Shown one piece after another: positions 1-64,000 of a DNA stretch of 64,000 bases. The DNA is taken from NCBI RefSeq assembly GCF_036250755.1, contig NZ_CP109583.1, forward strand, positions 3,410,001-3,474,000, written 5' to 3'. The DNA is from Streptomyces uncialis. GTDB lineage: Bacteria; Actinomycetota; Actinomycetes; Streptomycetales; Streptomycetaceae. A program made the translations under genes and the position numbers. The notes beneath the pieces are model-generated. The model did no database searches. It was not told the origin of the DNA and saw nothing but the letters and a program-made list of their open reading frames with translations. The first letter of the stretch is position 1. Every line of letters starts with the position of its first letter.

Positions 1-166
1 TCAGGATGGGTCCCTCCGCCCGGTCGGGTGCGGCGGTCGCCGGAAGCGCGGTGACGGCGCTCAGCAGGAGAGCGGCGGTGACGGCGGTGCCGAGGGCACC
101 GAGGGGGGAGATTCTTCGCCGTGCGCGGTCCTGGGTGCGGAGTCCGGCATCACGAGACAGTGCCAT
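1..166 (-). CDS. Secreted protein, N-terminal fragment cut by window edge
   Basis: Only the first 55 codons lie in the window; the gene continues beyond base 1. The ATG at 164-166 follows a GAGGAG ribosome site. The translation opens with a basic stretch (RTQDRARRRIS) and then a hydrophobic core (LGTAVTAALLLSAV) ending in LPATAAPD, a typical Sec signal peptide with cleavage likely after ATA-A. The mature domain is out of view, so no function can be given. It is transcribed away from the GH65 glycosidase gene, so the two share the intergenic region. Confidence 0.7.
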   Translation of the reverse strand, partial: MALSRDAGLRTQDRARRRISPLGALGTAVTAALLLSAVTALPATAAPDRAEGPIL

Positions 167-677
167 CCGAGGGGTCCTCCTCATCGATGGTGCTCTGGTG
201 GGGGGTTGCGCGTGGTGCGGCGGACGCTCCCGGGGCGCACGGGGGTGCGGGGGTTCCGGGGGTCCGGATGAGCAGCCGTGCGAATTAGCGACAGGGTCAT
301 GTCAATTTCTGCCGCCAAGCGAAAGGTTGGCGGTCCCATAGGATTTCCACAAGAGGCACTGTCCGGATGTAACACTCACGCCATGCGCACGCCATGACAC
401 TCACGCCCCGGCCACACAGGCGAGGACCCACCCACCGTCCCGCGGTTCGCCGTTCGCCGTTCGCCGTTCGCCGTTCGCCGCTCACCCTCCCGTCCCGGGC
501 GTCCCAGGCGTAGCCGTCCGGATGCCGGTGTCCCGGGCGTTGCCGTCCTGGCGTCGCCGTCATGAGCGTTCGCCGTCGCGGGCGTTCGCCGTCCCGCCCC
601 TCCCCGTCCGGGTCATCCGTGGGACGACACGGCGCGCGCACCCGGGTACGACGGCACGGGCGGCCCATGGTCGGACG
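167..677. other. Divergent intergenic region with heptamer tandem repeat
   Basis: About 500 bases lie between two divergent secreted-protein genes. I see no convincing gene. An open frame runs back from the glycosidase to an ATG at 522, but its extra 52 codons (Arg- and Pro-rich) lack a clear ribosome site and fall in repeat-like sequence. Both promoters should be here; I could not assign boxes with confidence. Confidence 0.5.
444..480. repeat. Tandem heptamer repeat (CGTTCGC)
   Basis: Five back-to-back copies of the heptamer, the first as GGTTCGC and the next four identical as CGTTCGC (451-478). Scattered relatives (GCGTTCGCCGTC) follow up to about 590. The block lies upstream of the glycosidase gene in the divergent intergenic region. 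Confidence 0.9.
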
Positions 678-3452
678 GTGACCACGCACCCCGCCCCGGA
701 CCCCCGCCGCCCGGTTCCCCGCCGCGACCGCCGCCGTCGCCCCGGGCCAGTACCCCGTACGGCCACCCTCCTCGCGCTGACCCTCCTGCTGCCGTCGGCC
801 CCGGCGGCCGCCCACACCCCGGCCCCGCAACTCCCGCGCACCGCCCCCGACTGCGCCACCGGCTCCCCCGCCTGGACGCCCGCCGTCGCCGAACCCACCG
901 GTCCGGCCGACGCGTACCACCCGTACGTCGGCAACGGCTACCTCGGGGTGCGCGTCCCGCCCTCGGGAAGCGGCTACGCCGAACCGGGCGGGGCCACCGG
1001 CTGGCCGCTGTACACCCCGCGCTACGACGGCGCGTTCGTTTCCGGCCTCTACGGACGGGGCCCGGAGAACACGGCGGGGCGCGACGCGATCGCCGCGCTC
1101 CCCAACTGGACCGGCCTGGAGGTGACGGCGGGCGGGCACACGTACGACCCGGGGACCGCGGCGGACCGGTCAGGCCGGTCGGGCCGGATCACCGACTACC
1201 GGCAGGCCCTCTCCCTGCGCTGCGGATTCCTGCGCACCTCCCTCACCTGGACCGCCCCGGACGGCCGCCGCACCGACCTGGAGTACGACGTCCTGACCGA
1301 CCGCGCCGAGGCCCGTCTGGGCGCCGTACGGCTGCGGATGACCCCGCACTGGAACGGCCGCGCCGAGGTCACCGACCGGGTCGACGGCCGGGGCGCCCGC
1401 CGGATCACCCCGGCCGAGGGCGGCGGCGCGGTCGGCAAGGACTCCCTGGCGGTCACCTTCCGCACGGACGGCGACAACGACGACAGGAACGGGGGCGGAA
1501 CCAGGGACAACGGGGACGAAGGCGCGGTCGTCTCCACCCTCCGCGCGCCCGGCCCCGTCCACCCCGCCCGCCCGGCGAGCGGACTCACCGCCACCCAGCG
1601 CGCCGTGCTCGACGTCCGCGCGGGCGGGACGTACGAGATCACCAAGTACGTCGGCGTCGAAACCACGCTGACCTCCCGGACCCCGCGCGACTCCGCCCGC
1701 GAGGTGTCACTGCGCGCCGCCGCGACGGGCTGGGACGCGCTCTTCGAACGGCACACCGCCGCCTGGCGCGAACTGTGGTCCTCGGACATCGAGGTCCCGG
1801 CCGACGCCGAGCTGCAACTGTGGCTGCGCTCGGCCCAGTACGGGCTGCTGTCCGCGCTGCGCCCCGGTGCCCGTAACAGCGTCGCGCCCACCGGGCTGAG
1901 CAGCGACGACTACGCGGGCATGATCTTCTGGGACGCCGAGACCTGGATGTTCCCGGGGCTGCTCGCCACCCGCCCCGAACTCGCCCGGCCCGTGCTGGAC
2001 TACCGTGACCGCACCCGCCCGGCCGCCGCCGCCAACGCGTCGAGGACGAGCGTGAAAGGCTTGTTCTACCCCTGGACAAGCGCCCGGCGCGGCGATCTGT
2101 GGGCGGAGTGCCAGAGTTGGCGGCCCCCGCACTGCGTCACCCAGAACCATCTCCAGGGCGATATCGCGCTGGCCGCCTGGCAGTACTACCTCGCCACCGG
2201 TGACCGTGACTGGCTGCGCGAGCGCGGCGGACCGCTGCTGCGCGGGATCGCCGAGTACTGGGCGTCCCGGGTGACGGCGAACCCGGACGGCAGCTACTCG
2301 ATCAAGGAGGTCGCGGGCCCCGACGAGTACAGCAACGGCGTCGACGACGGCGCGTACACGAACGCCGTCGCCGCGACCGCCCTGCGCTACGCGGTCCTCG
2401 CCGCCCGCGAACTGGGCGGCACGGCCCCCGCCGGCTGGACGGCGATCGCGGACGGGCTGCGCATCCCCTACGACCCCGCACGCAAGGTGTTCCTCCAGTA
2501 CGACGGCTACACCGGGACCCGGATCAAGCAGGCGGACACCGTCCTGCTCGTCTACCCCCTGGAGTGGCCCATGCCCGAGGGCGCGGCGGCGGCCACCCTC
2601 GACTACTACACGGCGCGCACCGATCTGGACGGGCCCGCGATGACCGACTCCGTGTACGCGATCGCCGCCGCCGCGATCGACGAGCCGGGCTGCGCGGCGT
2701 ACACCTTCCTCCAGCGGGCGTCACGGCCGTACTTCCGCGGTCCGTTCGCGCTGTTCTCGGAGGCGCGCGGGGACAAGGCGGGTGCCGACGACCCGCTGTC
2801 GGGCTCGCCCGCGCAGGACTTCCTGACCGGCAAGGGCGGCTTCCTCCAGGTGTTCACCCACGGTCTGACCGGACTGCGGCCCCGGCCGGACGCCGTCCGC
2901 CTCGATCCGACCCTGCCGCCGCAACTGGCCGCCGGGGAGCGGGGTGTGACCCTGCGCGGGCTGCGCTGGCGGGGCCGCGTGTACGACGTCGCGATCGGCC
3001 CCGAGGAGACCACCGTCCGGCTGCGGTCGGGGGACCCCTTCCCCGTGGACTCCCCGCAGGGCCGCTTCACCGTCACCCGCGACCGGCCCGCCGTCCTCAA
3101 GACCCGCCGCCCCGATCTGACCCCCACCGACAACCTCGCCCGCTGCCGTCCCGTGACGGCCGCCTCCGAGGAGCCGGGGCTCTACGCGACGGCCGCCGTG
3201 GACGGCAACACGACGACCGAGTGGCGCCCGCAACTCCCGGGCGCAGCCCTGACGGTGGACCTGGGCCGCGTCACCCCCGTACGGGAGGTCCTGGTCCGGG
3301 GCACCGAGGCGTTTCACGTGGAACTGTCGGCGGACGGCACGCGATGGACCCCGTACGCCGCGGGCGGCGACGCGACACCCGCCCGCCAGGTGCGGGTGAC
3401 CCTGACCGGGACCTCGGTGGACACGGGCATCACGGAGGTGGTCGTGCGGTAG
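678..3452 (+). CDS. Secreted GH65 family glycosidase with C-terminal discoidin domain
   Basis: Extracellular enzyme of glycoside hydrolase family 65, which cleaves alpha-glucosides such as trehalose by hydrolysis or phosphorolysis. The GTG at 678 (924 aa) is chosen because a signal peptide follows (LLALTLLLPSAPAAAHT); the frame stays open to an ATG at 522. The (alpha/alpha)6 barrel shows the family motifs FWDAETWMFP, GLFYPW and KEVAGPDEYSNG, whose Glu near residue 544 matches the general acid. From about residue 818 (NLARCRPVTAASEE) to the end is an F5/8 type C carbohydrate-binding domain. Export argues for a hydrolase of the acid trehalase type rather than a cytoplasmic phosphorylase; this is inference. 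Substrate unknown. Confidence 0.87.
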   Translation: MTTHPAPDPRRPVPRRDRRRRPGPVPRTATLLALTLLLPSAPAAAHTPAPQLPRTAPDCATGSPAWTPAVAEPTGPADAYHPYVGNGYLGVRVPPSGSGYAEPGGATGWPLYTPRYDGAFVSGLYGRGPENTAGRDAIAALPNWTGLEVTAGGHTYDPGTAADRSGRSGRITDYRQALSLRCGFLRTSLTWTAPDGRRTDLEYDVLTDRAEARLGAVRLRMTPHWNGRAEVTDRVDGRGARRITPAEGGGAVGKDSLAVTFRTDGDNDDRNGGGTRDNGDEGAVVSTLRAPGPVHPARPASGLTATQRAVLDVRAGGTYEITKYVGVETTLTSRTPRDSAREVSLRAAATGWDALFERHTAAWRELWSSDIEVPADAELQLWLRSAQYGLLSALRPGARNSVAPTGLSSDDYAGMIFWDAETWMFPGLLATRPELARPVLDYRDRTRPAAAANASRTSVKGLFYPWTSARRGDLWAECQSWRPPHCVTQNHLQGDIALAAWQYYLATGDRDWLRERGGPLLRGIAEYWASRVTANPDGSYSIKEVAGPDEYSNGVDDGAYTNAVAATALRYAVLAARELGGTAPAGWTAIADGLRIPYDPARKVFLQYDGYTGTRIKQADTVLLVYPLEWPMPEGAAAATLDYYTARTDLDGPAMTDSVYAIAAAAIDEPGCAAYTFLQRASRPYFRGPFALFSEARGDKAGADDPLSGSPAQDFLTGKGGFLQVFTHGLTGLRPRPDAVRLDPTLPPQLAAGERGVTLRGLRWRGRVYDVAIGPEETTVRLRSGDPFPVDSPQGRFTVTRDRPAVLKTRRPDLTPTDNLARCRPVTAASEEPGLYATAAVDGNTTTEWRPQLPGAALTVDLGRVTPVREVLVRGTEAFHVELSADGTRWTPYAAGGDATPARQVRVTLTGTSVDTGITEVVVR

Positions 3453-3519
3453 GGCACGGGCAGCTTTCATGGCCGCTCCACGGGAAGCGGGCAAGGAACC
3501 CGCTGTCGGACCCCGTTGC

Positions 3520-3525
3520 TACCTT
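3520..3525 (+). promoter_or_regulatory. -10 like TACCTT, possible leaderless start
   Basis: TACCTT ends six bases before the ATG at 3532, so a transcript would begin at or next to the start codon. No ribosome site is visible upstream of that ATG. No good -35 box is seen. Confidence 0.35.
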
Positions 3526-3531
3526 CCGGCC

Positions 3532-4104
3532 ATGACGACGAACCACACGGGAGCGGCACCGGACGCCACCGAACTCCTGCGCCGCATCACCGCGGACCCC
3601 GCCCTGACCCGCTTCCTGGACTGGCCCTGCGACTTCGACCTGGGCCGCCGGGACCCGGTGGAACGCCTCGCCCTCCCCTCGGGCCTCCCGCTGCACCCCA
3701 TAGCGGGCTGCGGAACAGGCGGTACGTACTTCCTGTGCGGCACCACGGAAACGACCGCCGACCGCCCCGTCCTGTACGCCGACTCGGAGGGCGGGGCGAC
3801 CCTGCTCGGCGAGAACCTGGCCGGGGCCCTGACCTTGCTGATCTCGTTCCCGTACTGGCGCGACCTCGACGCGGGCCACCCCGCCGCCGAGCTCGAATCC
3901 GCCCTGCGCGAGGACCACCCCACCCTGGACACCGCCCGGTCCACCGCCCTGACCACCCTGTCCCTCACCCCCCTCCCCCTCCCCGAGGCCCTGACCCACC
4001 TCCGCACGATGGCCACCCGCACGACCCCGGACTTCCTCCCCACCTCGGAGGAACACGGCGAACGGTACGACCCCCTGCTGACCCCGCCCGACAGCCGGCC
4101 GTAG
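3532..4104 (+). CDS. Conserved-looking hypothetical protein
   Basis: 190-residue soluble protein with no signal peptide or membrane segment. I do not recognise a named domain. It has a plausible globular core (PIAGCGTGGTYFLCG, then VLYADSEGGATLLGENL) and an acidic C-terminus. The frame stays open to 3469, but the ATG at 3532 is preferred because the extension is short and atypical and because a -10-like TACCTT lies just before it. It ends 11 bases before the next small gene. Function unknown. Confidence 0.7.
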   Translation: MTTNHTGAAPDATELLRRITADPALTRFLDWPCDFDLGRRDPVERLALPSGLPLHPIAGCGTGGTYFLCGTTETTADRPVLYADSEGGATLLGENLAGALTLLISFPYWRDLDAGHPAAELESALREDHPTLDTARSTALTTLSLTPLPLPEALTHLRTMATRTTPDFLPTSEEHGERYDPLLTPPDSRP

Positions 4105-4115
4105 CACCGACCACC

Positions 4116-4433
4116 ATGAGCGGTAGCAAGGAGTACTCGATCAGCCTGCCCGGGGATCTCGCTGAGGCCGTGCGCGCCCACGTCGGCGCCGACGGCTTCT
4201 CCGCCTACGTCACCCAAGCGCTCGAACAATGGGTCGCCATGGAGAAGCTCAGGGAGGTCGTCGCCGACTTCGAGACGGACAACGACGGACTCACCCGAGA
4301 AGAGATCGAAGCCGTCCGCGCGCTGCTACGCCATGACCACCCTGGAGGCCGATGCCGAGCGCATCCGCCCCGCACGCGTCAAGCGGGTCCTTTCCCGCAT
4401 CGGCGTCCAGGGACTCACCAAGGAGACGGCTGA
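4116..4433 (+). CDS. Ribbon-helix-helix antitoxin-like protein, C-terminus altered
   Basis: 105 residues. The first ~70 (KEYSISLPGDLAEAVRA, then GFSAYVTQALEQWV and MEKLREVVADFE) resemble CopG/VapB-type antitoxins of Streptomyces: a short beta strand and two helices for operator binding, then an acidic helix that would mask the toxin. After VRALLRHDHPGG the frame runs on through Arg/Pro-rich sequence (CRAHPPRTRQ) that overlaps the toxin remnant in another frame, as if the end of the antitoxin and the start of the toxin had been deleted. It may still bind DNA, but its partner is incomplete. Confidence 0.6.
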   Translation: MSGSKEYSISLPGDLAEAVRAHVGADGFSAYVTQALEQWVAMEKLREVVADFETDNDGLTREEIEAVRALLRHDHPGGRCRAHPPRTRQAGPFPHRRPGTHQGDG

Positions 4434-4596
4434 TCACGCCGCGACCCTCCTGCGCGGCCACCGACCGCACGGACACAAGTACGCCATCGACGCCGCCTTG
4501 GCCCGCACAGCTCCCCCACCGGTGACCGTCCTCACCTCGGACCCTGAGGACCTGACACTTCTGTGCGGTCCCACGGTGGAGATCGTCAAGGTCTGA
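4333..4596 (+). pseudogene. PIN-domain (VapC-like) toxin remnant, C-terminal half
   Basis: 87 codons matching the back half of a PIN-domain ribonuclease: a helical stretch, then KYAIDAALARTA, which carries a conserved PIN Asp, and VTVLTSDPEDLTLLC, the typical final strand and acidic site, ending VEIVKV. The first half with the initial catalytic Asp is absent, so it should be inactive. The ATG at 4333 lies inside the antitoxin frame, giving a 101-base overlap. Together they look like a vapBC operon damaged by an internal deletion. Confidence 0.6.
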
Positions 4597-4635
4597 GCGC
4601 CACCTGCCAGCACACTCACACCCGCCGCTCAGCGA

Positions 4636-4890
4636 TCAGTAGTGGTAACGGGCGGCAAGGATGACGACCTCCTTGTCCGTGACAAGGTAGACGAGCCGGT
4701 GCTCGTCGTCGATCCGCCGCGACCATGCCCCGGGCAAGTGATACTTCAGCGGCTCAGGCTTGCCGATCCCCGAGAAGGGGTCCCGCCGGACGTCCTCGAT
4801 GAGCTTGTTGATCCGGGCGAGCATCTTGCGGTCGTTCCTGAGCCAGGACGTGTAGTCCTCCCAGCCCTGATCCTCGAAGACGAGCCTCAC
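4636..4890 (-). CDS. yoeB: YoeB/Txe family mRNA interferase toxin
   Basis: 84-residue RelE-fold toxin expected to cleave mRNA in the ribosomal A site. It has the family hallmarks: [14 protein letters not shown] at the N-terminus, [17 protein letters not shown] and [10 protein letters not shown] in the middle, and the diagnostic ARYHY end carrying the catalytic His-Tyr. The GTG start at 4890 overlaps the antitoxin stop by four bases (GTGA), as expected for translational coupling. Length and motifs look intact, so the module is probably functional. Confidence 0.9.
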
Positions 4891-5168
4891 GCGGCACCCG
4901 CACCCGCGTCCGACGAGTCCGGGTCGATCAGCTCGCGCTCCGACACATCGATGTGGGCCAGGGCATTCTCGTACGCCTTGAGCAGCCGACGAGCGTTCGC
5001 CGGGGAACGCAGCAGGTATGAGCCCTCGCGCAGCGCCGCGTAGTCCTCGGCCGAGACAAGCACGGCGTTGCCGTGCTTGGAGACGATCTCGATGGCCTCG
5101 TGATTGTCGTTGACCTTCTTGATCAGCGGAAAGAGAGCCTTGCGGGCCTCGCTCGCAGTTATGGACAT
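4887..5168 (-). CDS. yefM: YefM/Phd family antitoxin
   Basis: 93 residues. The N-terminal Phd/YefM DNA-binding fold is clear ([20 protein letters not shown], then [18 protein letters not shown]), followed by an acidic disordered tail ([14 protein letters not shown]) that would neutralise YoeB. The ATG at 5168 has an upstream GGAGAGG. It is the first gene of the two-gene operon and should repress the operon through the palindrome at 5189-5208, 21-40 bases before its start codon. Confidence 0.9.
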
Positions 5169-5188
5169 GACCTAACCTCTCCAGCAAA

Positions 5189-5208
5189 TGGTACCCGATA
5201 ACGTACCA
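5189..5208. promoter_or_regulatory. Palindrome upstream of yefM-yoeB, probable operator
   Basis: Perfect inverted repeat TGGTAC, 8-base spacer, GTACCA. It lies just upstream of the yefM ribosome site where the operon promoter should be. YefM proteins generally bind palindromes at this place; the assignment here rests on position and symmetry. Confidence 0.6.
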
Positions 5209-5228
5209 CTCTCACCGCTCCGACACAG

Positions 5229-5299
5229 GAAGCAACAAAGGGCCGACCCCTGGAAGGAATCGACCCTGTCCGACCTGCACACCCGACAGATCAGCTGAC
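5229..5299. repeat. Imperfect direct repeat, left copy (with hairpin)
   Basis: About 70 bases that align with 6666-6735. Shared blocks include GACCTGCA and CAGATCAGC, preceded in both by a GGG...CCCT hairpin (here AGGGCCGA at 5239-5246 and TCGACCCT at 5260-5267). The two copies enclose the integrase remnant, relE remnant and small-gene pair. They could be old attachment-site ends or two related terminators. Confidence 0.5.
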
Positions 5300-5836
5300 A
5301 CGCGGTAGCGACCCCGTCACACCACCGCACTCGTCTCCCAGCCCGAACGTCGCCGCCTCCGCGTCGGCGGCTACCGCGTCGTCTGCACGATCGACAACGG
5401 AGAACTGGTGATCTGGGTCGTTCACGTCGGACACCGGTCCACCGTTCACGAGACCTGATCCCCATCGGCCCACGCCGAAATATCCAGCACCCATCCAGCA
5501 CCGTCGGGGTTCACCCAGCACATCCAGCACGTCAGGCTGCGGTGCCGTGGCGTCAGGGTCTCGCGGCGCTTCCGGGCGCATGGCTTGCTGCATGGTGTCA
5601 CGGCAGCGGTCCCACGCCTCCGGTACGAGGTGGCCATAAATGTCGACCGTGGTCTTGATCGATCTGTGGCCGAGCCGGCGGCTCACCTCGTGGATCGGAA
5701 CGCCATTCGCCAGGGCGGTCGAGGCGAAGAAGTGCCGCAGCGAACGCGGGGTGCACTTCGGAGATCCATCCGCGCTGACAAGGCCGGCGGCCTTACGCGC
5801 CTTCCGCCAGTGATCGCTCGGTTCACCTGCTGGATC
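5291..5836 (-). pseudogene. Tyrosine recombinase (phage-type integrase) C-terminal remnant
   Basis: Reading down from 5836 the frame encodes a piece of a tyrosine recombinase: PRSLRHFFASTALANGV (box II His/Arg), then HEVSRRLGHRS and TTVDIYGHL with the catalytic Tyr, then a short helix (WDRCRDTMQQAM) at about 5590. A stop at 5837-5839 cuts off the N-terminal arm-binding and core regions. Past the normal end the frame runs on about 95 codons to 5291 with no similarity I recognise, antisense across a relE fragment. Not functional as an integrase. Confidence 0.8.
5309..5458 (+). pseudogene. RelE-type toxin remnant, C-terminal part
   Basis: This 150-base stretch, frame beginning after a TAG at 5306, encodes RRRLRVGGYRVVCTIDNGEL followed by VIWVVHVGHRSTVHET and a TGA. 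That is the last three strands of a RelE/ParE-superfamily toxin, including the RVGxYRVxY-like core and the HVGHRSTVY-like end. No start codon, N-terminal helices or antitoxin are present. It overlaps the trailing frame of the integrase remnant on the opposite strand. Confidence 0.7.
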
Positions 5837-5911
5837 TCATCTGAGAACCCTCGGCAGCCCCTCCTTTCCGCTGGAAGCGGGGGCTACCGCGCGCCTATCG
5901 GGAAACCAGCC

Positions 5912-6232
5912 CTACTCGGGCACCCGCACCACGGCCGGCGTTGCCATCTCGTTGTACTCAAGAGCGATCGGGTCCAGCTCCACGCTTTGGACCAGGACAC
6001 TCGGGAAGTCCTTGAATCGCGCCAGGGCGTCAGCAATGGCCTGCGTCAGTGTCTCCGCCTCGAATGAGCAGGTGAACCAGGAGCGCTCAGGGGACTCGAC
6101 CAGTGAGATCCTCCCGTCGTGGAAACTGGCCAACTGTGCCAGCGCATCAGACTGCTTCTCAGTAATGACATCCTGCAAGACCAGGTTGAAGTACCAGTTA
6201 CGCGCAGGCGCGATGCTGCCTGACGAATCCAT
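5912..6232 (-). CDS. Small protein of an overlapping gene pair, possible antitoxin
   Basis: 106 residues, acidic, no membrane segment. The sequence (LVLQDVITEKQSDALAQLA, WFTCSFEAETLTQAIADAL) suggests an alpha/beta fold of alternating strands and helices. I do not recognise a family. The ATG at 6232 has a good GAGGT site 7 bases upstream that lies inside the preceding gene, which it overlaps by 35 bases, so the two are probably co-translated. The setting among toxin-antitoxin debris suggests an antitoxin or immunity role, but that is a guess. Confidence 0.65.
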   Translation of the reverse strand: MDSSGSIAPARNWYFNLVLQDVITEKQSDALAQLASFHDGRISLVESPERSWFTCSFEAETLTQAIADALARFKDFPSVLVQSVELDPIALEYNEMATPAVVRVPE

Positions 6233-6428
6233 CGATATACCTCGCTTCTTCGCTCGGGTTCTGCGGCGTGCAGGACACCGTGCGCCGCTGGTTGCACGGA
6301 CAGCACAGCACGTAACCCCACGCGTGGTTGTTTCCCGTGCGAGTTACTTTGAGCCCGGCCGCCTCCGCCCGCCGGAGCGCGGCCTCCACGTCCTTCTTCT
6401 GATGCCGGTCGCCGATTCCCATGGCCAT
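6198..6428 (-). CDS. Small HicA-like protein of an overlapping gene pair
   Basis: 76 residues from the ATG at 6428 (a second ATG is at 6422). The layout helix (KKDVEAALRRAEAAG), strand (LKVTRTGN), NHAWGYVL, CCPCNQRRTVSCTP and closing helix (EEARYIDGFVRQH) recalls the small double-stranded-RNA-binding fold of HicA toxins, whose active His follows the first strand. The Cys-rich loop is unlike classical HicA. It ends in TAA, overlapping the start of the following gene by 35 bases. A toxin role is plausible but unproven. Confidence 0.6.
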   Translation of the reverse strand: MAMGIGDRHQKKDVEAALRRAEAAGLKVTRTGNNHAWGYVLCCPCNQRRTVSCTPQNPSEEARYIDGFVRQHRACA

Positions 6429-6665
6429 ACGTACTACTCGCCGACCGCGAGGAGGGTACGGGCCCAGAGGCGAAACCGCCCGATCGAGCCAACCCGGCCC
6501 GCCCGTGGTCATGAGCCCGGAAGGCGTCCAGTGCTTCTAGTGCGTGCTGTCGACCGCCTGTCTACCCGGCGGTTTGACACCCAGAACCGATCCAGCAGGG
6601 TGGGGGTGAGCAGGGGTGATGGCAGGTGACGTGGTGTCGGATTTCCCAGCGCCATCCCAGCACGG

Positions 6666-6735
6666 GAAGAACGCAGGGGCCCGACTCCGAAGAGTCAGAC
6701 CCCTCCTGACCTGCATGTTTGCCAGATCAGCGACG
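6666..6735. repeat. Imperfect direct repeat, right copy
   Basis: Aligns with 5229-5299: a similar GGG...CCCCT hairpin followed by TGACCTGCA and CAGATCAGCGAC. Located directly after the ychF stop region, so one copy may be an ychF-side terminator and the other a duplicate. See the left copy. Confidence 0.5.
6675..6704. terminator. Hairpin downstream of ychF
   Basis: AGGGGCCCGACTC, loop CGAA, GAGTCAGACCCCT: a 13-bp stem with two C-A mismatches. It lies 49-78 bases beyond the ychF stop on its downstream side. There is no U tract, as is common in high-GC actinobacteria. Confidence 0.6.
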
Positions 6736-6752
6736 TGGTGGCATGTCACCCA

Positions 6753-7841
<1,089 letters not shown>

Positions 7842-7991
7842 GTTGCGACTTCCCGTACGAGAGGCTGGGTGGGGGCCCGGGCCTGATCCCTGACGGGACA
7901 CCCGGCACACGGGCCGATCCCACAGTCTACGGGGTACCGGTCGCCCCGGACGGGGACCGGTCGGACGGCCGCGGGAAGCCCCGCCGGGGCC

Positions 7992-8711
7992 TCAGACCGT
8001 GCGGCGCCGGGGGCGCTGCGGCTCCGGCTGCTGGGCGCGGCGGGCCCGGGGCGTGAGGGCGCGGGCGGGGGTGTCCTCCGGGTGGGGGCGGCGGGGCCGC
8101 TCGGCGCCCGCGGCCCGCTGCTCGGCGCGGACGCGCGCCCGCTGGGCGCCGCGGGCGGCACGGTTCGCCGCGGCCTTGCGGGCGATCAGGCGGACCTTGC
8201 GGACGAGGACGATCAGCCCGGCGACCAGGGTGCCGCCGTAGAGCCAGCCCGCGTGCAGCGCGAGGGCGGTGAACACCCCCATGATCCGCCCGGCGAGGCC
8301 GTCACCGGTGCTGTCGGCGATCGGCACCACCCCCGCGGTGAACGCGATCGGCGCGCAGATCGGGGCGGTGATCAGGTCGGCACGTCGTACCCAGATCGCG
8401 GTCAGCGCGCTGACCAGCAGGAACAGCACGCCGTACACGGCGATGGAGCCGCCGAACAGCAGCTGGTCGAGGCAGCCGAGGAGGAACATCGAACCGGCGC
8501 AGAACAGTCCGCTGCCCAGTCCGGTGAGCCGGGGGTTGGGCAGTGCGCGGAGTCTGCGGGCCAGCGGGGAGACCGGCCGGCCGGGGCGGCGGGGCACGGA
8601 GGCGTCGGGGCCGTACGCGTCGGACCCGCGGCCATGAGGCCCCGCCTGCGGCGGCAGCGGCGCGGGTCGTCGCGATCGGTTCTGAGAGGGACGCGTCCTG
8701 GGTTGCTCCAC
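7992..8711 (-). CDS. Membrane protein of the DUF6542 type
   Basis: 239 residues. The N-terminus (about 60 residues) and C-terminus (about 70 residues) are Arg/Pro/Ala-rich and probably cytoplasmic. Between them are four hydrophobic segments: SGLFCAGSMFLLGCLDQLLF, VYGVLFLLVSALTAIWV, APICAPIAFTAGVVPIA and ALALHAGWLYGGTLVAGLIV. This matches the actinobacterial family of unknown function usually found next to ychF and ppgK. Shares strand with ychF, about 150 bases upstream of it. Confidence 0.8.
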   Translation of the reverse strand: MEQPRTRPSQNRSRRPAPLPPQAGPHGRGSDAYGPDASVPRRPGRPVSPLARRLRALPNPRLTGLGSGLFCAGSMFLLGCLDQLLFGGSIAVYGVLFLLVSALTAIWVRRADLITAPICAPIAFTAGVVPIADSTGDGLAGRIMGVFTALALHAGWLYGGTLVAGLIVLVRKVRLIARKAAANRAARGAQRARVRAEQRAAGAERPRRPHPEDTPARALTPRARRAQQPEPQRPRRRTV

Positions 8712-8915
8712 TGCTCCAACTTAGGTGCGCTTATGTGCTCAAAGGGCAGCGGGACACGCGTTTTGGCCGAGCTTGGCGCTCTGTTCGAACCGTCCGCAGT
8801 ACGACCGCGGGACCGTTCGGGTGGATCTTCACCCTATTGGTCCTCAAGGCTGTCCGGGTGGGGTGAATGCCCTGAGGGACCCTTCCGCGCCGCCGGTACG
8901 GACCGCCCGGTGAAG

Positions 8916-9668
8916 CTAGGACGGGTGGAGCTCGGCCGCGCGCATCGCCGCGCCCACGATGCCCGCGTTGTTCTCCAGCTGCGCCGGGACGATCTCCGCC
9001 CGGATGCCCTCGATCAGCGGCAGGAACTTGTGGGACTTGCGGCTCACCCCGCCGCCGATGATGAACAGCTCCGGCGAGAACAGCATCTCCACATGGGCCA
9101 GGTACTTCTGGACGCGGTGCGCCCAGTGCTCCCAGCTCAGGTCGTGATCCTCCTTGGCCTTGGTGGAGGCGTGCTTCTCCGCCTCGTGGCCGTGGAGTTC
9201 GAGATGGCCCAGCTCGGTGTTGGGCACAAGGGTCCCGTCGACGAACAGGGCGCTGCCGATGCCGGTGCCGAAGGTGAGCAGGAACACCGTGCCCGCGCGG
9301 TCGCGTCCGGCGCCGAAGCGCGTCTCCGCGACCCCGGCGGCGTCCGCGTCGTTCAGCACGACGACCGGGAGGCCCCCGAGGCGGTCGGCGAGCAGGGCGC
9401 GCGCGTCGACGCCGATCCAGCTCTTGTCGACGTTCGCCGCCGTACGGACCGTGCCGCCGCCGGTGACGACCCCGGGGTAGGTGATGCCGACCGGGCCCTT
9501 CCAGCCGAAGTGGTCCACCACGTCCCGCACCCCGTCGGCCACGGCGTCGGGGGTGGCGGGCTGAGGGGTCAGGACCTTGAACCGCTCGGCCGCCAGGTCG
9601 CCGCGGTCCAGGTCGACGGGCGCGCCCTTGATCCCTGAGCCGCCGATGTCCACACCGAAGATCTCCAT
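8916..9668 (-). CDS. ppgK: Polyphosphate glucokinase
   Basis: 250-residue ROK-type kinase that phosphorylates glucose using polyphosphate or ATP, feeding glycolysis. The ATP/phosphate motif [13 protein letters not shown] opens the protein, the catalytic Asp lies in [13 protein letters not shown], the second phosphate loop is [13 protein letters not shown], and [14 protein letters not shown] follows, as in actinobacterial PpgK. Full length for the family. The ATG at 9668 begins exactly at the conserved [10 protein letters not shown] start. Confidence 0.95.
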
Positions 9669-9769
9669 GCGCCCTACGTTACGACGCGGGACCGGCGGTC
9701 ACGCCCCGAACGGCGCCGTACCGGCCGCCCACCGCCCAGGTCCGCGGCGTCCGGTCGGGCCGGGCCGGC

Positions 9770-10774
9770 CTACTGCTCGGCGGTGCCGCCCGCGGCCAGG
9801 GCGGCGGCCTCGGCGCGCAGGTCCCGGCGCAGTTCCTTCGGCAGCGAGAAGGTGATCGACTCCTCGGCCGTCTTGACCAGCTCCACGTCCGCGTAGCCAC
9901 GGGCGGAGAGGTACTCCAGGACCTCCTCGACCAGGATCTCGGGCACCGAGGCGCCGGAGGTCAGTCCGACGGTGGTGACACCGTCGAGCCAGGTCTCGTC
10001 GATCTCGCTGGCGAAGTCCACCAGGTACGCGGCCTTGGCGCCCGCGTTCAGGGCGACCTCGACCAGCCGTACGGAGTTGGAGGAGTTGCGCGAGCCGACG
10101 ACGATGACCAGGTCGGACTCGGCGCCCATCTCCTTCACCGCGACCTGGCGGTTCTGGGTGGCGTAGCAGATGTCGTCGCTGGGGGGCGAGATGAGGTTCG
10201 GGAACTTGGTCTTCAGGGCGTCGACGGTCTCCATGGTCTCGTCCACGGAGAGCGTCGTCTGGGAGAGCCACACCACGCGGGACGGGTCGCGGACCTCGAC
10301 CTTGGCGACGTCCTCGGGGCCGTCGACCAGGGTGATGTGGTCGGGCGCCTCACCGGACGTGCCGATGACCTCCTCGTGGCCCTCGTGGCCGATCAGGAGG
10401 ATGTCGTAGTCGTCCTGGGCGAACCGGACGGCCTCCTTGTGGACCTTGGTGACCAGCGGGCAGGTGGCGTCGATCGTGGCGAGCTTGCCCTGGGCGGCCT
10501 CGTCGTGGACCACGGGGGACACGCCGTGCGCGGAGAACATGACGATGGACCCCTCGGGGACCTCCGCCGTCTTCTCGACGAAGATCGCGCCCTTCCGTTC
10601 CAGGGTCTGCACGACGTACTTGTTGTGGACGATCTCGTGGCGGACGTAGATCGGGGCCCCGAACTGTTCCAGGGCCTTCTCGACGGCGATCACGGCTCGG
10701 TCCACACCCGCGCAGTACCCACGGGGGGCGGCGAGCAGGACCCGGCGGGCTGGCGAAGCAGTCATGCCACCCAT
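9770..10774 (-). CDS. ispH: 4-hydroxy-3-methylbut-2-enyl diphosphate reductase
   Basis: Last enzyme of the MEP pathway, making IPP and DMAPP from HMBPP with an Fe-S cluster. The three cluster Cys are in [28 protein letters not shown] and [12 protein letters not shown]. The catalytic Glu motif ([13 protein letters not shown]) and the [11 protein letters not shown] substrate loop are present. The start is either ATG 10774 ([12 protein letters not shown]), preferred because AGGG lies about 8 bases upstream, or ATG 10765. The open frame extends to 11014 but that part is antisense to the permease gene. IPP feeds UppS, encoded at 44.9 kb. Confidence 0.96.
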
Positions 10775-10934
10775 CGTAAGGCCCTGCCCGGCAGGTGGAT
10801 GATCGGCTTGTTGGGGAAACTGGGTGAGCCGGAGCACGCACCCGTGCGCGGGGCGCCTTCCTGAACTGCTCACGCCCCCCGCGCACGGGTGCTCCCCGTC
10901 CGCTCCGGCCCTGTCGGCCCACGGAGGCGCAGCC

Positions 10935-12365
10935 ATGACCGCGAGCGGTGCACCCGGGGGCGACGAGGGGCCGGTGGCCGTCCCCGATCCGGCGGGTCCG
11001 GGGCTGCGGCGCACCCTGGGCTTTCGTGACCTGGTCGTCTACGGCCTGCTGTTCATCGCTCCGATGGCCCCGGTGGGTGTGTTCGGCACGCTCGACGCGA
11101 AGTCGCACGGGGCGGTCGCGCTGGTCTATGTGGTCGCGACGGTCGCGATGGCGTTCACGGCGTTCAGTTACGCCCAGATGGTGCGGGTGGTCCCGCACGC
11201 GGGTTCGGTGTTCGCCTACGCGCGCGTGGGGCTCGGCCGGGGGGCCGGGTTCATCGCGGGCTGGATGGCGATGCTGGACTATCTGCTGATCCCGGCGGTG
11301 GCGTACCTGTTCTCGGGGATCGCGATGAACGCGCTGGTCCCGGAGGTGTCCCGGTGGGTGTGGACGGCGATCGCGGTCGTCGTCACCACCTTGCTGAACG
11401 TGTGGGGCGTACGGGCCGCCGCGCGTGTGGGCTTCGCCGTGCTGGCGATGGAGATCGTCGTCCTGCTGGTGTTCGTGACGGCCGCCGTGGTGGTGCTGGT
11501 GCGGGACGGGGCGCAGCGGGATTTGTGGTCGCCGTTCGCGGGGGACACCACGTTCGCGTTCTCGGCGGTGCTGGGCGCGGTGTCGGTGGCGGTGCTGTCG
11601 TACCTCGGGTTCGACGCGATCGCGTCGTTCGCGGAGGAGGTCACCGGCGGGTCGGCGAAGGTGGCGCGGGCGGTGCTGGTGTGTCTGGTGCTCGCGGGCG
11701 CGCTGTTCGTGGCGCAGACGTATCTCGTGGCGCTGCTGGAGCCCTTGTCGTCGGCGGAGCTGGCGGCGGACCCGGCGAAGCAGGGGTCCGCGTTCTACGA
11801 CGCGGTGGACGTGTCGGTGGGCACCTGGCTGCACGACCTGGTGGCGGTGAGCAAGGCGATCGGGGCGGCGTTCGCGGCGCTGGCCGGGCAGGCGGCGGCC
11901 GGACGACTGCTGTTCGCGATGGCCCGGGACCGGCGGCTGCCGCGGGTGCTGGCCCGCACCGGCGCGGGTACGCCCCGGGTGGCGCTGCTGGTGGCCGCGG
12001 TGATCACGCTGGTGGCGGCGGTGTGGGCGGCGCGGCGGGACGACGGGCTCGACCATCTGGTGTCGGTGGTGGACGTGGGCGCGCTGACGGCGTTCACCCT
12101 GCTGCACGCGAGCGTGGTCGGCTGGTTCGTGGTGCGGCGTCTGGGCGGGCCGGTGATCTGGTGGCGGCATCTGCTGCTGCCGGTGGTCGGCGCGGCCGTC
12201 ACCGTCGCGGTGATCGTGACGGCTTCGGGCACGGCGCAGGTGGTCGGCGCGGCCTGGTTCGCGGTGGGGCTGGTGGTGCTGCTGGCACAGCGGGGGCGGG
12301 TGGACACCGGGGAGCCGGACGTACGGGCGGAGGAGCTGCCCCCGAAGGGCCCGGGGGCCGGATAG
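10935..12365 (+). CDS. APC superfamily amino-acid or amine permease
   Basis: 476-residue integral membrane protein with about 12 hydrophobic segments. The first helix motif ([18 protein letters not shown]) and the later [15 protein letters not shown] are typical of the amino acid-polyamine-organocation superfamily. The ATG at 10935 follows GGAGGCGCAGCC. Substrate cannot be told from sequence. It is transcribed away from ispH. The next gene xseA starts 62 bases beyond its stop. Confidence 0.9.
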
Positions 12366-12414
12366 CGGCGGCGAGGGGCGGGTGCGGGGCGGTCGCGTTG
12401 TCGGTGGGTGCCGT

Positions 12415-12420
12415 TACGCT
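12415..12420 (+). promoter_or_regulatory. -10 like TACGCT before xseA, possible leaderless start
   Basis: TACGCT lies seven bases before the xseA ATG at 12428, and no ribosome site is visible. This would place transcription initiation at the start codon. No -35 box with proper spacing was found. Confidence 0.4.
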
Positions 12421-12427
12421 CGGGCGC

Positions 12428-13660
12428 ATGGCTGTCACCACGTCCGCGGAGAATCCGCTGCCCGTCGGCGATGTGTCCCGACTGATCGGCGGGTGGATCG
12501 ACCGGCTCGGCGCGGTCTGGGTCGAGGGGCAGATCACCCAGTTGTCGCGTCGTCCGGGCGCCGGGGTGGTGTTCCTGACGCTGCGCGACCCGTCGCACGA
12601 CATCTCGGTGGGGGTGACGTGCTTCCGCCAGGTGTTCGACACGGTGTCGGACGTCGTCACCGAGGGCGCCCGGGTCGTCGTCCTCGCCAAGCCCGAGTGG
12701 TACGCGCCGCGCGGCCAGCTCTCGCTGCGGGCCACCGAGATACGGCCGGTCGGTGTGGGTGAGCTGCTGGCCCGGCTGGAGCGGCTGAAGAAGTCCCTCG
12801 CGGCGGAGGGCCTGTTCGCCCTGGACCGCAAGCGGCCGCTGCCGTTCCTGCCCCAGCTGATCGGGCTGGTGTGCGGGCGGGCGTCGGCCGCCGAGCGGGA
12901 CGTCCTGGAGAACGCCCGGCACCGCTGGCCCGCCGTCCGCTTCGAGGTCCGCAACGTCCCCGTCCAGGGGGTGCACGCGGTGCCGCAGGTCGTGGGCGCG
13001 GTGCAGGAGCTGGACGCGCTGGACGAGGTCGATGTGATCGTGGTCGCCCGGGGCGGCGGCAGCGTGGAGGATCTGCTGCCGTTCTCCGACGAGGCGCTGA
13101 TCCGCGCGGTCGCCGCGTGCCGTACGCCGGTGGTGTCCGCGATCGGGCACGAGCCGGACCAGCCGCTGCTCGACCTGGTCGCGGATCTGCGGGCGTCGAC
13201 GCCCACCGACGCGGCGAAGAAGGTCGTCCCCGACGTCGGCGAGGAGCTGGAGCGGGTGGCCCAGCTGCGGGACCGGGCGCGGCGGTCCGTCGCGGCGTTC
13301 GTGGACCGTGAGGAGCGGGGGCTCGCCCATGCCCTGGCCCGCCCGGTGATGCGGGACCCGCACAAGATGGTGGACGACCGCGCCGAGCAGCTCACCGCCC
13401 TGGTGGACCGCTCCCGCCGCACGCTGGGGCATCTCCTCGACCGGGCCTCGTCCGAGCTGACGCACACCCACGCGCGCGTGGTGGCGCTGTCCCCCGCCGC
13501 GACCTTGCAGCGCGGGTACGCCGTCCTCCAGCGCGACGACGGCCATGTGGTGCGGGCACCCGCCGACGCGCCTGACGGGGCGCGGCTGCGCGCGCGGGTC
13601 GCCGAGGGGGAGTTCGAGGTACAGGTGGTGGCCGATCAGACGCGGAAGGTGGAGACATGA
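12428..13660 (+). CDS. xseA: Exodeoxyribonuclease VII large subunit
   Basis: 410 residues. With XseB it degrades single-stranded DNA in both directions. The N-terminal OB fold ([26 protein letters not shown]) binds DNA. The catalytic domain carries [20 protein letters not shown] and [15 protein letters not shown], and the coiled-coil region and [11 protein letters not shown] end are present. The ATG at 12428 gives the normal N-terminus. Its TGA overlaps the xseB ATG (ATGA), so the subunits are co-translated. Confidence 0.97.
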
Positions 13661-13896
13661 GCGGGACGACGACGGGGGCCGAGGGGGCCGCGCTCGGCTA
13701 CGAGCAGGCTCGCGACGAGCTGATCGACGTGGTGCGCAGACTGGAGACCGGGGGCACCACGCTGGAGGAGTCCCTGGCCCTGTGGGAACGCGGCGAGGAA
13801 CTCGCGAAGGTGTGCCGCCGCTGGCTGGACGGCGCCCGCGCCCGGCTTGACGCGGCCCTCGCGGAACCCGGCGACGAGCCGACACCGTCGGGCTGA
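13657..13896 (+). CDS. xseB: Exodeoxyribonuclease VII small subunit
   Basis: 79 residues, normal length for XseB. The signature [20 protein letters not shown] followed by [16 protein letters not shown] and [16 protein letters not shown] forms two helices that bind the XseA coiled coils. Start overlaps the xseA stop by four bases. Confidence 0.97.
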
Positions 13897-14020
13897 CCCC
13901 TCCGGGGCGCCCCGGGTTCCCCCGGCTTCCGGGACCTCGGTGGCTTCCCGGGCTTACCGGGCTTCCAGGTCTCCCGTCCGGTCGGTGATCCGCCCTCGTG
14001 GTGCCCGTCACGAGCCTCTG

Positions 14021-14046
14021 ACGTGCGACGAAAGCTCGTCGCACGT
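14021..14046. terminator. Perfect 11-bp hairpin after xseAB
   Basis: ACGTGCGACGA, loop AAGC, TCGTCGCACGT: a perfect 11-bp stem with a tetraloop, 125 bases beyond xseB and 48 bases before the -35 box of the next gene. Best read as the xseAB terminator, though its symmetry also fits a protein-binding operator. Confidence 0.65.
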
Positions 14047-14093
14047 GCTTCGCCATGTCCGCCTTCTTTGACACGGCTGCAACACTCCGTTAA

Positions 14094-14122
14094 TTGAAAC
14101 TTCAACCTTGGGGTTGTACAGT
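14094..14122 (+). promoter_or_regulatory. Sigma70-type promoter with overlapping palindrome
   Basis: -35 TTGAAA (14094-14099), a 17-base spacer and -10 TACAGT (14117-14122): close to the housekeeping consensus and rare in such GC-rich DNA. The -35 box sits in a palindrome TTGAA-AC-TTCAA (14094-14105), the type of site bound by MarR-like repressors. Drives the nitroreductase gene at 14186. Confidence 0.75.
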
Positions 14123-14185
14123 TATCAACGAAATCAGGGCCGGACACCCCTGTCCGCCGCCCCGTCCAGCAACGCGAAGGTTCAC

Positions 14186-14776
14186 ATGTCCCTCGTCCTC
14201 GCCCCCACCGCACAGGACCTCCTCTTCCGTGAGGCCCGCACCGCGAACACGTTCACCGACGAGCCGGTGACCGAGGAGCAGGTGCAGGCGATCTACGACC
14301 TGGTGAAGTTCGGCCCCACGGCCTTCAACCAGACCCCCCTGCGCGTCACCCTGGTCCGCTCCGCCGAGGCGCGTGAGCGACTGGTGGCCCATATGTCCGA
14401 GGGCAACCAGGCCAAGACCGCCACCGCGCCCCTCGTCGCGATCCTCTCCGCGGACAACGAGTTCCACGAGGAGCTGCCGCAGTTGCTGCCGCACTTCCCG
14501 CAGGCCAAGGACGCGTTCTTCGCGGAGCGGCCGGTACGGGAGAACAGCGCGCAGGTGAACGCGGCGCTCCAGGCCGGGTACTTCATCATCGGGGTGCGCG
14601 CCGCGGGGCTCGCCGCCGGGCCGATGACCGGGTTCGACTTCGCCGGGGTCCAGAAGGAGTTTTTGGACGAGGACCACTCGCCGCTGATGGTGGTCAACAT
14701 CGGGCGGCCGGGGGACGACGCGTGGTTCCCGCGGTCGCCGCGGCTGGGGTACGAGCAGGTCATCACCACGGTCTGA
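14186..14776 (+). CDS. Nitroreductase family protein (malonic semialdehyde reductase-like)
   Basis: 196-residue FMN-dependent nitroreductase fold. It starts with the family helix (LAPTAQDLLFREARTANTF), has KFGPTAFNQTPLRVTLVRS for FMN phosphate contact, and ends with GRPGDDAWFPRSPRLGYEQV. It most resembles the RutE/HadB-like group that reduces malonic semialdehyde or similar enals and quinones with NAD(P)H; the exact substrate is uncertain. ATG 14186 follows GAAGG. A near-consensus promoter with an overlapping palindrome lies upstream, suggesting strong but repressible expression. Confidence 0.87.
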   Translation: MSLVLAPTAQDLLFREARTANTFTDEPVTEEQVQAIYDLVKFGPTAFNQTPLRVTLVRSAEARERLVAHMSEGNQAKTATAPLVAILSADNEFHEELPQLLPHFPQAKDAFFAERPVRENSAQVNAALQAGYFIIGVRAAGLAAGPMTGFDFAGVQKEFLDEDHSPLMVVNIGRPGDDAWFPRSPRLGYEQVITTV

Positions 14777-14824
14777 CGGGTCTCCCCCCTCTCGGGCTCC
14801 GGTCCGCCGGTGGCCGTACGTGCC

Positions 14825-15860
14825 CCCGTGCGGGTCGCCCGGTCCCTGGCGCCCTTTCGGTCGTCCCGGCCGGGCCCACCTGTTCCCGTGCCGGTCGCTC
14901 GGTGGGTGCGCGGTTCCTCGCGCCCCTGAGGTCCGTCCGGCTGGGCGCACTTGTTCCTGCGCCGGTCGCTCGTGGGTGCGCAGTTCCCCGCGCCCCTTGC
15001 GTCGTCCCGGCTGAGCGCGCTTGTTCCTGTGCCGTCGCTCGGTGGGTGCGCGGTTCCCCGCGCCCCTGGGTTCCACACCTGGGCGTACTTGTTCCCGTGC
15101 GGGTCGTTCATGGGTGCGCAGTTCCCCGCGCCCCTTGAGTCGTCCCGGCTGAGCGCACTTGTTCCTGTGCCGTCGCTCGGTGGGTGCGCAGTTCCCCGCG
15201 CCCCTGAGGTCGCCCCGGCTGGGCGTACTTGTCCCTGTGCGGGGCGTCCGTGGTGCGCGGTTCCTCGCGGCCCTGGGTGGTGCCCCATTGCTGTCGCTCT
15301 TCGAGTGCGGGGCGGTTCTCGTCTTCGCGCAGTTCCCCGCGCCCCTTTCGGGGCTCTTGACCCGTCGCTGGTCAAGAGCCGGACCCGACCGCCCAGGCCA
15401 GGCGGCACCCCCAGGGGCGCGAGGAACCGCGCAAAACCACCGGATACCCGCGCGGAAACACGTAGGCCCACCCGGGACGACCCAAGGGGCGCGAGGAACC
15501 GCGCACCCCCGGAGTACCCGCACGGGAAACAGAACGCCCAGGTGGGGAACCCAAAGGGGCGCGGGGAACTGCGCACCCACGAACGACCCGCACAGGAACA
15601 CGTACGTTCAGGTGGGGAACCCCAGCACGGGGAACCGCGCGTCCACCGGGCGACCCGCGCAGGAACAAGTGCGCCCACCTGGGGAACCCCAGGGGCGCGA
15701 GGAACCGCGCATCCCGCGGGCGACCCGCACCGGGACAAGTGGGCCCGGCCGGGACGGCCTCAGGGGCGCGGGGAACTGCGCACCCACGGACGGGGGCACA
15801 GGGGCAAGTGCGTCCCGGTGTCGGGACCCGGTTCCGGCCAGGCATCCCGCACGGGAACAT
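14825..15860. repeat. Array 1: ~70-bp repeats, 7 forward then 6 inverted units
   Basis: Forward cores (variants of GCAGTTCCCCGCGCCCCT) begin near 14906, 14976, 15046, 15114, 15184, 15253 and 15325. Inverted cores (AGGGGCGCGGGGAACTGC) begin near 15413, 15485, 15555, 15624, 15691 and 15762. The period is 67-72 bases throughout. Each unit also carries a block like CTGGGCGTACTTGTTCC plus GTGCGGGTCGCTC between cores. The turning point holds a perfect 11-bp inverted repeat, GGCTCTTGACC ... GGTCAAGAGCC (15351-15379). The whole forms a large imperfect palindrome filling the convergent gap between the nitroreductase and DUF4245 genes. Open frames inside are spurious (repeated PRAP peptides). Confidence 0.93.
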
Positions 15861-15897
15861 GTGCGGGACCGACCACACCCCGTAGCCCCGGCGGGGC

Positions 15898-16593
15898 TCA
15901 CGCCTTCGTGGTCAGTGCCCCGGCCATCATCGCGAGCCGGGTGAACGACGCCGAGCCGGTGATCACGGTGGTCGCGTCGCCCTCCGTGAGGACGAGCGCG
16001 TCGTACCGCTCCCCCTCGTACTTCTCCCACACACGGCCGTCGATCGTCTGGGTCGCGTCCGTCCTGCGGGCTCCCCTGCTCGCCTGCTCGGCGAAGACCC
16101 GGGGCTTCTCGGTGGACTGCTCGATCGCGACGTACTTGCCGTCCGGCGACCGGAATCCCAGGTGCCAGCGGCTGGCCTCGGCGGAGCGGTAGCGCACGGA
16201 GGTCGGCTTCCACTCCTTGGAGAGCCCCTCGGGCGCGGCGATGGGGTACGGCGCGGCGCGACGGGCCGTGATGAGTTCGATGCGGTAGTCGATCGCCTTC
16301 ACCGGGTCGCCGTCCTCGTCGTGCGGGAGGAACAGCCAGATGACTCCCGCGAAGAGGACCGTCACCCCCAGCGACAGCACCATGTTCCGTACGCTCTGCT
16401 TGCCGAGTCTGCCTGCCACGCGCACCATCGTCGCAGGTCCGCTTCCCGCCCCCGGCACCGGGCCCACGCCGGCGCCCGCCGAGGACCCCGCGGCCCGCGC
16501 GAACGACGACCCCTCCGCCACCGGCCCGCGGCCACCCGCCCCCACCTGCGACGGGGTGCCCGCGCGGACCGCGGGGGCACCCTCCGCGCTCAT
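15898..16593 (-). CDS. DUF4245 membrane-anchored protein
   Basis: 231 residues from ATG 16593: a Gly/Ala-rich N-terminal 60 residues, a single transmembrane helix (MVLSLGVTVLFAGVIWLFL) and an extracytoplasmic domain (ITARRAAPYPIAAPEGL, WKPTSVRYRS, WHLGFRSPDGKYVAIEQS). This is the DUF4245 family, which regularly lies divergent to glpX in actinobacteria; its role is unknown. An inner start at 16428 would remove the low-complexity part. Its 3' end abuts the inverted arm of repeat array 1. Confidence 0.85.
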   Translation of the reverse strand: MSAEGAPAVRAGTPSQVGAGGRGPVAEGSSFARAAGSSAGAGVGPVPGAGSGPATMVRVAGRLGKQSVRNMVLSLGVTVLFAGVIWLFLPHDEDGDPVKAIDYRIELITARRAAPYPIAAPEGLSKEWKPTSVRYRSAEASRWHLGFRSPDGKYVAIEQSTEKPRVFAEQASRGARRTDATQTIDGRVWEKYEGERYDALVLTEGDATTVITGSASFTRLAMMAGALTTKA

Positions 16594-16684
16594 CCGTGGG
16601 CCCCCCTGCTCATTCCGGTGACCTGCGGATAGAGTCGGAACACACCCTCATCCGGCCGTCGTCGTATCAGAAAGGTGCGTCTCG

Positions 16685-17719
16685 ATGACCGAACATCATC
16701 AGTTGCCGACCGAACTCGAAGTCCCGTCGGAGGCCCCCGACCGCAACCTGGCCCTGGAGCTCGTCCGGGTGACCGAGGCCGCGGCCATGGCCGCGGGCCG
16801 CTGGGTCGGCCTCGGCGACAAGAACAGGGCCGACGGCGCGGCCGTGCGGGCCATGCGCACCCTCGTCTCCACCGTGTCGATGAACGGCGTCGTCGTCATC
16901 GGCGAGGGCGAGAAGGACGAAGCGCCCATGCTCTTCAACGGGGAGCGGGTCGGGGACGGCACCGGCGCGGAGTGCGACATCGCCGTCGACCCGATCGACG
17001 GGACCACCCTGACCGCCAAGGGCATGCCGAACGCGGTCGCGGTCCTCGCGGCGGCCGACCGGGGCACCATGTTCGACCCGTCCGCCGTGTTCTACATGGA
17101 CAAGCTCGTGACCGGCCCCGAAGCCGCCGACTACGTCGACATCGACGCCCCGGTCTCGGTCAACATCCGCCGGGTCGCGAAGGCCAAGCGCTCCTCCCCC
17201 GAGGACGTCACCGTCGTCATCCTCGACCGGCCCCGGCACGACGGGATCATCAGGGAGATCCGTGAGACGGGCGCCCGGATCAAGCTGATCTCCGACGGCG
17301 ATGTCGCGGGCTCGGTGCTCGCCGTCCGCGAGGGCACCGGCGTCGATCTGCTGCTCGGGATCGGCGGCACCCCGGAGGGCATCATCTCCGCGTGTGCCAT
17401 CAAGTGCCTCGGCGGCACGATCCAGGGCAAGCTCTGGCCCAAGGACGACGAGGAGCGGGAACGCGCCCTCGCCGCGGGCCATGACCTCGACCGGGTGCTC
17501 GCCACGAACGATCTGGTCTCCGGGGACAACGTCTTCTTCGTGGCGACAGGTATCACCGACGGCGAGCTGCTGCGCGGGGTGCGCTACCGCTCGGAGACGG
17601 CGACCACGTCGTCGCTGGTGATGCGCTCCAAGTCGGGCACGATCCGCCAGATCGACTCCGAGCACCGGCTGTCGAAGCTGCGCGCGTACAGCGCCATCGA
17701 CTTCGACCGCGCGAAGTAG
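16685..17719 (+). CDS. glpX: Class II fructose-1,6-bisphosphatase
   Basis: 344 residues, full length. Dephosphorylates fructose 1,6-bisphosphate in gluconeogenesis, with Mn/Mg. The metal site [15 protein letters not shown] is near residue 100, preceded by [14 protein letters not shown], and the substrate region [20 protein letters not shown] is present. ATG 16685 follows GAAAGG. Divergent from the DUF4245 gene and convergent with the WhiB-like gene, an arrangement conserved in Streptomyces. Confidence 0.97.
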
Positions 17720-17762
17720 CCGGACGCCACCCGGCGGTCGCCCGGTTCCGGGCAGCCGTCGC

Positions 17763-17820
17763 CGGGTACGGCCACGGGGGCGCCCCGCTGTGCGGGTGGG
17801 CGTCCCCGTCGCCGTACCGG
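17763..17820. terminator. Bidirectional hairpin between glpX and the whiB-like gene
   Basis: Two 23-base arms (17763-17785 and 17798-17820) pair with three mismatches around a 12-base loop. It sits between two convergent genes, fitting a shared terminator. Confidence 0.65.
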
Positions 17821-17843
17821 AGAAGGGTGTACGGGCGGGCGGT

Positions 17844-18221
17844 TCAGCCGGCCGCGGCGATCGGGTCGGCCACGTGGGCCGCCTTCTTCAGCTCGACGTC
17901 CCGCCTGCGGCGGCGCGCGAGGACCACCCGGCGCTCGGCGGCGGTGAGTCCGCCCCAGACCCCGTACGGCTCGGGCTGGAGCAGTGCGTGTTCACGGCAT
18001 TCGATCATCACGGGGCAGCCCCCGCAGACCCGCTTGGCGGCTTCCTCCCGGGACAGCCGGGCCGCTGTGGGTTCCTTGGAGGGAGCGAAGAAGAGCCCGG
18101 CCTCGTCGCGGCGGCAGACCGCTTCCGTGTGCCATGGGGCGTCCTGATCCCGATCCTGTGTTGGTACCCGCTGTGGTGGGACGGCGGCTACCTGCAAGGA
18201 CTGATGCGGCGGATGCAGCAC
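17844..18221 (-). CDS. wblI: WhiB-like Fe-S transcription factor
   Basis: 125 residues. The four cluster Cys are EAVCRRDEAGLFF and RVCGGCPVMIEC, followed by the GVWGG turn and a basic C-terminus (RRVVLARRRRRDV) that contacts DNA or sigma factor. GTG 18221 is chosen because AGGAG lies 6 bases upstream. The position convergent with glpX matches, as I recall, wblI of S. coelicolor; the family assignment is firm, the gene name less so. The NO- or O2-sensitive cluster would link expression to redox state. Confidence 0.88.
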   Translation of the reverse strand: MLHPPHQSLQVAAVPPQRVPTQDRDQDAPWHTEAVCRRDEAGLFFAPSKEPTAARLSREEAAKRVCGGCPVMIECREHALLQPEPYGVWGGLTAAERRVVLARRRRRDVELKKAAHVADPIAAAG

Positions 18222-18386
18222 GGTCTACTCCTGACGACGGCTTCGCAAGGGAGCGGCGATGCAGCAAGCCCTACCCGCTGTGCGCGTTCCTATGCACTGA
18301 GTCCCCATGCCCGAAGCTTCCCGTCCGGTCGCGGACCCGTCCCGCCAGGGGCCGGACAGGGTGCCGACCGGGCCGCTGAACTCCCG

Positions 18387-19088
18387 TCAGAACCGCAGGT
18401 ACTTGCGCATCCGGTCGCTGGTGGCCGGGTTCGCCAGGGCGTTGGCGACCCGGCGGCCCTTGCGCGCCCTGGCCTCGATGTTGCCGAGGGCGGAGATCCC
18501 GTCGACGTAGACCACCGGCGCGTCCGGGTCGGGCGAATCGAGGCTGTCCACCTCGAAGTTGCCGAGCACACCGCCCCCGTTGCCGCGCAGCGAGATGTTC
18601 TCCGGGACGGTTATCTCGACATTGCCGAAGAGGCAGAACGCCTTGACGACGACCTGCCGGTGCTCGAAGACCGCCTCGCTCAGGTCGATCTCGACGCTGC
18701 CGAAGACCGCGTACGCGTGGGTGCGCCGGGAGACGCGCCAGCGGCCCCGGCGGACACTGCTGCTGAACACCGCGACGAGGTTCTCGTCCGGCGCGGGCGG
18801 CACGGCCCCGGAGTCCGGGCGGTTGGGGGCGGGGTGCGCGGGCCGGACGTGCGGGTGTCCGGCGCCGTCCGGGGAGGGCAGGTCCCGTACGTACGGTTCG
18901 AGTTCGGTGACGGTCTTGGCGCGGTACACGCCCTCGACCCGCTCGGCGTGCTCGTCGGAGGTGATCCGCCCCTCGCCCAGCGCGTCACGGAGGATGTCGG
19001 CGATCCGGTCCCGGTCGGCGTCCGAGGCGCGGAGCTCCACGGGCGGCGGATCGGCGGTCGGTTCCTGGCGGCGCTTTTCGAGGTCCAC
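18387..19088 (-). CDS. DUF1707 protein with LiaF-like C-terminal domain
   Basis: 233 residues. An N-terminal DUF1707 segment (ELRASDADRDRIADILRDAL, GEGRITSDEHAERV) resembles a short SHOCT-like helical domain. A Pro-rich linker leads to repeats of beta-strand type (YAVFGSVEIDLSEA, FCLFGNVEITVPENI, GVLGNFEVDS) like the cell-wall-active antibiotic response (LiaF-type) domain. No membrane helix. The GTG at 19088 lacks a ribosome site; a TAATCT box six bases upstream suggests a leaderless message. Function unknown; perhaps envelope stress. Confidence 0.85.
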   Translation of the reverse strand: MDLEKRRQEPTADPPPVELRASDADRDRIADILRDALGEGRITSDEHAERVEGVYRAKTVTELEPYVRDLPSPDGAGHPHVRPAHPAPNRPDSGAVPPAPDENLVAVFSSSVRRGRWRVSRRTHAYAVFGSVEIDLSEAVFEHRQVVVKAFCLFGNVEITVPENISLRGNGGGVLGNFEVDSLDSPDPDAPVVYVDGISALGNIEARARKGRRVANALANPATSDRMRKYLRF

Positions 19089-19399
19089 GGCCTCAGATTA
19101 CCCAGACGCGATAGATCGCGACTAGGGGGCCGCGCCGGTCGGATGCCCCGGCGCACGACCACTTCGGCCGAACCCGCCGACAGCCCCGTCCCCGTACGGC
19201 ATGCTGTCCGGCACCCCGGCACCCCCGTACGGAGTCCGGGCGCGTCCCGTACGGCGTCCGGCGGCCGGTCCTTGAGCCGAAAGCCACGGTCAGACAGACG
19301 CACCCACCCCCACCACGGTTGTCCGGGGCCCCGGATTACGCTGTAGGGTGCGCCGCCGACGGAGGTGCGCCGCTTGTCTTTTAGTGAGGAATAGGCGTT
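19089..19399. other. Divergent intergenic region, DUF1707 gene / class I fumarase
   Basis: No gene seen. Left edge holds the DUF1707 promoter (TAATCT on the minus strand at 19095-19100 and the palindrome at 19107-19120). Right edge holds the fumarase ribosome site GTGAGGAATAGG before ATG 19400; a weak TAGGGT at about 19344 could be its -10. Confidence 0.4.
19095..19120 (-). promoter_or_regulatory. Leaderless -10 with palindrome CGCGAT-AG-ATCGCG
   Basis: The palindrome CGCGATAGATCGCG (19107-19120) has perfect 6-bp arms around AG. On the minus strand TAATCT follows it and ends six bases before the DUF1707 GTG. The palindrome would overlap the -35 region, a common place for a repressor site. 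Confidence 0.5.
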
Positions 19400-21067
<1,668 letters not shown>

Positions 21068-21212
21068 GCCGCCGCACGGGGGAGCGCCGGCTCCCCCGCC
21101 CGGGGCATCTCCGGTGTCCGCCGGCGGTCGGGGGGCAGGGGAATAGCGGGAACAGGACAACCGCTCACCCTTGCGGGAACTCTGACCGACCGGCTCTGGA
21201 GGTAGTACCACG

Positions 21213-22643
<1,431 letters not shown>

Positions 22644-22667
22644 CCCCACCCGACCCCTACCCGGGCC

Positions 22668-23600
22668 CGCCCCTGCGGTTCCCCGCGCCGGACGCACTCG
22701 TTCCTGTGCGGGTCGCTCGTGGGATGCGCAGTTCCCCGCGCCCCTGGGTCTGTCCGGGCGGGCGTACGTGTTCCCTGTGCCGTCGCTCGCTGGGTGCGCA
22801 GTTCCCCGCGCCCCTAGGGTTCCCCACCTGGACGTACTTGTTCCCGTGCAGGTACTCCGGGGGTGCGCAGTTCCCCGCGCCCCTGGGGTTCCCCACCTGG
22901 ACGTACTTGTTCCCGTGCAGGTACTCCGGGGGTGCGCAGTTCCTCGCGCCCCTGGGTTTGTCCGGCTGGGCGTACTTGTTCCCGTGCGGGTACTCCGGGG
23001 GTGCGCAGTTCCCCGCGCCCCTGGGTTTGTCCGGGTGAGCGAAATTGTTCCTGTGCGGGTCGCTTGTGGAGTGCGCAGTTCCCCGCGCCCCTAGGGTCGC
23101 CTGTGCTGGGCGGACTCGTTCCTGTGCCGTCGCTCGGTGGGTGCGCGGTTCCTCGCGCCCCTGGGGGTGCCGCCTGGTCTGGGGCGGTCGGGTGCGGGCG
23201 GCAGCTGACCGGCGACGGATCGAGAGCCCCGAAAGGGGCGCGGGGAACTGCGCGAAGACGAGAGCAGCCCCGCACCCGAAGAGCAACGGATCGGGGCAGC
23301 ATCCAGGGGCGCGGGGAACGGCGCAAAACCACGGAGTACCTGCACGGGGAACAAGTACGTCCCCCGGGCAGACCCAGGGGCGCGAGGAACCGCGCACCCC
23401 ACGAGCGACCCGCACAGGAACAGGTACGCCCGGCACAGGAAACCCAGGGGCGCGGGGAACTGCGCACCCACCGGGTGACGGCACGGGAACAAGTACGTCC
23501 AGGTGGGGAACCCTAAGGGGCGCGAGGAACCGCGCATCCCACGGGCGACCCGCACGGGAACAAGTACGACCACCCGGGCAGACCCAGGGGCGCGGGGACG
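22668..23600. repeat. Array 2: ~70-bp repeats, 7 forward then 6 inverted units
   Basis: Forward cores begin near 22724, 22794, 22863, 22932, 23001, 23071 and 23141, with a partial one before them at about 22675. Inverted cores begin near 23234, 23305, 23376, 23446, 23516 and 23586, the last truncated. Period 69-71 bases. Same unit as array 1, with CTGGACGTACTTGTTCC and GTGCAGGTACTCC variants. Here the flanking genes (fumC and DUF402) run the same way, so the array follows fumC and precedes the DUF402 promoter. Confidence 0.93.
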
Positions 23601-23732
23601 GGTGGGTGTGCGGGCGTATCTGGGGCGCGGGCCGCCGGACGCGGGCGCCGGGGCGGGGCGGGACGTGGGGCTCGGGCCTCCCCGGACGGGGGTTCGTGGG
23701 GGATTTCCCGCGCGCCGCGCGAGGGCGGCTCC

Positions 23733-23738
23733 TAGTAT
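23733..23738 (+). promoter_or_regulatory. -10 like TAGTAT, probable leaderless start
   Basis: TAGTAT ends six bases before the ATG at 23745, and there is no ribosome site. The best -10 match among the candidate leaderless genes here. Confidence 0.5.
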
Positions 23739-23744
23739 CTGGGC

Positions 23745-24422
23745 ATGGCAGGCGAGAACGAGGTACGTGGGCGGGGGGAGCCGTGGCGTGCGGGGACCCG
23801 GATCCTGTGGCGGTACCGGGCGAACGGCGGGGACGGTTTCCACATCTGCCGGCCGGTCACCGTCGTCCAGGACACCCCCGACCTGCTGGCCGCGTGGATG
23901 GCCCCCGGCACGGAATGCGTCCGTCCGGTGCTCACCGACGGCACCCCCCTGCACGCGGAACCGCTGGCCACCCGCTACACCAAGCCCCGTACCGTCCGCC
24001 GGGACCACTGGTCGGGCGCCGGGGTGCTGAAGCTGGCCCGGCCCGGGGAACCCTGGTCGGTGTGGCTGTTCTGGTACCCCGACTGGCGGTTCAAGAACTG
24101 GTACGTGAATCTGGAGGAGCCACGGGTCCGCTGGGACGGCGGGGTGGATTCGGAGGACCATTTCCTGGACATCTCCGTACGCCCCGACCGAAGCTGGCAG
24201 TGGCACGACGAGGACGAGTTCGCGCAGGCACAGCGGGCCGGGCTGATGGGCCCGCGGCAGGCGCGGCGGGTGAGGGAGGCGGGAGACGCGGCGGTCGAGG
24301 TGATCAGGAGCTGGGGTCCGCCGTTCGCGGACGGCTGGCCCGGCTGGCGGCCCGATCCGGCATGGCCGATTCCGGCCTTGCCGGACAACTGGGATCGCAC
24401 CCCCGCGCAAGTGTCCTCATGA
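23745..24422 (+). CDS. DUF402 domain protein
   Basis: 225 residues. The DUF402 fold is visible: FHICRPVTVVQDTPDLLAAW, then WSVWLFWYPDWRFKNWYVNL, then GVDSEDHFLDISVRPD and WHDEDEF. Members are acidic metal-binding hydrolases, some acting on nucleoside di- or triphosphates; the specific substrate is unknown. The Asp/Glu pattern looks intact. ATG 23745 is likely leaderless. Confidence 0.85.
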   Translation: MAGENEVRGRGEPWRAGTRILWRYRANGGDGFHICRPVTVVQDTPDLLAAWMAPGTECVRPVLTDGTPLHAEPLATRYTKPRTVRRDHWSGAGVLKLARPGEPWSVWLFWYPDWRFKNWYVNLEEPRVRWDGGVDSEDHFLDISVRPDRSWQWHDEDEFAQAQRAGLMGPRQARRVREAGDAAVEVIRSWGPPFADGWPGWRPDPAWPIPALPDNWDRTPAQVSS

Positions 24423-24515
24423 GACCCTTGATGTGCCCCCATGGTTCAAACGTAGGATCGTCCTCCGCAAGGGCGCACAGCAGCAACTCCTTGGGCTTGC
24501 GCGAGGGCTGACAGG

Positions 24516-25220
24516 ATGTCATCGAGGGGTGGCCAGAGCGTGAGCGAGCGCGACGAGGCGTACGACGGGTTCGGCGATGCCGCACCCGACCGCACAGGTC
24601 AGGCCGAGGCGTTCGACGCCATCGGTGGACGGTACGACGACGCGTTCCCCCATAAGGAGGGGCAGGTCACCGCGGTGGGACGGCTGCTGGCCGAGCTGCC
24701 GGACAAGGCGCGCGTCCTGGACGTGGGCTGCGGCACCGGCGTGCCGACGGCCCGCCAGCTGATGGACGCGGGACACTCCGTGACCGGGGTGGACCTCTCC
24801 GAGGGGATGCTGGAGCTCGCGAGGGCCCATGTCCCGGAGGCCGAGTTCCTGCACCGGGACCTGGCCTCGCTGCGCGTCGAGGGGCCGGGCGGACTGGGCC
24901 GCTTCGACGGGATCACCTGCTTCTTCACACTGCTGATGCTGCCCCGCGCCGAAATACCCTATGCGCTGAGGCAGTTCCACCGGCTCCTCAAGCCGGACGG
25001 TGTCCTGGCGCTGTCGATGGTCGAGGCCGACCTCGACGACGCCGAGATCCCGTTCATGAGCCACTACATCCGCGTGTCCGGCTTCCTGCGCGACGAGCTG
25101 CGCGAGGTGGTGCGGGAGGCGGGCTTCGAGATCACCGCGGAGGAGCTGCACTCGTACGCGCCCGCCAGGGCGGACGCACCACCCGAGCACCAACTGTTCC
25201 TCAACTGCCGACGCACCTGA
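24516..25220 (+). CDS. Class I SAM-dependent methyltransferase
   Basis: 234 residues. Motif I is RVLDVGCGTGVPTARQLMDA, the Asp of motif II is in VTGVDLSEGMLELAR, and the Rossmann core continues to ITCFFTLLMLPRAEIPYAL. The C-terminal half forms a substrate cap of no recognised type, so the acceptor molecule is unknown. ATG 24516 is used; a GTG at 24540 (VSERDEAYDG) is an alternative. It precedes the phosphatase gene by 54 bases and may be transcribed with it. Confidence 0.9.
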   Translation: MSSRGGQSVSERDEAYDGFGDAAPDRTGQAEAFDAIGGRYDDAFPHKEGQVTAVGRLLAELPDKARVLDVGCGTGVPTARQLMDAGHSVTGVDLSEGMLELARAHVPEAEFLHRDLASLRVEGPGGLGRFDGITCFFTLLMLPRAEIPYALRQFHRLLKPDGVLALSMVEADLDDAEIPFMSHYIRVSGFLRDELREVVREAGFEITAEELHSYAPARADAPPEHQLFLNCRRT

Positions 25221-25274
25221 TCACCGTGTGCCGCGCGGTTCCACCCGGCACCCGCCAGGTGACCGCTTGACCGC

Positions 25275-27485
25275 GTGGCGCGCAGCCCCGGACGGACGGA
25301 TTCGACACGCGTGACGGAGCATCCACTGCCCTCAGAGGGCCGCCAGTACGGTACGGCCGGTCCTCCCGCCCCCGTGGACCCCCGCGGGGCACTGCTGCGT
25401 GCCCAGGCGTCGCCGGACCCGAGCGTTCCGGGGACGGCGTCCGCGATGCCGTCCCAGCCCCGCTCCGGCGGGGCCCGCGGCGGCGCGGACCCCGAACCCG
25501 CCTCCGGCGCGGAACACGCCCAGCCGAGCCCCGAGGGGTCCGGCGGGCGGGTCCGGTCCGGGCCCCGCCCCGACCCCGGCGGGCTGCCCGCCGAGGAGGG
25601 CCCGGCGCGGCACGACGGCGCCCGCGCGGAGCCGCAGACCACCCGCAGCGACCCGGAGGGCCCCACGGAACACGGTGAGAGCGTGCCGCGCGACCCGAAG
25701 GACGCGGCGGCCCCCGGGCCGCCCGGTGGGGTGGAGCGCCGGGGCGGCGCGCCGTCCGGCGGGCCCGCCGGGGTGACGCATATGCGGCGGGACGGTGACC
25801 GGCTGCGGTTCGTGGGCGCGGCGACCCGGCGGATCGCCCGCGGGCTGGACCTGGACGAGATCGTGATGGGGCTGTGCCGGGCGACCGTGCCGACCTTCTC
25901 CGACGCGATCCTGGTCTATCTGCGGGACCCGCTGCCCGTGGGTGACGAGCGGCCGACCGGCCCGGTGGTGCTGCGGCTGCGCCGGACCGACCGTATCCCC
26001 GAGGACCGGGACACCGAGGCGGGCACCCTGCCCGCCATCCAGCTCGACCTGGAGGCCACCGGGACCACGGAGCTGTGCACCGTACGGCCGGGCGGGGCGC
26101 TCGCCGAGGTGCTGCGCGGGGTGCGGCCGGTGTTCGCGGACGCCGCGCAGGACGCGCTGCCCGAGCTGCTCGGTGAGGCCCGTACCGTGCCGAACGGCCG
26201 GCACACGATCCTCGCGCCGCTGCGCGGACGCCGCCGGGTGATCGGCGCGGCGATCTTCCTGCGCCGCCCCGACCGTCCCGCGTTCGACTCCGAGGACCTG
26301 CTGGTGGCGGCGCAGCTCGCCACGCACAGCGCGCTCGGTATCGACAAGGCGGTGCTGTACGGGCGGGAGGCGTACATCGCGGACGAGCTCCAGCGGACGA
26401 TGCTGCCGGAGACCCTGCCCCGGCCGACGGGGGTGCGGCTCGCGTCGCGCTATCTCCCGGCCGCGGAGACGGCCCGGGTGGGCGGTGACTGGTACGACGC
26501 GATCCCGCTGCCCGGCAGCCGGGTCGCGCTGGTCGTCGGTGATGTGATGGGTCACTCCATGACATCGGCGGCGATCATGGGGCAGCTGCGGACGACCGCG
26601 CAGACCCTGGCGGGTCTGGATCTGCCGCCGCAGGAGGTGCTGCACCATCTGGACGAACAGGCGCAGCGGCTCGGGCACGACCGGATGGCGACGTGTCTCT
26701 ACGCGGTGTACGACCCGGTATCGCACCGGATCACGATCGCCAACGCGGGCCATCCGCCGCCGGTGCTGCTGCATCTGGGCGGGAAGGCCGAGGTGCTGCG
26801 GGTGCCCGCCGGTGCGCCGATCGGGGTCGGCGGGGTCGACTTCGAGGCGGTGGAGCTGGACGCGCCGGCCGGGGCGACGCTGCTGCTGTACACGGACGGG
26901 CTGGTGGAGTCGCGGCTGCGGGACGTGGTCGCGGGCATCGAGCAGCTGCGGGCCCGGCTGGAGGCGACCGCGCAGCTCACGGGTCCCGATCACGCGCCGC
27001 CGCTGGAAGCGCTGTGCGACGAGGTCCTGGACATGCTGGGGCCCGGGGACCGCGACGACGACATCGCGCTGCTGGCGGCCCGTTTCGACGGGATCGCGCC
27101 GAGCGACGTGGCGTACTGGTTCCTCGAACCGGAGGACCGGGCGCCCAGCCGGGCCCGGCGCCTCGCCCGGGGCGCCCTGAAGCGGTGGGGCCTGGAGGAT
27201 CTGTCGGACTCGGTGGAGCTGCTGGTCAGTGAGGTGGTGACGAACGCGGTGCGGTACGCGTCGCGGCCGGTGACGCTGCGGCTGCTGCGGACCGATGTGC
27301 TGCGCTGCGAGGTCGGTGACGACGTACCGCAGCTGCCCCGGCTGCGGCAGGCGCGGGCGACCGACGAGGGCGGCCGTGGGCTGTACCTGGTGAACAAGCT
27401 GGCGCGGCGGTGGGGCGCGACCCGGCTGAGCACGGGCAAGGTCGTGTGGTTCGAGCTGGCGCGGAACCAGTCCCCGCCCGGCTGA
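25275..27485 (+). CDS. GAF - SpoIIE phosphatase - HATPase anti-sigma regulator
   Basis: 736 residues. An acidic, Pro/Gly-rich disordered N-terminus (about 170 residues) precedes a GAF sensor (RRIARGLDLDEIVMGLCRAT through LATHSALGIDKAVLY). A PP2C/SpoIIE domain follows (ELQRTMLPETLPRP, GGDWYDAIPLPGSR, VGDVMGHSM, LLLYTDGLVES, RDDDIALLAARF). The C-terminus is a HATPase_c of the SpoIIAB/RsbW kind (LVSEVVTNAVRYASRPV, EGGRGLYLVNKLARRWG). Such proteins switch sigma factors by phosphorylating and dephosphorylating anti-anti-sigma partners. A GTG at 25311 is an alternative start. Confidence 0.92.
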   Translation: MARSPGRTDSTRVTEHPLPSEGRQYGTAGPPAPVDPRGALLRAQASPDPSVPGTASAMPSQPRSGGARGGADPEPASGAEHAQPSPEGSGGRVRSGPRPDPGGLPAEEGPARHDGARAEPQTTRSDPEGPTEHGESVPRDPKDAAAPGPPGGVERRGGAPSGGPAGVTHMRRDGDRLRFVGAATRRIARGLDLDEIVMGLCRATVPTFSDAILVYLRDPLPVGDERPTGPVVLRLRRTDRIPEDRDTEAGTLPAIQLDLEATGTTELCTVRPGGALAEVLRGVRPVFADAAQDALPELLGEARTVPNGRHTILAPLRGRRRVIGAAIFLRRPDRPAFDSEDLLVAAQLATHSALGIDKAVLYGREAYIADELQRTMLPETLPRPTGVRLASRYLPAAETARVGGDWYDAIPLPGSRVALVVGDVMGHSMTSAAIMGQLRTTAQTLAGLDLPPQEVLHHLDEQAQRLGHDRMATCLYAVYDPVSHRITIANAGHPPPVLLHLGGKAEVLRVPAGAPIGVGGVDFEAVELDAPAGATLLLYTDGLVESRLRDVVAGIEQLRARLEATAQLTGPDHAPPLEALCDEVLDMLGPGDRDDDIALLAARFDGIAPSDVAYWFLEPEDRAPSRARRLARGALKRWGLEDLSDSVELLVSEVVTNAVRYASRPVTLRLLRTDVLRCEVGDDVPQLPRLRQARATDEGGRGLYLVNKLARRWGATRLSTGKVVWFELARNQSPPG

Positions 27486-27541
27486 CCGCCGGTCCCGTGG
27501 CCGTGGGAGGGGTCCCACGGCCACGGGAGCCCTCCCACCGC

Positions 27542-27582
27542 CGGAGCGTGGCCAAATGCCACCGTCGGAGCGTGGCCAAATG
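27542..27582. repeat. Direct repeat upstream of catalase gene
   Basis: CGGAGCGTGGCCAAATG occurs at 27542-27558 and again at 27566-27582, a 24-base step (about two helical turns). It lies 109-149 bases upstream of the catalase GTG, where a regulator binding two sites on one face of the helix would be expected. Confidence 0.7.
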
Positions 27583-27690
27583 TTGCCGACAGCCCGTCGG
27601 CGGAGTTGACTGGCGTGGTGGACGAAGCGCCCACACCCCGGGGGACATCCCCCCGTGTCCCCCGGCACCCTCACGCATGGGAGGACGCTC

Positions 27691-29154
27691 GTGACCGAGG
27701 CACCGAAACCCGCCCCGTACACGACGAACAACGCCGGTATCCCCGTCGAGAGCGACGAGCACTCGCTGACCGTGGGCCCGGACGGCCCGGTACTGCTCCA
27801 GGACCACTATCTGATCGAGAAGATGGCCCAGTTCAACCGGGAGCGGGTCCCGGAGCGGGTCGTGCACGCCAAGGGCAGCGGCGCGTACGGGTTCTTCGAG
27901 GTCACCAATGACGTCAGCCAGTTCACCAAGGCCGATCTGTTCCAGCCGGGCAAGCGGACTCAGATGCTGGCGCGGTTCTCCACGGTCGCCGGTGAGCAGG
28001 GCTCGCCCGACACCTGGCGCGACCCCCGGGGCTTCGCGCTGAAGTTCTACACCGAGCACGGCAACTACGACCTGGTCGGCAACAACACGCCGGTGTTCTT
28101 CGTGCGGGACTCGCAGAAGTTCCAGGACTTCATCCGCTCGCAGAAACGCCATCCGCGGACCGGGCTGCGCAACAACGACATGCAGTGGGACTTCTGGACG
28201 CTCTCCCCGGAGACGGCCCACCAGGTCACCTGGCTGATGGGCGACCGGGGCGTCCCGAAGACGTACCGCCACATGAACGGCTACAGCTCGCACACGTACA
28301 TGTGGGTGAACGCGGGCGGGGAACGGTTCTGGGTCAAGTACCACATGAAGACCGACCAGGGCATCGACTTCCTGACCCAGGAGGAGGCCGACGAGCTGGC
28401 GGGCACCGACGCGGACAAGCACCGCCGGGACCTGTACGAGTCGATCGAGTCCGGTGACGCGCCGTCGTGGACGATGCACGTCCAGATCATGCCGTTCGAG
28501 GACGCGGCGGACTACCGCTTCAACCCGTTCGACCTGACCAAGGTGTGGCCGCACGGCGACTACCCGCTGATCGAGGTCGGCCGGATGACGCTGGACCGCA
28601 ACCCGGAGGACTACTTCGTCCATATCGAGCAGGCCGCGTTCGAGCCGTCGAACATGGTGCCCGGGATCGGTCCGTCGCCCGACAAGATGCTGCTCGGCCG
28701 GCTCTTCTCGTACCCGGACACCCACCGGTACCGGATCGGCCCGAACTACGCGCAGCTCCCGCCGAACCGGCCGCACTCGCCGGTCGCCTCGTACGCGAAG
28801 GACGGTCCGATGCGTTACGCGCCCGCCCGGGTGGGCGCGGTGTACGCGCCCAACTCGTACGGCGGTCCGGCGGCGGACACGGAGCGGTTCGGGGAGGTCG
28901 CGGGCTGGGCGTCGGCCGGGGAGATGGTCCGGGAGGCGTACGCGCTGCACCGCGAGGACGACGACTGGGGCCAGGCGGGCACGATGGTCCGTGAGGTGCT
29001 GGACGACGCGGCCCGGGACCGGCTGGTGTCGAACATCAGCGGGCATCTGAAGGCCGGGGTGAGCCGTCCGGTGCTGGACCGGGCGATCCAGTACTGGCGC
29101 AATGTCGACAAGGACCTGGGCGACCGGGTCGCGGCCAACGTCAACGGCGGCTGA
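27691..29154 (+). CDS. Monofunctional haem catalase
   Basis: 487 residues, small-subunit clade 3 size. Decomposes hydrogen peroxide in the cytoplasm. The catalytic His is in [16 protein letters not shown], the Asn in [12 protein letters not shown], and the haem-ligand Tyr in [16 protein letters not shown]. The GTG at 27691 is preferred over 27655 because GGAGG sits 6 bases upstream. Expression may depend on the direct repeat in its promoter region. No catR-type regulator is adjacent; OxyR is encoded about 9 kb away. Confidence 0.96.
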
Positions 29155-29199
29155 CGGACCCACCGCCGCGCGAACCCCCTCGGCAGGAGGGACAGCAAG

Positions 29200-29242
29200 G
29201 CGCCCGGTCCCGTGTCCGGTGTTCCGGTACGGGTCCGGGCGC
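29200..29242. terminator. Bidirectional hairpin between catalase and PBP genes
   Basis: GCGCCCGGTCCCGT (29200-29213) pairs with ACGGGTCCGGGCGC (29229-29242) with one T-T mismatch, 15-base loop. Located between convergent genes. Confidence 0.7.
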
Positions 29243-29266
29243 TCTGGCGTGCCGTGCGGCCGGGGC

Positions 29267-31654
29267 TCAGCCCTCGTCGGCGGCGGTGCCGGGTTCGGCG
29301 GGCTCCTCCGGGGACTGGCTGGTGGTGGGGGGCGGGCTGGTCGTGGTGGAGGGGGGGCCCGGCGATTCCCCGCCCGGTTCCTCCGGCTCGGTCCCCGGGT
29401 CGGTGCTGGGGCTGGTCGGCGGCGCGCTGCTGCTGGACCGCGCGGGCTCCTCCGGCTCCTGGCTGGTCTCGGTCTCCGGCTCTTCCTCCTCCTGCGTCCG
29501 CGAGGGCGCCGGAGTGGTCGGCGGCTGCGACGAGGGGGTCTCGCTGGGCTCGGCGGGCGGGGAGAACGCCTGCTCCTGCTCGATGTCCAGGTCGAACTCG
29601 GACGGCTGGCCGATCGCGCCGAAGGTGTAGTCGGCCCAGATCCGGGCGGGGAAGCCGCCGCCGCTGATCCGGCCGCCGCCGGTGGCGCCCTTGAGGCTGG
29701 TCTGCGATCCGCGGGCGACCTTGTCGCCGTTCTTGTCCTCGCGGTCCTTGGGCACCTCGCCGAAGAGGCCGACCGAGGTGACGAGGTCCGGGGTGTAGCC
29801 GGTGAACCACGCGGAGCGGTTCTCGTCGGAGGTGCCGGTCTTGCCCGCCACGTCCTGGTCGGGGTCGCGCACGGCGCTGCCGGTGCCGTCGTCGACCACT
29901 CCGGTGAGGACCGAGGTGACGGCGTCGGCGGTGGTGCGCTTGACGACCTGGCCGCCGACCGGGTCGGGGAGGTCGACCGTGCGGTCCTTGTGGGTCGCGG
30001 ACCTCAGCACCGCCGGGGTGACCTTCTTGCCGTGGTTGTCGAGGGTCGCGTAGACCCCGGCCATCTCCAGCGGGCTGGCGCCCATGGTGCCGAGTGTCTG
30101 CGCGGGCACCGCCTCAAGACCCTTGACGTCCATCCCGAGGACGCCCGCCATCCGCATCACCTCGGGCATCCCCACATCGACGCCCATCTGTGCGAAAACG
30201 GAGTTGACCGACTTGTTCATCGCCTTCTGCACGGTGACGTCGCCGTAGTCGACATCGTCCTCGTTGGGCGGTGCGAAGCCGATGTCGCTGCCCACCACGG
30301 GGCGCTTGCTGTCGCCGTCGTAGACGGTGTTCGCGGTGATCGGGTCGCCGTCCTGGGTCTCGGCGTCCTTCTCCAGCGCGGCGGCGTAGATCAGCGGCTT
30401 GAACGTCGAGGCGGGCTGGTAGTCCCGGCGGGTCGCGTTGTTGGTGAAGTGCTTGAAGTAGTCCACGCCGCCGTACATCGCGACGACCGCGCCGCTCTTC
30501 GGGTCCACGGACGCGGCGCCCGCCTGGACGTCCCCGTCCACGGGCCGCTTCTTGGGATCGAGCTTGCTGGTGAGCTGCGTCTTGACGGCCTTCTCCAGCA
30601 GCTCCTGCTTCTTCTTGTCGATGTTCAGCGTGAAGGTCCAGCCACCCGCCTGGACCTGCGACTCGGCCTGCGACTGGGTCAGCCCCTCGGCGACGAAGCG
30701 CTTCTCCAGCTCGGCGTCGGCGGCCTGCACCAGATATCCGGTCTGGCCGCTCTGGCCGGGCGCGGGACGCGGCTCCTTCGGCACGGGGAACTTCTGCTTC
30801 TCGCGCTCCGCCGCGTCCAGCCAGCCCTTCTCGACCATGTTGTCCAGGGTCTTGTTCCAGCGGAAGGAGACCAGTCCCTTGCCCCGCTTCGAGGCGGTGG
30901 CCCAGTCGTACGAGCTGGGGGCCTGGAGCAGGGAGGCGAGATACGCGCCCTGGGCGACGGTGAGGTCCTTGGCGTCGACGCGGTAGTACGCCTGGGCGGC
31001 GGCCTGGATGCCGTGCGCGCCGCGACCGTAGTAGCTGGTGTTGATGTACCCGGCGAGGATGTACTCCTTGGAGCGCTCCCGGTCGACCTTCAGCGAGATG
31101 ACCAGTTCGTTCAGCTTGCGCGTGACGGTCTGTTCCTGCGTCAGGTAGTAGTTCTTGACGTACTGCTGGGTGATCGTGGAGCCGCCCTGCTTGCCCTTGC
31201 CGGACAGGGTGTTGAGCACACCCCGGGCGGTGCCCTTCAGATCGACGCCCTTGTCGTTGTAGAACGACTTGTTCTCGATCGCGACGAAGGTCCGCTGCAC
31301 ATCCTGCGGGACCTGCTCCAGATCCACGATCTCGCGGTTCACCTCACCGGTGCGGGCGAGGATCGAGCCGTCCCGGTACTTGTAGACGTTGCTCTGCTTC
31401 TTGGCCTGGGCGTTGCCCTCGGGGACGTCGACCACGAGGTAGAGCACGACGAAGGCGGCCATGCCCAGCAGGATGAATCCGAAGAACGTGCCGAGCAGCT
31501 TCCGCCAGGTGAGGAACCGGCGTATGCCGGTGCGTCCGCCCCGGGCCGGGCGCCCGCGCCGCGTACGCCGCCCGGCGCGCTGGCGCGCCCGTCGTTCCTC
31601 CGCTCGCCCCATGGGTCCGCTCGCTCCGCTTCTCGCTCGTGTCCGGTCGCTCAC
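29267..31654 (-). CDS. Bifunctional class A penicillin-binding protein
   Basis: 795 residues. Polymerises and cross-links peptidoglycan outside the membrane. Basic cytoplasmic N-terminus, one transmembrane helix (LGTFFGFILLGMAAFVVLYL), GT51 transglycosylase (VAIENKSFYNDKGVD, KQGGSTITQQYVKNYYL, GYINTSYYGRGAHG) and a transpeptidase with SxxK (PASTFKPLIYAA), SVN (NKSVNSVF) and KTG (AGKTGTSDENRSAWF). The C-terminal 100 residues are a Pro/Ser/Thr/Glu-rich tail, probably wall-spanning. GTxGASPLE confirms the class A type. Confidence 0.96.
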   Translation of the reverse strand: MSDRTRARSGASGPMGRAEERRARQRAGRRTRRGRPARGGRTGIRRFLTWRKLLGTFFGFILLGMAAFVVLYLVVDVPEGNAQAKKQSNVYKYRDGSILARTGEVNREIVDLEQVPQDVQRTFVAIENKSFYNDKGVDLKGTARGVLNTLSGKGKQGGSTITQQYVKNYYLTQEQTVTRKLNELVISLKVDRERSKEYILAGYINTSYYGRGAHGIQAAAQAYYRVDAKDLTVAQGAYLASLLQAPSSYDWATASKRGKGLVSFRWNKTLDNMVEKGWLDAAEREKQKFPVPKEPRPAPGQSGQTGYLVQAADAELEKRFVAEGLTQSQAESQVQAGGWTFTLNIDKKKQELLEKAVKTQLTSKLDPKKRPVDGDVQAGAASVDPKSGAVVAMYGGVDYFKHFTNNATRRDYQPASTFKPLIYAAALEKDAETQDGDPITANTVYDGDSKRPVVGSDIGFAPPNEDDVDYGDVTVQKAMNKSVNSVFAQMGVDVGMPEVMRMAGVLGMDVKGLEAVPAQTLGTMGASPLEMAGVYATLDNHGKKVTPAVLRSATHKDRTVDLPDPVGGQVVKRTTADAVTSVLTGVVDDGTGSAVRDPDQDVAGKTGTSDENRSAWFTGYTPDLVTSVGLFGEVPKDREDKNGDKVARGSQTSLKGATGGGRISGGGFPARIWADYTFGAIGQPSEFDLDIEQEQAFSPPAEPSETPSSQPPTTPAPSRTQEEEEPETETSQEPEEPARSSSSAPPTSPSTDPGTEPEEPGGESPGPPSTTTSPPPTTSQSPEEPAEPGTAADEG

Positions 31655-31789
31655 CTGAGGTCAGCTCTGAAAACTAACACCGCACGTCGGGACAGATTCC
31701 GGCAGACCAGGTCATTTAGTGCCGTGACAAAGAGCACCCGTCCCACCGGAACCGACGACCTGGGGATGCGGAAGGTTGCCCTTTCCGAT

Positions 31790-31805
31790 AAAGTGATATC
31801 ACTTT
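31790..31805. promoter_or_regulatory. Perfect 16-bp palindrome upstream of SPFH operon
   Basis: AAAGTGATATCACTTT, a perfect AT-rich palindrome in GC-rich DNA, 57 bases before the SPFH ATG. A TAGAAC box (31808-31813) directly after it could be the -10, so a bound protein would block the promoter. The ribbon-helix-helix protein of the same operon is the obvious candidate. Confidence 0.7.
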
Positions 31806-31861
31806 GCTAGAACGGTTCCGGGCCTCCGATGCCCGGGACCCCTCACGGAACGGGGGCTTCC

Positions 31862-32833
31862 ATGTCCGACGAAGGCTTGGCGGCGGCACGGAACGGCGGA
31901 CCGGTGGACCGGGTGGGCGGCGGAGCGGATCTCCCGGACATGCCCGCGCCACGGGTCACCGAGTTCCCCGCGCACAGCATCGGCGGCGGACTCGCCCTGC
32001 TGCTGGGGCTGCTCGGCACGGCGGCCGGTGCGGTGCTGATCGTCGCCGGGGCGGTCAGCGCCTCGACCGGCGTCAAGGTCGCGCTGATCATCCTGGGCAT
32101 CACGGTGGCCGTCCTCGCGCTCTTCGCGATGAGCGGACTGAACATGGTCGCGCCCGGTGAGGCCCGGGTCGTGCAGCTCTTCGGCCGCTACCGGGGCACC
32201 ATCCGCACCGACGGGCTGCGCTGGGTCAATCCGCTGACCACCCGGGAGAAGATCTCCACCCGGGTGCGCAACCACGAGACCGCCGTCCTCAAGGTCAACG
32301 ACGCGTACGGCAACCCCATCGAGCTGGCGGCGGTCGTGGTGTGGCGGGTCGAGGACACCGCGCAGGCCAGCTTCGAGGTGGACGACTTCCTGGAGTTCGT
32401 CTCCACCCAGACCGAGGCGGCCGTCCGGCACATCGCCATCGAGTACCCGTACGACGCGCACGACGAGAACGGGCTCTCGCTGCGGGGCAACTCCGAGGAG
32501 ATCACCGAGAAGCTCGGTGTCGAGCTGCACGCCCGGGTCGAGGCGGCCGGGGTCCAGATCATCGAGTCCCGCTTCACCCATCTCGCGTACGCGCCGGAGA
32601 TCGCGTCCGCGATGCTCCAGCGCCAGCAGGCCGGGGCCGTGGTCGCCGCGCGGCGGCAGATCGTCGACGGCGCGGTCGGGATGGTCGAGGCGGCGATCGA
32701 GCGGATCACCGAGCACGACCTGGTCGAGCTGGACCAGGAACGGAAGGCGACGATGGTGTCCAACCTGATGGTGGTGCTCTGCGGTGAGCGGGCGGTCCAG
32801 CCCGTACTCAACACGGGGTCGCTGTACCAGTGA
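31862..32833 (+). CDS. SPFH/band 7 domain membrane protein
   Basis: 323 residues. Two N-terminal hydrophobic helices ([20 protein letters not shown] and [18 protein letters not shown]) anchor it, followed by the SPFH domain ([38 protein letters not shown]) and a helical tail ([20 protein letters not shown]). Relatives assemble into membrane cages or microdomains with proteases; this subgroup, lacking an NfeD partner, is of unknown role. ATG 31862 follows a G-rich site. Its stop overlaps the next start. Confidence 0.92.
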
Positions 32834-33162
32834 GCCCCGACGAGGGACGGGAGCGCCGGGGGGACGACGGGGGTGTCCCCCCGGCGCGGCCCGACGACGG
32901 GACCGCCGAAGGCGGCGCCCCCGGCGCCCGGGACACCGGGAGCGCCGGGACGCGCGCGGCCCGGGCGGCGCGCAAGCAGGTACTGCTGCGGCTCGACCCG
33001 CTGGTGTACGACGCGCTGGCCCGGTGGGCGGGGGACGAGCTGCGGAGCGCCAACGCGCAGATCGAGTTCCTGCTGCGAAGGGCGCTGCGGGAGGCCGGGC
33101 GACTGCCCGGCGGAGCCAAGCCGATCCCCCGTCGGGGACGGCCTCCCGGCGGGGACGACTGA
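32830..33162 (+). CDS. Ribbon-helix-helix (Arc-type) DNA-binding protein
   Basis: 110 residues. The first 45 are acidic, Gly/Ala-rich and disordered. Then [20 protein letters not shown] and [16 protein letters not shown] form a clear Arc/MetJ ribbon-helix-helix, with the NAQIEFLLR second helix typical of Arc. The GTG overlaps the SPFH stop by four bases (GTGA). Likely the operon's own repressor acting at the palindrome at 31790-31805; that link is inference from operon structure. Confidence 0.85.
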
Positions 33163-33194
33163 CCCTCCGGGATCTCGGCGTACACGGACACATC

Positions 33195-33240
33195 CGGGGG
33201 CGCGGGGTCCACGCGGATTCGCGTGGACCCCGCGCCCCCG
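33195..33240. terminator. Perfect 21-bp hairpin terminator
   Basis: Arms 33195-33215 and 33220-33240 are perfect complements (21 bp, starting CGGGGGCGCGG) with the tetraloop GATT. It begins 33 bases beyond the RHH gene. No U tract, but the stability and position fit a strong factor-independent terminator of the SPFH operon. Confidence 0.85.
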
Positions 33241-33391
33241 AGCTCCGCCAGCCCGGGGCGGGCCTGGATCGGAGCCGAGGCGCCGGCCGGTCGCACACGG
33301 TCGCCCACGCCTGTCGAGAAACTGTGACAAACACCCTTTGAACTGCGGAGACACCGCATTCAAGGGGCGGTCCCGCACAGCTATGCACCCC

Positions 33392-33426
33392 GCGTATACC
33401 TGCGGTGTATACGCCCTGTGTACAGT
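33392..33426 (+). promoter_or_regulatory. PadR operator palindrome and -10 box
   Basis: Perfect inverted repeat GCGTATAC, 7-base spacer, GTATACGC (33392-33414). TACAGT (33421-33426) lies seven bases before the padR ATG and could give a leaderless message. A palindrome at the -35 region fits PadR autorepression of the exporter operon. Confidence 0.65.
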
Positions 33427-33433
33427 TCTCGTC

Positions 33434-33958
33434 ATGTCCATCGGTCACACATTGCTAGGGCTCCTGGAATCCGGTCCCCGTCATGGGTACGACCTGAAGC
33501 GGGCCTTCGACGAGAAGTTCGGGCAGGACCGCCCCCTGCACTACGGGCAGGTCTACTCGACCATGTCCAGGCTGCTGAAGCACGGACTCGTCGAGGTCGA
33601 CGGGATCGAGGCGGGGGACGGCCCCGACCGCAAGCGGTACGCGATCACCGACGCCGGCGTCACCGACGTACAGCGCTGGCTCGCGACCCCGGAGAAGCCC
33701 GAGCCGTATCTCCAGTCCGCGCTGTACACGAAGGTCGTCCTCGCGCTGCTCACCCACCGGGACGCGGCCGACATCCTCGACACCCAGCGCTCGGAGCATC
33801 TGCGGATGATGCGTGTCCTCACCGACCGCAAACGCAAGGGCGACCTCGCCGACCAGCTCATCTGCGACCACGCCCTGTTCCATCTCGAAGCCGATCTGCG
33901 CTGGCTCGAACTCACCGCCGCGCGTCTCGACAAGCTCGCCCAGGAGGTGCGCCCATGA
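33434..33958 (+). CDS. PadR family transcriptional repressor
   Basis: 174 residues. The winged helix is typical (IGHTLLGLLESGPRHGYDLK, HYGQVYSTMSRLLKHGLVEV, RKRYAITDAGVTDVQRWLA), followed by the vir-type C-terminal helices for dimerisation. PadR proteins of this kind release DNA when they bind a drug or phenolic ligand. Its stop overlaps the ABC ATPase start (ATGA), so it controls and is co-made with the exporter. Confidence 0.93.
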   Translation: MSIGHTLLGLLESGPRHGYDLKRAFDEKFGQDRPLHYGQVYSTMSRLLKHGLVEVDGIEAGDGPDRKRYAITDAGVTDVQRWLATPEKPEPYLQSALYTKVVLALLTHRDAADILDTQRSEHLRMMRVLTDRKRKGDLADQLICDHALFHLEADLRWLELTAARLDKLAQEVRP

Positions 33959-34641
33959 CCCCCGCCGGTTCCCTGCTGATCGCGACGGATCTGCGCAAGA
34001 CGTACGGCCCCACGCCCGCGCTCGACGGAGCGCACTTCTCCATCCATCCCGGCGAGGTCGTCGCGATCATGGGCCCCTCCGGCTCGGGCAAGTCCACCCT
34101 GCTGCACTGCCTCGCCGGGATCGTCACCCCCGACTCCGGCTCGATCCTGTACCAGGGCCGGGAGATGCACGGCATGTCCGACGCGCACCGCAGCGCGCTG
34201 CGGCGCAGCGACTTCGGGTTCGTGTTCCAGTTCGGACAGCTCGTCCCCGAGCTGAGCTGTGTGGAGAACGTCGCGCTGCCGCTGCGGCTGAACGGCACCC
34301 CGCGCAAGCACGCCGAGGCCACCGCGCTCGACTGGATGCGCAGGCTGGAGGTCGACGACCTCAAGGACAAACGGCCCGGCGAGGTGTCCGGCGGTCAGGG
34401 CCAGCGGGTCGCGGTGGCGCGCTCGCTGGTGACCGGCCCCCGGGTGCTGTTCGCGGACGAGCCCACCGGCGCCCTGGACTCGTTCAACGGCGAGCGGGTC
34501 ATGGAGCTGCTCACCGAGGCGGCCCGCTCCACCCAGGCGGCCGTCGTCCTGGTCACCCATGAGGCGCGGGTCGCCGCGTACTCCGACCGCGAGATCGTCG
34601 TCCGCGACGGCAAGTCCCGTGACATGGAGCGCGCCGTATGA
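33955..34641 (+). CDS. ABC exporter ATP-binding protein (MacB/LolD type)
   Basis: 228 residues. Walker A GPSGSGKST, Q-loop region FGFVFQFGQLVPELSC, signature VSGGQGQRVAVARSL (a variant of LSGGQ), Walker B VLFADEPTGALDS and switch His in VVLVTHEARVA. The short length and sequence match ATPases that pair with FtsX-like permeases. ATG 33955 overlaps padR; the end overlaps the permease start, giving a tight three-gene operon. Confidence 0.95.
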   Translation: MTPAGSLLIATDLRKTYGPTPALDGAHFSIHPGEVVAIMGPSGSGKSTLLHCLAGIVTPDSGSILYQGREMHGMSDAHRSALRRSDFGFVFQFGQLVPELSCVENVALPLRLNGTPRKHAEATALDWMRRLEVDDLKDKRPGEVSGGQGQRVAVARSLVTGPRVLFADEPTGALDSFNGERVMELLTEAARSTQAAVVLVTHEARVAAYSDREIVVRDGKSRDMERAV

Positions 34642-37034
34642 CCGGTACGCGGACACCCGCCCGGCCCGCGGTGGCGCGGTCGGCCGCCCCGCCCGCGCGC
34701 GGGGGCCTGGTGAGCGGATGGACCCGTGATCTGGGGATGGGGGTGAAGTTCGCCTTCACCGGCGGCCGGGAGTCCTGGGTCCGGACACTCCTCACCGCGA
34801 TCGGGGTGGGCCTCGGGGCGGCCATGCTGCTGCTCACCACGTCCGTGCCGGAGGCCCTGGCCGAGCGCACCGCCCGCGGTGACGCCCGGTTGGACACGTC
34901 GTACTCCGGCAAGCCGCTGGCCAAGGCGGACAACACCCTGCTGACGGCCCCGGCCGACACGTCCTTCCGGGACAGGGACGTCCGCGGACGGCTCCTCAAG
35001 GCGGAGGGGCCGCGAGCCCCGCTGCCGCCCGGGCTCGGCGCGTTCCCGGCCGTGGGCGAGATGCACGTCTCCCCCGCCCTGCGCGAGCTGCTGGCCTCGC
35101 CGGACGGAAAGCTGCTGAAGGACCGCCTTCCGTACCGGATCAGCGGCACCGTCGCCGACGAGGGGCTGATCGGCCCGGCCGAACTCCTCTACTACGCGGG
35201 GTCCGGCGAGCTCGACGGCCTCACGGCCGACGAATCCCTCGCGACACGGATCGACAGCTTCGGCGCCAAGACGCTCAAAGAGCCGCTGGACCCCATCCTG
35301 ATGCTGCTGGTCGTGATCATCCTGGTGGTCCTGCTGATGCCGGTCATGGTGTTCATCGCCACGGCCGTCCGCTTCGGCGGGGAACGGCGGGACCGGCGGC
35401 TGGCCGCGCTGCGCCTGGTCGGCTCGGACGCGCGGATGACCCGCCGGATCGCCGCGGGCGAGACGGTCGCGGGCGCGCTGCTCGGACTCCTCTTCGGCGT
35501 CGGGATGTTCCTCGCCGGCCGGCAGCTGGCCGAGCGGGTCACCGTCGAGCGGATCTCCGTCTTCCCCGAGGACCTCAGCCCCACCCCCGCGCTCGTCGCG
35601 CTGGTACTGGTGTCCGTGCCGGTCGCCGCGGTGGCCGTGACGCTGTTCGCGCTGCGCGGGGTCGTCATCGAGCCGCTCGGTGTCGTCCGGACGTCCGCGC
35701 CCAAACCGCGCAAGCTGTGGTGGCGGCTGCTGGTGCCGTTCCTCGGACTGCTGATGCTCGTCCCGATGTTCGGACAGGGCTCGGAGGGCGGGTTCTTCAA
35801 CACGTACCTCGTCGTCGGCGGTACGGTCCTGCTGCTCGTCGGGATCACCGCGCTGCTGCCCTGGGCCGTCGAGGCCCTGGTCGGCAGGCTCGGGGCCGGG
35901 CCGGTGGCCTGGCAGCTGGCCGTCCGGCGGCTCCAGCTCAGCAGCGGGAACGCCGCCCGGATGGTCAACGGCATCGCCGTGGCCGTCGCCGGAGCGGTCG
36001 CCCTCCAGATGCTGTTCGCCGGGATCGAGGACGACTACACGATTCCCGGCCAGGGCCCGGTCCGCGCCCAGATGGACGTCTATCTGCCCGAGTCGGTGTC
36101 CGTGTCCGACGCCGAGCGCAAGCTGTCGGGCACGACCGGGGTGGAGCGGACCGTCGCGATGGCCATGGGCTGGGCCGGGGGGCACCGGAAGGACTCCGAC
36201 AGCTCGGTGCCGATCACGGTCGGCGGATGCGAGGTGCTGCGCGAGGTGGCGAAGCTGCCGTCGTGCCGTGACGGTGACACCTTCCTGATCGACTCCGCCA
36301 CCGACAGCGGCAAGCGGGCCAAGAAGCTGGCGGACCGGGGCGGCACGCTCTATCTGGACCCCTCGTCCGAGATGTTCAAGGGCGCGGAGGCCCCGTGGCG
36401 GCTGCCCGGACGGCTCACCAGGGCCGAACCGGCGCCCGACCCCACCGGATACAGCCGGGACGGGTTCCTCGTGACCCCCGGGGCGTTCCCGGACGACACG
36501 GCCGGCGCGCTCCACCCGAGGGTGTTCATCCAGATCGACGAGGACCAGCCGGACGCGTACGAGTACGCGCGTACGGCGACGGCCCAGCTGAGCCCGTTCG
36601 CCTCCCCCTCGACGTACAACGCGCCGCAGAGGGCCGAGCCGTTCGAGAACATCCGCACCGGACTGTCCATCGGGGCGTCCTGTGTGCTGATGCTGATCGG
36701 CGCGAGTCTGCTGATCTCCCAGATCGAGCAGTTGCGGGAGCGCAAGAAGCTGCTGTCGGTGCTGGTCGCGTTCGGGACGCGGCGGCGGACCCTGGCGTGG
36801 TCCGTGATGTGGCAGGCGGCGGTCCCGATCGCGCTGGGGCTGGTGCTGGCGGTGATCGTGGGACTGGGTCTCGGCGCGGTGCTGCTCACGATGACGCGGG
36901 AGAGCATCCGGGTCGACTGGGACAGTCTGTGGGCGATGACCGGGATCGCGGCGGGGGTGGTGTTCCTGGTGACTGCGCTGAGCATGCCGGCGTTGTTCCG
37001 CCTGATGCGGCCGGAGGGCCTCCGCACGGAGTAG
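34638..37034 (+). CDS. FtsX-like ABC transporter permease
   Basis: 798 residues. N-terminal membrane helix (LLTAIGVGLGAAMLLL), extracytoplasmic domain, then two FtsX modules: PILMLLVVIILVVLLMPVMV onwards in the middle and IGASCVLMLIGASLLISQIE to VVFLVTALSMPALFRLM at the end, about 10 helices in all. Works with the ATPase upstream (ATGA overlap). Transporters of this build export or release antibiotics, peptides or lipids; with a PadR repressor a drug-resistance or lipid-export role is likely. Ligand unknown. Confidence 0.92.
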   Translation: MTGTRTPARPAVARSAAPPARGGLVSGWTRDLGMGVKFAFTGGRESWVRTLLTAIGVGLGAAMLLLTTSVPEALAERTARGDARLDTSYSGKPLAKADNTLLTAPADTSFRDRDVRGRLLKAEGPRAPLPPGLGAFPAVGEMHVSPALRELLASPDGKLLKDRLPYRISGTVADEGLIGPAELLYYAGSGELDGLTADESLATRIDSFGAKTLKEPLDPILMLLVVIILVVLLMPVMVFIATAVRFGGERRDRRLAALRLVGSDARMTRRIAAGETVAGALLGLLFGVGMFLAGRQLAERVTVERISVFPEDLSPTPALVALVLVSVPVAAVAVTLFALRGVVIEPLGVVRTSAPKPRKLWWRLLVPFLGLLMLVPMFGQGSEGGFFNTYLVVGGTVLLLVGITALLPWAVEALVGRLGAGPVAWQLAVRRLQLSSGNAARMVNGIAVAVAGAVALQMLFAGIEDDYTIPGQGPVRAQMDVYLPESVSVSDAERKLSGTTGVERTVAMAMGWAGGHRKDSDSSVPITVGGCEVLREVAKLPSCRDGDTFLIDSATDSGKRAKKLADRGGTLYLDPSSEMFKGAEAPWRLPGRLTRAEPAPDPTGYSRDGFLVTPGAFPDDTAGALHPRVFIQIDEDQPDAYEYARTATAQLSPFASPSTYNAPQRAEPFENIRTGLSIGASCVLMLIGASLLISQIEQLRERKKLLSVLVAFGTRRRTLAWSVMWQAAVPIALGLVLAVIVGLGLGAVLLTMTRESIRVDWDSLWAMTGIAAGVVFLVTALSMPALFRLMRPEGLRTE

Positions 37035-37055
37035 CCCTCCGGGTCCCCCTTTCCC

Positions 37056-37090
37056 GGGGCCCCGGGTTCCCTCCAGGAGCCCGGGGCCCC
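37056..37090. terminator. Hairpin after permease gene
   Basis: GGGGCCCCGGG (37056-37066) pairs perfectly with CCCGGGGCCCC (37080-37090), 13-base loop. It starts 22 bases beyond the permease stop and lies before repeat array 3, so the array is not the only terminator here. Confidence 0.7.
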
Positions 37091-37109
37091 TCAGCCCGTC
37101 CTTGTCCCC

Positions 37110-37948
37110 GTACTGGTTGTCCGGGGTGCGCGGTTCCCCGCGGGTCGCCTTCGCTTGCGCTTGCGAGGTTTGTCCGGCTGGGCGCACTTGTCCCGTGCGG
37201 GTCGCTCGTGGGGTGCGCAGTTCCCCGCGGGTCGCCTTCGCTTGCGCTTGCGAGGTCTGTCCGGCTGGGCGCACGTGTTCCCGTGCGGGTCGCTCGTGGG
37301 GTGCGCAGTTCCCCGCGCCCCTGGGGTTCCCCACCTGGGCGGACTTGTTCCTGCACAGGTTGTCCGGGGGTGCGCAGTTCCCCGCGCCCCTGGGTGGTGC
37401 CCCATTGCGGTTGCCCTTCGGGTGCGGGCCGTCCTCGTTGGTGCGCAGTTCCCCGCGCCCCTGGGTGGTGCCCCGTTGCGGTTGCTCTTCGGGTGCGGGC
37501 CGTCCTCGTCTTCGCGCAGTTCCCCGCGCCCCTTTGGGGGCGCCCGCCTGGGGCTTTCGTCCGGCTGCGGGCTGTCAGCGACCGGGGTCGGGGTTCAAAC
37601 CACCCTCCTCCCGCACTCGCGCTGCTGCGGGAGGGGGTGGGCGGGAATCTCTGCTCGCAGACTCCGATGCTCTTCAGTCGGGCAACGAAACGAATTACCG
37701 AGCGTGTCGGATCGAGGACGGAGAATCCCGACCGGCACCGACCCGAAGAACGGCAGAACGCGCCCCAAAGGGGCGCGGGGAACTGCGCGAAACCACCGAA
37801 CGACGGCACAGGAACAAGCGCGCCCACCCGGACAGACCTAGGAAGCGCAAGCGAAGGCGACCCGCGGGGAACTGCGCACCCCACGAACGACGGCACAGGA
37901 ACGAAGTACGCCCAGCCGGGCAGACCTCGAAGGCGCGAGCGGCGGGGG
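37110..37948. repeat. Array 3: ~70-bp repeats, 6 forward then 2-3 inverted, with mirrored variant
   Basis: Forward cores begin near 37126, 37213, 37301, 37370, 37441 and 37512. Inverted cores are near 37769 and 37860, with a decayed remnant to 37948. Forward units 1 and 2 carry an altered tail (CGGGTCGCCTTCGCTTGCGC) in place of CGCCCCT and so step by 87-88 bases. The same variant appears inverted in the right arm (GCAAGCGAAGGCGACCCGCG, 37849-37868). A 215-base unique centre (37549-37765) separates the arms. It fills the convergent gap between the permease and oxyR. Confidence 0.92.
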
Positions 37949-38917
37949 CTAACGGAGGACCCGGACCGGCAGTCCCGCGAGGCGTTCGCGCAACGCGTGC
38001 GCCAGCTCGCCGTACTCGGCACCCCGCGCGGCCCCCGTCCGCATCACCAGCGCGACCCGCCGGCTGGGCGCCGGCTCCGCGAACCGCCCCGTCCGCAGCC
38101 GCACGTCCCGCGCGGTCTCCACCGGCACCGCCGTCCGCGGCAGCAGCGTGACCCCCAGCCCCCCGGCGACCAGCTGGACCAGGGTCGACAGCCCGGCGGC
38201 GGTCGTCGTCACCGGACCGTCCGCCCGCCCCGCGTGCCGGCACACCTCCAGCGCCTGGTCCCGCAGACAGTGGCCCTCGTCGAGCAGCAGCAGATCGAGC
38301 CCGCGCAGCGCGTCCCGGGCGATCCCCTCGCGCCCCGCGAGCTCGTGCTCGGCCGGGGTGACGAGCACGAAGTCCTCCTCGAAGAGGGGCAGCTCGGTCA
38401 CCCCGGGCACCCCGAGCGGCACCGCGAGCAGCAGCAGGTCGAGCCGTCCGCCGGTGAGTCCGTCGACGAGGGAGGCCGTCTGCTCCTCGTGGACCTCCAG
38501 CTCCAGCGACGGATAGGTGTCGTGGGCGAGCCGCAGCACCGTCGGCAGCAGATAGGGCGCGACCGTGGGGATCACCCCGAGCCGCAGTGTCCCGGTGAAC
38601 GGCGCGCGGACGGCCGCGGCCTCCTCCAGGAGGTCACCGACCGCGTCCAGCACGCCCTTGGCACGCCAGGCGAGCCGTTCCCCGGCGGGCGAGAGCAGCA
38701 CCTTGCGGGTGGTGCGTTCGAGGAGCTGGACCCCGAGCACGTCCTCCAGCGCGGAGACCGCGCCGGACAGCGCGGGCTGGCTCATCCCGATGGCCGCCGC
38801 CGCGTCCCGGAAGTGCAGATGCTCGGCGACCGCGGCGAAGGCCCGGAGCTGGGCGATACTGGGCTGCTTGCCCCGGCTGACAGCGCCCGCTCGCAGGGCG
38901 CCCGGCTTCCCGGCCAC
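37949..38917 (-). CDS. oxyR: LysR-type peroxide sensor OxyR
   Basis: 322 residues. The N-terminal helix-turn-helix (QLRAFAAVAEHLHFRDAAAA, GMSQPALSGAVSALED) and the LysR effector domain are complete. The redox pair is recognisable in LLLDEGHCLRDQALEVC, matching the Cys199/Cys208 region of OxyR. GTG 38917 follows GGAGGA by 8 bases. Divergent from ahpCD, which it should activate on oxidation. Its stop abuts the inverted arm of array 3. Confidence 0.93.
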   Translation of the reverse strand: MAGKPGALRAGAVSRGKQPSIAQLRAFAAVAEHLHFRDAAAAIGMSQPALSGAVSALEDVLGVQLLERTTRKVLLSPAGERLAWRAKGVLDAVGDLLEEAAAVRAPFTGTLRLGVIPTVAPYLLPTVLRLAHDTYPSLELEVHEEQTASLVDGLTGGRLDLLLLAVPLGVPGVTELPLFEEDFVLVTPAEHELAGREGIARDALRGLDLLLLDEGHCLRDQALEVCRHAGRADGPVTTTAAGLSTLVQLVAGGLGVTLLPRTAVPVETARDVRLRTGRFAEPAPSRRVALVMRTGAARGAEYGELAHALRERLAGLPVRVLR

Positions 38918-39123
38918 TGATTCGTTCCTCCGATCACGGCCCGGCCCCGGGGGCCGGGACCGCCCCGGACCTGCCCGGAACGTACCGTTCCCCCAGATGT
39001 ACCATCCGGCCGCATTGATCGGCGAACCGGATCACAGTGACCGTACTGATCGATTTCACCGGCGGTCGCGCTGTGTGACAGGGTGGATTTGTCCAAACCC
39101 TCACGCCCCATGGAGTTACCCCC
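38918..39123. promoter_or_regulatory. oxyR-ahpC divergent promoter region
   Basis: Both promoters lie in these 206 bases. TGATC repeats occur at about 39016 and 39043, and TGATC-GGCGAACCG-GATCA (39016-39034) is a 5-bp inverted repeat; these are the best candidates for OxyR contact. I could not fix -35/-10 boxes with confidence. Confidence 0.5.
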
Positions 39124-39678
39124 GTGCTCACTGTCGGTGACCAGTTCCCCCTGTACGACCTGACTGCCTGTGTCTCGCTGGAGACCGGCCAGGAGTTCGC
39201 GCAGATCGACCACAAGACCTACGAGGGCAAGTGGCGCGTGGTGTTCTTCTGGCCGAAGGACTTCACCTTCGTGTGCCCGACGGAGATCGCCGCGTTCGGC
39301 AAGCTGAACGACGAGTTCGCCGACCGTGACGCGCAGATCCTCGGCGCCTCCGGCGACTCGGAGTTCGTGCACCACGCCTGGCGCAAGGACCACGCCGACC
39401 TGCGTGACCTGCCCTTCCCGATGCTCGCGGACTCCAAGCACCAGCTCATGCGGGACTGCGGCGTCGAGGGCGAGGACGGCTTCGCGCAGCGCGCCGTGTT
39501 CATCGTCGACCCCAACAACGAGATCCAGTTCACCATGGTGACCGCGGGCTCCGTCGGCCGTAACCCCAAGGAGGTCCTGCGGGTCCTCGACGCCCTCCAG
39601 ACGGACGAGCTGTGCCCGTGCAACTGGACCAAGGGCGAGACCACCCTGGACCCGGTCGCGCTCCTGGCCGGTGAGTGA
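39124..39678 (+). CDS. ahpC: Alkyl hydroperoxide reductase subunit C (peroxiredoxin)
   Basis: 184 residues. Two-Cys peroxiredoxin: peroxidatic Cys in [14 protein letters not shown] (about residue 51) and resolving Cys in [12 protein letters not shown] near the C-terminus. Reduces hydrogen peroxide and organic peroxides; recycled by AhpD. GTG 39124 starts the usual [12 protein letters not shown]. The stop lies three bases before the ahpD ATG. Confidence 0.96.
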
Positions 39679-39680
39679 AC

Positions 39681-40214
39681 ATGGCCCTCGACGAGCTGAA
39701 GTCCGCGATACCGGACTACGCCAAGGACCTGCGGCTGAACCTCGGTTCGGTGATCGGCAACAGCGACCTCCCGCAGCAGCAGCTGTGGGGCACGGTGCTG
39801 GCCTGCGCGATCGCCTCCCGCTCCCCGATCGTGCTGCGTGAGCTGGAGCCCGAGGCCAAGGCCAACCTCTCCCCCGAGGCGTACACCGCCGCGAAGTCCG
39901 CCGCCGCGATCATGGCGATGAACAACGTCTTCTACCGCACCCGGCATCTGCTGTCGGACCCGGAGTACGGCACGCTGCGCGCCGGGCTGCGGATGAACGT
40001 CATCGGCAACCCCGGTGTCGAGAAGACCGACTTCGAGCTGTGGTCCCTCGCGGTGTCCGCGATCAACGGCTGCGGCCAGTGCCTCGACTCGCATGAGCAG
40101 GTGCTCCGCAAGGCCGGGGTCGACCGCGAGGTGATCCAGGAGGCGTTCAAGATCGCCTCGGTGATCCAGGCGATCGGCGTCACGCTGGACTCCGAGGCCG
40201 TCCTGCGCGGCTGA
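39681..40214 (+). CDS. ahpD: Alkyl hydroperoxidase AhpD
   Basis: 177 residues. CxxC active site in [14 protein letters not shown] with the conserved His; reduces AhpC using lipoyl-linked electrons in actinobacteria. ATG 39681 gives the family's [17 protein letters not shown] start and has GGTGAG just upstream; a GTG at 39675 overlapping the ahpC stop is possible. Same operon as ahpC. Confidence 0.95.
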
Positions 40215-40230
40215 GCGCGACGGAACCGGG

Positions 40231-40271
40231 GAAGGGCCCGGCAACGGCTGTCTGCCGTTGCCGGGCCCTTC
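40231..40271. terminator. Perfect 18-bp hairpin after ahpCD
   Basis: GAAGGGCCCGGCAACGGC, loop TGTCT, then the exact complement (40254-40271). Begins 17 bases beyond ahpD. It also lies beyond the 3' end of the convergent AI-2E family gene, so it may serve both. Confidence 0.85.
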
Positions 40272-40313
40272 CGCGTACGCGGTCCGCGCCGGCCGGGTAC
40301 GGATGAGGGGGCG

Positions 40314-41759
40314 TCAGCCGTCCGGGCGGTCGGCGGGCGACGGCGGCGTCCCCGGACCGGGTTTCTCCAGCGACATGTCCGGGGCCGACCCGGGCTGGAC
40401 GGGTGCGATGCCCAGCGCGGTGGCGCCGTGCGGCGGCGGCGAGTCCCGCAGCGCGTACTCCCGCGCGTAGGTGCGCAGATAGCCGACGACCGTGTTGGTC
40501 ACCGCGACCAGCGGCACCGCGACGACCGCGCCGCCGATCCCCGCGACCATGCCCCCGGTGGCGACCGCGAGCACCACCGCGAGCGGATGCACCCGCACGG
40601 CCCGGCCGAGGATGAACGGCTGGAGGATGTGCCCTTCGATCTGCTGCACCATCAGCACCACCCCGAGCGTCAGCGCCGCGGTGACCACCCCCTGGGTGAC
40701 CAGCGCGACGACCACCGCCAGCGCCCCGGACACCACCGCGCCGACCAGCGGGATGAACGCGAACAGGAAGATGAACACCGCGAGCGGCACCGCCATCGGC
40801 ACCCCGAGGCCGTAGATCCCGAGCCCGATGAACACCGCGTCGATGAGGGCCACGATCACCGTGCCGCGCACATACGCGGTGAGGGTCCGCCAGGCCCGCG
40901 GTCCGGCCCCGGCGATCCCGCCGCGCGCGGCGCTCGGCACCAGCTTGAGGACCCACTCCCAGATGCGGCGTCCGTCGTACAGCAGGAACAGCGTCGAGAA
41001 CATCGTCAGCAGGATGCCGGTCAGGGCCTCGACGATGACGGTGACGCCCTCCAGCCCGGCGGACGTTATCGAGTCGGTGTTGGCCCCCACGGCGTCCCGC
41101 AGGGATCCCGCGATGTCGTTGATCTGGTCCTCGGTGACATGGAACGGGCTGTTGAGCAGCCAGTCGCGCAGGTCGTCGATGCCGTTCTGGACCTGGCCGG
41201 AGAGATTGTCGATGTTCTCCATGACCTGCCACACCACGAACCAGCCGACGAGCCCGAGGAAGACGAACCCGAGGATCGCGGTGAGCGCGGTCGCCGGTCC
41301 GCGGGGCACCCCGTGGCGGCGGAGCTTGGCGACGGTCGGCTGGAGCAGCGCGGTGATGAGCAGCGCGGCGACGAACGCGAGGACGACGAGCTGCACGGCA
41401 CTGATGACCCGCATCAGCACCCACAACGTGCCCGCGAGGACGAGCAGTCGCCAGCCGACCTCGGCGGCGACCCGCAGCCCCCAGGGCACGGCGGCGGCCG
41501 GGTCGGGCCGGGCGGCGAGGGCCGGCAGATAGGTGACGGGGGTCGCGGGTCCGGCGTCCGGGTCGTCGACGGCCGGGCGCGGGCTCGTGTCACCCGCCGC
41601 GCGGCCGTGGTCATCCGTACGGCGGGCGCGCGGGTCGCGGTCGTCGGGGTAGTCGGGGTCGCCGCGGCGCTCGGCGGCGGCGCGGCGCGCCTCCCACTGG
41701 GCGCCGAGGTGGGTCAGCCCGGACCCCAACCGGCCCAGCCAGGCTGGTACTCGTGACAT
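40314..41759 (-). CDS. AI-2E family (PerM-like) membrane protein
   Basis: 481 residues. A charged N-terminal 95 residues is followed by about eight helices arranged as in the AI-2E transporter family (WRLLVLAGTLWVLMRVISAV, VVLAFVAALLITALLQP, ALTAILGFVFLGLVGWFVVW, then ALAVVVALVTQGVVTAAL and LAVVLAVATGGMVAGIGGAV). Relatives act in signal export, or as Na+/H+ antiporters; the function here is open. ATG 41759 (MSRVPAWLGRL) follows AAAAGG and is preferred over the frame's far start at 41819. Confidence 0.88.
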   Translation of the reverse strand: MSRVPAWLGRLGSGLTHLGAQWEARRAAAERRGDPDYPDDRDPRARRTDDHGRAAGDTSPRPAVDDPDAGPATPVTYLPALAARPDPAAAVPWGLRVAAEVGWRLLVLAGTLWVLMRVISAVQLVVLAFVAALLITALLQPTVAKLRRHGVPRGPATALTAILGFVFLGLVGWFVVWQVMENIDNLSGQVQNGIDDLRDWLLNSPFHVTEDQINDIAGSLRDAVGANTDSITSAGLEGVTVIVEALTGILLTMFSTLFLLYDGRRIWEWVLKLVPSAARGGIAGAGPRAWRTLTAYVRGTVIVALIDAVFIGLGIYGLGVPMAVPLAVFIFLFAFIPLVGAVVSGALAVVVALVTQGVVTAALTLGVVLMVQQIEGHILQPFILGRAVRVHPLAVVLAVATGGMVAGIGGAVVAVPLVAVTNTVVGYLRTYAREYALRDSPPPHGATALGIAPVQPGSAPDMSLEKPGPGTPPSPADRPDG

Positions 41760-41865
41760 GATCCGTACCTTTTCCCGGCGTCCGTCCCGCTGTGCGCGTG
41801 CGCCGCGTTTCCCGCTCACCGATCCCCCCGGGGTCCCCGGAGCCCGCCCAACCGTACATGGCCGA

Positions 41866-41894
41866 AGCCCCGCACCGAAGGACGGTGAGGGGCT
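41866..41894. terminator. Hairpin downstream of the transglycosylase-like gene
   Basis: AGCCCCGCACCG, loop AAGGA, CGGTGAGGGGCT: 12-bp stem with one mismatch, 69-97 bases beyond the stop of the minus-strand gene at 41963. Confidence 0.7.
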
Positions 41895-41962
41895 CGGAAA
41901 GGTTGAGCGGTGCTCCCCGGTCCGGTCGGGCGGACCGGGCCGGGGTGCGGTTCAGCGGCCGG

Positions 41963-42724
41963 TCAGTACCAGCGGTTGGCCTGCCAGAAGTCCCAGGCGC
42001 CGCAGGGGCTCCCGTAGCGTTCCTCCATGTAGCTGAGGCCCCACTTGATCTGGGTGGCCGGGTTGGTCTGCCAGTCGGCGCCCGCCGTGATCATCTTGGA
42101 GGCGGGCAGCGCCTGGAAGAGACCGTAGGCACCCGAGCTCGGGTTGACGGCCTTGTAGTTCCAGTCCGACTCGTGGTCGACGATGTTGCTGAAGCACTGG
42201 TACTGGTCGCCGGGGACCACGGCACGGGCCATCGACTGGATCTCGGCGATGCTGTACGAGCCCTTGGCCGTCGTCGGCAGGCTGCCGGTCGCGGAGGTGG
42301 ACCGGGTGGCCGAACGGCTGGCGGCCTCCTTCTCCTCGGCCTCCTCGCGCTCCTTGGCCTCCTTCTCGGCCTTCGCCTTGGCCTCGGCGGCGGCCTTGGC
42401 CTCCGCCTTGGCCTGCTTGGCGGCCTGCTGCTTGCTGACGGCGTCCTTGGCCGCCTGGACGCGGGCGTTCTCCTCCGCGTCCTTCTTCGCCGCGGAGTCG
42501 GCGGCGATGGCCTGGGCGTCCGCCTGCTGGGTCAGCGAGGAGGTCATGACCTGGGCCTGCTGGCCCGTGGGAATTTCCGCGAGGAGGGTCGCGCCGGCCG
42601 CAGCCGCCTCGAAGTCGTTCGGGGAATCCTGCGGGGTACCCGAGGCGACGCCTACGACGGCGCCGACAGTGGTGACCGCGGTGGCGGAGGCCACGGCGAA
42701 TCCCCGGACCGAGATCCGGCTCAC
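41963..42724 (-). CDS. Secreted transglycosylase-like protein with coiled-coil linker
   Basis: 253 residues. Signal peptide (GFAVASATAVTTVGAVVGVAS), a ~100-residue Ala/Lys/Glu-rich coiled coil (SKQQAAKQAKAEAKAAAEAK), then a lysozyme-like domain: QCFSNIVDHESDWNYKAVNP with the catalytic-type Glu, SGAYGLFQALPASKM, and WQTNPATQIKWGLSYMEERY. Such proteins trim peptidoglycan during growth or germination. GTG 42724 is chosen because GGAAGG precedes it; an ATG at 42742 is also in frame. Confidence 0.9.
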   Translation of the reverse strand: MSRISVRGFAVASATAVTTVGAVVGVASGTPQDSPNDFEAAAAGATLLAEIPTGQQAQVMTSSLTQQADAQAIAADSAAKKDAEENARVQAAKDAVSKQQAAKQAKAEAKAAAEAKAKAEKEAKEREEAEEKEAASRSATRSTSATGSLPTTAKGSYSIAEIQSMARAVVPGDQYQCFSNIVDHESDWNYKAVNPSSGAYGLFQALPASKMITAGADWQTNPATQIKWGLSYMEERYGSPCGAWDFWQANRWY

Positions 42725-43187
42725 ACGATTTCCTTCCAGCATCGCCCGTACGGGTGACCCTCACGGACGCGATCGTGCCCTTGGCGCTGGCCTCCGAACT
42801 GCGGGGTCACGGGAGGCACGGACCCGGTGGACAACTCCCCTGACGGGAGCGGCCCGTGGTGCTCGGGCGGCATACGACGACAGTATGGAGTTCTGGACCG
42901 CTGTGGCGCCGGCGACCCTGAGGTGCCGGACAGCCGGGAGTGTCGTATGCGGGGCCTGACAGGACTGAGACTCTGCCGTAGCCGTACACCGCAAGGCAAT
43001 TCCCGTTTACGTGGGAAAGCTCACACCCAGCTCAGGCCAGGGCTTTACCGAAAATCGCCCCATGACACGACGCCGCCCGGCTAAGCTCTCGGGCTTCCCA
43101 CAGCTCCGAGGCCCGCCGGGCGGCGCCCAACACCCCCCAAAGGGGAGCGAATACGGTGAGACACCGTAAGACGCGGCTCCTGTCCTC
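42725..43187. other. Intergenic region upstream of the transglycosylase-like gene
   Basis: 463 bases without a gene I can support. It contains an inverted repeat, GCATACGAC (42870-42878) and GTCGTATGC (42942-42950), 63 bases apart, which could fold in the minus-strand leader, and a small hairpin ACGGTG-AGA-CACCGT (43153-43167) just past the phoH stop. The leader does not match the c-di-AMP (ydaO) riboswitch often found before wall-lytic genes. Confidence 0.5.
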
Positions 43188-44510
43188 CTACAGGTGCCCG
43201 TCCTCCAGCATCTCGGTCACCAGGGCCGCGATCTGCGAACGCTCCGAACGCGTCAGCGTCACATGGGCGAAGAGGGGATGCCCCTTCAGCTTCTCCACGA
43301 CGGCGACCACCCCGTCGTAGCGGCCGACCCGCAGATTGTCCCGCTGCGCCACATCGTGCGTGAGGACCACCCGGGAATTGGCCCCGATCCGGGACAGAAC
43401 GGTCAACAGGACGTTCCGCTCCAGCGATTGGGCCTCGTCCACGATCACGAACGCGTCGTGCAGCGAACGCCCCCGGATATGGGTGAGCGGCAGCACCTCC
43501 AGCATCCCCCGCGCGGTGATCTCCTCGATCACCTCACGGCTCGTCACCGCCGACAGCGTGTCGAAGACCGCCTGCGCCCACGGGCTCATCTTCTCGGCCT
43601 CGGTGCCCGGCAGATAGCCCAGCTCCTGCCCGCCCACCGCGTACAACGGCCGGAAGACCATCACCTTCTGATGCTGCCTGCGCTCCATCACGGCCTCCAG
43701 GCCCGCGCACAGCGCCAGCGCCGACTTGCCGGTACCCGCCCGGCCACCCATCGACACGATGCCCACGTCCGGGTCGAGCAGCAGATCCAGCGCGATCCGC
43801 TGCTCCGCGCTGCGCCCCTTGATCCCGAACGCCTCCCGGTCCCCGCGCACCAGCCGCACACCGCCCTCGGCGGTGATCCGGCCCAGCGCCTTGCCGCGCT
43901 CCGACTGGATCGTCAGCCCGGTGTGCACCGGGAGTTCCGCCGCCTCCGGGACGTACAGGCTGTCCTGCTCGAACAGCAGGTCGACCTGTTCGGCGGAGAG
44001 CGACAGCTCGGACATCCCGGTCCAGCCGGAGTCCGTGATGGCGAGCTCCGCGCGGTACTCCTCGGCGAGCAGCCCCACCGACGACGCCTTGATGCGCAGC
44101 GGCAGGTCCTTGGAGACGACGGTGACGTCGTACCCCTCGGCCTGGAGATTGCGGGCCACCGCGAGGATGCGGGAGTCGTTGTCGCCGAGCCGGTACCCCG
44201 CCGGGAGGACTCCCGGGTCGGAGTGGTTCAGCTCGACCCGCAGGGTGCCGCCGAGCTCCCCCATCGGGAGCGGGGCGTCGAGTCGGCCGTACCGGACCCG
44301 GAAGTCGTCCAGCAGGCGCAGTGCCTGCCGGGCGAAGTACCCGAGCTCCGGGTGATGCCGTTTGGCCTCCAGTTCCGTGACGACGACGATCGGCAGGACG
44401 ACTTCGTGCTCGTCGAAGCGGGTCATCGCGTTGGGGTCGGCCAGCAGGACGCTGGTGTCGAGGACGTAGGTGCGCCGGTCTGGCAGGCGGCGCTTCGAGC
44501 TGGTCACCAC
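43188..44510 (-). CDS. phoH: PhoH family ATPase with N-terminal PIN domain
   Basis: 440 residues. The PIN ribonuclease domain comes first ([45 protein letters not shown]) with its acidic site intact; the PhoH helicase-like ATPase follows ([51 protein letters not shown]). PhoH2-type proteins unwind and cut RNA. The GTG at 44510 (or 44507; tandem GTG GTG) gives the usual [13 protein letters not shown] start with GAGGGGG about 11 bases upstream. The frame stays open to 44846 but that part is unlike the family. Confidence 0.94.
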
Positions 44511-44856
44511 GGAAGGACGTACCCCCTCGGATGAGGTCGGGGAGCCACGGAGCCGCAGGGCACCCCACAGGGATAGGGCGAACCGGGGTCGGGCCGCGAG
44601 GCGCGGGCCGCACGCCGGCCCTCCGCCTCGTCCGTACGGTACGTACGGTGCACCTGGTGCAAGGAGCCTCCCGGGCGGACGGCCCATGCCGTCCGCTGAG
44701 ATCCGGCATCCCTCCCGGTACCGCTGACCGATACCGCTCGGATGCCGACCTGGGTGGCTTATTCCCTTCTGAACGCGCCCCCATGCAGGACCGGGTGACG
44801 ACACCTTGACGAATGCCTGGTGAACGCCGCCCCACCGGGTGGGCACAAGACCGGAT
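44511..44856. other. Intergenic region upstream of phoH
   Basis: 346 bases with no gene. It includes the palindrome CCGTACG-GTA-CGTACGG (44632-44648), possibly an operator or small hairpin in the phoH leader. The 3' end of uppS is on the right side. Confidence 0.4.
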
Positions 44857-45618
44857 TCAGCCGCCGTAGCGCCGGTGCCGGGCCGCGTAGTCGCGCAGCG
44901 CGCGCAGGAAGTCCACCTTGCGGAACGCGGGCCAGAAGACTTCGCAGAAGTAGTACTCGGAGTGCGCCGACTGCCACATCATGAACCCGGAGAGCCGCTG
45001 CTCACCGCTGGTGCGGATGACGAGGTCGGGGTCGGGCTGGCCCCGGGTGTAGAGGTGTTCGGAGATCACGTCGATGTCCACCAGCTCGGCGAGTTCCTCG
45101 AAGCTGGTGCCCTTCTCGGCGTGGTCCAGGAGCAGCGAGCGCACGGCGTCGGCGATCTCCTGGCGGCCGCCGTAGCCCACGGCGACGTTCACGAGTATCC
45201 CCGTGTTGTCGAGCGTGGCCTGTTCCGCCTCCTTCAGGACCAGTTGCGTCCGCGCGGGCATCAGATCCATGGTGCCCACATGGTGGACACGCCAGCGTCC
45301 GTCCCGGGCGAGACCGCTCACCGCGTCCTCGATGATCCCGAGCAGCGGCCCGAGCTCGGACTCGGGGCGGTCGAAGTTGTCCGTCGACAGCATCCACAGC
45401 GTGACGACCTCGACGTCCGTCTCGGCGCACCAGCCGAGGAATTCGGAGATCTTGTCGGCCCCGGCCCGGTGTCCCTGCGTCGTGGTGCCGCCGGACGCCT
45501 TGGCCCACCGGCGGTTCCCGTCGAGGATGACCCCGATGTGCTTCGGTACCTGATCGTGGTCGAGGCGCCCCTCCACCCGGCGTGCGTAGAGTCCGTACAC
45601 CAGGTCACGCAGGTTCAC
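44857..45618 (-). CDS. uppS: Isoprenyl transferase (cis-prenyl diphosphate synthase)
   Basis: 253 residues. Builds the long cis-polyprenyl carrier lipid for wall synthesis from IPP. Motifs: [14 protein letters not shown] with the catalytic Asp, [31 protein letters not shown], and the C-terminal [20 protein letters not shown] and [14 protein letters not shown] 45618 starts at [11 protein letters not shown], normal for Streptomyces. Length is normal; product chain length cannot be told. Confidence 0.96.
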
Positions 45619-45716
45619 GTTGAGTCAGCCCCTTGGTGGAAATAGCAGTCGCCGAGGGGCGCCACCCTACCCGTGCGCACGTGCCGCGCCGACCCAGGGG
45701 CGAGCGGCTTCTGGAG

Positions 45717-45722
45717 TAGTTT
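45717..45722 (+). promoter_or_regulatory. -10 like TAGTTT, possible leaderless start
   Basis: TAGTTT ends seven bases before the aldo-keto reductase ATG at 45730. No ribosome site is present. Confidence 0.45.
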
Positions 45723-45729
45723 CGGGCAT

Positions 45730-46767
<1,038 letters not shown>

Positions 46768-47541
46768 GCGTCGGGGTTCGTGTGGATCCGGGTCGGGGCG
46801 TCCGTGTGGATCCGGGTCAGGTCCGGGGCCGCGGCTTGCTTGAGCGGGTCCGGCCCTGTGACTCGGGGCGGGCGTCGGTCCGGCGCTGTGACTTGGTGGG
46901 CCGGGCCTGATCCGGCGGTGCGCGCTGCCGGGTCGGCCCTGCGGTTTGCCGGGCCGGGCCGGGGTTCGGCGGGGGTCGCGCCCGGTGTCGGGGCGGACGG
47001 CCTGGGCCGGAACAGGGGACGGGCCGGTCCGTGGGGGGGGATACGGACCGGCCCGAGGGGGGGTTTCCACCATAACCCTTCGCCTGTGGGACCGCGTGCG
47101 CGCCACACGGACGACTACGCTCCGAAACCGTCCGGCGACCCTCCGGTGAGGTGTGCGGGTATCGCGCTCACCGGAGAAGGTGCCGGTACAGGGCCTTCGA
47201 CCAGGCATTCCACGGCTCGGTGTGGTGCGGTGCGGTCCGCTCGGCACGGGCGTGCGCGGTCCCTCTTGGGGGTGACGGGGGTGGCTGCACGGGGTTGACG
47301 CACAAGTCGGGACGGGCGGGTGCCGAGCCCCGAGCGTGGGTGCCGGGACGGGGCATCGGCGGCCGGCCGAGGGGCTGTCGGCATCGCGCGGCCCCCTCCA
47401 CCGCGCGATACCGCCCGCGCAGCTTTGCTGACGCGAATTACCTTGTCCGAACTTACGTGACGCTCACCGCTGGATCGAGCCATGCCCGATAACGATGTGG
47501 CGACCCCTGGGGCACCCCGGGGTGGGGGGCGGACGGGGTGG
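46768..47541. other. Gene-poor GC-rich stretch
   Basis: 774 bases in which I support no gene; frames present are Arg/Gly/Pro-rich with no family features. It holds a 24-base-period direct repeat CGTGTGGATCCGGGTC (46779-46794 and 46803-46818), a G-tract hairpin at 47021-47054, and a lower-GC segment around 47420-47480. Confidence 0.5.
47021..47054. terminator. 12-bp hairpin with G-tract loop
   Basis: GGGCCGGTCCGT pairs perfectly with ACGGACCGGCCC around a loop of eight G then AT. It lies about 250 bases beyond the aldo-keto reductase stop. Could terminate that gene; the G run may form other structures. Confidence 0.55.
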
Positions 47542-48249
47542 TCAGCCCTGGCCGCCGGGTTCGCCCTGCCCGGTACGGGGTGTGGTGGGCGTGCGGCCAC
47601 CCGGCGCACGCAACGGACGCCCGGCACGGCGCGGGTGGTCCACCCGCGCGGGTCCGGCGGCGCCCCCGCCCCGCTGGACGGCATCGGCGCGGCGGGCGGG
47701 CGCGGTGGAGGTGACGGGGGTGGTGGGGGCGGGGGTGACCGGGGCGGTCGGGGCGGTGGCCCCGGAACCGGTGCTGCTCGGTTCCGGGGCGGGGGTCAGG
47801 CCGGGGGCGGCGGTCGGTGCGGGGGCGGAGCCCGTCCTGGGGGCGGGGGTCGAGCCGGGTGCGGGGGCGGCGGTCGGTGACGGGGCCGCCGTCGCCGCGT
47901 AGCCGGGGTGCTTGCGGGCGACGATGCTCTCCATGTGCTGGAAGCCCCACTCACCCAGGGGGCCCAGCGCGGCGTTCAGCTGGGCGCCGACCTCGGTGAG
48001 CGAGTACTCGACCCGGGGCGGGACCTCGGCGTACACCTCGCGGTGCACGATCCCGTCCGCCTCCAGTTCCCGCAGCTGCTGGATCAGCATCTTCTCGCTG
48101 ACGCCCACCACCTCACGGCGCAGCTCCCCGAACCGCAGCGGACCCTCGGCGTCGTACAGACCCCAGAGGATCAGCGGCTTCCACTTGCCTCCCACGACAT
48201 CGACGGCCGCGTCGAGACCGCACAGATAGGGACCCCGGACCTTACCCAT
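47542..48249 (-). CDS. HxlR family regulator with long Ala/Pro-rich tail
   Basis: 235 residues, about twice the family length. The first 115 are a standard HxlR winged helix: YLCGLDAAVDVVGGKWKPLI with the single redox-type Cys, FGELRREVVGVSEKMLIQQL, and VEYSLTEVGAQLNAALGPL. From about residue 120 a low-complexity tail of Ala/Pro/Thr (APAPGSTPAPRTGSAPAPTA) and a basic Gly-rich end follow. ATG 48249 is chosen because GAGGAG lies 7 bases upstream. Likely represses or activates a nearby gene in response to aldehyde or quinone stress; the methyltransferase upstream is a candidate target. Confidence 0.87.
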   Translation of the reverse strand: MGKVRGPYLCGLDAAVDVVGGKWKPLILWGLYDAEGPLRFGELRREVVGVSEKMLIQQLRELEADGIVHREVYAEVPPRVEYSLTEVGAQLNAALGPLGEWGFQHMESIVARKHPGYAATAAPSPTAAPAPGSTPAPRTGSAPAPTAAPGLTPAPEPSSTGSGATAPTAPVTPAPTTPVTSTAPARRADAVQRGGGAAGPARVDHPRRAGRPLRAPGGRTPTTPRTGQGEPGGQG

Positions 48250-48341
48250 GGCCAACTCCTCGTCACGGCATATCACTTGTGCCCATCACTTACGCGAACG
48301 ACAGTACTGCCCCTTCGCGCGGGTGGGCACCTTCCGGCGGC

Positions 48342-49268
48342 TCAGCGGCCCCCCGGTCGGCGGGCCTCGATCAGGAATCGGGAGCTGTGCGCGACGAAGG
48401 GCCCGTCGCGCCGGATGTCCTCATGCAGCTCCCGGAGCCGGTCCCGGTAACGCTCCACCGTGAAGCCCGGCACCATCCACACCACCTTGCGCAGGAAGTG
48501 CACCACGGCGCCCACGTCATGGAACTCCATCCGCAGCCGCTCGGACCGCAGGTCGACCACATCGAGTCCGGCGGCCTCCGCCGCACGCCGGGCCGCCCGC
48601 GGGTCACGGGCCCGGCGCACCCGCTCGGGCTGGGGCCCCAGGAAGTACTCGACCACCTCGAAGGCGCTGGCGGGCCCGACCTCCTGGGAGAAGTACGTAC
48701 CGCCGGGACGCAGCACCCGGGCGGCATCCGTCCAGTGCGCCCGCACCGGGTGACGGCTCACGACCAGGTCGAACGCCCCGTCCGCGAACGGCAGCGGATC
48801 GTCCTGCCCGGCGGCGACCACGACCACCCCGCGCGGCCCCAGCCGGGCCGTGGCACGGGCGACGTTGGGCGGCCACGCCTCGGTCGCCGCGACGAGCCGG
48901 GGCAGCACCGGAACGGAATCGAGCACCTCACCGCCCCCGGTCTGGACGTCCAGCGCGGCCGAGGCCCGCCCCATCCGCTCACCCATGGCCCGGGCGTACC
49001 CCCACGAGGGACGCTCCTCGGTGGCACGGCCCTCGAACCACGAGAAGTCCCACCCGTCGACGGGCGCGGCCTCGGCCTCGGCGACCAGAGCGGAGAAGCC
49101 GGAGGCACCGGCGGAGGGGACGGGACCGTTGGAGGCCGGGACGGTGGGGTTCTGATCGGTGGGGTTGGGATCAGCGGAGGCGGGTCCGGCCGGGGCGGGT
49201 CCGACCGGGGCTGGGCCGGCCGGGGCTGGGCCGGAGGTTGCGGAGGGGTCGGGGGCGGGGACGTCCAT
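48342..49268 (-). CDS. Class I SAM-dependent methyltransferase
   Basis: 308 residues. The first ~55 are Pro/Ala repeats (APAGPAPVGPAPAGPA). The core starts at WDFSWFEGRATEERPSWGYA and contains a methyltransferase fold: ALDVQTGGGEVLDSVP (motif I), VVVVAAGQDDPLPFADGAFD and DLVVSRHPVRAHW, ARVLRPGGTYFSQEVG. Substrate unknown. Same strand as hxlR, 92 bases upstream of it. The start could lie further inside, which would remove the Pro/Ala region. Confidence 0.82.
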   Translation of the reverse strand: MDVPAPDPSATSGPAPAGPAPVGPAPAGPASADPNPTDQNPTVPASNGPVPSAGASGFSALVAEAEAAPVDGWDFSWFEGRATEERPSWGYARAMGERMGRASAALDVQTGGGEVLDSVPVLPRLVAATEAWPPNVARATARLGPRGVVVVAAGQDDPLPFADGAFDLVVSRHPVRAHWTDAARVLRPGGTYFSQEVGPASAFEVVEYFLGPQPERVRRARDPRAARRAAEAAGLDVVDLRSERLRMEFHDVGAVVHFLRKVVWMVPGFTVERYRDRLRELHEDIRRDGPFVAHSSRFLIEARRPGGR

Positions 49269-49443
49269 GACCTCGATGGTGTCAGGAGCGTCCGGGGTGG
49301 GCGAACGGATTACGGGGGGCGGGGGGCCTCGGGGGAGGCCGGCCGGAGGGCCGGGGCGGGGGTCCGGTAGCCCGGGGTACTGGTCGGGGTACTGGAGGGA
49401 GGGGGATCGGGCTGGAGGGCCCGGGGTTGTCAGTGGCCGGTGC

Positions 49444-49449
49444 TAGGTT
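49444..49449 (+). promoter_or_regulatory. -10 like TAGGTT, possible leaderless start
   Basis: TAGGTT ends six bases before the ATG at 49456, with no ribosome site in between. No spaced -35 is evident. Confidence 0.4.
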
Positions 49450-49455
49450 CCCCGG

Positions 49456-49962
49456 ATGAGCTCACATGTGCCCTGGACCGGGGACGAGAAGGAAGTACTC
49501 CGCGTCAGCCTGGACCGGCACCGCGACGCGGTGCTGTGGAAGCTGGAGGGGCTGGACGAGGAGCAGCTCCGCCGTCCGATGACCCCGACCGGGACCAACC
49601 TCATCGGACTCGTGAAGCATCTGGCGTCCGTCGAGTACGGCTGGTTCTGCGAGACCTTCGGGCGCCCGGTGGAGCCGCTGTGGTTCGACCCGGCCACCGA
49701 TGAGGACAGCGTCCTCGGGCCGGACGAGACGTCCCGGCAGATCGTCGACTTCTACGGCCGGGCGCGCGCCGCCGCGGACCGCGTGATCCTGGAGACGGCG
49801 CTGGAGGACACGGGCACGGCGTGGCACGGGGCGACCGTGTCGATGCGGTGGGTCCTCGTCCATATGGTCGAGGAGACCGCCCGTCACGCCGGCCATGTGG
49901 ACATCCTGCGGGAGCTGATCGACGGGGCGGCGGGCGACCACCGGCCCGGCTCACCCCGCTAG
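49456..49962 (+). CDS. DinB/DUF664 family protein
   Basis: 168 residues, four-helix bundle. Metal-binding His are expected in LIGLVKHLASVEYGWFCETF and HMVEETARHAGHVDILREL. Actinobacterial relatives include mycothiol- or bacillithiol-linked transferases, but most DUF664 proteins are uncharacterised. Likely leaderless from TAGGTT. Confidence 0.87.
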   Translation: MSSHVPWTGDEKEVLRVSLDRHRDAVLWKLEGLDEEQLRRPMTPTGTNLIGLVKHLASVEYGWFCETFGRPVEPLWFDPATDEDSVLGPDETSRQIVDFYGRARAAADRVILETALEDTGTAWHGATVSMRWVLVHMVEETARHAGHVDILRELIDGAAGDHRPGSPR

Positions 49963-49995
49963 CGACAGGGCCTGGGACCGGTCGGGCCCCGGCGC

Positions 49996-50745
49996 TCAGG
50001 GGGAGGCCGAGCCCGCCGCCTTGTCGCCGCCGTTGTCCTGGGGTTCGGTGGCGGCCCCGCCGCGGGGGAACGACACCTCGACCCGCCGGTTCTTGCGGCG
50101 GCCCTGTTCGGAGGAGTTGTCCGCGATCGGATAGTCCTCGCTGTAGCCGCGGACCGCGTACGTCACCTCGGGGCCCAGGTCGGCGGCGAGCGCGTCGTGG
50201 ACGGCGTCGGCGCGGCGTTTGCTGAGCAGCTTGCCGTGCTCGTACGAACCGAGGTTGTCCGTGAAGCCGAAGACCCGGATGTCGGTGGCCTTCGCCGACT
50301 TGATCTCGCCCGCGATCGTCCTGATCCGGGACAGCGCCTCCGGGTTCAGCTTGGGACTGTTCTTGGGGAACAGGACCTCCGCCTGAAGGGCGAACTTCAC
50401 ATCGGTGTTGGTGTCCTCGCGGCGTTCCTCGCCGCCCAGGTCCTCGACCACCGACTTGATGTCCAGCACCTTGGCCGAAGCGAGCGTGGCCCCGTCGGCG
50501 AGCCGCAGCCCTGGGCTGTTGCCGTCCACCTCTTGCGGCGGCCCCGCGTCGGAGACGCTGCCGGGCGGGGTGCTGGGGTCACCGGGGTCGGCGTGGGCGG
50601 GCGGGACGGTGAACACCAGGGTCAGCAGAAGAGGGACGGTGACGAGGGGGGTGACGACCCCGCCCGAACGCCTTCGCGGCGCACGACGGGGGTGCCCCGC
50701 GCTACGCGCGGGTTCGGGGACTCCGGTTACGGGGGCGGCGGCCAT
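49996..50745 (-). CDS. Secreted OmpA-family peptidoglycan-binding protein
   Basis: 249 residues. Long basic n-region and hydrophobic core (TPLVTVPLLLTLVFTVPPAHA) form the signal peptide. The OmpA_C domain spans about 118-235: EVLFPKNSPKLNPEALSRI, RVFGFTDNLGSYEHGKLLSK (D and R contact diaminopimelate) and GRRKNRRVEVSF. It should anchor non-covalently to the wall. The gene is last in the Tad locus, three bases after the lipoprotein gene, suggesting it holds the pilus base to the wall. Confidence 0.88.
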   Translation of the reverse strand: MAAAPVTGVPEPARSAGHPRRAPRRRSGGVVTPLVTVPLLLTLVFTVPPAHADPGDPSTPPGSVSDAGPPQEVDGNSPGLRLADGATLASAKVLDIKSVVEDLGGEERREDTNTDVKFALQAEVLFPKNSPKLNPEALSRIRTIAGEIKSAKATDIRVFGFTDNLGSYEHGKLLSKRRADAVHDALAADLGPEVTYAVRGYSEDYPIADNSSEQGRRKNRRVEVSFPRGGAATEPQDNGGDKAAGSASP

Positions 50746-50748
50746 GGG

Positions 50749-51351
50749 TCACTCGCCCTCGGAGATCTCGATGGCGGCGGGCGGCATGGAGCCCACCTGG
50801 AAGTCGACCTTCGTAGTGCCTTCGGGGGGGGAGGGGAACTGAGCGAACCACTCCGTGGTGTCACCGGACATGATGCCTCCCGTGAATCGGGTGCACAGGC
50901 ACCTGCCCTCGGTGTCGCGAAGCACGAAATACTTCTTCTTCCCCGCGTTGTCGACCAGGCTCGCACCTGCAATGGAGCCACCGTTCTTGGCGAGTTCACT
51001 CTCGTCCCCGCGCCATTCCCCGGCTGACCAGGGCTTGCCCGAGCCGTTCTGTACCTTGCCCTGAACAGTGACGAACCCTCCTTGGCCGCGCTCGGCCGAG
51101 GTAACGATCAGGGTCAGTCCCCCACCCTTGACAGTGGACATGACCTGCTCGACCGGCGCCTGCGACTGAACTTCCTCGGACTCATTCGCCGTGTTCTTAT
51201 CTGGCGATGAAGCGGAAGGCTGACCGGAGACCCGCTTTTCATCGCTGCCACCATCACCTCCGCCACAGCCACCAACGGTGAGGAACAGGCCAGCGACGGC
51301 TACGACCGAGGCAAGCTTCCTGCTACTGGTTCTGTCCCGCCGGAGGTTCAT
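50749..51351 (-). CDS. Predicted lipoprotein in the Tad locus
   Basis: 200 residues. Signal peptide with lipobox LTVGGC near residue 29, then a Gly/Ser/acidic linker and a beta-rich domain (GGLTLIVTSAERGQGGFVTV, VDNAGKKKYFVLRDTEG, CLCTRFTGGIMSGDTTEWFA). The fold may be an immunoglobulin-like DUF; I do not recognise it. Located between the TadG-like and OmpA-like genes, 15 and 3 bases away, so it is probably part of the pilus operon. Confidence 0.8.
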   Translation of the reverse strand: MNLRRDRTSSRKLASVVAVAGLFLTVGGCGGGDGGSDEKRVSGQPSASSPDKNTANESEEVQSQAPVEQVMSTVKGGGLTLIVTSAERGQGGFVTVQGKVQNGSGKPWSAGEWRGDESELAKNGGSIAGASLVDNAGKKKYFVLRDTEGRCLCTRFTGGIMSGDTTEWFAQFPSPPEGTTKVDFQVGSMPPAAIEISEGE

Positions 51352-51366
51352 CGGTACGGCTTCCTT

Positions 51367-51975
51367 TCATTCGGCCAGGTGCACGGAGAACAAGACGGAC
51401 GCGTCAGGGAGATCATCCCGCTGGAAGTCCTCCGGGTCGATCTCGACAAGTTCACCGTCACAGTCGAGTTCGATGATCTCCGCAGGGTCTGCGTTCACGT
51501 CGAAGTCGCACCGCGGCTCGACAACTGCGACCGCTCGCGCGCTGGCATTCATCGACTCCGTGCCTGGGATGATCGAGTTCCCGACGGCGAAATTGGTCTC
51601 GATCTCTACGTCATAGCCCGGGTATCCGTTGACTTCGGTGGGGCCGAAACCCGTGACACTGGAGTCGTTCTCGGCAGCCAGTTGTTCGGCGGCCGCCTGC
51701 GCTCCGGTACCTTCCAGCAGATCGCCGGTCAGCCAGTCCAGCCAGTCCCCGTCCTCACCCAAAGCCGTACCCAGGTCGTCCAGCAACTCGCCCCGGGCGT
51801 CCTGAGCGGCAGCCAACGCTGCGGCATCAGCGGCAGACTGAGCGCCGTTGCGGGCCGCGGCAGCTTGAGCGAATGCGAAGAAGGCGAACGCGACGAAGAG
51901 CAGAATCCCTGTCATCCAGATGTAGATGGGCAGGGTCTGCCCTTGGTCGGCGTTCCGGAAGGTCGGGTACCTCAG
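51367..51975 (-). CDS. TadG-like pilus assembly protein, CTG start
   Basis: 202 residues. The N-terminus (NADQGQTLPIYIWMTGILLF, AFFAFAQAAAARNGAQSAAD) is a TadG/pseudopilin-type hydrophobic helix followed by AADAAALAAAQDARGEL, then an exported domain. In frame there is no ATG, GTG or TTG near the expected start. A CTG at 51975 overlaps the Flp pilin TGA by four bases (CTGA), mirroring the ATGA/GTGA couplings elsewhere, and a GGAGG lies next to it. I take this CTG as the start. Confidence 0.75.
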   Translation of the reverse strand: MRYPTFRNADQGQTLPIYIWMTGILLFVAFAFFAFAQAAAARNGAQSAADAAALAAAQDARGELLDDLGTALGEDGDWLDWLTGDLLEGTGAQAAAEQLAAENDSSVTGFGPTEVNGYPGYDVEIETNFAVGNSIIPGTESMNASARAVAVVEPRCDFDVNADPAEIIELDCDGELVEIDPEDFQRDDLPDASVLFSVHLAE

Positions 51976-52175
51976 CCTCCGAGGACGTCTGTCACGGCCG
52001 ACAGAATCCGATCGGAGATCAACCCGTCGAGGCCCAAGCCATCGATCAGCGTGAAGATGCCCGCGATGATGATCAGCAGGCCCGCGTACTCCACGAAGCC
52101 GGCGCCCGCGTCGCGGGCGCGGCCGCGGAAGCGGGCGATGGTCCTGTGGCGCCATACCGTCAGACGAATCCTCAT
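51972..52175 (-). CDS. flp: Flp-type pilin
   Basis: 67 residues. Basic leader (MRIRLTVWRHRTIARFRGRA), then the Flp motif GAGFVEYAGLLIIIAGIF with the Glu-Tyr pair after the prepilin cleavage Gly, and a short hydrophobic tail. It would be processed at the Gly before FVEYA and polymerised into the fibre. ATG 52175 follows GGAAGGA. Confidence 0.88.
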   Translation of the reverse strand: MRIRLTVWRHRTIARFRGRARDAGAGFVEYAGLLIIIAGIFTLIDGLGLDGLISDRILSAVTDVLGG

Positions 52176-52283
52176 CGCGCGTCCTTCCGTTCCATCGCTG
52201 TACACAGCCGATTACGGAAAGGTACGCGATGCGGGCCGTTCTCCTCGTGGGCCCGTGGGCCCAACTCCGGTGGGGGCGCGGGG

Positions 52284-53084
52284 TCATCGGGACCACCCCT
52301 CGCGGAGGGGGGAGTGGGCGGTGCCGAGCCAGCGGGCGATCGCTTCGCTGCGGCTCGCGCTCTGCAACTTCGCGAAGATGCGGTTGATGTGGTTCTTGAC
52401 GGTCTTCTCACTGATGAAACAGGTGGCGGCGATCTGCCGGTTGTTCATGCCGGACGCGATGAGATCCATGACCTCCACCTCTCTGGAGCTGAGACCGAAC
52501 ACACCTTGCTCGCGGCCGCCGTCGTGCCCACCGGGGGCGTAGCGGCCGCGGACCCGCCATGACTGTCCCACAAGTCGTTGCATCTGCGAAGGGACTTCGT
52601 TCGATCCGGACGATCCGGTGGGTGAATCCGAGACAGCCGGTCCCGATGGGGGGGCCGGAGAGAGCCACACGTCCCGCGCGGAAGCGGTGCAGGTGCCCTG
52701 ACCATCCTTCATCCTCCGGACCGCGAAGACCAGTTCATCGGTGGTGAACTCGCCGTGCACCAGATATCCGCGTGCCCCGAGCCTGCGGGCCTCCCGTACC
52801 GTCCCCGGCTCCGCGCCGTACGTCAGCATCAGCACCGGGGCCAGACACGCGAGGGCGGGCAGGGCCGCGAGGCCGTCGGTGCCGGGCATCCGGACGTCGA
52901 GGAGGACGAGGTCGGGCCGGTGGTGGCGGACGGCGGCCAGGGCCTCGTCGCCGTTGGCGGCCTCGGCGACGACCGAGAGGCCGGGGCGGGCGCCGAGCAG
53001 GGCGGCGAGTCCGGCCCGGACGACCGGGTTGTCGTCGGTCACGACCACCCGGACAAGTGACGGTTCGAAGGGCTCAGCGGGCAT
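52284..53084 (-). CDS. NarL/LuxR-type response regulator
   Basis: 266 residues. Receiver domain: VRVVVTDDNPVVRAGLAALL with the acidic pair, phospho-Asp in DLVLLDVRMPGTDG, Thr in PVLMLTYGAEPGT. A long linker (about 70 residues) leads to a LuxR helix-turn-helix: LSSREVEVMDLIASGMNNRQ, then ISEKTVKNHINRIFAKLQ. Overlaps the kinase stop by 11 bases. Within the Tad locus, 109 bases upstream of the pilin gene, so it probably controls pilus expression. Confidence 0.93.
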   Translation of the reverse strand: MPAEPFEPSLVRVVVTDDNPVVRAGLAALLGARPGLSVVAEAANGDEALAAVRHHRPDLVLLDVRMPGTDGLAALPALACLAPVLMLTYGAEPGTVREARRLGARGYLVHGEFTTDELVFAVRRMKDGQGTCTASARDVWLSPAPPSGPAVSDSPTGSSGSNEVPSQMQRLVGQSWRVRGRYAPGGHDGGREQGVFGLSSREVEVMDLIASGMNNRQIAATCFISEKTVKNHINRIFAKLQSASRSEAIARWLGTAHSPLREGWSR

Positions 53085-54813
53085 GGTCGGCCTCCGGGAG
53101 GAGGAAGGGGACGGGGGTCGGTTCCGGTGACGCTGGGGACGGTACGGGTAGCGGCGGGAGGGTCAGGAGGATCGTCGTACCGGTGCTGCTGCCCGCTGGA
53201 CCGGGTACCAGGCCTATGTGGAGGTCGGCGCCCAGGGCCGCCGCGCGTTCCGTCATCCCGAGGAGCCCGAAGTGGCCCTGTGCCCGCAGCACGGCGAGCC
53301 GCGCCGGTTCCGGGGGCACCGGGCCCCAGGGCAGTCCCCGGCCGTCGTCGGTGACGGTCACGGTCGGGCCGTGGCCGCCGCGCGGGCCGCTCACCGTCAC
53401 GGTGACGCGGGAGGCGCCGGCGTGCCGGTGCGCGTTCTCCAGTGCCTCCGCCACGATCGTGACCGTCTCGCGGGCCGTGGCCCGGGGCACGGCCGGCGGG
53501 GACGCCTCCGGCTGGGGCTCCAGGACGGTGAACCGGGTGTCCGTACCGCTGCGGGCGCGGAAGGCGGCGACCAGGGACCGGAGTTCGGTCGGCAGGTCCA
53601 CCATGGGGGGATCGTCGGGGGTGCGCGGTTCGGTGCCGCGCAGATCGCTCAGCAGGGTGCGGGACTCGGCCGCGGCGGCTCGGGCCGCGTGGGCGACCTG
53701 TTCGGCGCGGGTGCGCAGGGTGGCCGGGTCGACCCGGTCGGCGCAGAGCGCGAGGCCCTCGGCGGAGAGGGCGAGACCGTGCAGGGTCTTGGTGACCGAG
53801 TCGTGCATCTCGCGTGCCAGCCGAGCGCGTTCGGACTCGACCGCGTCCCGCACCGCGAGGTCCGCGTTGGCCTCGGCGAGGGCCTGGGTCGCCGCACCGA
53901 AGCGGAACATCAGGTTCCGTAAGGTCACGCCGATGATCCCGGCGGCGACGCAGAAGCCCGCCAGCAGCACCGTGCTCGGCCCCGTCCCCGGCCGGTGCTC
54001 CCAGGCCCGGTACGCCATGAGCAGGGCGACGATCTGGAGCCCCGTGAAGACCCCCGCGCCCCGCCACCCGTACAGCAGGCCGGACAGCAGCGGGGTGAGG
54101 GCGGCCACGTACCCCAGTGGGGAGGCCGGGGACGCGGTGAGGAGCAGGACGGAGCCGAGCAGGAGGTCGACGCCCAGCAGGCTGGGGTGGGCGAGGACGC
54201 GTGGGCCGAAGCGTTCCCAGTCGCGCAGCATCGCGTAGGAGCCCATGAATCCGGCGACGGCCGCGGTGAGGACGACGTAGCGGGGCGGGCCGTCGGGTGC
54301 ACCGGTCATGGCGAAGGGCACCCCGATCGCGATGACCGCCAGCCGCACCCCGAAGACCTGGCGGCACAGGGCCTGGAGGGCACTGAGCTGGATGCGGAGG
54401 CTGGGCGCGGGCGCGTCGTCCTCAAGGGCGGACGGCCAGGGCCCGGGGCGGGTCGCGAGCGGTGAGCCCGGCCGGCGGGTGTACGGGGCGCTGGACGAGC
54501 GCCCGGTGAGCCGTGACGCGAGACGGGCGGTGACCCGCCCGCCGAGCCGACCGGGCAGCCGGTGGGTGGTCGGCGCGGTGCCGTACGCCGTGCGGGGGCC
54601 GGAGGCGGACGCGGACACGGCGCGGGTACCGGCGGTACCGGCGCGTCCACCGCCCGTCAGGACGGCCGCCAGCCGGCCGGCCGTCCCCATGAACCGGCCG
54701 ACGGCACCCGTGAACCACCCGCCCCGGCGCCTGGACCGGTCGGCCCTCCCCCGTGCCCCCTGTGGCCCCTGTGGCCCCGTGCCGTCCTCGAAGGCCGCTT
54801 CCCCGGGTTCCAT
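53074..54813 (-). CDS. NarL-type sensor histidine kinase
   Basis: 579 residues. About 130 N-terminal residues are Arg/Gly-rich; then six or so membrane helices (LAVIAIGVPFAM, YVVLTAAVAGFMGSYAML, LLGVDLLLGSVLLLTA, VLLAGFCVAAGIIGVTL). HisKA_3 phospho-acceptor in LAREMHDSVTKTLHGLALSA, HATPase_c with VAEALENAHRHAGASRVTVT and DDGRGLPWGPVPP. The start overlaps the tadC stop (TGATG), tying it to the Tad operon. The signal is unknown; no large extracytoplasmic domain. Confidence 0.92.
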   Translation of the reverse strand: MEPGEAAFEDGTGPQGPQGARGRADRSRRRGGWFTGAVGRFMGTAGRLAAVLTGGGRAGTAGTRAVSASASGPRTAYGTAPTTHRLPGRLGGRVTARLASRLTGRSSSAPYTRRPGSPLATRPGPWPSALEDDAPAPSLRIQLSALQALCRQVFGVRLAVIAIGVPFAMTGAPDGPPRYVVLTAAVAGFMGSYAMLRDWERFGPRVLAHPSLLGVDLLLGSVLLLTASPASPLGYVAALTPLLSGLLYGWRGAGVFTGLQIVALLMAYRAWEHRPGTGPSTVLLAGFCVAAGIIGVTLRNLMFRFGAATQALAEANADLAVRDAVESERARLAREMHDSVTKTLHGLALSAEGLALCADRVDPATLRTRAEQVAHAARAAAAESRTLLSDLRGTEPRTPDDPPMVDLPTELRSLVAAFRARSGTDTRFTVLEPQPEASPPAVPRATARETVTIVAEALENAHRHAGASRVTVTVSGPRGGHGPTVTVTDDGRGLPWGPVPPEPARLAVLRAQGHFGLLGMTERAAALGADLHIGLVPGPAGSSTGTTILLTLPPLPVPSPASPEPTPVPFLLPEADHAR

Positions 54814-55703
54814 CAGCGCCCCAGGACGGAGCCGAAGTCGGTGCCGGAGCCCAGGAACATACCGGTGGCGATGAGGATCATCGTGGCGGGCAGCATGAAG
54901 ACCAGGGTGACGACGGTCGCCTTGGGGATGGTCTTCGCGGCGCGGCGGCGGGCGTTCTGGGCGTCGGTGCGGCGCATGTCACCGGCGATCTGGATCAGGG
55001 TCTCGGCGATCGGGGAGCCGAGTTCCTCGCCCTGCTGGAGCGCGGAGACGAACTGGGCGACCTGCTCGGACTCGTTGCGGCGGCGCAGTTCGTCGAACGC
55101 CTGGCGGCGGCTGACGCCCATGTCCATCTGGCGCAGGGTGATCCGCAGTTCGTCGGCCCAGGGGCCCTCGTAGCGTTCGGCGACCCGGTCGAGTGCCTGG
55201 CGGAAGCCGAGTCCGGCGGAGACGACGACGGCGAGGACGTCCAGGAAGTCGGGCAGGGTGCGGTCGATGACGGCGCGGCGTTCGCGGACCGCCTGCCAGA
55301 TCAGGACGTCGGCGGCGAACAGGCCGAAGGCGAGGGTGAGGGCGGCGAACAGGGTCTGGCCGTTGTTGAGGAAGACCAGTCCGAGGACGACCCCGAAGAC
55401 GCCGTACACGGCGCGGCGGGCCGCGTAGCGGTCGATGGTGAGACCGCCGGGGTTGCCCGCCATGTCGATACGGCGGCGTTTGGCGTCCACGCGCCTGCGG
55501 CCCATCAGCCGCAGGACCGTCGGCGCGAACCGCATGCCGAGGCGGTCGACGGCGGACTCCGCGGTGGAGACCCGGGTGGCGCCGACCTCCAGGGCGAGGG
55601 CGAGGTCACCGGGGAGCTTGGCCTCCGAGCGGTACATCCGCACGCCGAACAGCACGCCGAACACCGCGGCGCCCATGAGCAGGGCGAGGAGCAGGGCAGT
55701 CAT
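54813..55703 (-). CDS. tadC: Tad secretion inner-membrane protein TadC
   Basis: 296 residues, type II secretion F family. Membrane helices at the N-terminus and around residues 95-130 (AVYGVFGVVLGLVFLNNGQT), the T2SSF domain (LPDFLDVLAVVVSAGLGFRQ, FVSALQQGEELGSPIAETL) and a C-terminal helix (TLVFMLPATMILIATGMF). Partners TadB in the platform on which TadA acts. Starts 12 bases after tadB ends. Confidence 0.94.
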   Translation of the reverse strand: MTALLLALLMGAAVFGVLFGVRMYRSEAKLPGDLALALEVGATRVSTAESAVDRLGMRFAPTVLRLMGRRRVDAKRRRIDMAGNPGGLTIDRYAARRAVYGVFGVVLGLVFLNNGQTLFAALTLAFGLFAADVLIWQAVRERRAVIDRTLPDFLDVLAVVVSAGLGFRQALDRVAERYEGPWADELRITLRQMDMGVSRRQAFDELRRRNESEQVAQFVSALQQGEELGSPIAETLIQIAGDMRRTDAQNARRRAAKTIPKATVVTLVFMLPATMILIATGMFLGSGTDFGSVLGR

Positions 55704-55715
55704 CGGGTGTCCACC

Positions 55716-56654
55716 TCACACTTCGATCTTGCCGAGGCGGCGGATCACGAAGAACCCGACCCCGTAGAGCCCGAGGGCGAGCAGCATCAGGAACTGGCCG
55801 ACCGGGGAGCCGGTCACCCGGGCCAGGGCGCCCTCGTTGGAGGAGTTCACGAGGAGGAGGGAGCCGAGGCCGAGCAGGGGCACGGTGAACGCGGTGGCGT
55901 TGACCTCGGACAGCATGGTCCGCACCTCGCGGCGGGTCTCCTTGCGGTCCTCCAGGGTGTGGGTGAGGTTGCGCAGCGAGCCGACGACGGTTCCGCCCGC
56001 CTTGTTGGACAGGACGAGGGTGGTGACGAGGACGACGAGTTCGCGGGACGGGAGGCGTTCGGCGAGTTCGCCGAGCGCGTCGTCCACGGACCGGCCGAGG
56101 GTGAGCTGGTCGGCGACCAGGGACAGTTCCTCGCCGGCGGGTGCCTCCAGTTCCTCGGCGGCCATGGCGAGGGAGGTGCGCAGCGCGAGGCCCGCGGCGG
56201 TGGCGTTGGCGAGCAGCCGGGCCACGTCGGGGAGCTGGTTGATGAACGCCTCGATGCGCTTCTGTCGCTGCCAGTTGAGGAAGATCAGGGCGCTCCACAC
56301 CCCGACGGCGGCGGCGACCGGTCCGAAGAACGGGGCGAGCGCCGACGCGGCGATCAGCCAGAGGGCGACGACGACGGCGACGGCGTAGGTGAAGAACTCC
56401 CCGGCGGTGAGGTCGAGTCCGGTGGCGGAGATCCGCAGGTTGATGGCGCGGCCGAGCCGGGTGCGGCGGATGCGGCGGTCGATCGCGGCGAAGCGGCGGG
56501 CCCGGGTGGTGGGGCCGTGCAGCGGGCCGCCGGAGAGCCGGTCGACGAGGGCCCGGCGCTGGGCCCGGCCGGAGGCCCAGAAGTGCAGTCCGCCGACGGC
56601 GAGGGCGCAGCACAGCAGGGTGGCGCCGAGGGCGAGGAGGGCGGTGTCGCTCAT
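55716..56654 (-). CDS. tadB: Tad secretion inner-membrane protein TadB
   Basis: 312 residues, type II secretion F family. N-terminal helix ([20 protein letters not shown]), central pair ([37 protein letters not shown]), the domain [20 protein letters not shown] with [20 protein letters not shown], and C-terminal helix ([19 protein letters not shown]). Forms the pilus assembly platform. Confidence 0.94.
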
Positions 56655-56706
56655 GCCGCCCTCCGGGTGCGCGCGGGGGCACGGGTGGGCCCGTGCGGTC
56701 GGGGGG

Positions 56707-58050
56707 TCATCCGAGGGCCTGCCTTGGGTGGGGTGCGCCGGTGTCTTCGGTGACGCCGAAGGCGGGCGGGATCGGTTCCCCGGCGACGTACAGCCGCTCG
56801 GCGACCGGCCGGGGCAGCGGCAGGTGCTCGAAGTGGCCGTGGACGAGGCGGTCGGCGCCGGGGAGGCGTGGGACGAAGCGGGAGACGGTGGCGATCCGGA
56901 AGTCGTCGCGGCCGTGCGAGACGAGCAGGGCGACCTCGGCGATCCGGCGGGAGCCGTCGGCGTGCCGGGCGAGCTGGACGACGACGTCGACCGCCGAGTT
57001 GATCTGGTCCTTGAGCGCTTCGAAGGGGATCTGGACCTCGGACATGGAGCCGAGGGTCTGGAGCCGCATCAGGGCGTCCTCGGCGGTGTTGGCGTGGACG
57101 GTGGCGAGCGAGCCGTCGTGGCCGGTGGACATGGCCTGGAGCATGTCGAGGGTCTCGCCGCCGCGGACCTCGCCGACGATGATGCGGTCGGGGCGCATCC
57201 GGAGGCTGTTGCGGACCAGGTCGCGGATGGTGATGCGGCCCTTGCCCTCGACGTTCGGGGGGCGGGACTCCAGCCGGATGACGTGTTCCTGCTGGAGCTG
57301 GAGTTCGGCGGAGTCCTCGATGGTGATGATGCGTTCGCGGTCCGGGATGAGTCCAGACAGGGCGTTGAGGAGGGTCGTCTTCCCGGAGCCGGTGCCGCCG
57401 CTGACGATGAGGTTGAAGCGGGCGCGGACGAACGCGGACAGCAGCATCAGCATGTGCTCGTCCAGGGAGCCCATGCCGATGAGTTCGGGGAGGGTGTAGG
57501 CGCGGGGGAAGCGGCGGATGGTGAGGGTGGGGCCGGTGAGGGAGAGCGGGGGGATGATGACGTTGACGCGTTCCCCGGTGGGCAGCCGGGCGTCGACCAT
57601 CGGGTTGGACTCGTCCACGCGGCGGTTGACGGTGGAGACGATGCGTTCGATGGTCTGCATCAGCTGTTCGTCCGAGGCGAACCGCAGCGGGAGCTGTTCG
57701 ACGCGGCCCGCGCGTTCCACGAAGACGGCGTCGGGCCCGTTGACCATGATCTCGGTGATCGAGGGGTCCGCGAGCAGCGGCTCCAGCACCCCGAGTCCGA
57801 GCGCCTCGTCGACCACACGCCGGATGAGCTGGGTGCGTTCGACGGTGGAGAGGACGGGCCCCTCACGGCTGATGAGATGGCCGAGGACGCGTTCGAGCCG
57901 GACGCGGCGGTCGGCGGCGGCGAGGGAGGACATCTCGGCCAGGTCGATCTCTTCGAGGAGCTTGGCGCGGTAGACGGCGACGAGGTGTTCGTCCTCGCGT
58001 CCGGCACCGGCGTCCTCGGGGGCGGCGGCCAGCCGTGATCTCAGGCTCAT
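56707..58050 (-). CDS. tadA: Tad pilus assembly ATPase TadA/CpaF
   Basis: 447 residues. Cytoplasmic secretion ATPase that drives pilin polymerisation. [20 protein letters not shown] marks the N-terminal domain, Walker A is [18 protein letters not shown], the Asp box is [17 protein letters not shown], Walker B is [19 protein letters not shown], and the His box is [18 protein letters not shown] 58050 follows GGAAGGAGG. Complete. Confidence 0.96.
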
Positions 58051-58111
58051 GTCCTCTTCCTCCTTCCAGGGGTACTTCCGGGGGTGCTTCCAGGGGTGCG
58101 GGTACGGCGGG

Positions 58112-58552
58112 TCACTCGTCGGTGGGCATGGTGACCTCCCGGCGGACCTCCATGCCGGAGCCGAGGAACGGGACGAGGAGGGGAACGTTCACGGTGACGG
58201 TCGCGCGGGACAGTTCGGGCCCCTCGGAGGTGGTCACCGTCGCGTCGAGTCCGCTGTCCATCGCGGCGAGCCCGGCGGCCTCCCCGGGGCCGCCCTGGGC
58301 GGTGACCCGGGCCGCGGCACGGGCCGCGGAGCCCGCCTGGCTCGCGGAGTACCCGATGAGCCCGAGCTGGATCGCCGCGAGCCCCACCAGCAGCAGCACC
58401 GGCAGGAACCCGGCGAACTCCAGCGTGCTGACCCCCCGGTCGCCCCGACGCCCCCGAATCCCGACGGTACGCCCGCCCGGCCCCGGACCCGCAGACGACC
58501 GCCGCCGACCCGAAGGGCCCCGAAAGGGGCGCGGGGAACTGCGCAAAACCAC
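58112..58552 (-). CDS. tadE: TadE-like pilus assembly protein, start uncertain
   Basis: 146 residues from the GTG at 58552. The TadE motif GDRGVSTLEFAGFLPVLLLV begins a hydrophobic helix (LAAIQLGLIGYSASQAGSAA), then an exported domain ending VPFLGSGMEVRREVTMP. The frame stays open upstream to a GTG at 58870 that overlaps the previous gene's stop (GTGA), but those 106 extra codons run through two copies of the ~70-bp repeat family and read as Arg/Gly/Ser-rich nonsense. Either the repeats were inserted after an ancestral coupled start, or the real start is inside them, with GGGTGG about 10 bases upstream. Confidence 0.75.
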   Translation of the reverse strand: MVLRSSPRPFRGPSGRRRSSAGPGPGGRTVGIRGRRGDRGVSTLEFAGFLPVLLLVGLAAIQLGLIGYSASQAGSAARAAARVTAQGGPGEAAGLAAMDSGLDATVTTSEGPELSRATVTVNVPLLVPFLGSGMEVRREVTMPTDE

Positions 58553-58660
58553 CAACGACCGGCCACCCGAGAACCCGGCCCGAGCCGCACCAGCGCGACC
58601 CGCACCCGCCCCCCAACGGCACAACAAGCCCCGAAGGGGGCGCGGGGAACTGCGCAAAAC
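58525..58660. repeat. Two inverted copies of the ~70-bp repeat core within the tadE upstream frame
   Basis: Cores AGGGGCGCGGGGAACTGC (58525-58542) and AGGGGGCGCGGGGAACTGC (58635-58653), each followed by GCAAAACCACC, about 110 bases apart. They lie between the cpaE-tadE fusion and tadE, on the same strand sense as the inverted units of the arrays. Each is preceded by an A-rich break (GAAAGG or GAAGGG) giving a short CCCCTTTCGGGG-like stem on the other strand. Confidence 0.85.
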
Positions 58661-58866
58661 CACCGGCGACCGGTCACCCGACAACCGGCGCCCAGCCGCA
58701 CCAGCGCCACCCGCACCCGCCCCGCGACCCCCGGACGGACGCCGACGCGAGCTCCCCGCCAGGGGTCCGCGGAACCGGGCGACCCCAGGAACCCTGGGAA
58801 CTCCGGGATCCCTGGGAACCCCAGGGATCTGGCGGGACCGGACGGACCGGGAACCCCCCGGCCTCC

Positions 58867-60495
58867 TCACGACGCACCCCCGTCGTCACCCTCGACCGCC
58901 GCCCCGGCACTCGCGTCGACGCTCCACCCCGTGGTGACCCCCGGGAAGAACACGGGCACCTCCGCGCTCACACTGGCCCGCCACACGAGCCCGTCCCGGG
59001 CGCACGACACGGCGGCCCCGTCCCACGCGGCGGGCAGATGCCGCCGCGCGGCGGCCTCGCACGCGGCGCCGCCGCCGTCCCCGAAGGCGGCGGCGGCCGT
59101 CGCGGCCCGCGCGCCCTCGTCCGCCGCGTTCCCGGCCAGCGAGAAGGTGTACCCGTACAGCGCGCACTGCCACAGCACCGCGACCACCGCGAGCAGCAGC
59201 GGGAACATCCCGGCGAATTCGAGGGTGACCGCGCCCCGGTCGTCCCCGGCGCGGCGCCGCAGCGCGAGGGCGCCCCGGTCGCCGCCGGTACGGCGTTTGC
59301 GGGCCGCCGGGTCGGTGGGCGCGGCGACGAGGCCGAGTTCCGCGCCGAGGGCCCAGATGGCCTGCTTGACGGTGGACTTGTGGTCGAGGTCCTGGACCCG
59401 GCCCGCGTCCACGACGGCGTGGAGTTCCTTGAAGTGGGCGGGCACGCTGGTGCGGGCGACCCGGGTGCCGGTGACGCGTTCCACGAGGGACGCCTGGATC
59501 TCCGTACCGCGGGCGTGCCGGTTGAGGACGGTGACGGTCTCCTCGGCCTTGCGGATCTGGAGCCGGTCCCAGAGCCGGACCATGCGTTTGGCGGCGCGGA
59601 CGGCGATGACGTCGGGGGTGACGAGGAGCAGGGCATGGTCGGAGAGTTCGACGGCGGCGGCGCCGGCGGCGCTCATCTGGGTGCCGCAGTCGACGACGAC
59701 GATCTCGTAGCGGGAGCGCAGCGCGCCGATGACCTGGCGGGCGAGGCGGTCGGTGACCTCCTCGCCGCGTTCGCCCTCGGCGGGGGCGAGCAGGAGGCCG
59801 ACGCCGCTCTCGTGGGTGAAGACGGCTTCCTGGAGGACGCGGGCGTTGATGTCGCCGACGGCGGCGAGGTCCGCGATGGAGCGGCGGAACTGGACGTCGA
59901 GGTAGGAGGCGACGTCCCCGGACTGGAGGTCGAGGTCGACGAGGGCGACGGTGCGGCCCCCGGCGCGGGCGGCGAGGGCGAGCTGGACGGCGGTGAGGGT
60001 GGTGCCGACGCCGCCCTTGGCGCCGGTGACGGTGACGAGGGTGCCGCCGGGTCCGGCGGCGGTCAGGGTGTCGCCGCCGCTGCCGAGGTGGCGGCGCATC
60101 CCGGTGGCCCAGGTCGCGGCGGCGTGGACGCGTTCGGCGAGGGCCTCGTAGCCGAGCGGGAGTCCGACGATGCCGCGTACGCCGGAGTCCATGGCGGCGG
60201 TGAGGACATCGGTGGAGGTGTCGGCGGAGATGAGCAGGACGCCGACGGAGGGGAACCGCTGGACGATCTCGCGGATCAGCTCGGGCACCGGGGCGGGCCC
60301 GATGCGTTCATGGACGAGGACGACCTCGGGGAGTTCGTCCAGGGACTCGGCGGCGAGCCGGGCCAGGGTGTCCAGCAGGGTGGTGGTGTCGGCGACGGGC
60401 AGCGCGGGGTCGGCGTCGGGGAGCTGACCGAGCAGGGTCGACAGTGCGCGGGCGGATTCGAGATCCCCCACGGCGGGCAGCACACGGACGCTCAT
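58867..60495 (-). CDS. CpaE-like localisation ATPase fused to a TadE-like domain
   Basis: 542 residues. Residues 1-125 form a receiver-like domain (VLPAVGDLESARALSTLLGQ, PEVVLVHERIGPAPVP), followed by a MinD/ParA-type ATPase: VTVTGAKGGVGTTLTAVQLA (deviant Walker A), LVDLDLQSGDVASYLDV, YEIVVVDCGTQMS. At about residue 400 a linker leads to a second module, AGDDRGAVTLEFAGMFPLLL and AVVAVLWQCALYGYTFSLAG, a TadE pilin-like membrane segment with an exported tail. The fusion ties a positioning ATPase to a pseudopilin in one chain. ATG 60495 follows GGAG. Confidence 0.88.
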   Translation of the reverse strand: MSVRVLPAVGDLESARALSTLLGQLPDADPALPVADTTTLLDTLARLAAESLDELPEVVLVHERIGPAPVPELIREIVQRFPSVGVLLISADTSTDVLTAAMDSGVRGIVGLPLGYEALAERVHAAATWATGMRRHLGSGGDTLTAAGPGGTLVTVTGAKGGVGTTLTAVQLALAARAGGRTVALVDLDLQSGDVASYLDVQFRRSIADLAAVGDINARVLQEAVFTHESGVGLLLAPAEGERGEEVTDRLARQVIGALRSRYEIVVVDCGTQMSAAGAAAVELSDHALLLVTPDVIAVRAAKRMVRLWDRLQIRKAEETVTVLNRHARGTEIQASLVERVTGTRVARTSVPAHFKELHAVVDAGRVQDLDHKSTVKQAIWALGAELGLVAAPTDPAARKRRTGGDRGALALRRRAGDDRGAVTLEFAGMFPLLLAVVAVLWQCALYGYTFSLAGNAADEGARAATAAAAFGDGGGAACEAAARRHLPAAWDGAAVSCARDGLVWRASVSAEVPVFFPGVTTGWSVDASAGAAVEGDDGGAS

Positions 60496-60505
60496 CGCGA
60501 CGCTC

Positions 60506-61213
60506 CTACCGGTCCTCGTCGAGGGTGTACTTGCGGTCGCCGGGCGGTACGTCCGCCGCGCCGCCGGGGGCGACGAGGGCGAGCCGGACATGGGTGGCGA
60601 AGGACTCGGCGTAGGCGACGCGCTGGGCGTCGGCGGTGCCGAGGGCGAAGGTGATGGGGACGGCCTCGTCGGAGCGGCGGCTGCGGTCGCGGCGGTCCGG
60701 TTCGAGGGCGGTGAGCTTGCCGACGTCGATCACCTCGGCGCCCGCGACGATGACGCGGGACTCGGACTTGGTCTTGCCGTCCTCGCCCTCGAAGGTGGCG
60801 TAGATGTTGACGGAGGCGCCGGGGTGGATCTTCCCGGCCACCCCGGTGGCCGCGTCGATCATGATGGCGATCTCCTGCTGGCCGGGGTTGAGTTCGGGGC
60901 GTTCGACGATCATGTCGGACTGGAGCAGTGAGCCGCGCTCCAGCCGGGTGACGGCGATCTTGCCGCGGATGGCGGCGAGGTCGGTGACGGCGTTCCCGGA
61001 GAGCCAGCGCTCGGGCATGCTGATCTTCTCGAACTGCCCGGTGGACAGGGCCTTGTAGGGGTCGATGTCCTGTTTGAGGCGGTAGGCGGTGACCTCGGGT
61101 CCGACCTTGGAGTTCACGTCGCGGATCACCGACAGGACCCCGGCGAAGGCGCCGACGGCGCACAGTACCGAGAGGACCAGCAGGATGACGCCACGGCGCT
61201 GGCGTGAGTTCAT
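60506..61213 (-). CDS. cpaB: Flp pilus assembly protein CpaB (RcpC-like)
   Basis: 235 residues. Single N-terminal helix (RRGVILLVLSVLCAVGAFAG) and SAF domain (YRLKQDIDPYKALSTGQFEK, RGKIAVTRLERGSLLQSDMI) then an RcpC/CpaB domain with IDAATGVAGKIHPGASVNIY. Binds wall or pilus subunits outside the membrane. The start overlaps the zinc-ribbon gene stop (ATGA). Confidence 0.92.
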   Translation of the reverse strand: MNSRQRRGVILLVLSVLCAVGAFAGVLSVIRDVNSKVGPEVTAYRLKQDIDPYKALSTGQFEKISMPERWLSGNAVTDLAAIRGKIAVTRLERGSLLQSDMIVERPELNPGQQEIAIMIDAATGVAGKIHPGASVNIYATFEGEDGKTKSESRVIVAGAEVIDVGKLTALEPDRRDRSRRSDEAVPITFALGTADAQRVAYAESFATHVRLALVAPGGAADVPPGDRKYTLDEDR

Positions 61214-62379
61214 GGCCGGACTACCTCGATCGTGAACGTGGGCGTATGGGCGGGGCGGTGGCGCTGTGGGCGGCCGGGGCGCGGGGCCGGGACGGGCCGG
61301 GCGCCCCGGGGGGCCGCCTGGGCGGGGGCCGGGGGCCGGGTGGTCACCGGCCGGCGCGCGGGCAGGGCCCGCCGGGGGTCCGCCGGGTCCAGCGCGGGGG
61401 CCGCGCGGACGGGGGCGGCCAGGGCGGCGGCCGGTTCGGGTGGCGGGGCCAGCGGGGCGGAGCAGAACCCGCAGCGGTCGCCGATGAGTTCGAGTCCGCA
61501 CCAGTGGCACTCCTCGCGCCGGACGGACGAGACGAGCTGGTAGAGCACGGAGATGTCGGGGATCGCGGCGGCGAACTCGACGACCTTGCCGGTGGCCCAC
61601 CAGCGCGCCGACTCGTCGGGCAGCCGGGTCTCGGTGACGCCCTGGACCCGCCAGGCGGGGGCGAGGGTGGTGGTCACCCAGTCGGGGGTGAACTGCTGTC
61701 CGGCGGCGGTGAACAGCCGGGTGCCGAAGGCGGGTCCGGTGAGCGCCGGGGTGTCCGGGGCGGCGGCGTTCCGGTCGCCGAGCCGGACGAGTTCGGGCTG
61801 GGGGGTGGCGAGGACGGCGAACTGGGAGCCGGGGACCCAGGACCTGGCGTGGGCCTTGAGGTCGACGGGCACCCGGTCGAGGCGGGCCACGGAGCCGAGC
61901 AGGGCGCCGGCGTAGATGTAGTGGGCGAGCAGCCGGGCGGCGGAGGCGAGCACCCCGGGGCTGAAGTCGCACATGGACAGCTGGCGGAGCTGGAGGGCGA
62001 GGACGGCGAGGCCGAGCGGCGGCAGATCGGGCCGGAGCAGGGCGACGCGGTCCGTCTCCAGCACCGAACGCACGGTGTGCAGGCGCCGGATGACGGCGGG
62101 CGGGGCGGAGGCGGGGCAGAGCACGATGACGTATCCGTGGTGCTCGATGAGGGTGTGCATCTCGGCCAGGCACTGGTCGAGGGTGTACGCCCCGGGGGGC
62201 CCGGCACGTCCGGCGGCGGCCTGGCGGGCTGCTTTCCCGGTCGCGCGGTCGCGGCCCGCGCGCCCGCGCGCGGCGGCCCGGACGGCGGCTTGGAGCACGG
62301 CCGCCGAGGGCGTGTGCCGGTCCAGTGCGGGCAGCACCAGATCAGGGCTGGTGACGGCTATCGCGGTCGGCACCCGCAC
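61210..62379 (-). CDS. Uncharacterised Tad-locus protein with C-terminal zinc ribbon
   Basis: 389 residues from GTG 62379 (the frame is open to 62535). A helical basic segment (QAAVRAAARGRAGRDRATGK), then an alpha/beta core (YTLDQCLAEMHTLIEHHGYV, VLLCPASAPPAV-like strand, LLRPDLPPLGLAVLALQLRQ). Near residue 310 is a four-Cys zinc ribbon (CHWCGLELIGDRCGFC), followed by a Pro/Arg/Ala-rich tail. I do not know the family. First gene of the Tad operon, ATGA-coupled to cpaB, so probably a cytoplasmic pilus-specific factor. Confidence 0.8.
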   Translation of the reverse strand: MRVPTAIAVTSPDLVLPALDRHTPSAAVLQAAVRAAARGRAGRDRATGKAARQAAAGRAGPPGAYTLDQCLAEMHTLIEHHGYVIVLCPASAPPAVIRRLHTVRSVLETDRVALLRPDLPPLGLAVLALQLRQLSMCDFSPGVLASAARLLAHYIYAGALLGSVARLDRVPVDLKAHARSWVPGSQFAVLATPQPELVRLGDRNAAAPDTPALTGPAFGTRLFTAAGQQFTPDWVTTTLAPAWRVQGVTETRLPDESARWWATGKVVEFAAAIPDISVLYQLVSSVRREECHWCGLELIGDRCGFCSAPLAPPPEPAAALAAPVRAAPALDPADPRRALPARRPVTTRPPAPAQAAPRGARPVPAPRPGRPQRHRPAHTPTFTIEVVRP

Positions 62380-63078
62380 ACCCCCGCTTCTCCCCGGCGG
62401 CCTGGTCGTACGGCCGCCCCGGCCACCGGGTGGCCGTTTCCTGAATCTGTCTGCATCTGCACCATATCCACGCTGTGGCCCGCTCAACACCCGATCTCCG
62501 CAGTTGACCTCACCGTTTGTGGGTCCGGAAGCCACGCACGGTGAAACGGATGCCCTCGTTCCGGCCGCCGGGCGTCCGCGGCTTTCCCTAAGAGAGCCCT
62601 AAGAGTGCCTGAAGTCGGACCGAAGGATTCCCCGATTGCCGTGCTCAGCAGGGGTATTGAGTCATTCTGGCGTGGCGCCGGGTGCTGTCAGAGGTCTTGA
62701 CAACCCAATTGGTCTGGACCAACTTGGATGGTGACGGGGGGCACCGTACCGAATGCGCCAATTCTCCGGACGTCCCCCACGACGCCCGGCCCCCGTCGTG
62801 CTCAGCCCCGCCGAACGCTCCGCCGAAAGCTCCGCCGACAGCCCAGCCGCAAGCCCCGCCGAGCCCAGCAGACAGCCCCGCTCCCCCCACAGCCGCAGCA
62901 CCCCGGACTCCACCCGGGTACGACCACAGGCACCGCCCGGCACCTCCCCGTCAGGTTCCCAGCCCGACCCCCGCGTCACGGAGCCGGTCCGAGCGCCGCA
63001 CCACCCCGGACGGCCTCCCACGCCGCCCGGACAGATCCCGCTTACTCGTTGCTCCATCACCCCCACCGGAGGCAGCAA
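62380..63078. other. Long divergent promoter and chitinase leader region
   Basis: About 700 bases between the Tad operon and the chitinase. A promoter and DasR-type operator sit at 62697-62725. Downstream, 62740-63070 is C-rich and G-poor (CCGCCGAACGCTCCGCC-like runs), giving a leader over 300 bases long if that promoter is used. Open frames here are Pro/Ser-rich and not convincing genes. Confidence 0.5.
62697..62725 (+). promoter_or_regulatory. Chitinase promoter with DasR-type operator (dre)
   Basis: -35 TTGACA (62697-62702), then TTGGTCTGGACCAA (62709-62722), a perfect palindrome matching the DasR site consensus (ACTGGTCTAGACCACT) at its core. It sits in the spacer of the promoter; a -10 of CAACTT would be at 62720-62725 with a 17-base spacer. 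DasR is the GntR-type repressor of chitin and N-acetylglucosamine genes in Streptomyces. Confidence 0.8.
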
Positions 63079-64000
63079 GTGGACCGCCGATCCGCACGTC
63101 CCGCGCCCGCGGGCAGCGTCAGACGATCCTTCCGTGGCACCAGCAGGACCTGGGCCGGCGCCCTGTCCGCGGTGCTCGCCGCATCAGCCCTGACCGTCAC
63201 CGGTCTCGCGACCGACGCCGCGGCCGCCGACATCAACAACGCCAAGAACGCCGGTTTCGAGTCGGGCCTGGCCAACTGGACCTGCTCGTCCGCCACCGGC
63301 TCCGCGGTGACCACCCCGGTCCGCACCGGTACCGGCGCGCTCAAGGCGGCCCCCGCCGGGCACGACAACGCGCGCTGTTCCCAGGCCGTCGCGGTCAAGC
63401 CCAACTCCACCTACACCCTCAGCGCCTGGGTCCAGGGCGGACTCGCCTACCTCGGCGCGACCGGCACCGGCACCACCGACGTGTCGACCTGGACCCCGGA
63501 CTCGGGGGCCTGGAAGCAGCTCAGCACCCGCTTCACCACAGGCGCCAACACCACCTCCGTCACCGTCTACACCCACGGCTGGTACGGCTCCGCCGCCTAC
63601 CACGTGGACGATGTCGCGGTCTTCGGCCCGGACGGCGGCGGGGGCGGCCAGGAGGAGACGATCCCGGTGGCCCCGGCGGGCCTCGCGGTCGGCGGCCCCA
63701 CCAAGAACTCGCTGGACCTGCGCTGGAACCCCGTCACCAACGCGGCGGGCTACAACGTCTACCGCGACGGTACGAAGATCCAGGCCGTCACCGGCACCTC
63801 GGCGGTGGTCAACGGGCTCACCGCGGACACCGCGTACTCGTTCCAGGTGACCGCGACCAACTCCGCCGGTGAGTCGCCCAGGTCGGCGTCCGTCAGCGGC
63901 CGCACGCTGGCCGGCGGCGGCGGGGGCGGCGGCGACCTCCCCAAGCACGTGGTGACGGGCTACTGGCAGAACTTCAACAACCAGGCCACCGTCCAGACGC
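63079..64000 (+). CDS. Secreted family 18 chitinase, N-terminal part (runs off window)
   Basis: 307 codons are visible and the frame is still open at the window end. GTG 63079 has GGAGG 6 bases upstream. Signal peptide (TWAGALSAVLAASALTVTGL, ending ATDAAAA), then a carbohydrate-binding module (NAGFESGLANWTCSS, YTLSAWVQGGLAYLG, YHVDDVAVFGP), a Gly linker, a fibronectin type III domain (PVAPAGLAVGGPTKNSLDLR, YNVYRDGTKIQAV, YSFQVTATNSAGES), another Gly linker and the first residues of a GH18 barrel (KHVVTGYWQNFNNQATVQ). The catalytic DxxDxDxE lies outside. The DasR site upstream agrees with chitin use. Confidence 0.9.
   Translation, partial: MDRRSARPAPAGSVRRSFRGTSRTWAGALSAVLAASALTVTGLATDAAAADINNAKNAGFESGLANWTCSSATGSAVTTPVRTGTGALKAAPAGHDNARCSQAVAVKPNSTYTLSAWVQGGLAYLGATGTGTTDVSTWTPDSGAWKQLSTRFTTGANTTSVTVYTHGWYGSAAYHVDDVAVFGPDGGGGGQEETIPVAPAGLAVGGPTKNSLDLRWNPVTNAAGYNVYRDGTKIQAVTGTSAVVNGLTADTAYSFQVTATNSAGESPRSASVSGRTLAGGGGGGGDLPKHVVTGYWQNFNNQATVQT

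What the first reader, a model, noticed from the sequence alone, without database searches (positions are those of the whole stretch)
14825..15860. ~70-bp repeats arranged as a giant palindrome (7 forward, 6 inverted) between convergent genes
Thirteen copies of a core close to GCAGTTCCCCGCGCCCCT occur at 67-72-base steps. The first seven point one way, the rest the other, around a centre with a perfect 11-bp inverted repeat. A transcript from either side could fold each arm onto the other. Known REP/BIME elements are smaller and pair singly. This regular, mirrored build suggests growth by inverted duplication or a structural role at gene ends (termination, mRNA 3' protection, or DNA cruciform/gyrase site).
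Basis: seen in the sequence. Interest (0 to 1): 0.75.

Follow-up and report, generated by a model that had tools for sequence, protein, structure and literature searches.

The report
Mirrored repeat arrays at gene ends
This stretch is one of many mirror-image repeat arrays in a Streptomyces genome; it lies where related species have one small hairpin between two facing genes, and it most likely works as an overgrown two-way transcript-end signal that keeps gaining and losing repeat units.

Summary
In detail: 7 forward, then 5 clear (plus 1 decayed) inverted cores at ~70-base steps fill the 1121-nt gap between a nitroreductase and a DUF4245 gene. It is not unique: the core occurs 1579 times in the genome (control 35). 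In a 1.6-Mb sample it forms 90 clusters, and all 64 two-way ones run forward-then-reverse. S. uncialis has the same array with other unit numbers, so it is no assembly error. Arms differ by whole units; mirror partners are no more alike than units of other arrays, so inverted duplication of the arms is not supported. The perfect 11-bp centre is absent from the three related centres compared. In 37 of 39 other orthologous convergent pairs the gap is under 400 nt; 33 of those 37 hold a hairpin of 10 or more pairs, and none holds a core. Best reading: a Streptomyces-specific, U-poor, two-way 3'-end element whose arms grew by tandem duplication. Main rival: a selfish or neutral repeat tolerated at gene ends. 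No RAYT-type transposase gene was found. No held paper contains the core letters searched.

The parts
14777..15897 (.). whole gap between the two stop codons, 1121 nt, filled by the mirrored array
14837..15346 (+). forward arm: seven cores (14908, 14978, 15048, 15116, 15186, 15255, 15327) plus a decayed one at 14837
15341..15354 (+). closing stem GCCCC/GGGGC at the inner end of the forward arm
   Evidence: sequence; such stems follow 126 of 155 last-in-arm cores and 18 of 272 others in the 1.6-Mb sample
15347..15412 (.). short centre (66 nt) with the perfect 11-bp inverted repeat 15352-15362 / 15370-15380; related, inverted, to the centre of the second array
15413..15781 (-). reverse arm: five cores (15413, 15485, 15555, 15691, 15762) plus a decayed one near 15624
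14108..14776 (+). nitroreductase-family gene (PF00881; start 14108 or 14186), convergent left neighbour
15898..16593 (-). DUF4245 gene (PF14030; start codon not settled), convergent right neighbour
22668..23598 (.). second mirrored array of the window, short centre (7 forward, 5 reverse cores); a predicted tandem (++) gap
37123..37941 (.). third mirrored array, holding one copy of the long conserved centre (about 37534-37768)
58517..58723 (-). one-way cluster, period 111 (two reverse cores with 0-1 mismatch)

Best explanation
The array is a bidirectional transcript-3'-end element. Its building block, the 20-nt core, ideally followed 1-6 nt later by GGGGC so that GCCCC/GGGGC closes a U-poor GC hairpin, also occurs as single copies in other Streptomyces, mostly in gaps next to stop codons. 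In this lineage such palindromic seeds grew into arms: copies of a ~70-nt unit were added and lost by tandem duplication and deletion within an arm, and the commonest (long) centre type appears to be exchanged between loci by recombination. Because the seed is a palindrome, growth inside each arm gives 'forward arm, centre, reverse arm' with no inverted duplication. A transcript from either gene runs through its own arm in the same sense and meets the closing hairpin at the inner end; RNA that reads past the centre folds back on the first arm. Shown here: anatomy, position, unit gain and loss, distribution, a single hairpin at the orthologous site in other species. Inferred: that transcripts of both genes end or are protected here, the palindromic seed, the order of events, recombination as the exchange mechanism.
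For: Place: clusters in 35 of 231 convergent against 54 of 1070 other gaps, odds ratio 3.4, p 8e-7; in 47 tandem gaps nearer the upstream stop in 36, p 9e-5; in stretches of four other species 22 of 120 convergent, 29 of 396 tandem, 6 of 104 divergent gaps. Same site elsewhere: of 42 other DUF4245 loci, 39 keep the convergent nitroreductase, 37 with a gap under 400 nt (median 94), 33 of 37 with a stem of 10 or more pairs, 0 of 37 with a core. Inner hairpin: closing stem after 126 of 155 last-in-arm cores, 18 of 272 others, 2.1% of random places. Tandem growth. In G156 the whole palindrome is repeated instead, as expected if a palindrome is the seed. Passages of PMC12207403 say Streptomyces terminators have few Us and the most stable hairpins.
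Against: No transcript data. The consensus terminator scan finds 2 sites against 0.9 +/- 1.1 in shuffles. Two-way arrays also lie in tandem gaps (32 of 64) and in predicted divergent gaps (5 of 64), where one or no gene end faces them; divergent against tandem is not significantly lower (7/233 against 47/837, p 0.13). The closing stems of the long-centre arrays are part of a shared centre and so not independent; in G059 only 4 of 31 last cores have one (G109 8 of 27, G128 9 of 19). No compensatory changes in the centre and no support for a second hairpin in the unit.
Confidence: 0.55

Rival explanations
1. A selfish or neutral interspersed repeat (REPIN- or MITE-like in behaviour), spread and homogenised by recombination, with no host function; it is found at gene ends because insertion or growth elsewhere is harmful.
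For: Copy number runs from 0 to 1579 among 199 genus genomes. The long-centre tag has 216 copies here and 217 in S. uncialis but 0 in the 198 other genomes searched. Long centres differ by 5.7% between orthologous sites while flanks differ by 0.58%, and at 158 of 207 differing sites both letters occur in at least 2 of 30 paralogs. Species without arrays at this site manage with one hairpin.
Against: No empty site between this genome and S. uncialis (33 of 33 mapped clusters occupied in both). No Y1 transposase of the RAYT type in this genome. Other species have forward-then-reverse arrays with other unit lengths and without this centre tag, which suits a shared constraint.
Confidence: 0.33
2. 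A DNA-level site for relief of supercoiling between converging genes (gyrase or cruciform).
For: Convergent gaps are enriched; the arms are inverted repeats; the window's perfect centre replaces a quasi-palindrome, which would fit template switching in an extruded hairpin (inference).
Against: 55 of 90 clusters are not in recognised convergent gaps; the perfect centre is not conserved. Gyrase binding was not testable.
Confidence: 0.08
3. An assembly artefact (collapsed or falsely mirrored repeats).
For: Repeats of this kind are hard to assemble from short reads (general knowledge).
Against: The separately assembled S. uncialis DCA2648 has mirrored arrays at both sites, with different unit numbers and close flanks; forward-then-reverse order is seen in 24 of 25 two-way clusters of the stretches of G059, G109 and G128.
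Confidence: 0.02

Closest known systems
Streptomyces intrinsic and bidirectional terminators (passages of PMC12207403, PMC8269248, PMC6742748)
   Same: Very stable GC hairpins with weak U tracts downstream of genes; some transcript ends overlap on both strands
   Different: Those described in the passages are hairpins or 3' ends, not arrays; here 12 clear cores and 1.1 kb of mirrored sequence
REP / BIME elements of enterobacteria (recalled)
   Same: Many short palindromic units in gaps, often at gene ends, in combinations of both orientations
   Different: Here the order is strictly forward arm then reverse arm in 64 of 64, with ~70-nt units and a separate centre
REPINs with RAYT transposases (recalled)
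   Same: Two inverted copies of a short core round a centre, in hundreds of places
   Different: No Y1_Tnp gene in this genome; among the six highest-count genomes four (G000, G109, G059, G032) have none and two (G128, G156) have one or more
BOX elements of pneumococcus and MIRU of mycobacteria (recalled)
   Same: Intergenic repeats with a variable number of tandem modules
   Different: One direction of modules there, as recalled; here two mirrored variable arms

Membership tests
REPIN/RAYT system | Cognate Y1 (RAYT) transposase gene in the genome | tested here: not met
   PF01797: 0 matches in G000; the control genomes ring in 5 of 14
REPIN/RAYT system | Two inverted copies of a short core as the basic unit | tested here: met
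   Forward-then-reverse pairs in G059, G109, G128; whole palindromes repeated in G156
MITE / transposable element | Occupied and empty sites with clean borders | tested here: inconclusive
   0 empty sites among 33 mapped clusters against S. uncialis; in distant species the site lacks cores but borders cannot be read
Intrinsic terminator | GC hairpin followed by a U tract | tested here: not met
   Closing GC stem present but the consensus scan is not above chance; U-poor terminators are reported for Streptomyces
Bidirectional terminator (functional) | Transcripts of both facing genes end in it | not testable with these tools
   No RNA data; position and ortholog comparison only
BIME | Alternating orientations of REP units | tested here: not met
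   0 of 90 clusters with mixed or reverse-then-forward order; recalled definition
CRISPR array | Unique spacers between one-way repeats | tested here: not met
   Two orientations, and spacers are related (61-75% mean identity)
Known Rfam RNA family | Covariance-model match above the family's gathering score | tested here: not met
   No match up to E 1 in 14000-24500; six matches in 36900-38200, all far below gathering scores

The most novel reading that the evidence does not exclude
An undescribed, Streptomyces-restricted family of self-expanding terminators: a 3'-end hairpin motif of the genus that in several lineages turned into mirrored, variable-number arrays with lineage-specific unit length (57, about 70, 71-77, 84 nt) and centre. 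In this lineage about 216 copies of one centre evolve in concert by exchange between loci, without a RAYT, giving a few hundred gene ends quickly changing two-way 3' ends.
Probability: 0.4. Interest if true: 0.72.

Novelty: new variant of a known kind. Interest (0 to 1): 0.55.

Why it matters
If the arrays end transcripts, this genome holds a few hundred terminators that change size between near-identical strains: a natural series for testing how hairpin number and long foldback affect termination and mRNA stability in GC-rich genomes where U tracts are weak. If they are selfish, they are a very high-copy family without a Y1 transposase in this genome. Either way, hundreds of dispersed, closely similar inverted arrays are substrates for recombination and a hazard for short-read assembly.

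Tried and rejected
RAYT mobilisation: no Y1_Tnp gene in this genome; 66 of 199 genus genomes have one, but not G000, G109, G059 or G032, four of the six highest core counts. Phage or plasmid origin: no match of window 37300-37790 in the plasmid or phage records and 0 exact cores in viral contigs; a viral search with the nitroreductase was also empty. Inverted duplication of arms. A conserved second hairpin in each unit: the loop motif is found after 129 of 427 cores, and pairing is about what column composition predicts. A structured RNA in the conserved centre: no pair with compensatory change on either strand, no Rfam match above threshold. CRISPR-like array: spacers are related. Rank-specific units, which would show that whole arms were copied: same-rank units of different arrays are 0.67-0.71 alike, different ranks 0.66-0.70. 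One-way arrays in tandem gaps: 9 read with the genes, 6 against (from the table), no firm link; single cores in tandem gaps of G109 and G128: 9 with, 2 against (counted by eye), a small sample.

Literature: searches (listings; up to 12-15 rows shown of 22 and 115) and the two letter searches gave no description of this repeat. I read passages of PMC8269248, PMC6742748, PMC1590033 and PMC12207403. Most subscription papers are not held, so this is no proof that it is unpublished.

Weak points: the first ortholog script placed nitroreductase stops wrongly and its gap lengths are void; one search replaces it. The home-made gene finder covers 79% of the sample, so some gap types will be wrong; 4 of 90 clusters overlap a predicted gene there. 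The 13% expected for random mutation assumes even mutation over columns; fast-mutating columns could mimic part of the exchange signal. Stretches of G059, G109, G128 and G156 were mostly chosen where cores were listed, so they are not random samples.

Full report
Observation. The sequence between a nitroreductase gene (PF00881, + strand, stop at 14776) and a DUF4245 gene (PF14030, - strand, stop at 15898) is 1121 nt long and is filled by a mirrored array. Seven forward cores (14908 to 15327, 0-1 mismatch to GCGCRGTTCCYCGCGCCCCT) are followed by five reverse cores (15413 to 15762); one decayed forward copy lies at 14837 and one decayed reverse copy near 15624.

It is one of a large family. The genome (9.26 Mb) has 821 forward and 758 reverse cores with up to 2 mismatches, against 22 and 13 for the reversed pattern. 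The window alone has three more clusters. I took 1.6 Mb of the genome as four 400-kb segments, one of them around the window. It has 427 cores in 90 clusters: 64 run forward-then-reverse, 21 are one-way with several copies, 5 are single, none runs reverse-then-forward or mixed. By proportion the genome would hold some 330 clusters (inference). The genus is Streptomyces: the nearest named record is S. uncialis DCA2648, 99% identical in DUF4245.

Anatomy. Centres between the last forward and the first reverse core are of two kinds: 16 short (core-to-core distance 64-111) and 48 long (155-281). The long ones share a conserved directional element; 216 copies of its 22-nt tag are in the genome. With a long centre the arm on one fixed side is longer in 42 of 48, equal in 4, shorter in 2 (means 3.5 and 1.3 cores). 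The finding's array has a short centre that is related, inverted, to the centre of the array 7.8 kb away. Its perfect 11-bp palindrome is not present in S. uncialis or in either version of the other array, and those three nearly agree with each other at that place; so it is probably a recent change in this lineage, perhaps by template switching (inference). A closing stem, GGGGC 1-6 nt after the core, follows 126 of 155 last-in-arm cores, 18 of the other 272, and 2.1% of random places. So each arm mostly runs into a hairpin that faces the centre. Two cautions: long centres share their ends by descent, and in other species the share is lower (G059 4 of 31, G109 8 of 27, G128 9 of 19).

Place. 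With a home-made gene finder (79% coding, 1305 genes) clusters lie in 35 of 231 convergent, 47 of 837 tandem and 7 of 233 divergent gaps, with one undetermined. Convergent against the rest gives an odds ratio of 3.4, p 8e-7; divergent against tandem is not significant (p 0.13). In 47 tandem gaps the array is nearer the upstream stop in 36 (medians 123 and 194 nt; p 9e-5). So gene ends are preferred, but convergent genes are not required.

Nearest relative. S. uncialis DCA2648 has both of the window's large mirrored arrays. In the finding's array the left arm differs by two whole units and the right by one. Over the 400 kb around the window, 33 of 34 clusters could be mapped; all 33 are occupied in both genomes, 13 differ in core pattern, 21 differ in length by 20 nt or more, and none changes polarity. 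Within an arm, units are 69% (neighbours, 116 comparisons) or 75% alike (non-neighbours, 176); mirror partners of equal rank 61% (33), mirror units of other rank 66% (115), units of different arrays 63% (1456). Arms therefore changed each on their own, by tandem events.

Exchange between loci. Long centres differ by 5.7% (202 of 3550 aligned sites, 17 pairs) between orthologous sites, short ones by 3.8% (8 of 212, 3 pairs), flank anchors by 0.58% of 43,053 aligned bases. At 158 of 207 differing sites both letters occur in at least 2 of 30 paralogs elsewhere in the genome, at 46 only one does, at 3 neither; random mutation would give about 13%. Gene conversion between copies is the simplest reading; hypermutable columns are not excluded.

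Genus and beyond. Among 199 genus genomes drawn evenly, the core count runs from 0 to 1579. This genome is highest, then G109 (1263), G059 (901), G128 (815), G156 (591) and G032 (571); by my count of the table 33 genomes, this one included, have 100 or more. In 24 genomes of other genera the counts are 0-5, about the control level. The centre tag is in this genome (216) and S. uncialis (217) and in none of the 198 other genus genomes searched. In fetched stretches of other species the two-way clusters are forward-then-reverse in 13 of 13 (G059, mostly 57-nt steps), 7 of 7 (G109) and 4 of 5 (G128), while G156 repeats the whole palindrome (8 mixed, 1 one-way, 1 reverse-then-forward); a G095 array with 84-nt steps shows in the listing. 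These stretches were mostly chosen where cores were listed. Of their 62 clusters 22 lie in 120 convergent, 29 in 396 tandem and 6 in 104 divergent gaps, 1 inside a predicted gene, 4 undetermined.

Same place in other species. I examined 42 other DUF4245 loci: 29 (30 loci were fetched of 59 genomes with a match, one being this genome) and 13; some may be the same species. In 39 the convergent nitroreductase is in the locus; in 37 the gap is under 400 nt (median 94); 33 of the 37 have a stem of at least 10 pairs; none of the 37 has a core with up to 3 mismatches. In this lineage the array stands where most others have one hairpin.

Folding. A read-through RNA folds arm on arm (441 of 455 pairs cross the centre), 288 kcal/mol better than the arms apart; 20 shuffles give -602.0 +/- 9.1 against -866.5. 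This follows from the mirrored build and is no proof of function. The consensus scan for classical terminators is not above chance (2 against 0.9 +/- 1.1). The conserved centre shows no compensatory changes.

Literature. Two letter searches found no paper with the core; word searches (listings) showed none that describes such a family. Passages of Streptomyces Term-seq papers report U-poor, very stable hairpins (PMC12207403), bidirectional transcript ends (PMC8269248) and U-rich motifs at only 194 of 1640 ends in S. lividans (PMC6742748). Comparisons with REP, BIME, REPIN, BOX and MIRU rest on recall.

Verdict. Real, not an artefact, and part of a large family; the mirrored build is explained by a palindromic seed with independent tandem growth of its arms. 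A two-way 3'-end function is the best reading (0.55); a selfish or neutral repeat tolerated at gene ends is the main rival (0.33).

Noticed in passing
window 37123-37941: Third array holds one of about 216 copies of a conserved, directional, non-coding long centre (roughly 200-255 nt), known here and in S. uncialis only; its nature is unexplained.
   Followed up: partly
L031-L110 (own genome sample): In long-centre arrays the longer arm is on a fixed side of the directional centre in 42 of 48; no explanation found.
   Followed up: partly
window 37123-37300 and 37858-37941: Outer units of many arrays are a variant of 87-89 bases in which the core end is replaced by a GGGTCGCCTTCGCTTGCGC-like stretch.
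   Followed up: no
L162-L164 (G156): Another Streptomyces genome repeats the whole palindrome in tandem (steps of 80 and 104, period about 184) instead of growing arms.
   Followed up: partly
window 15347-15412: The centre looks like a quasi-palindrome turned into a perfect 11-bp palindrome in this strain, as template switching would do.
   Followed up: partly
window 58517-58723: One-way array with a different period (111).
   Followed up: no
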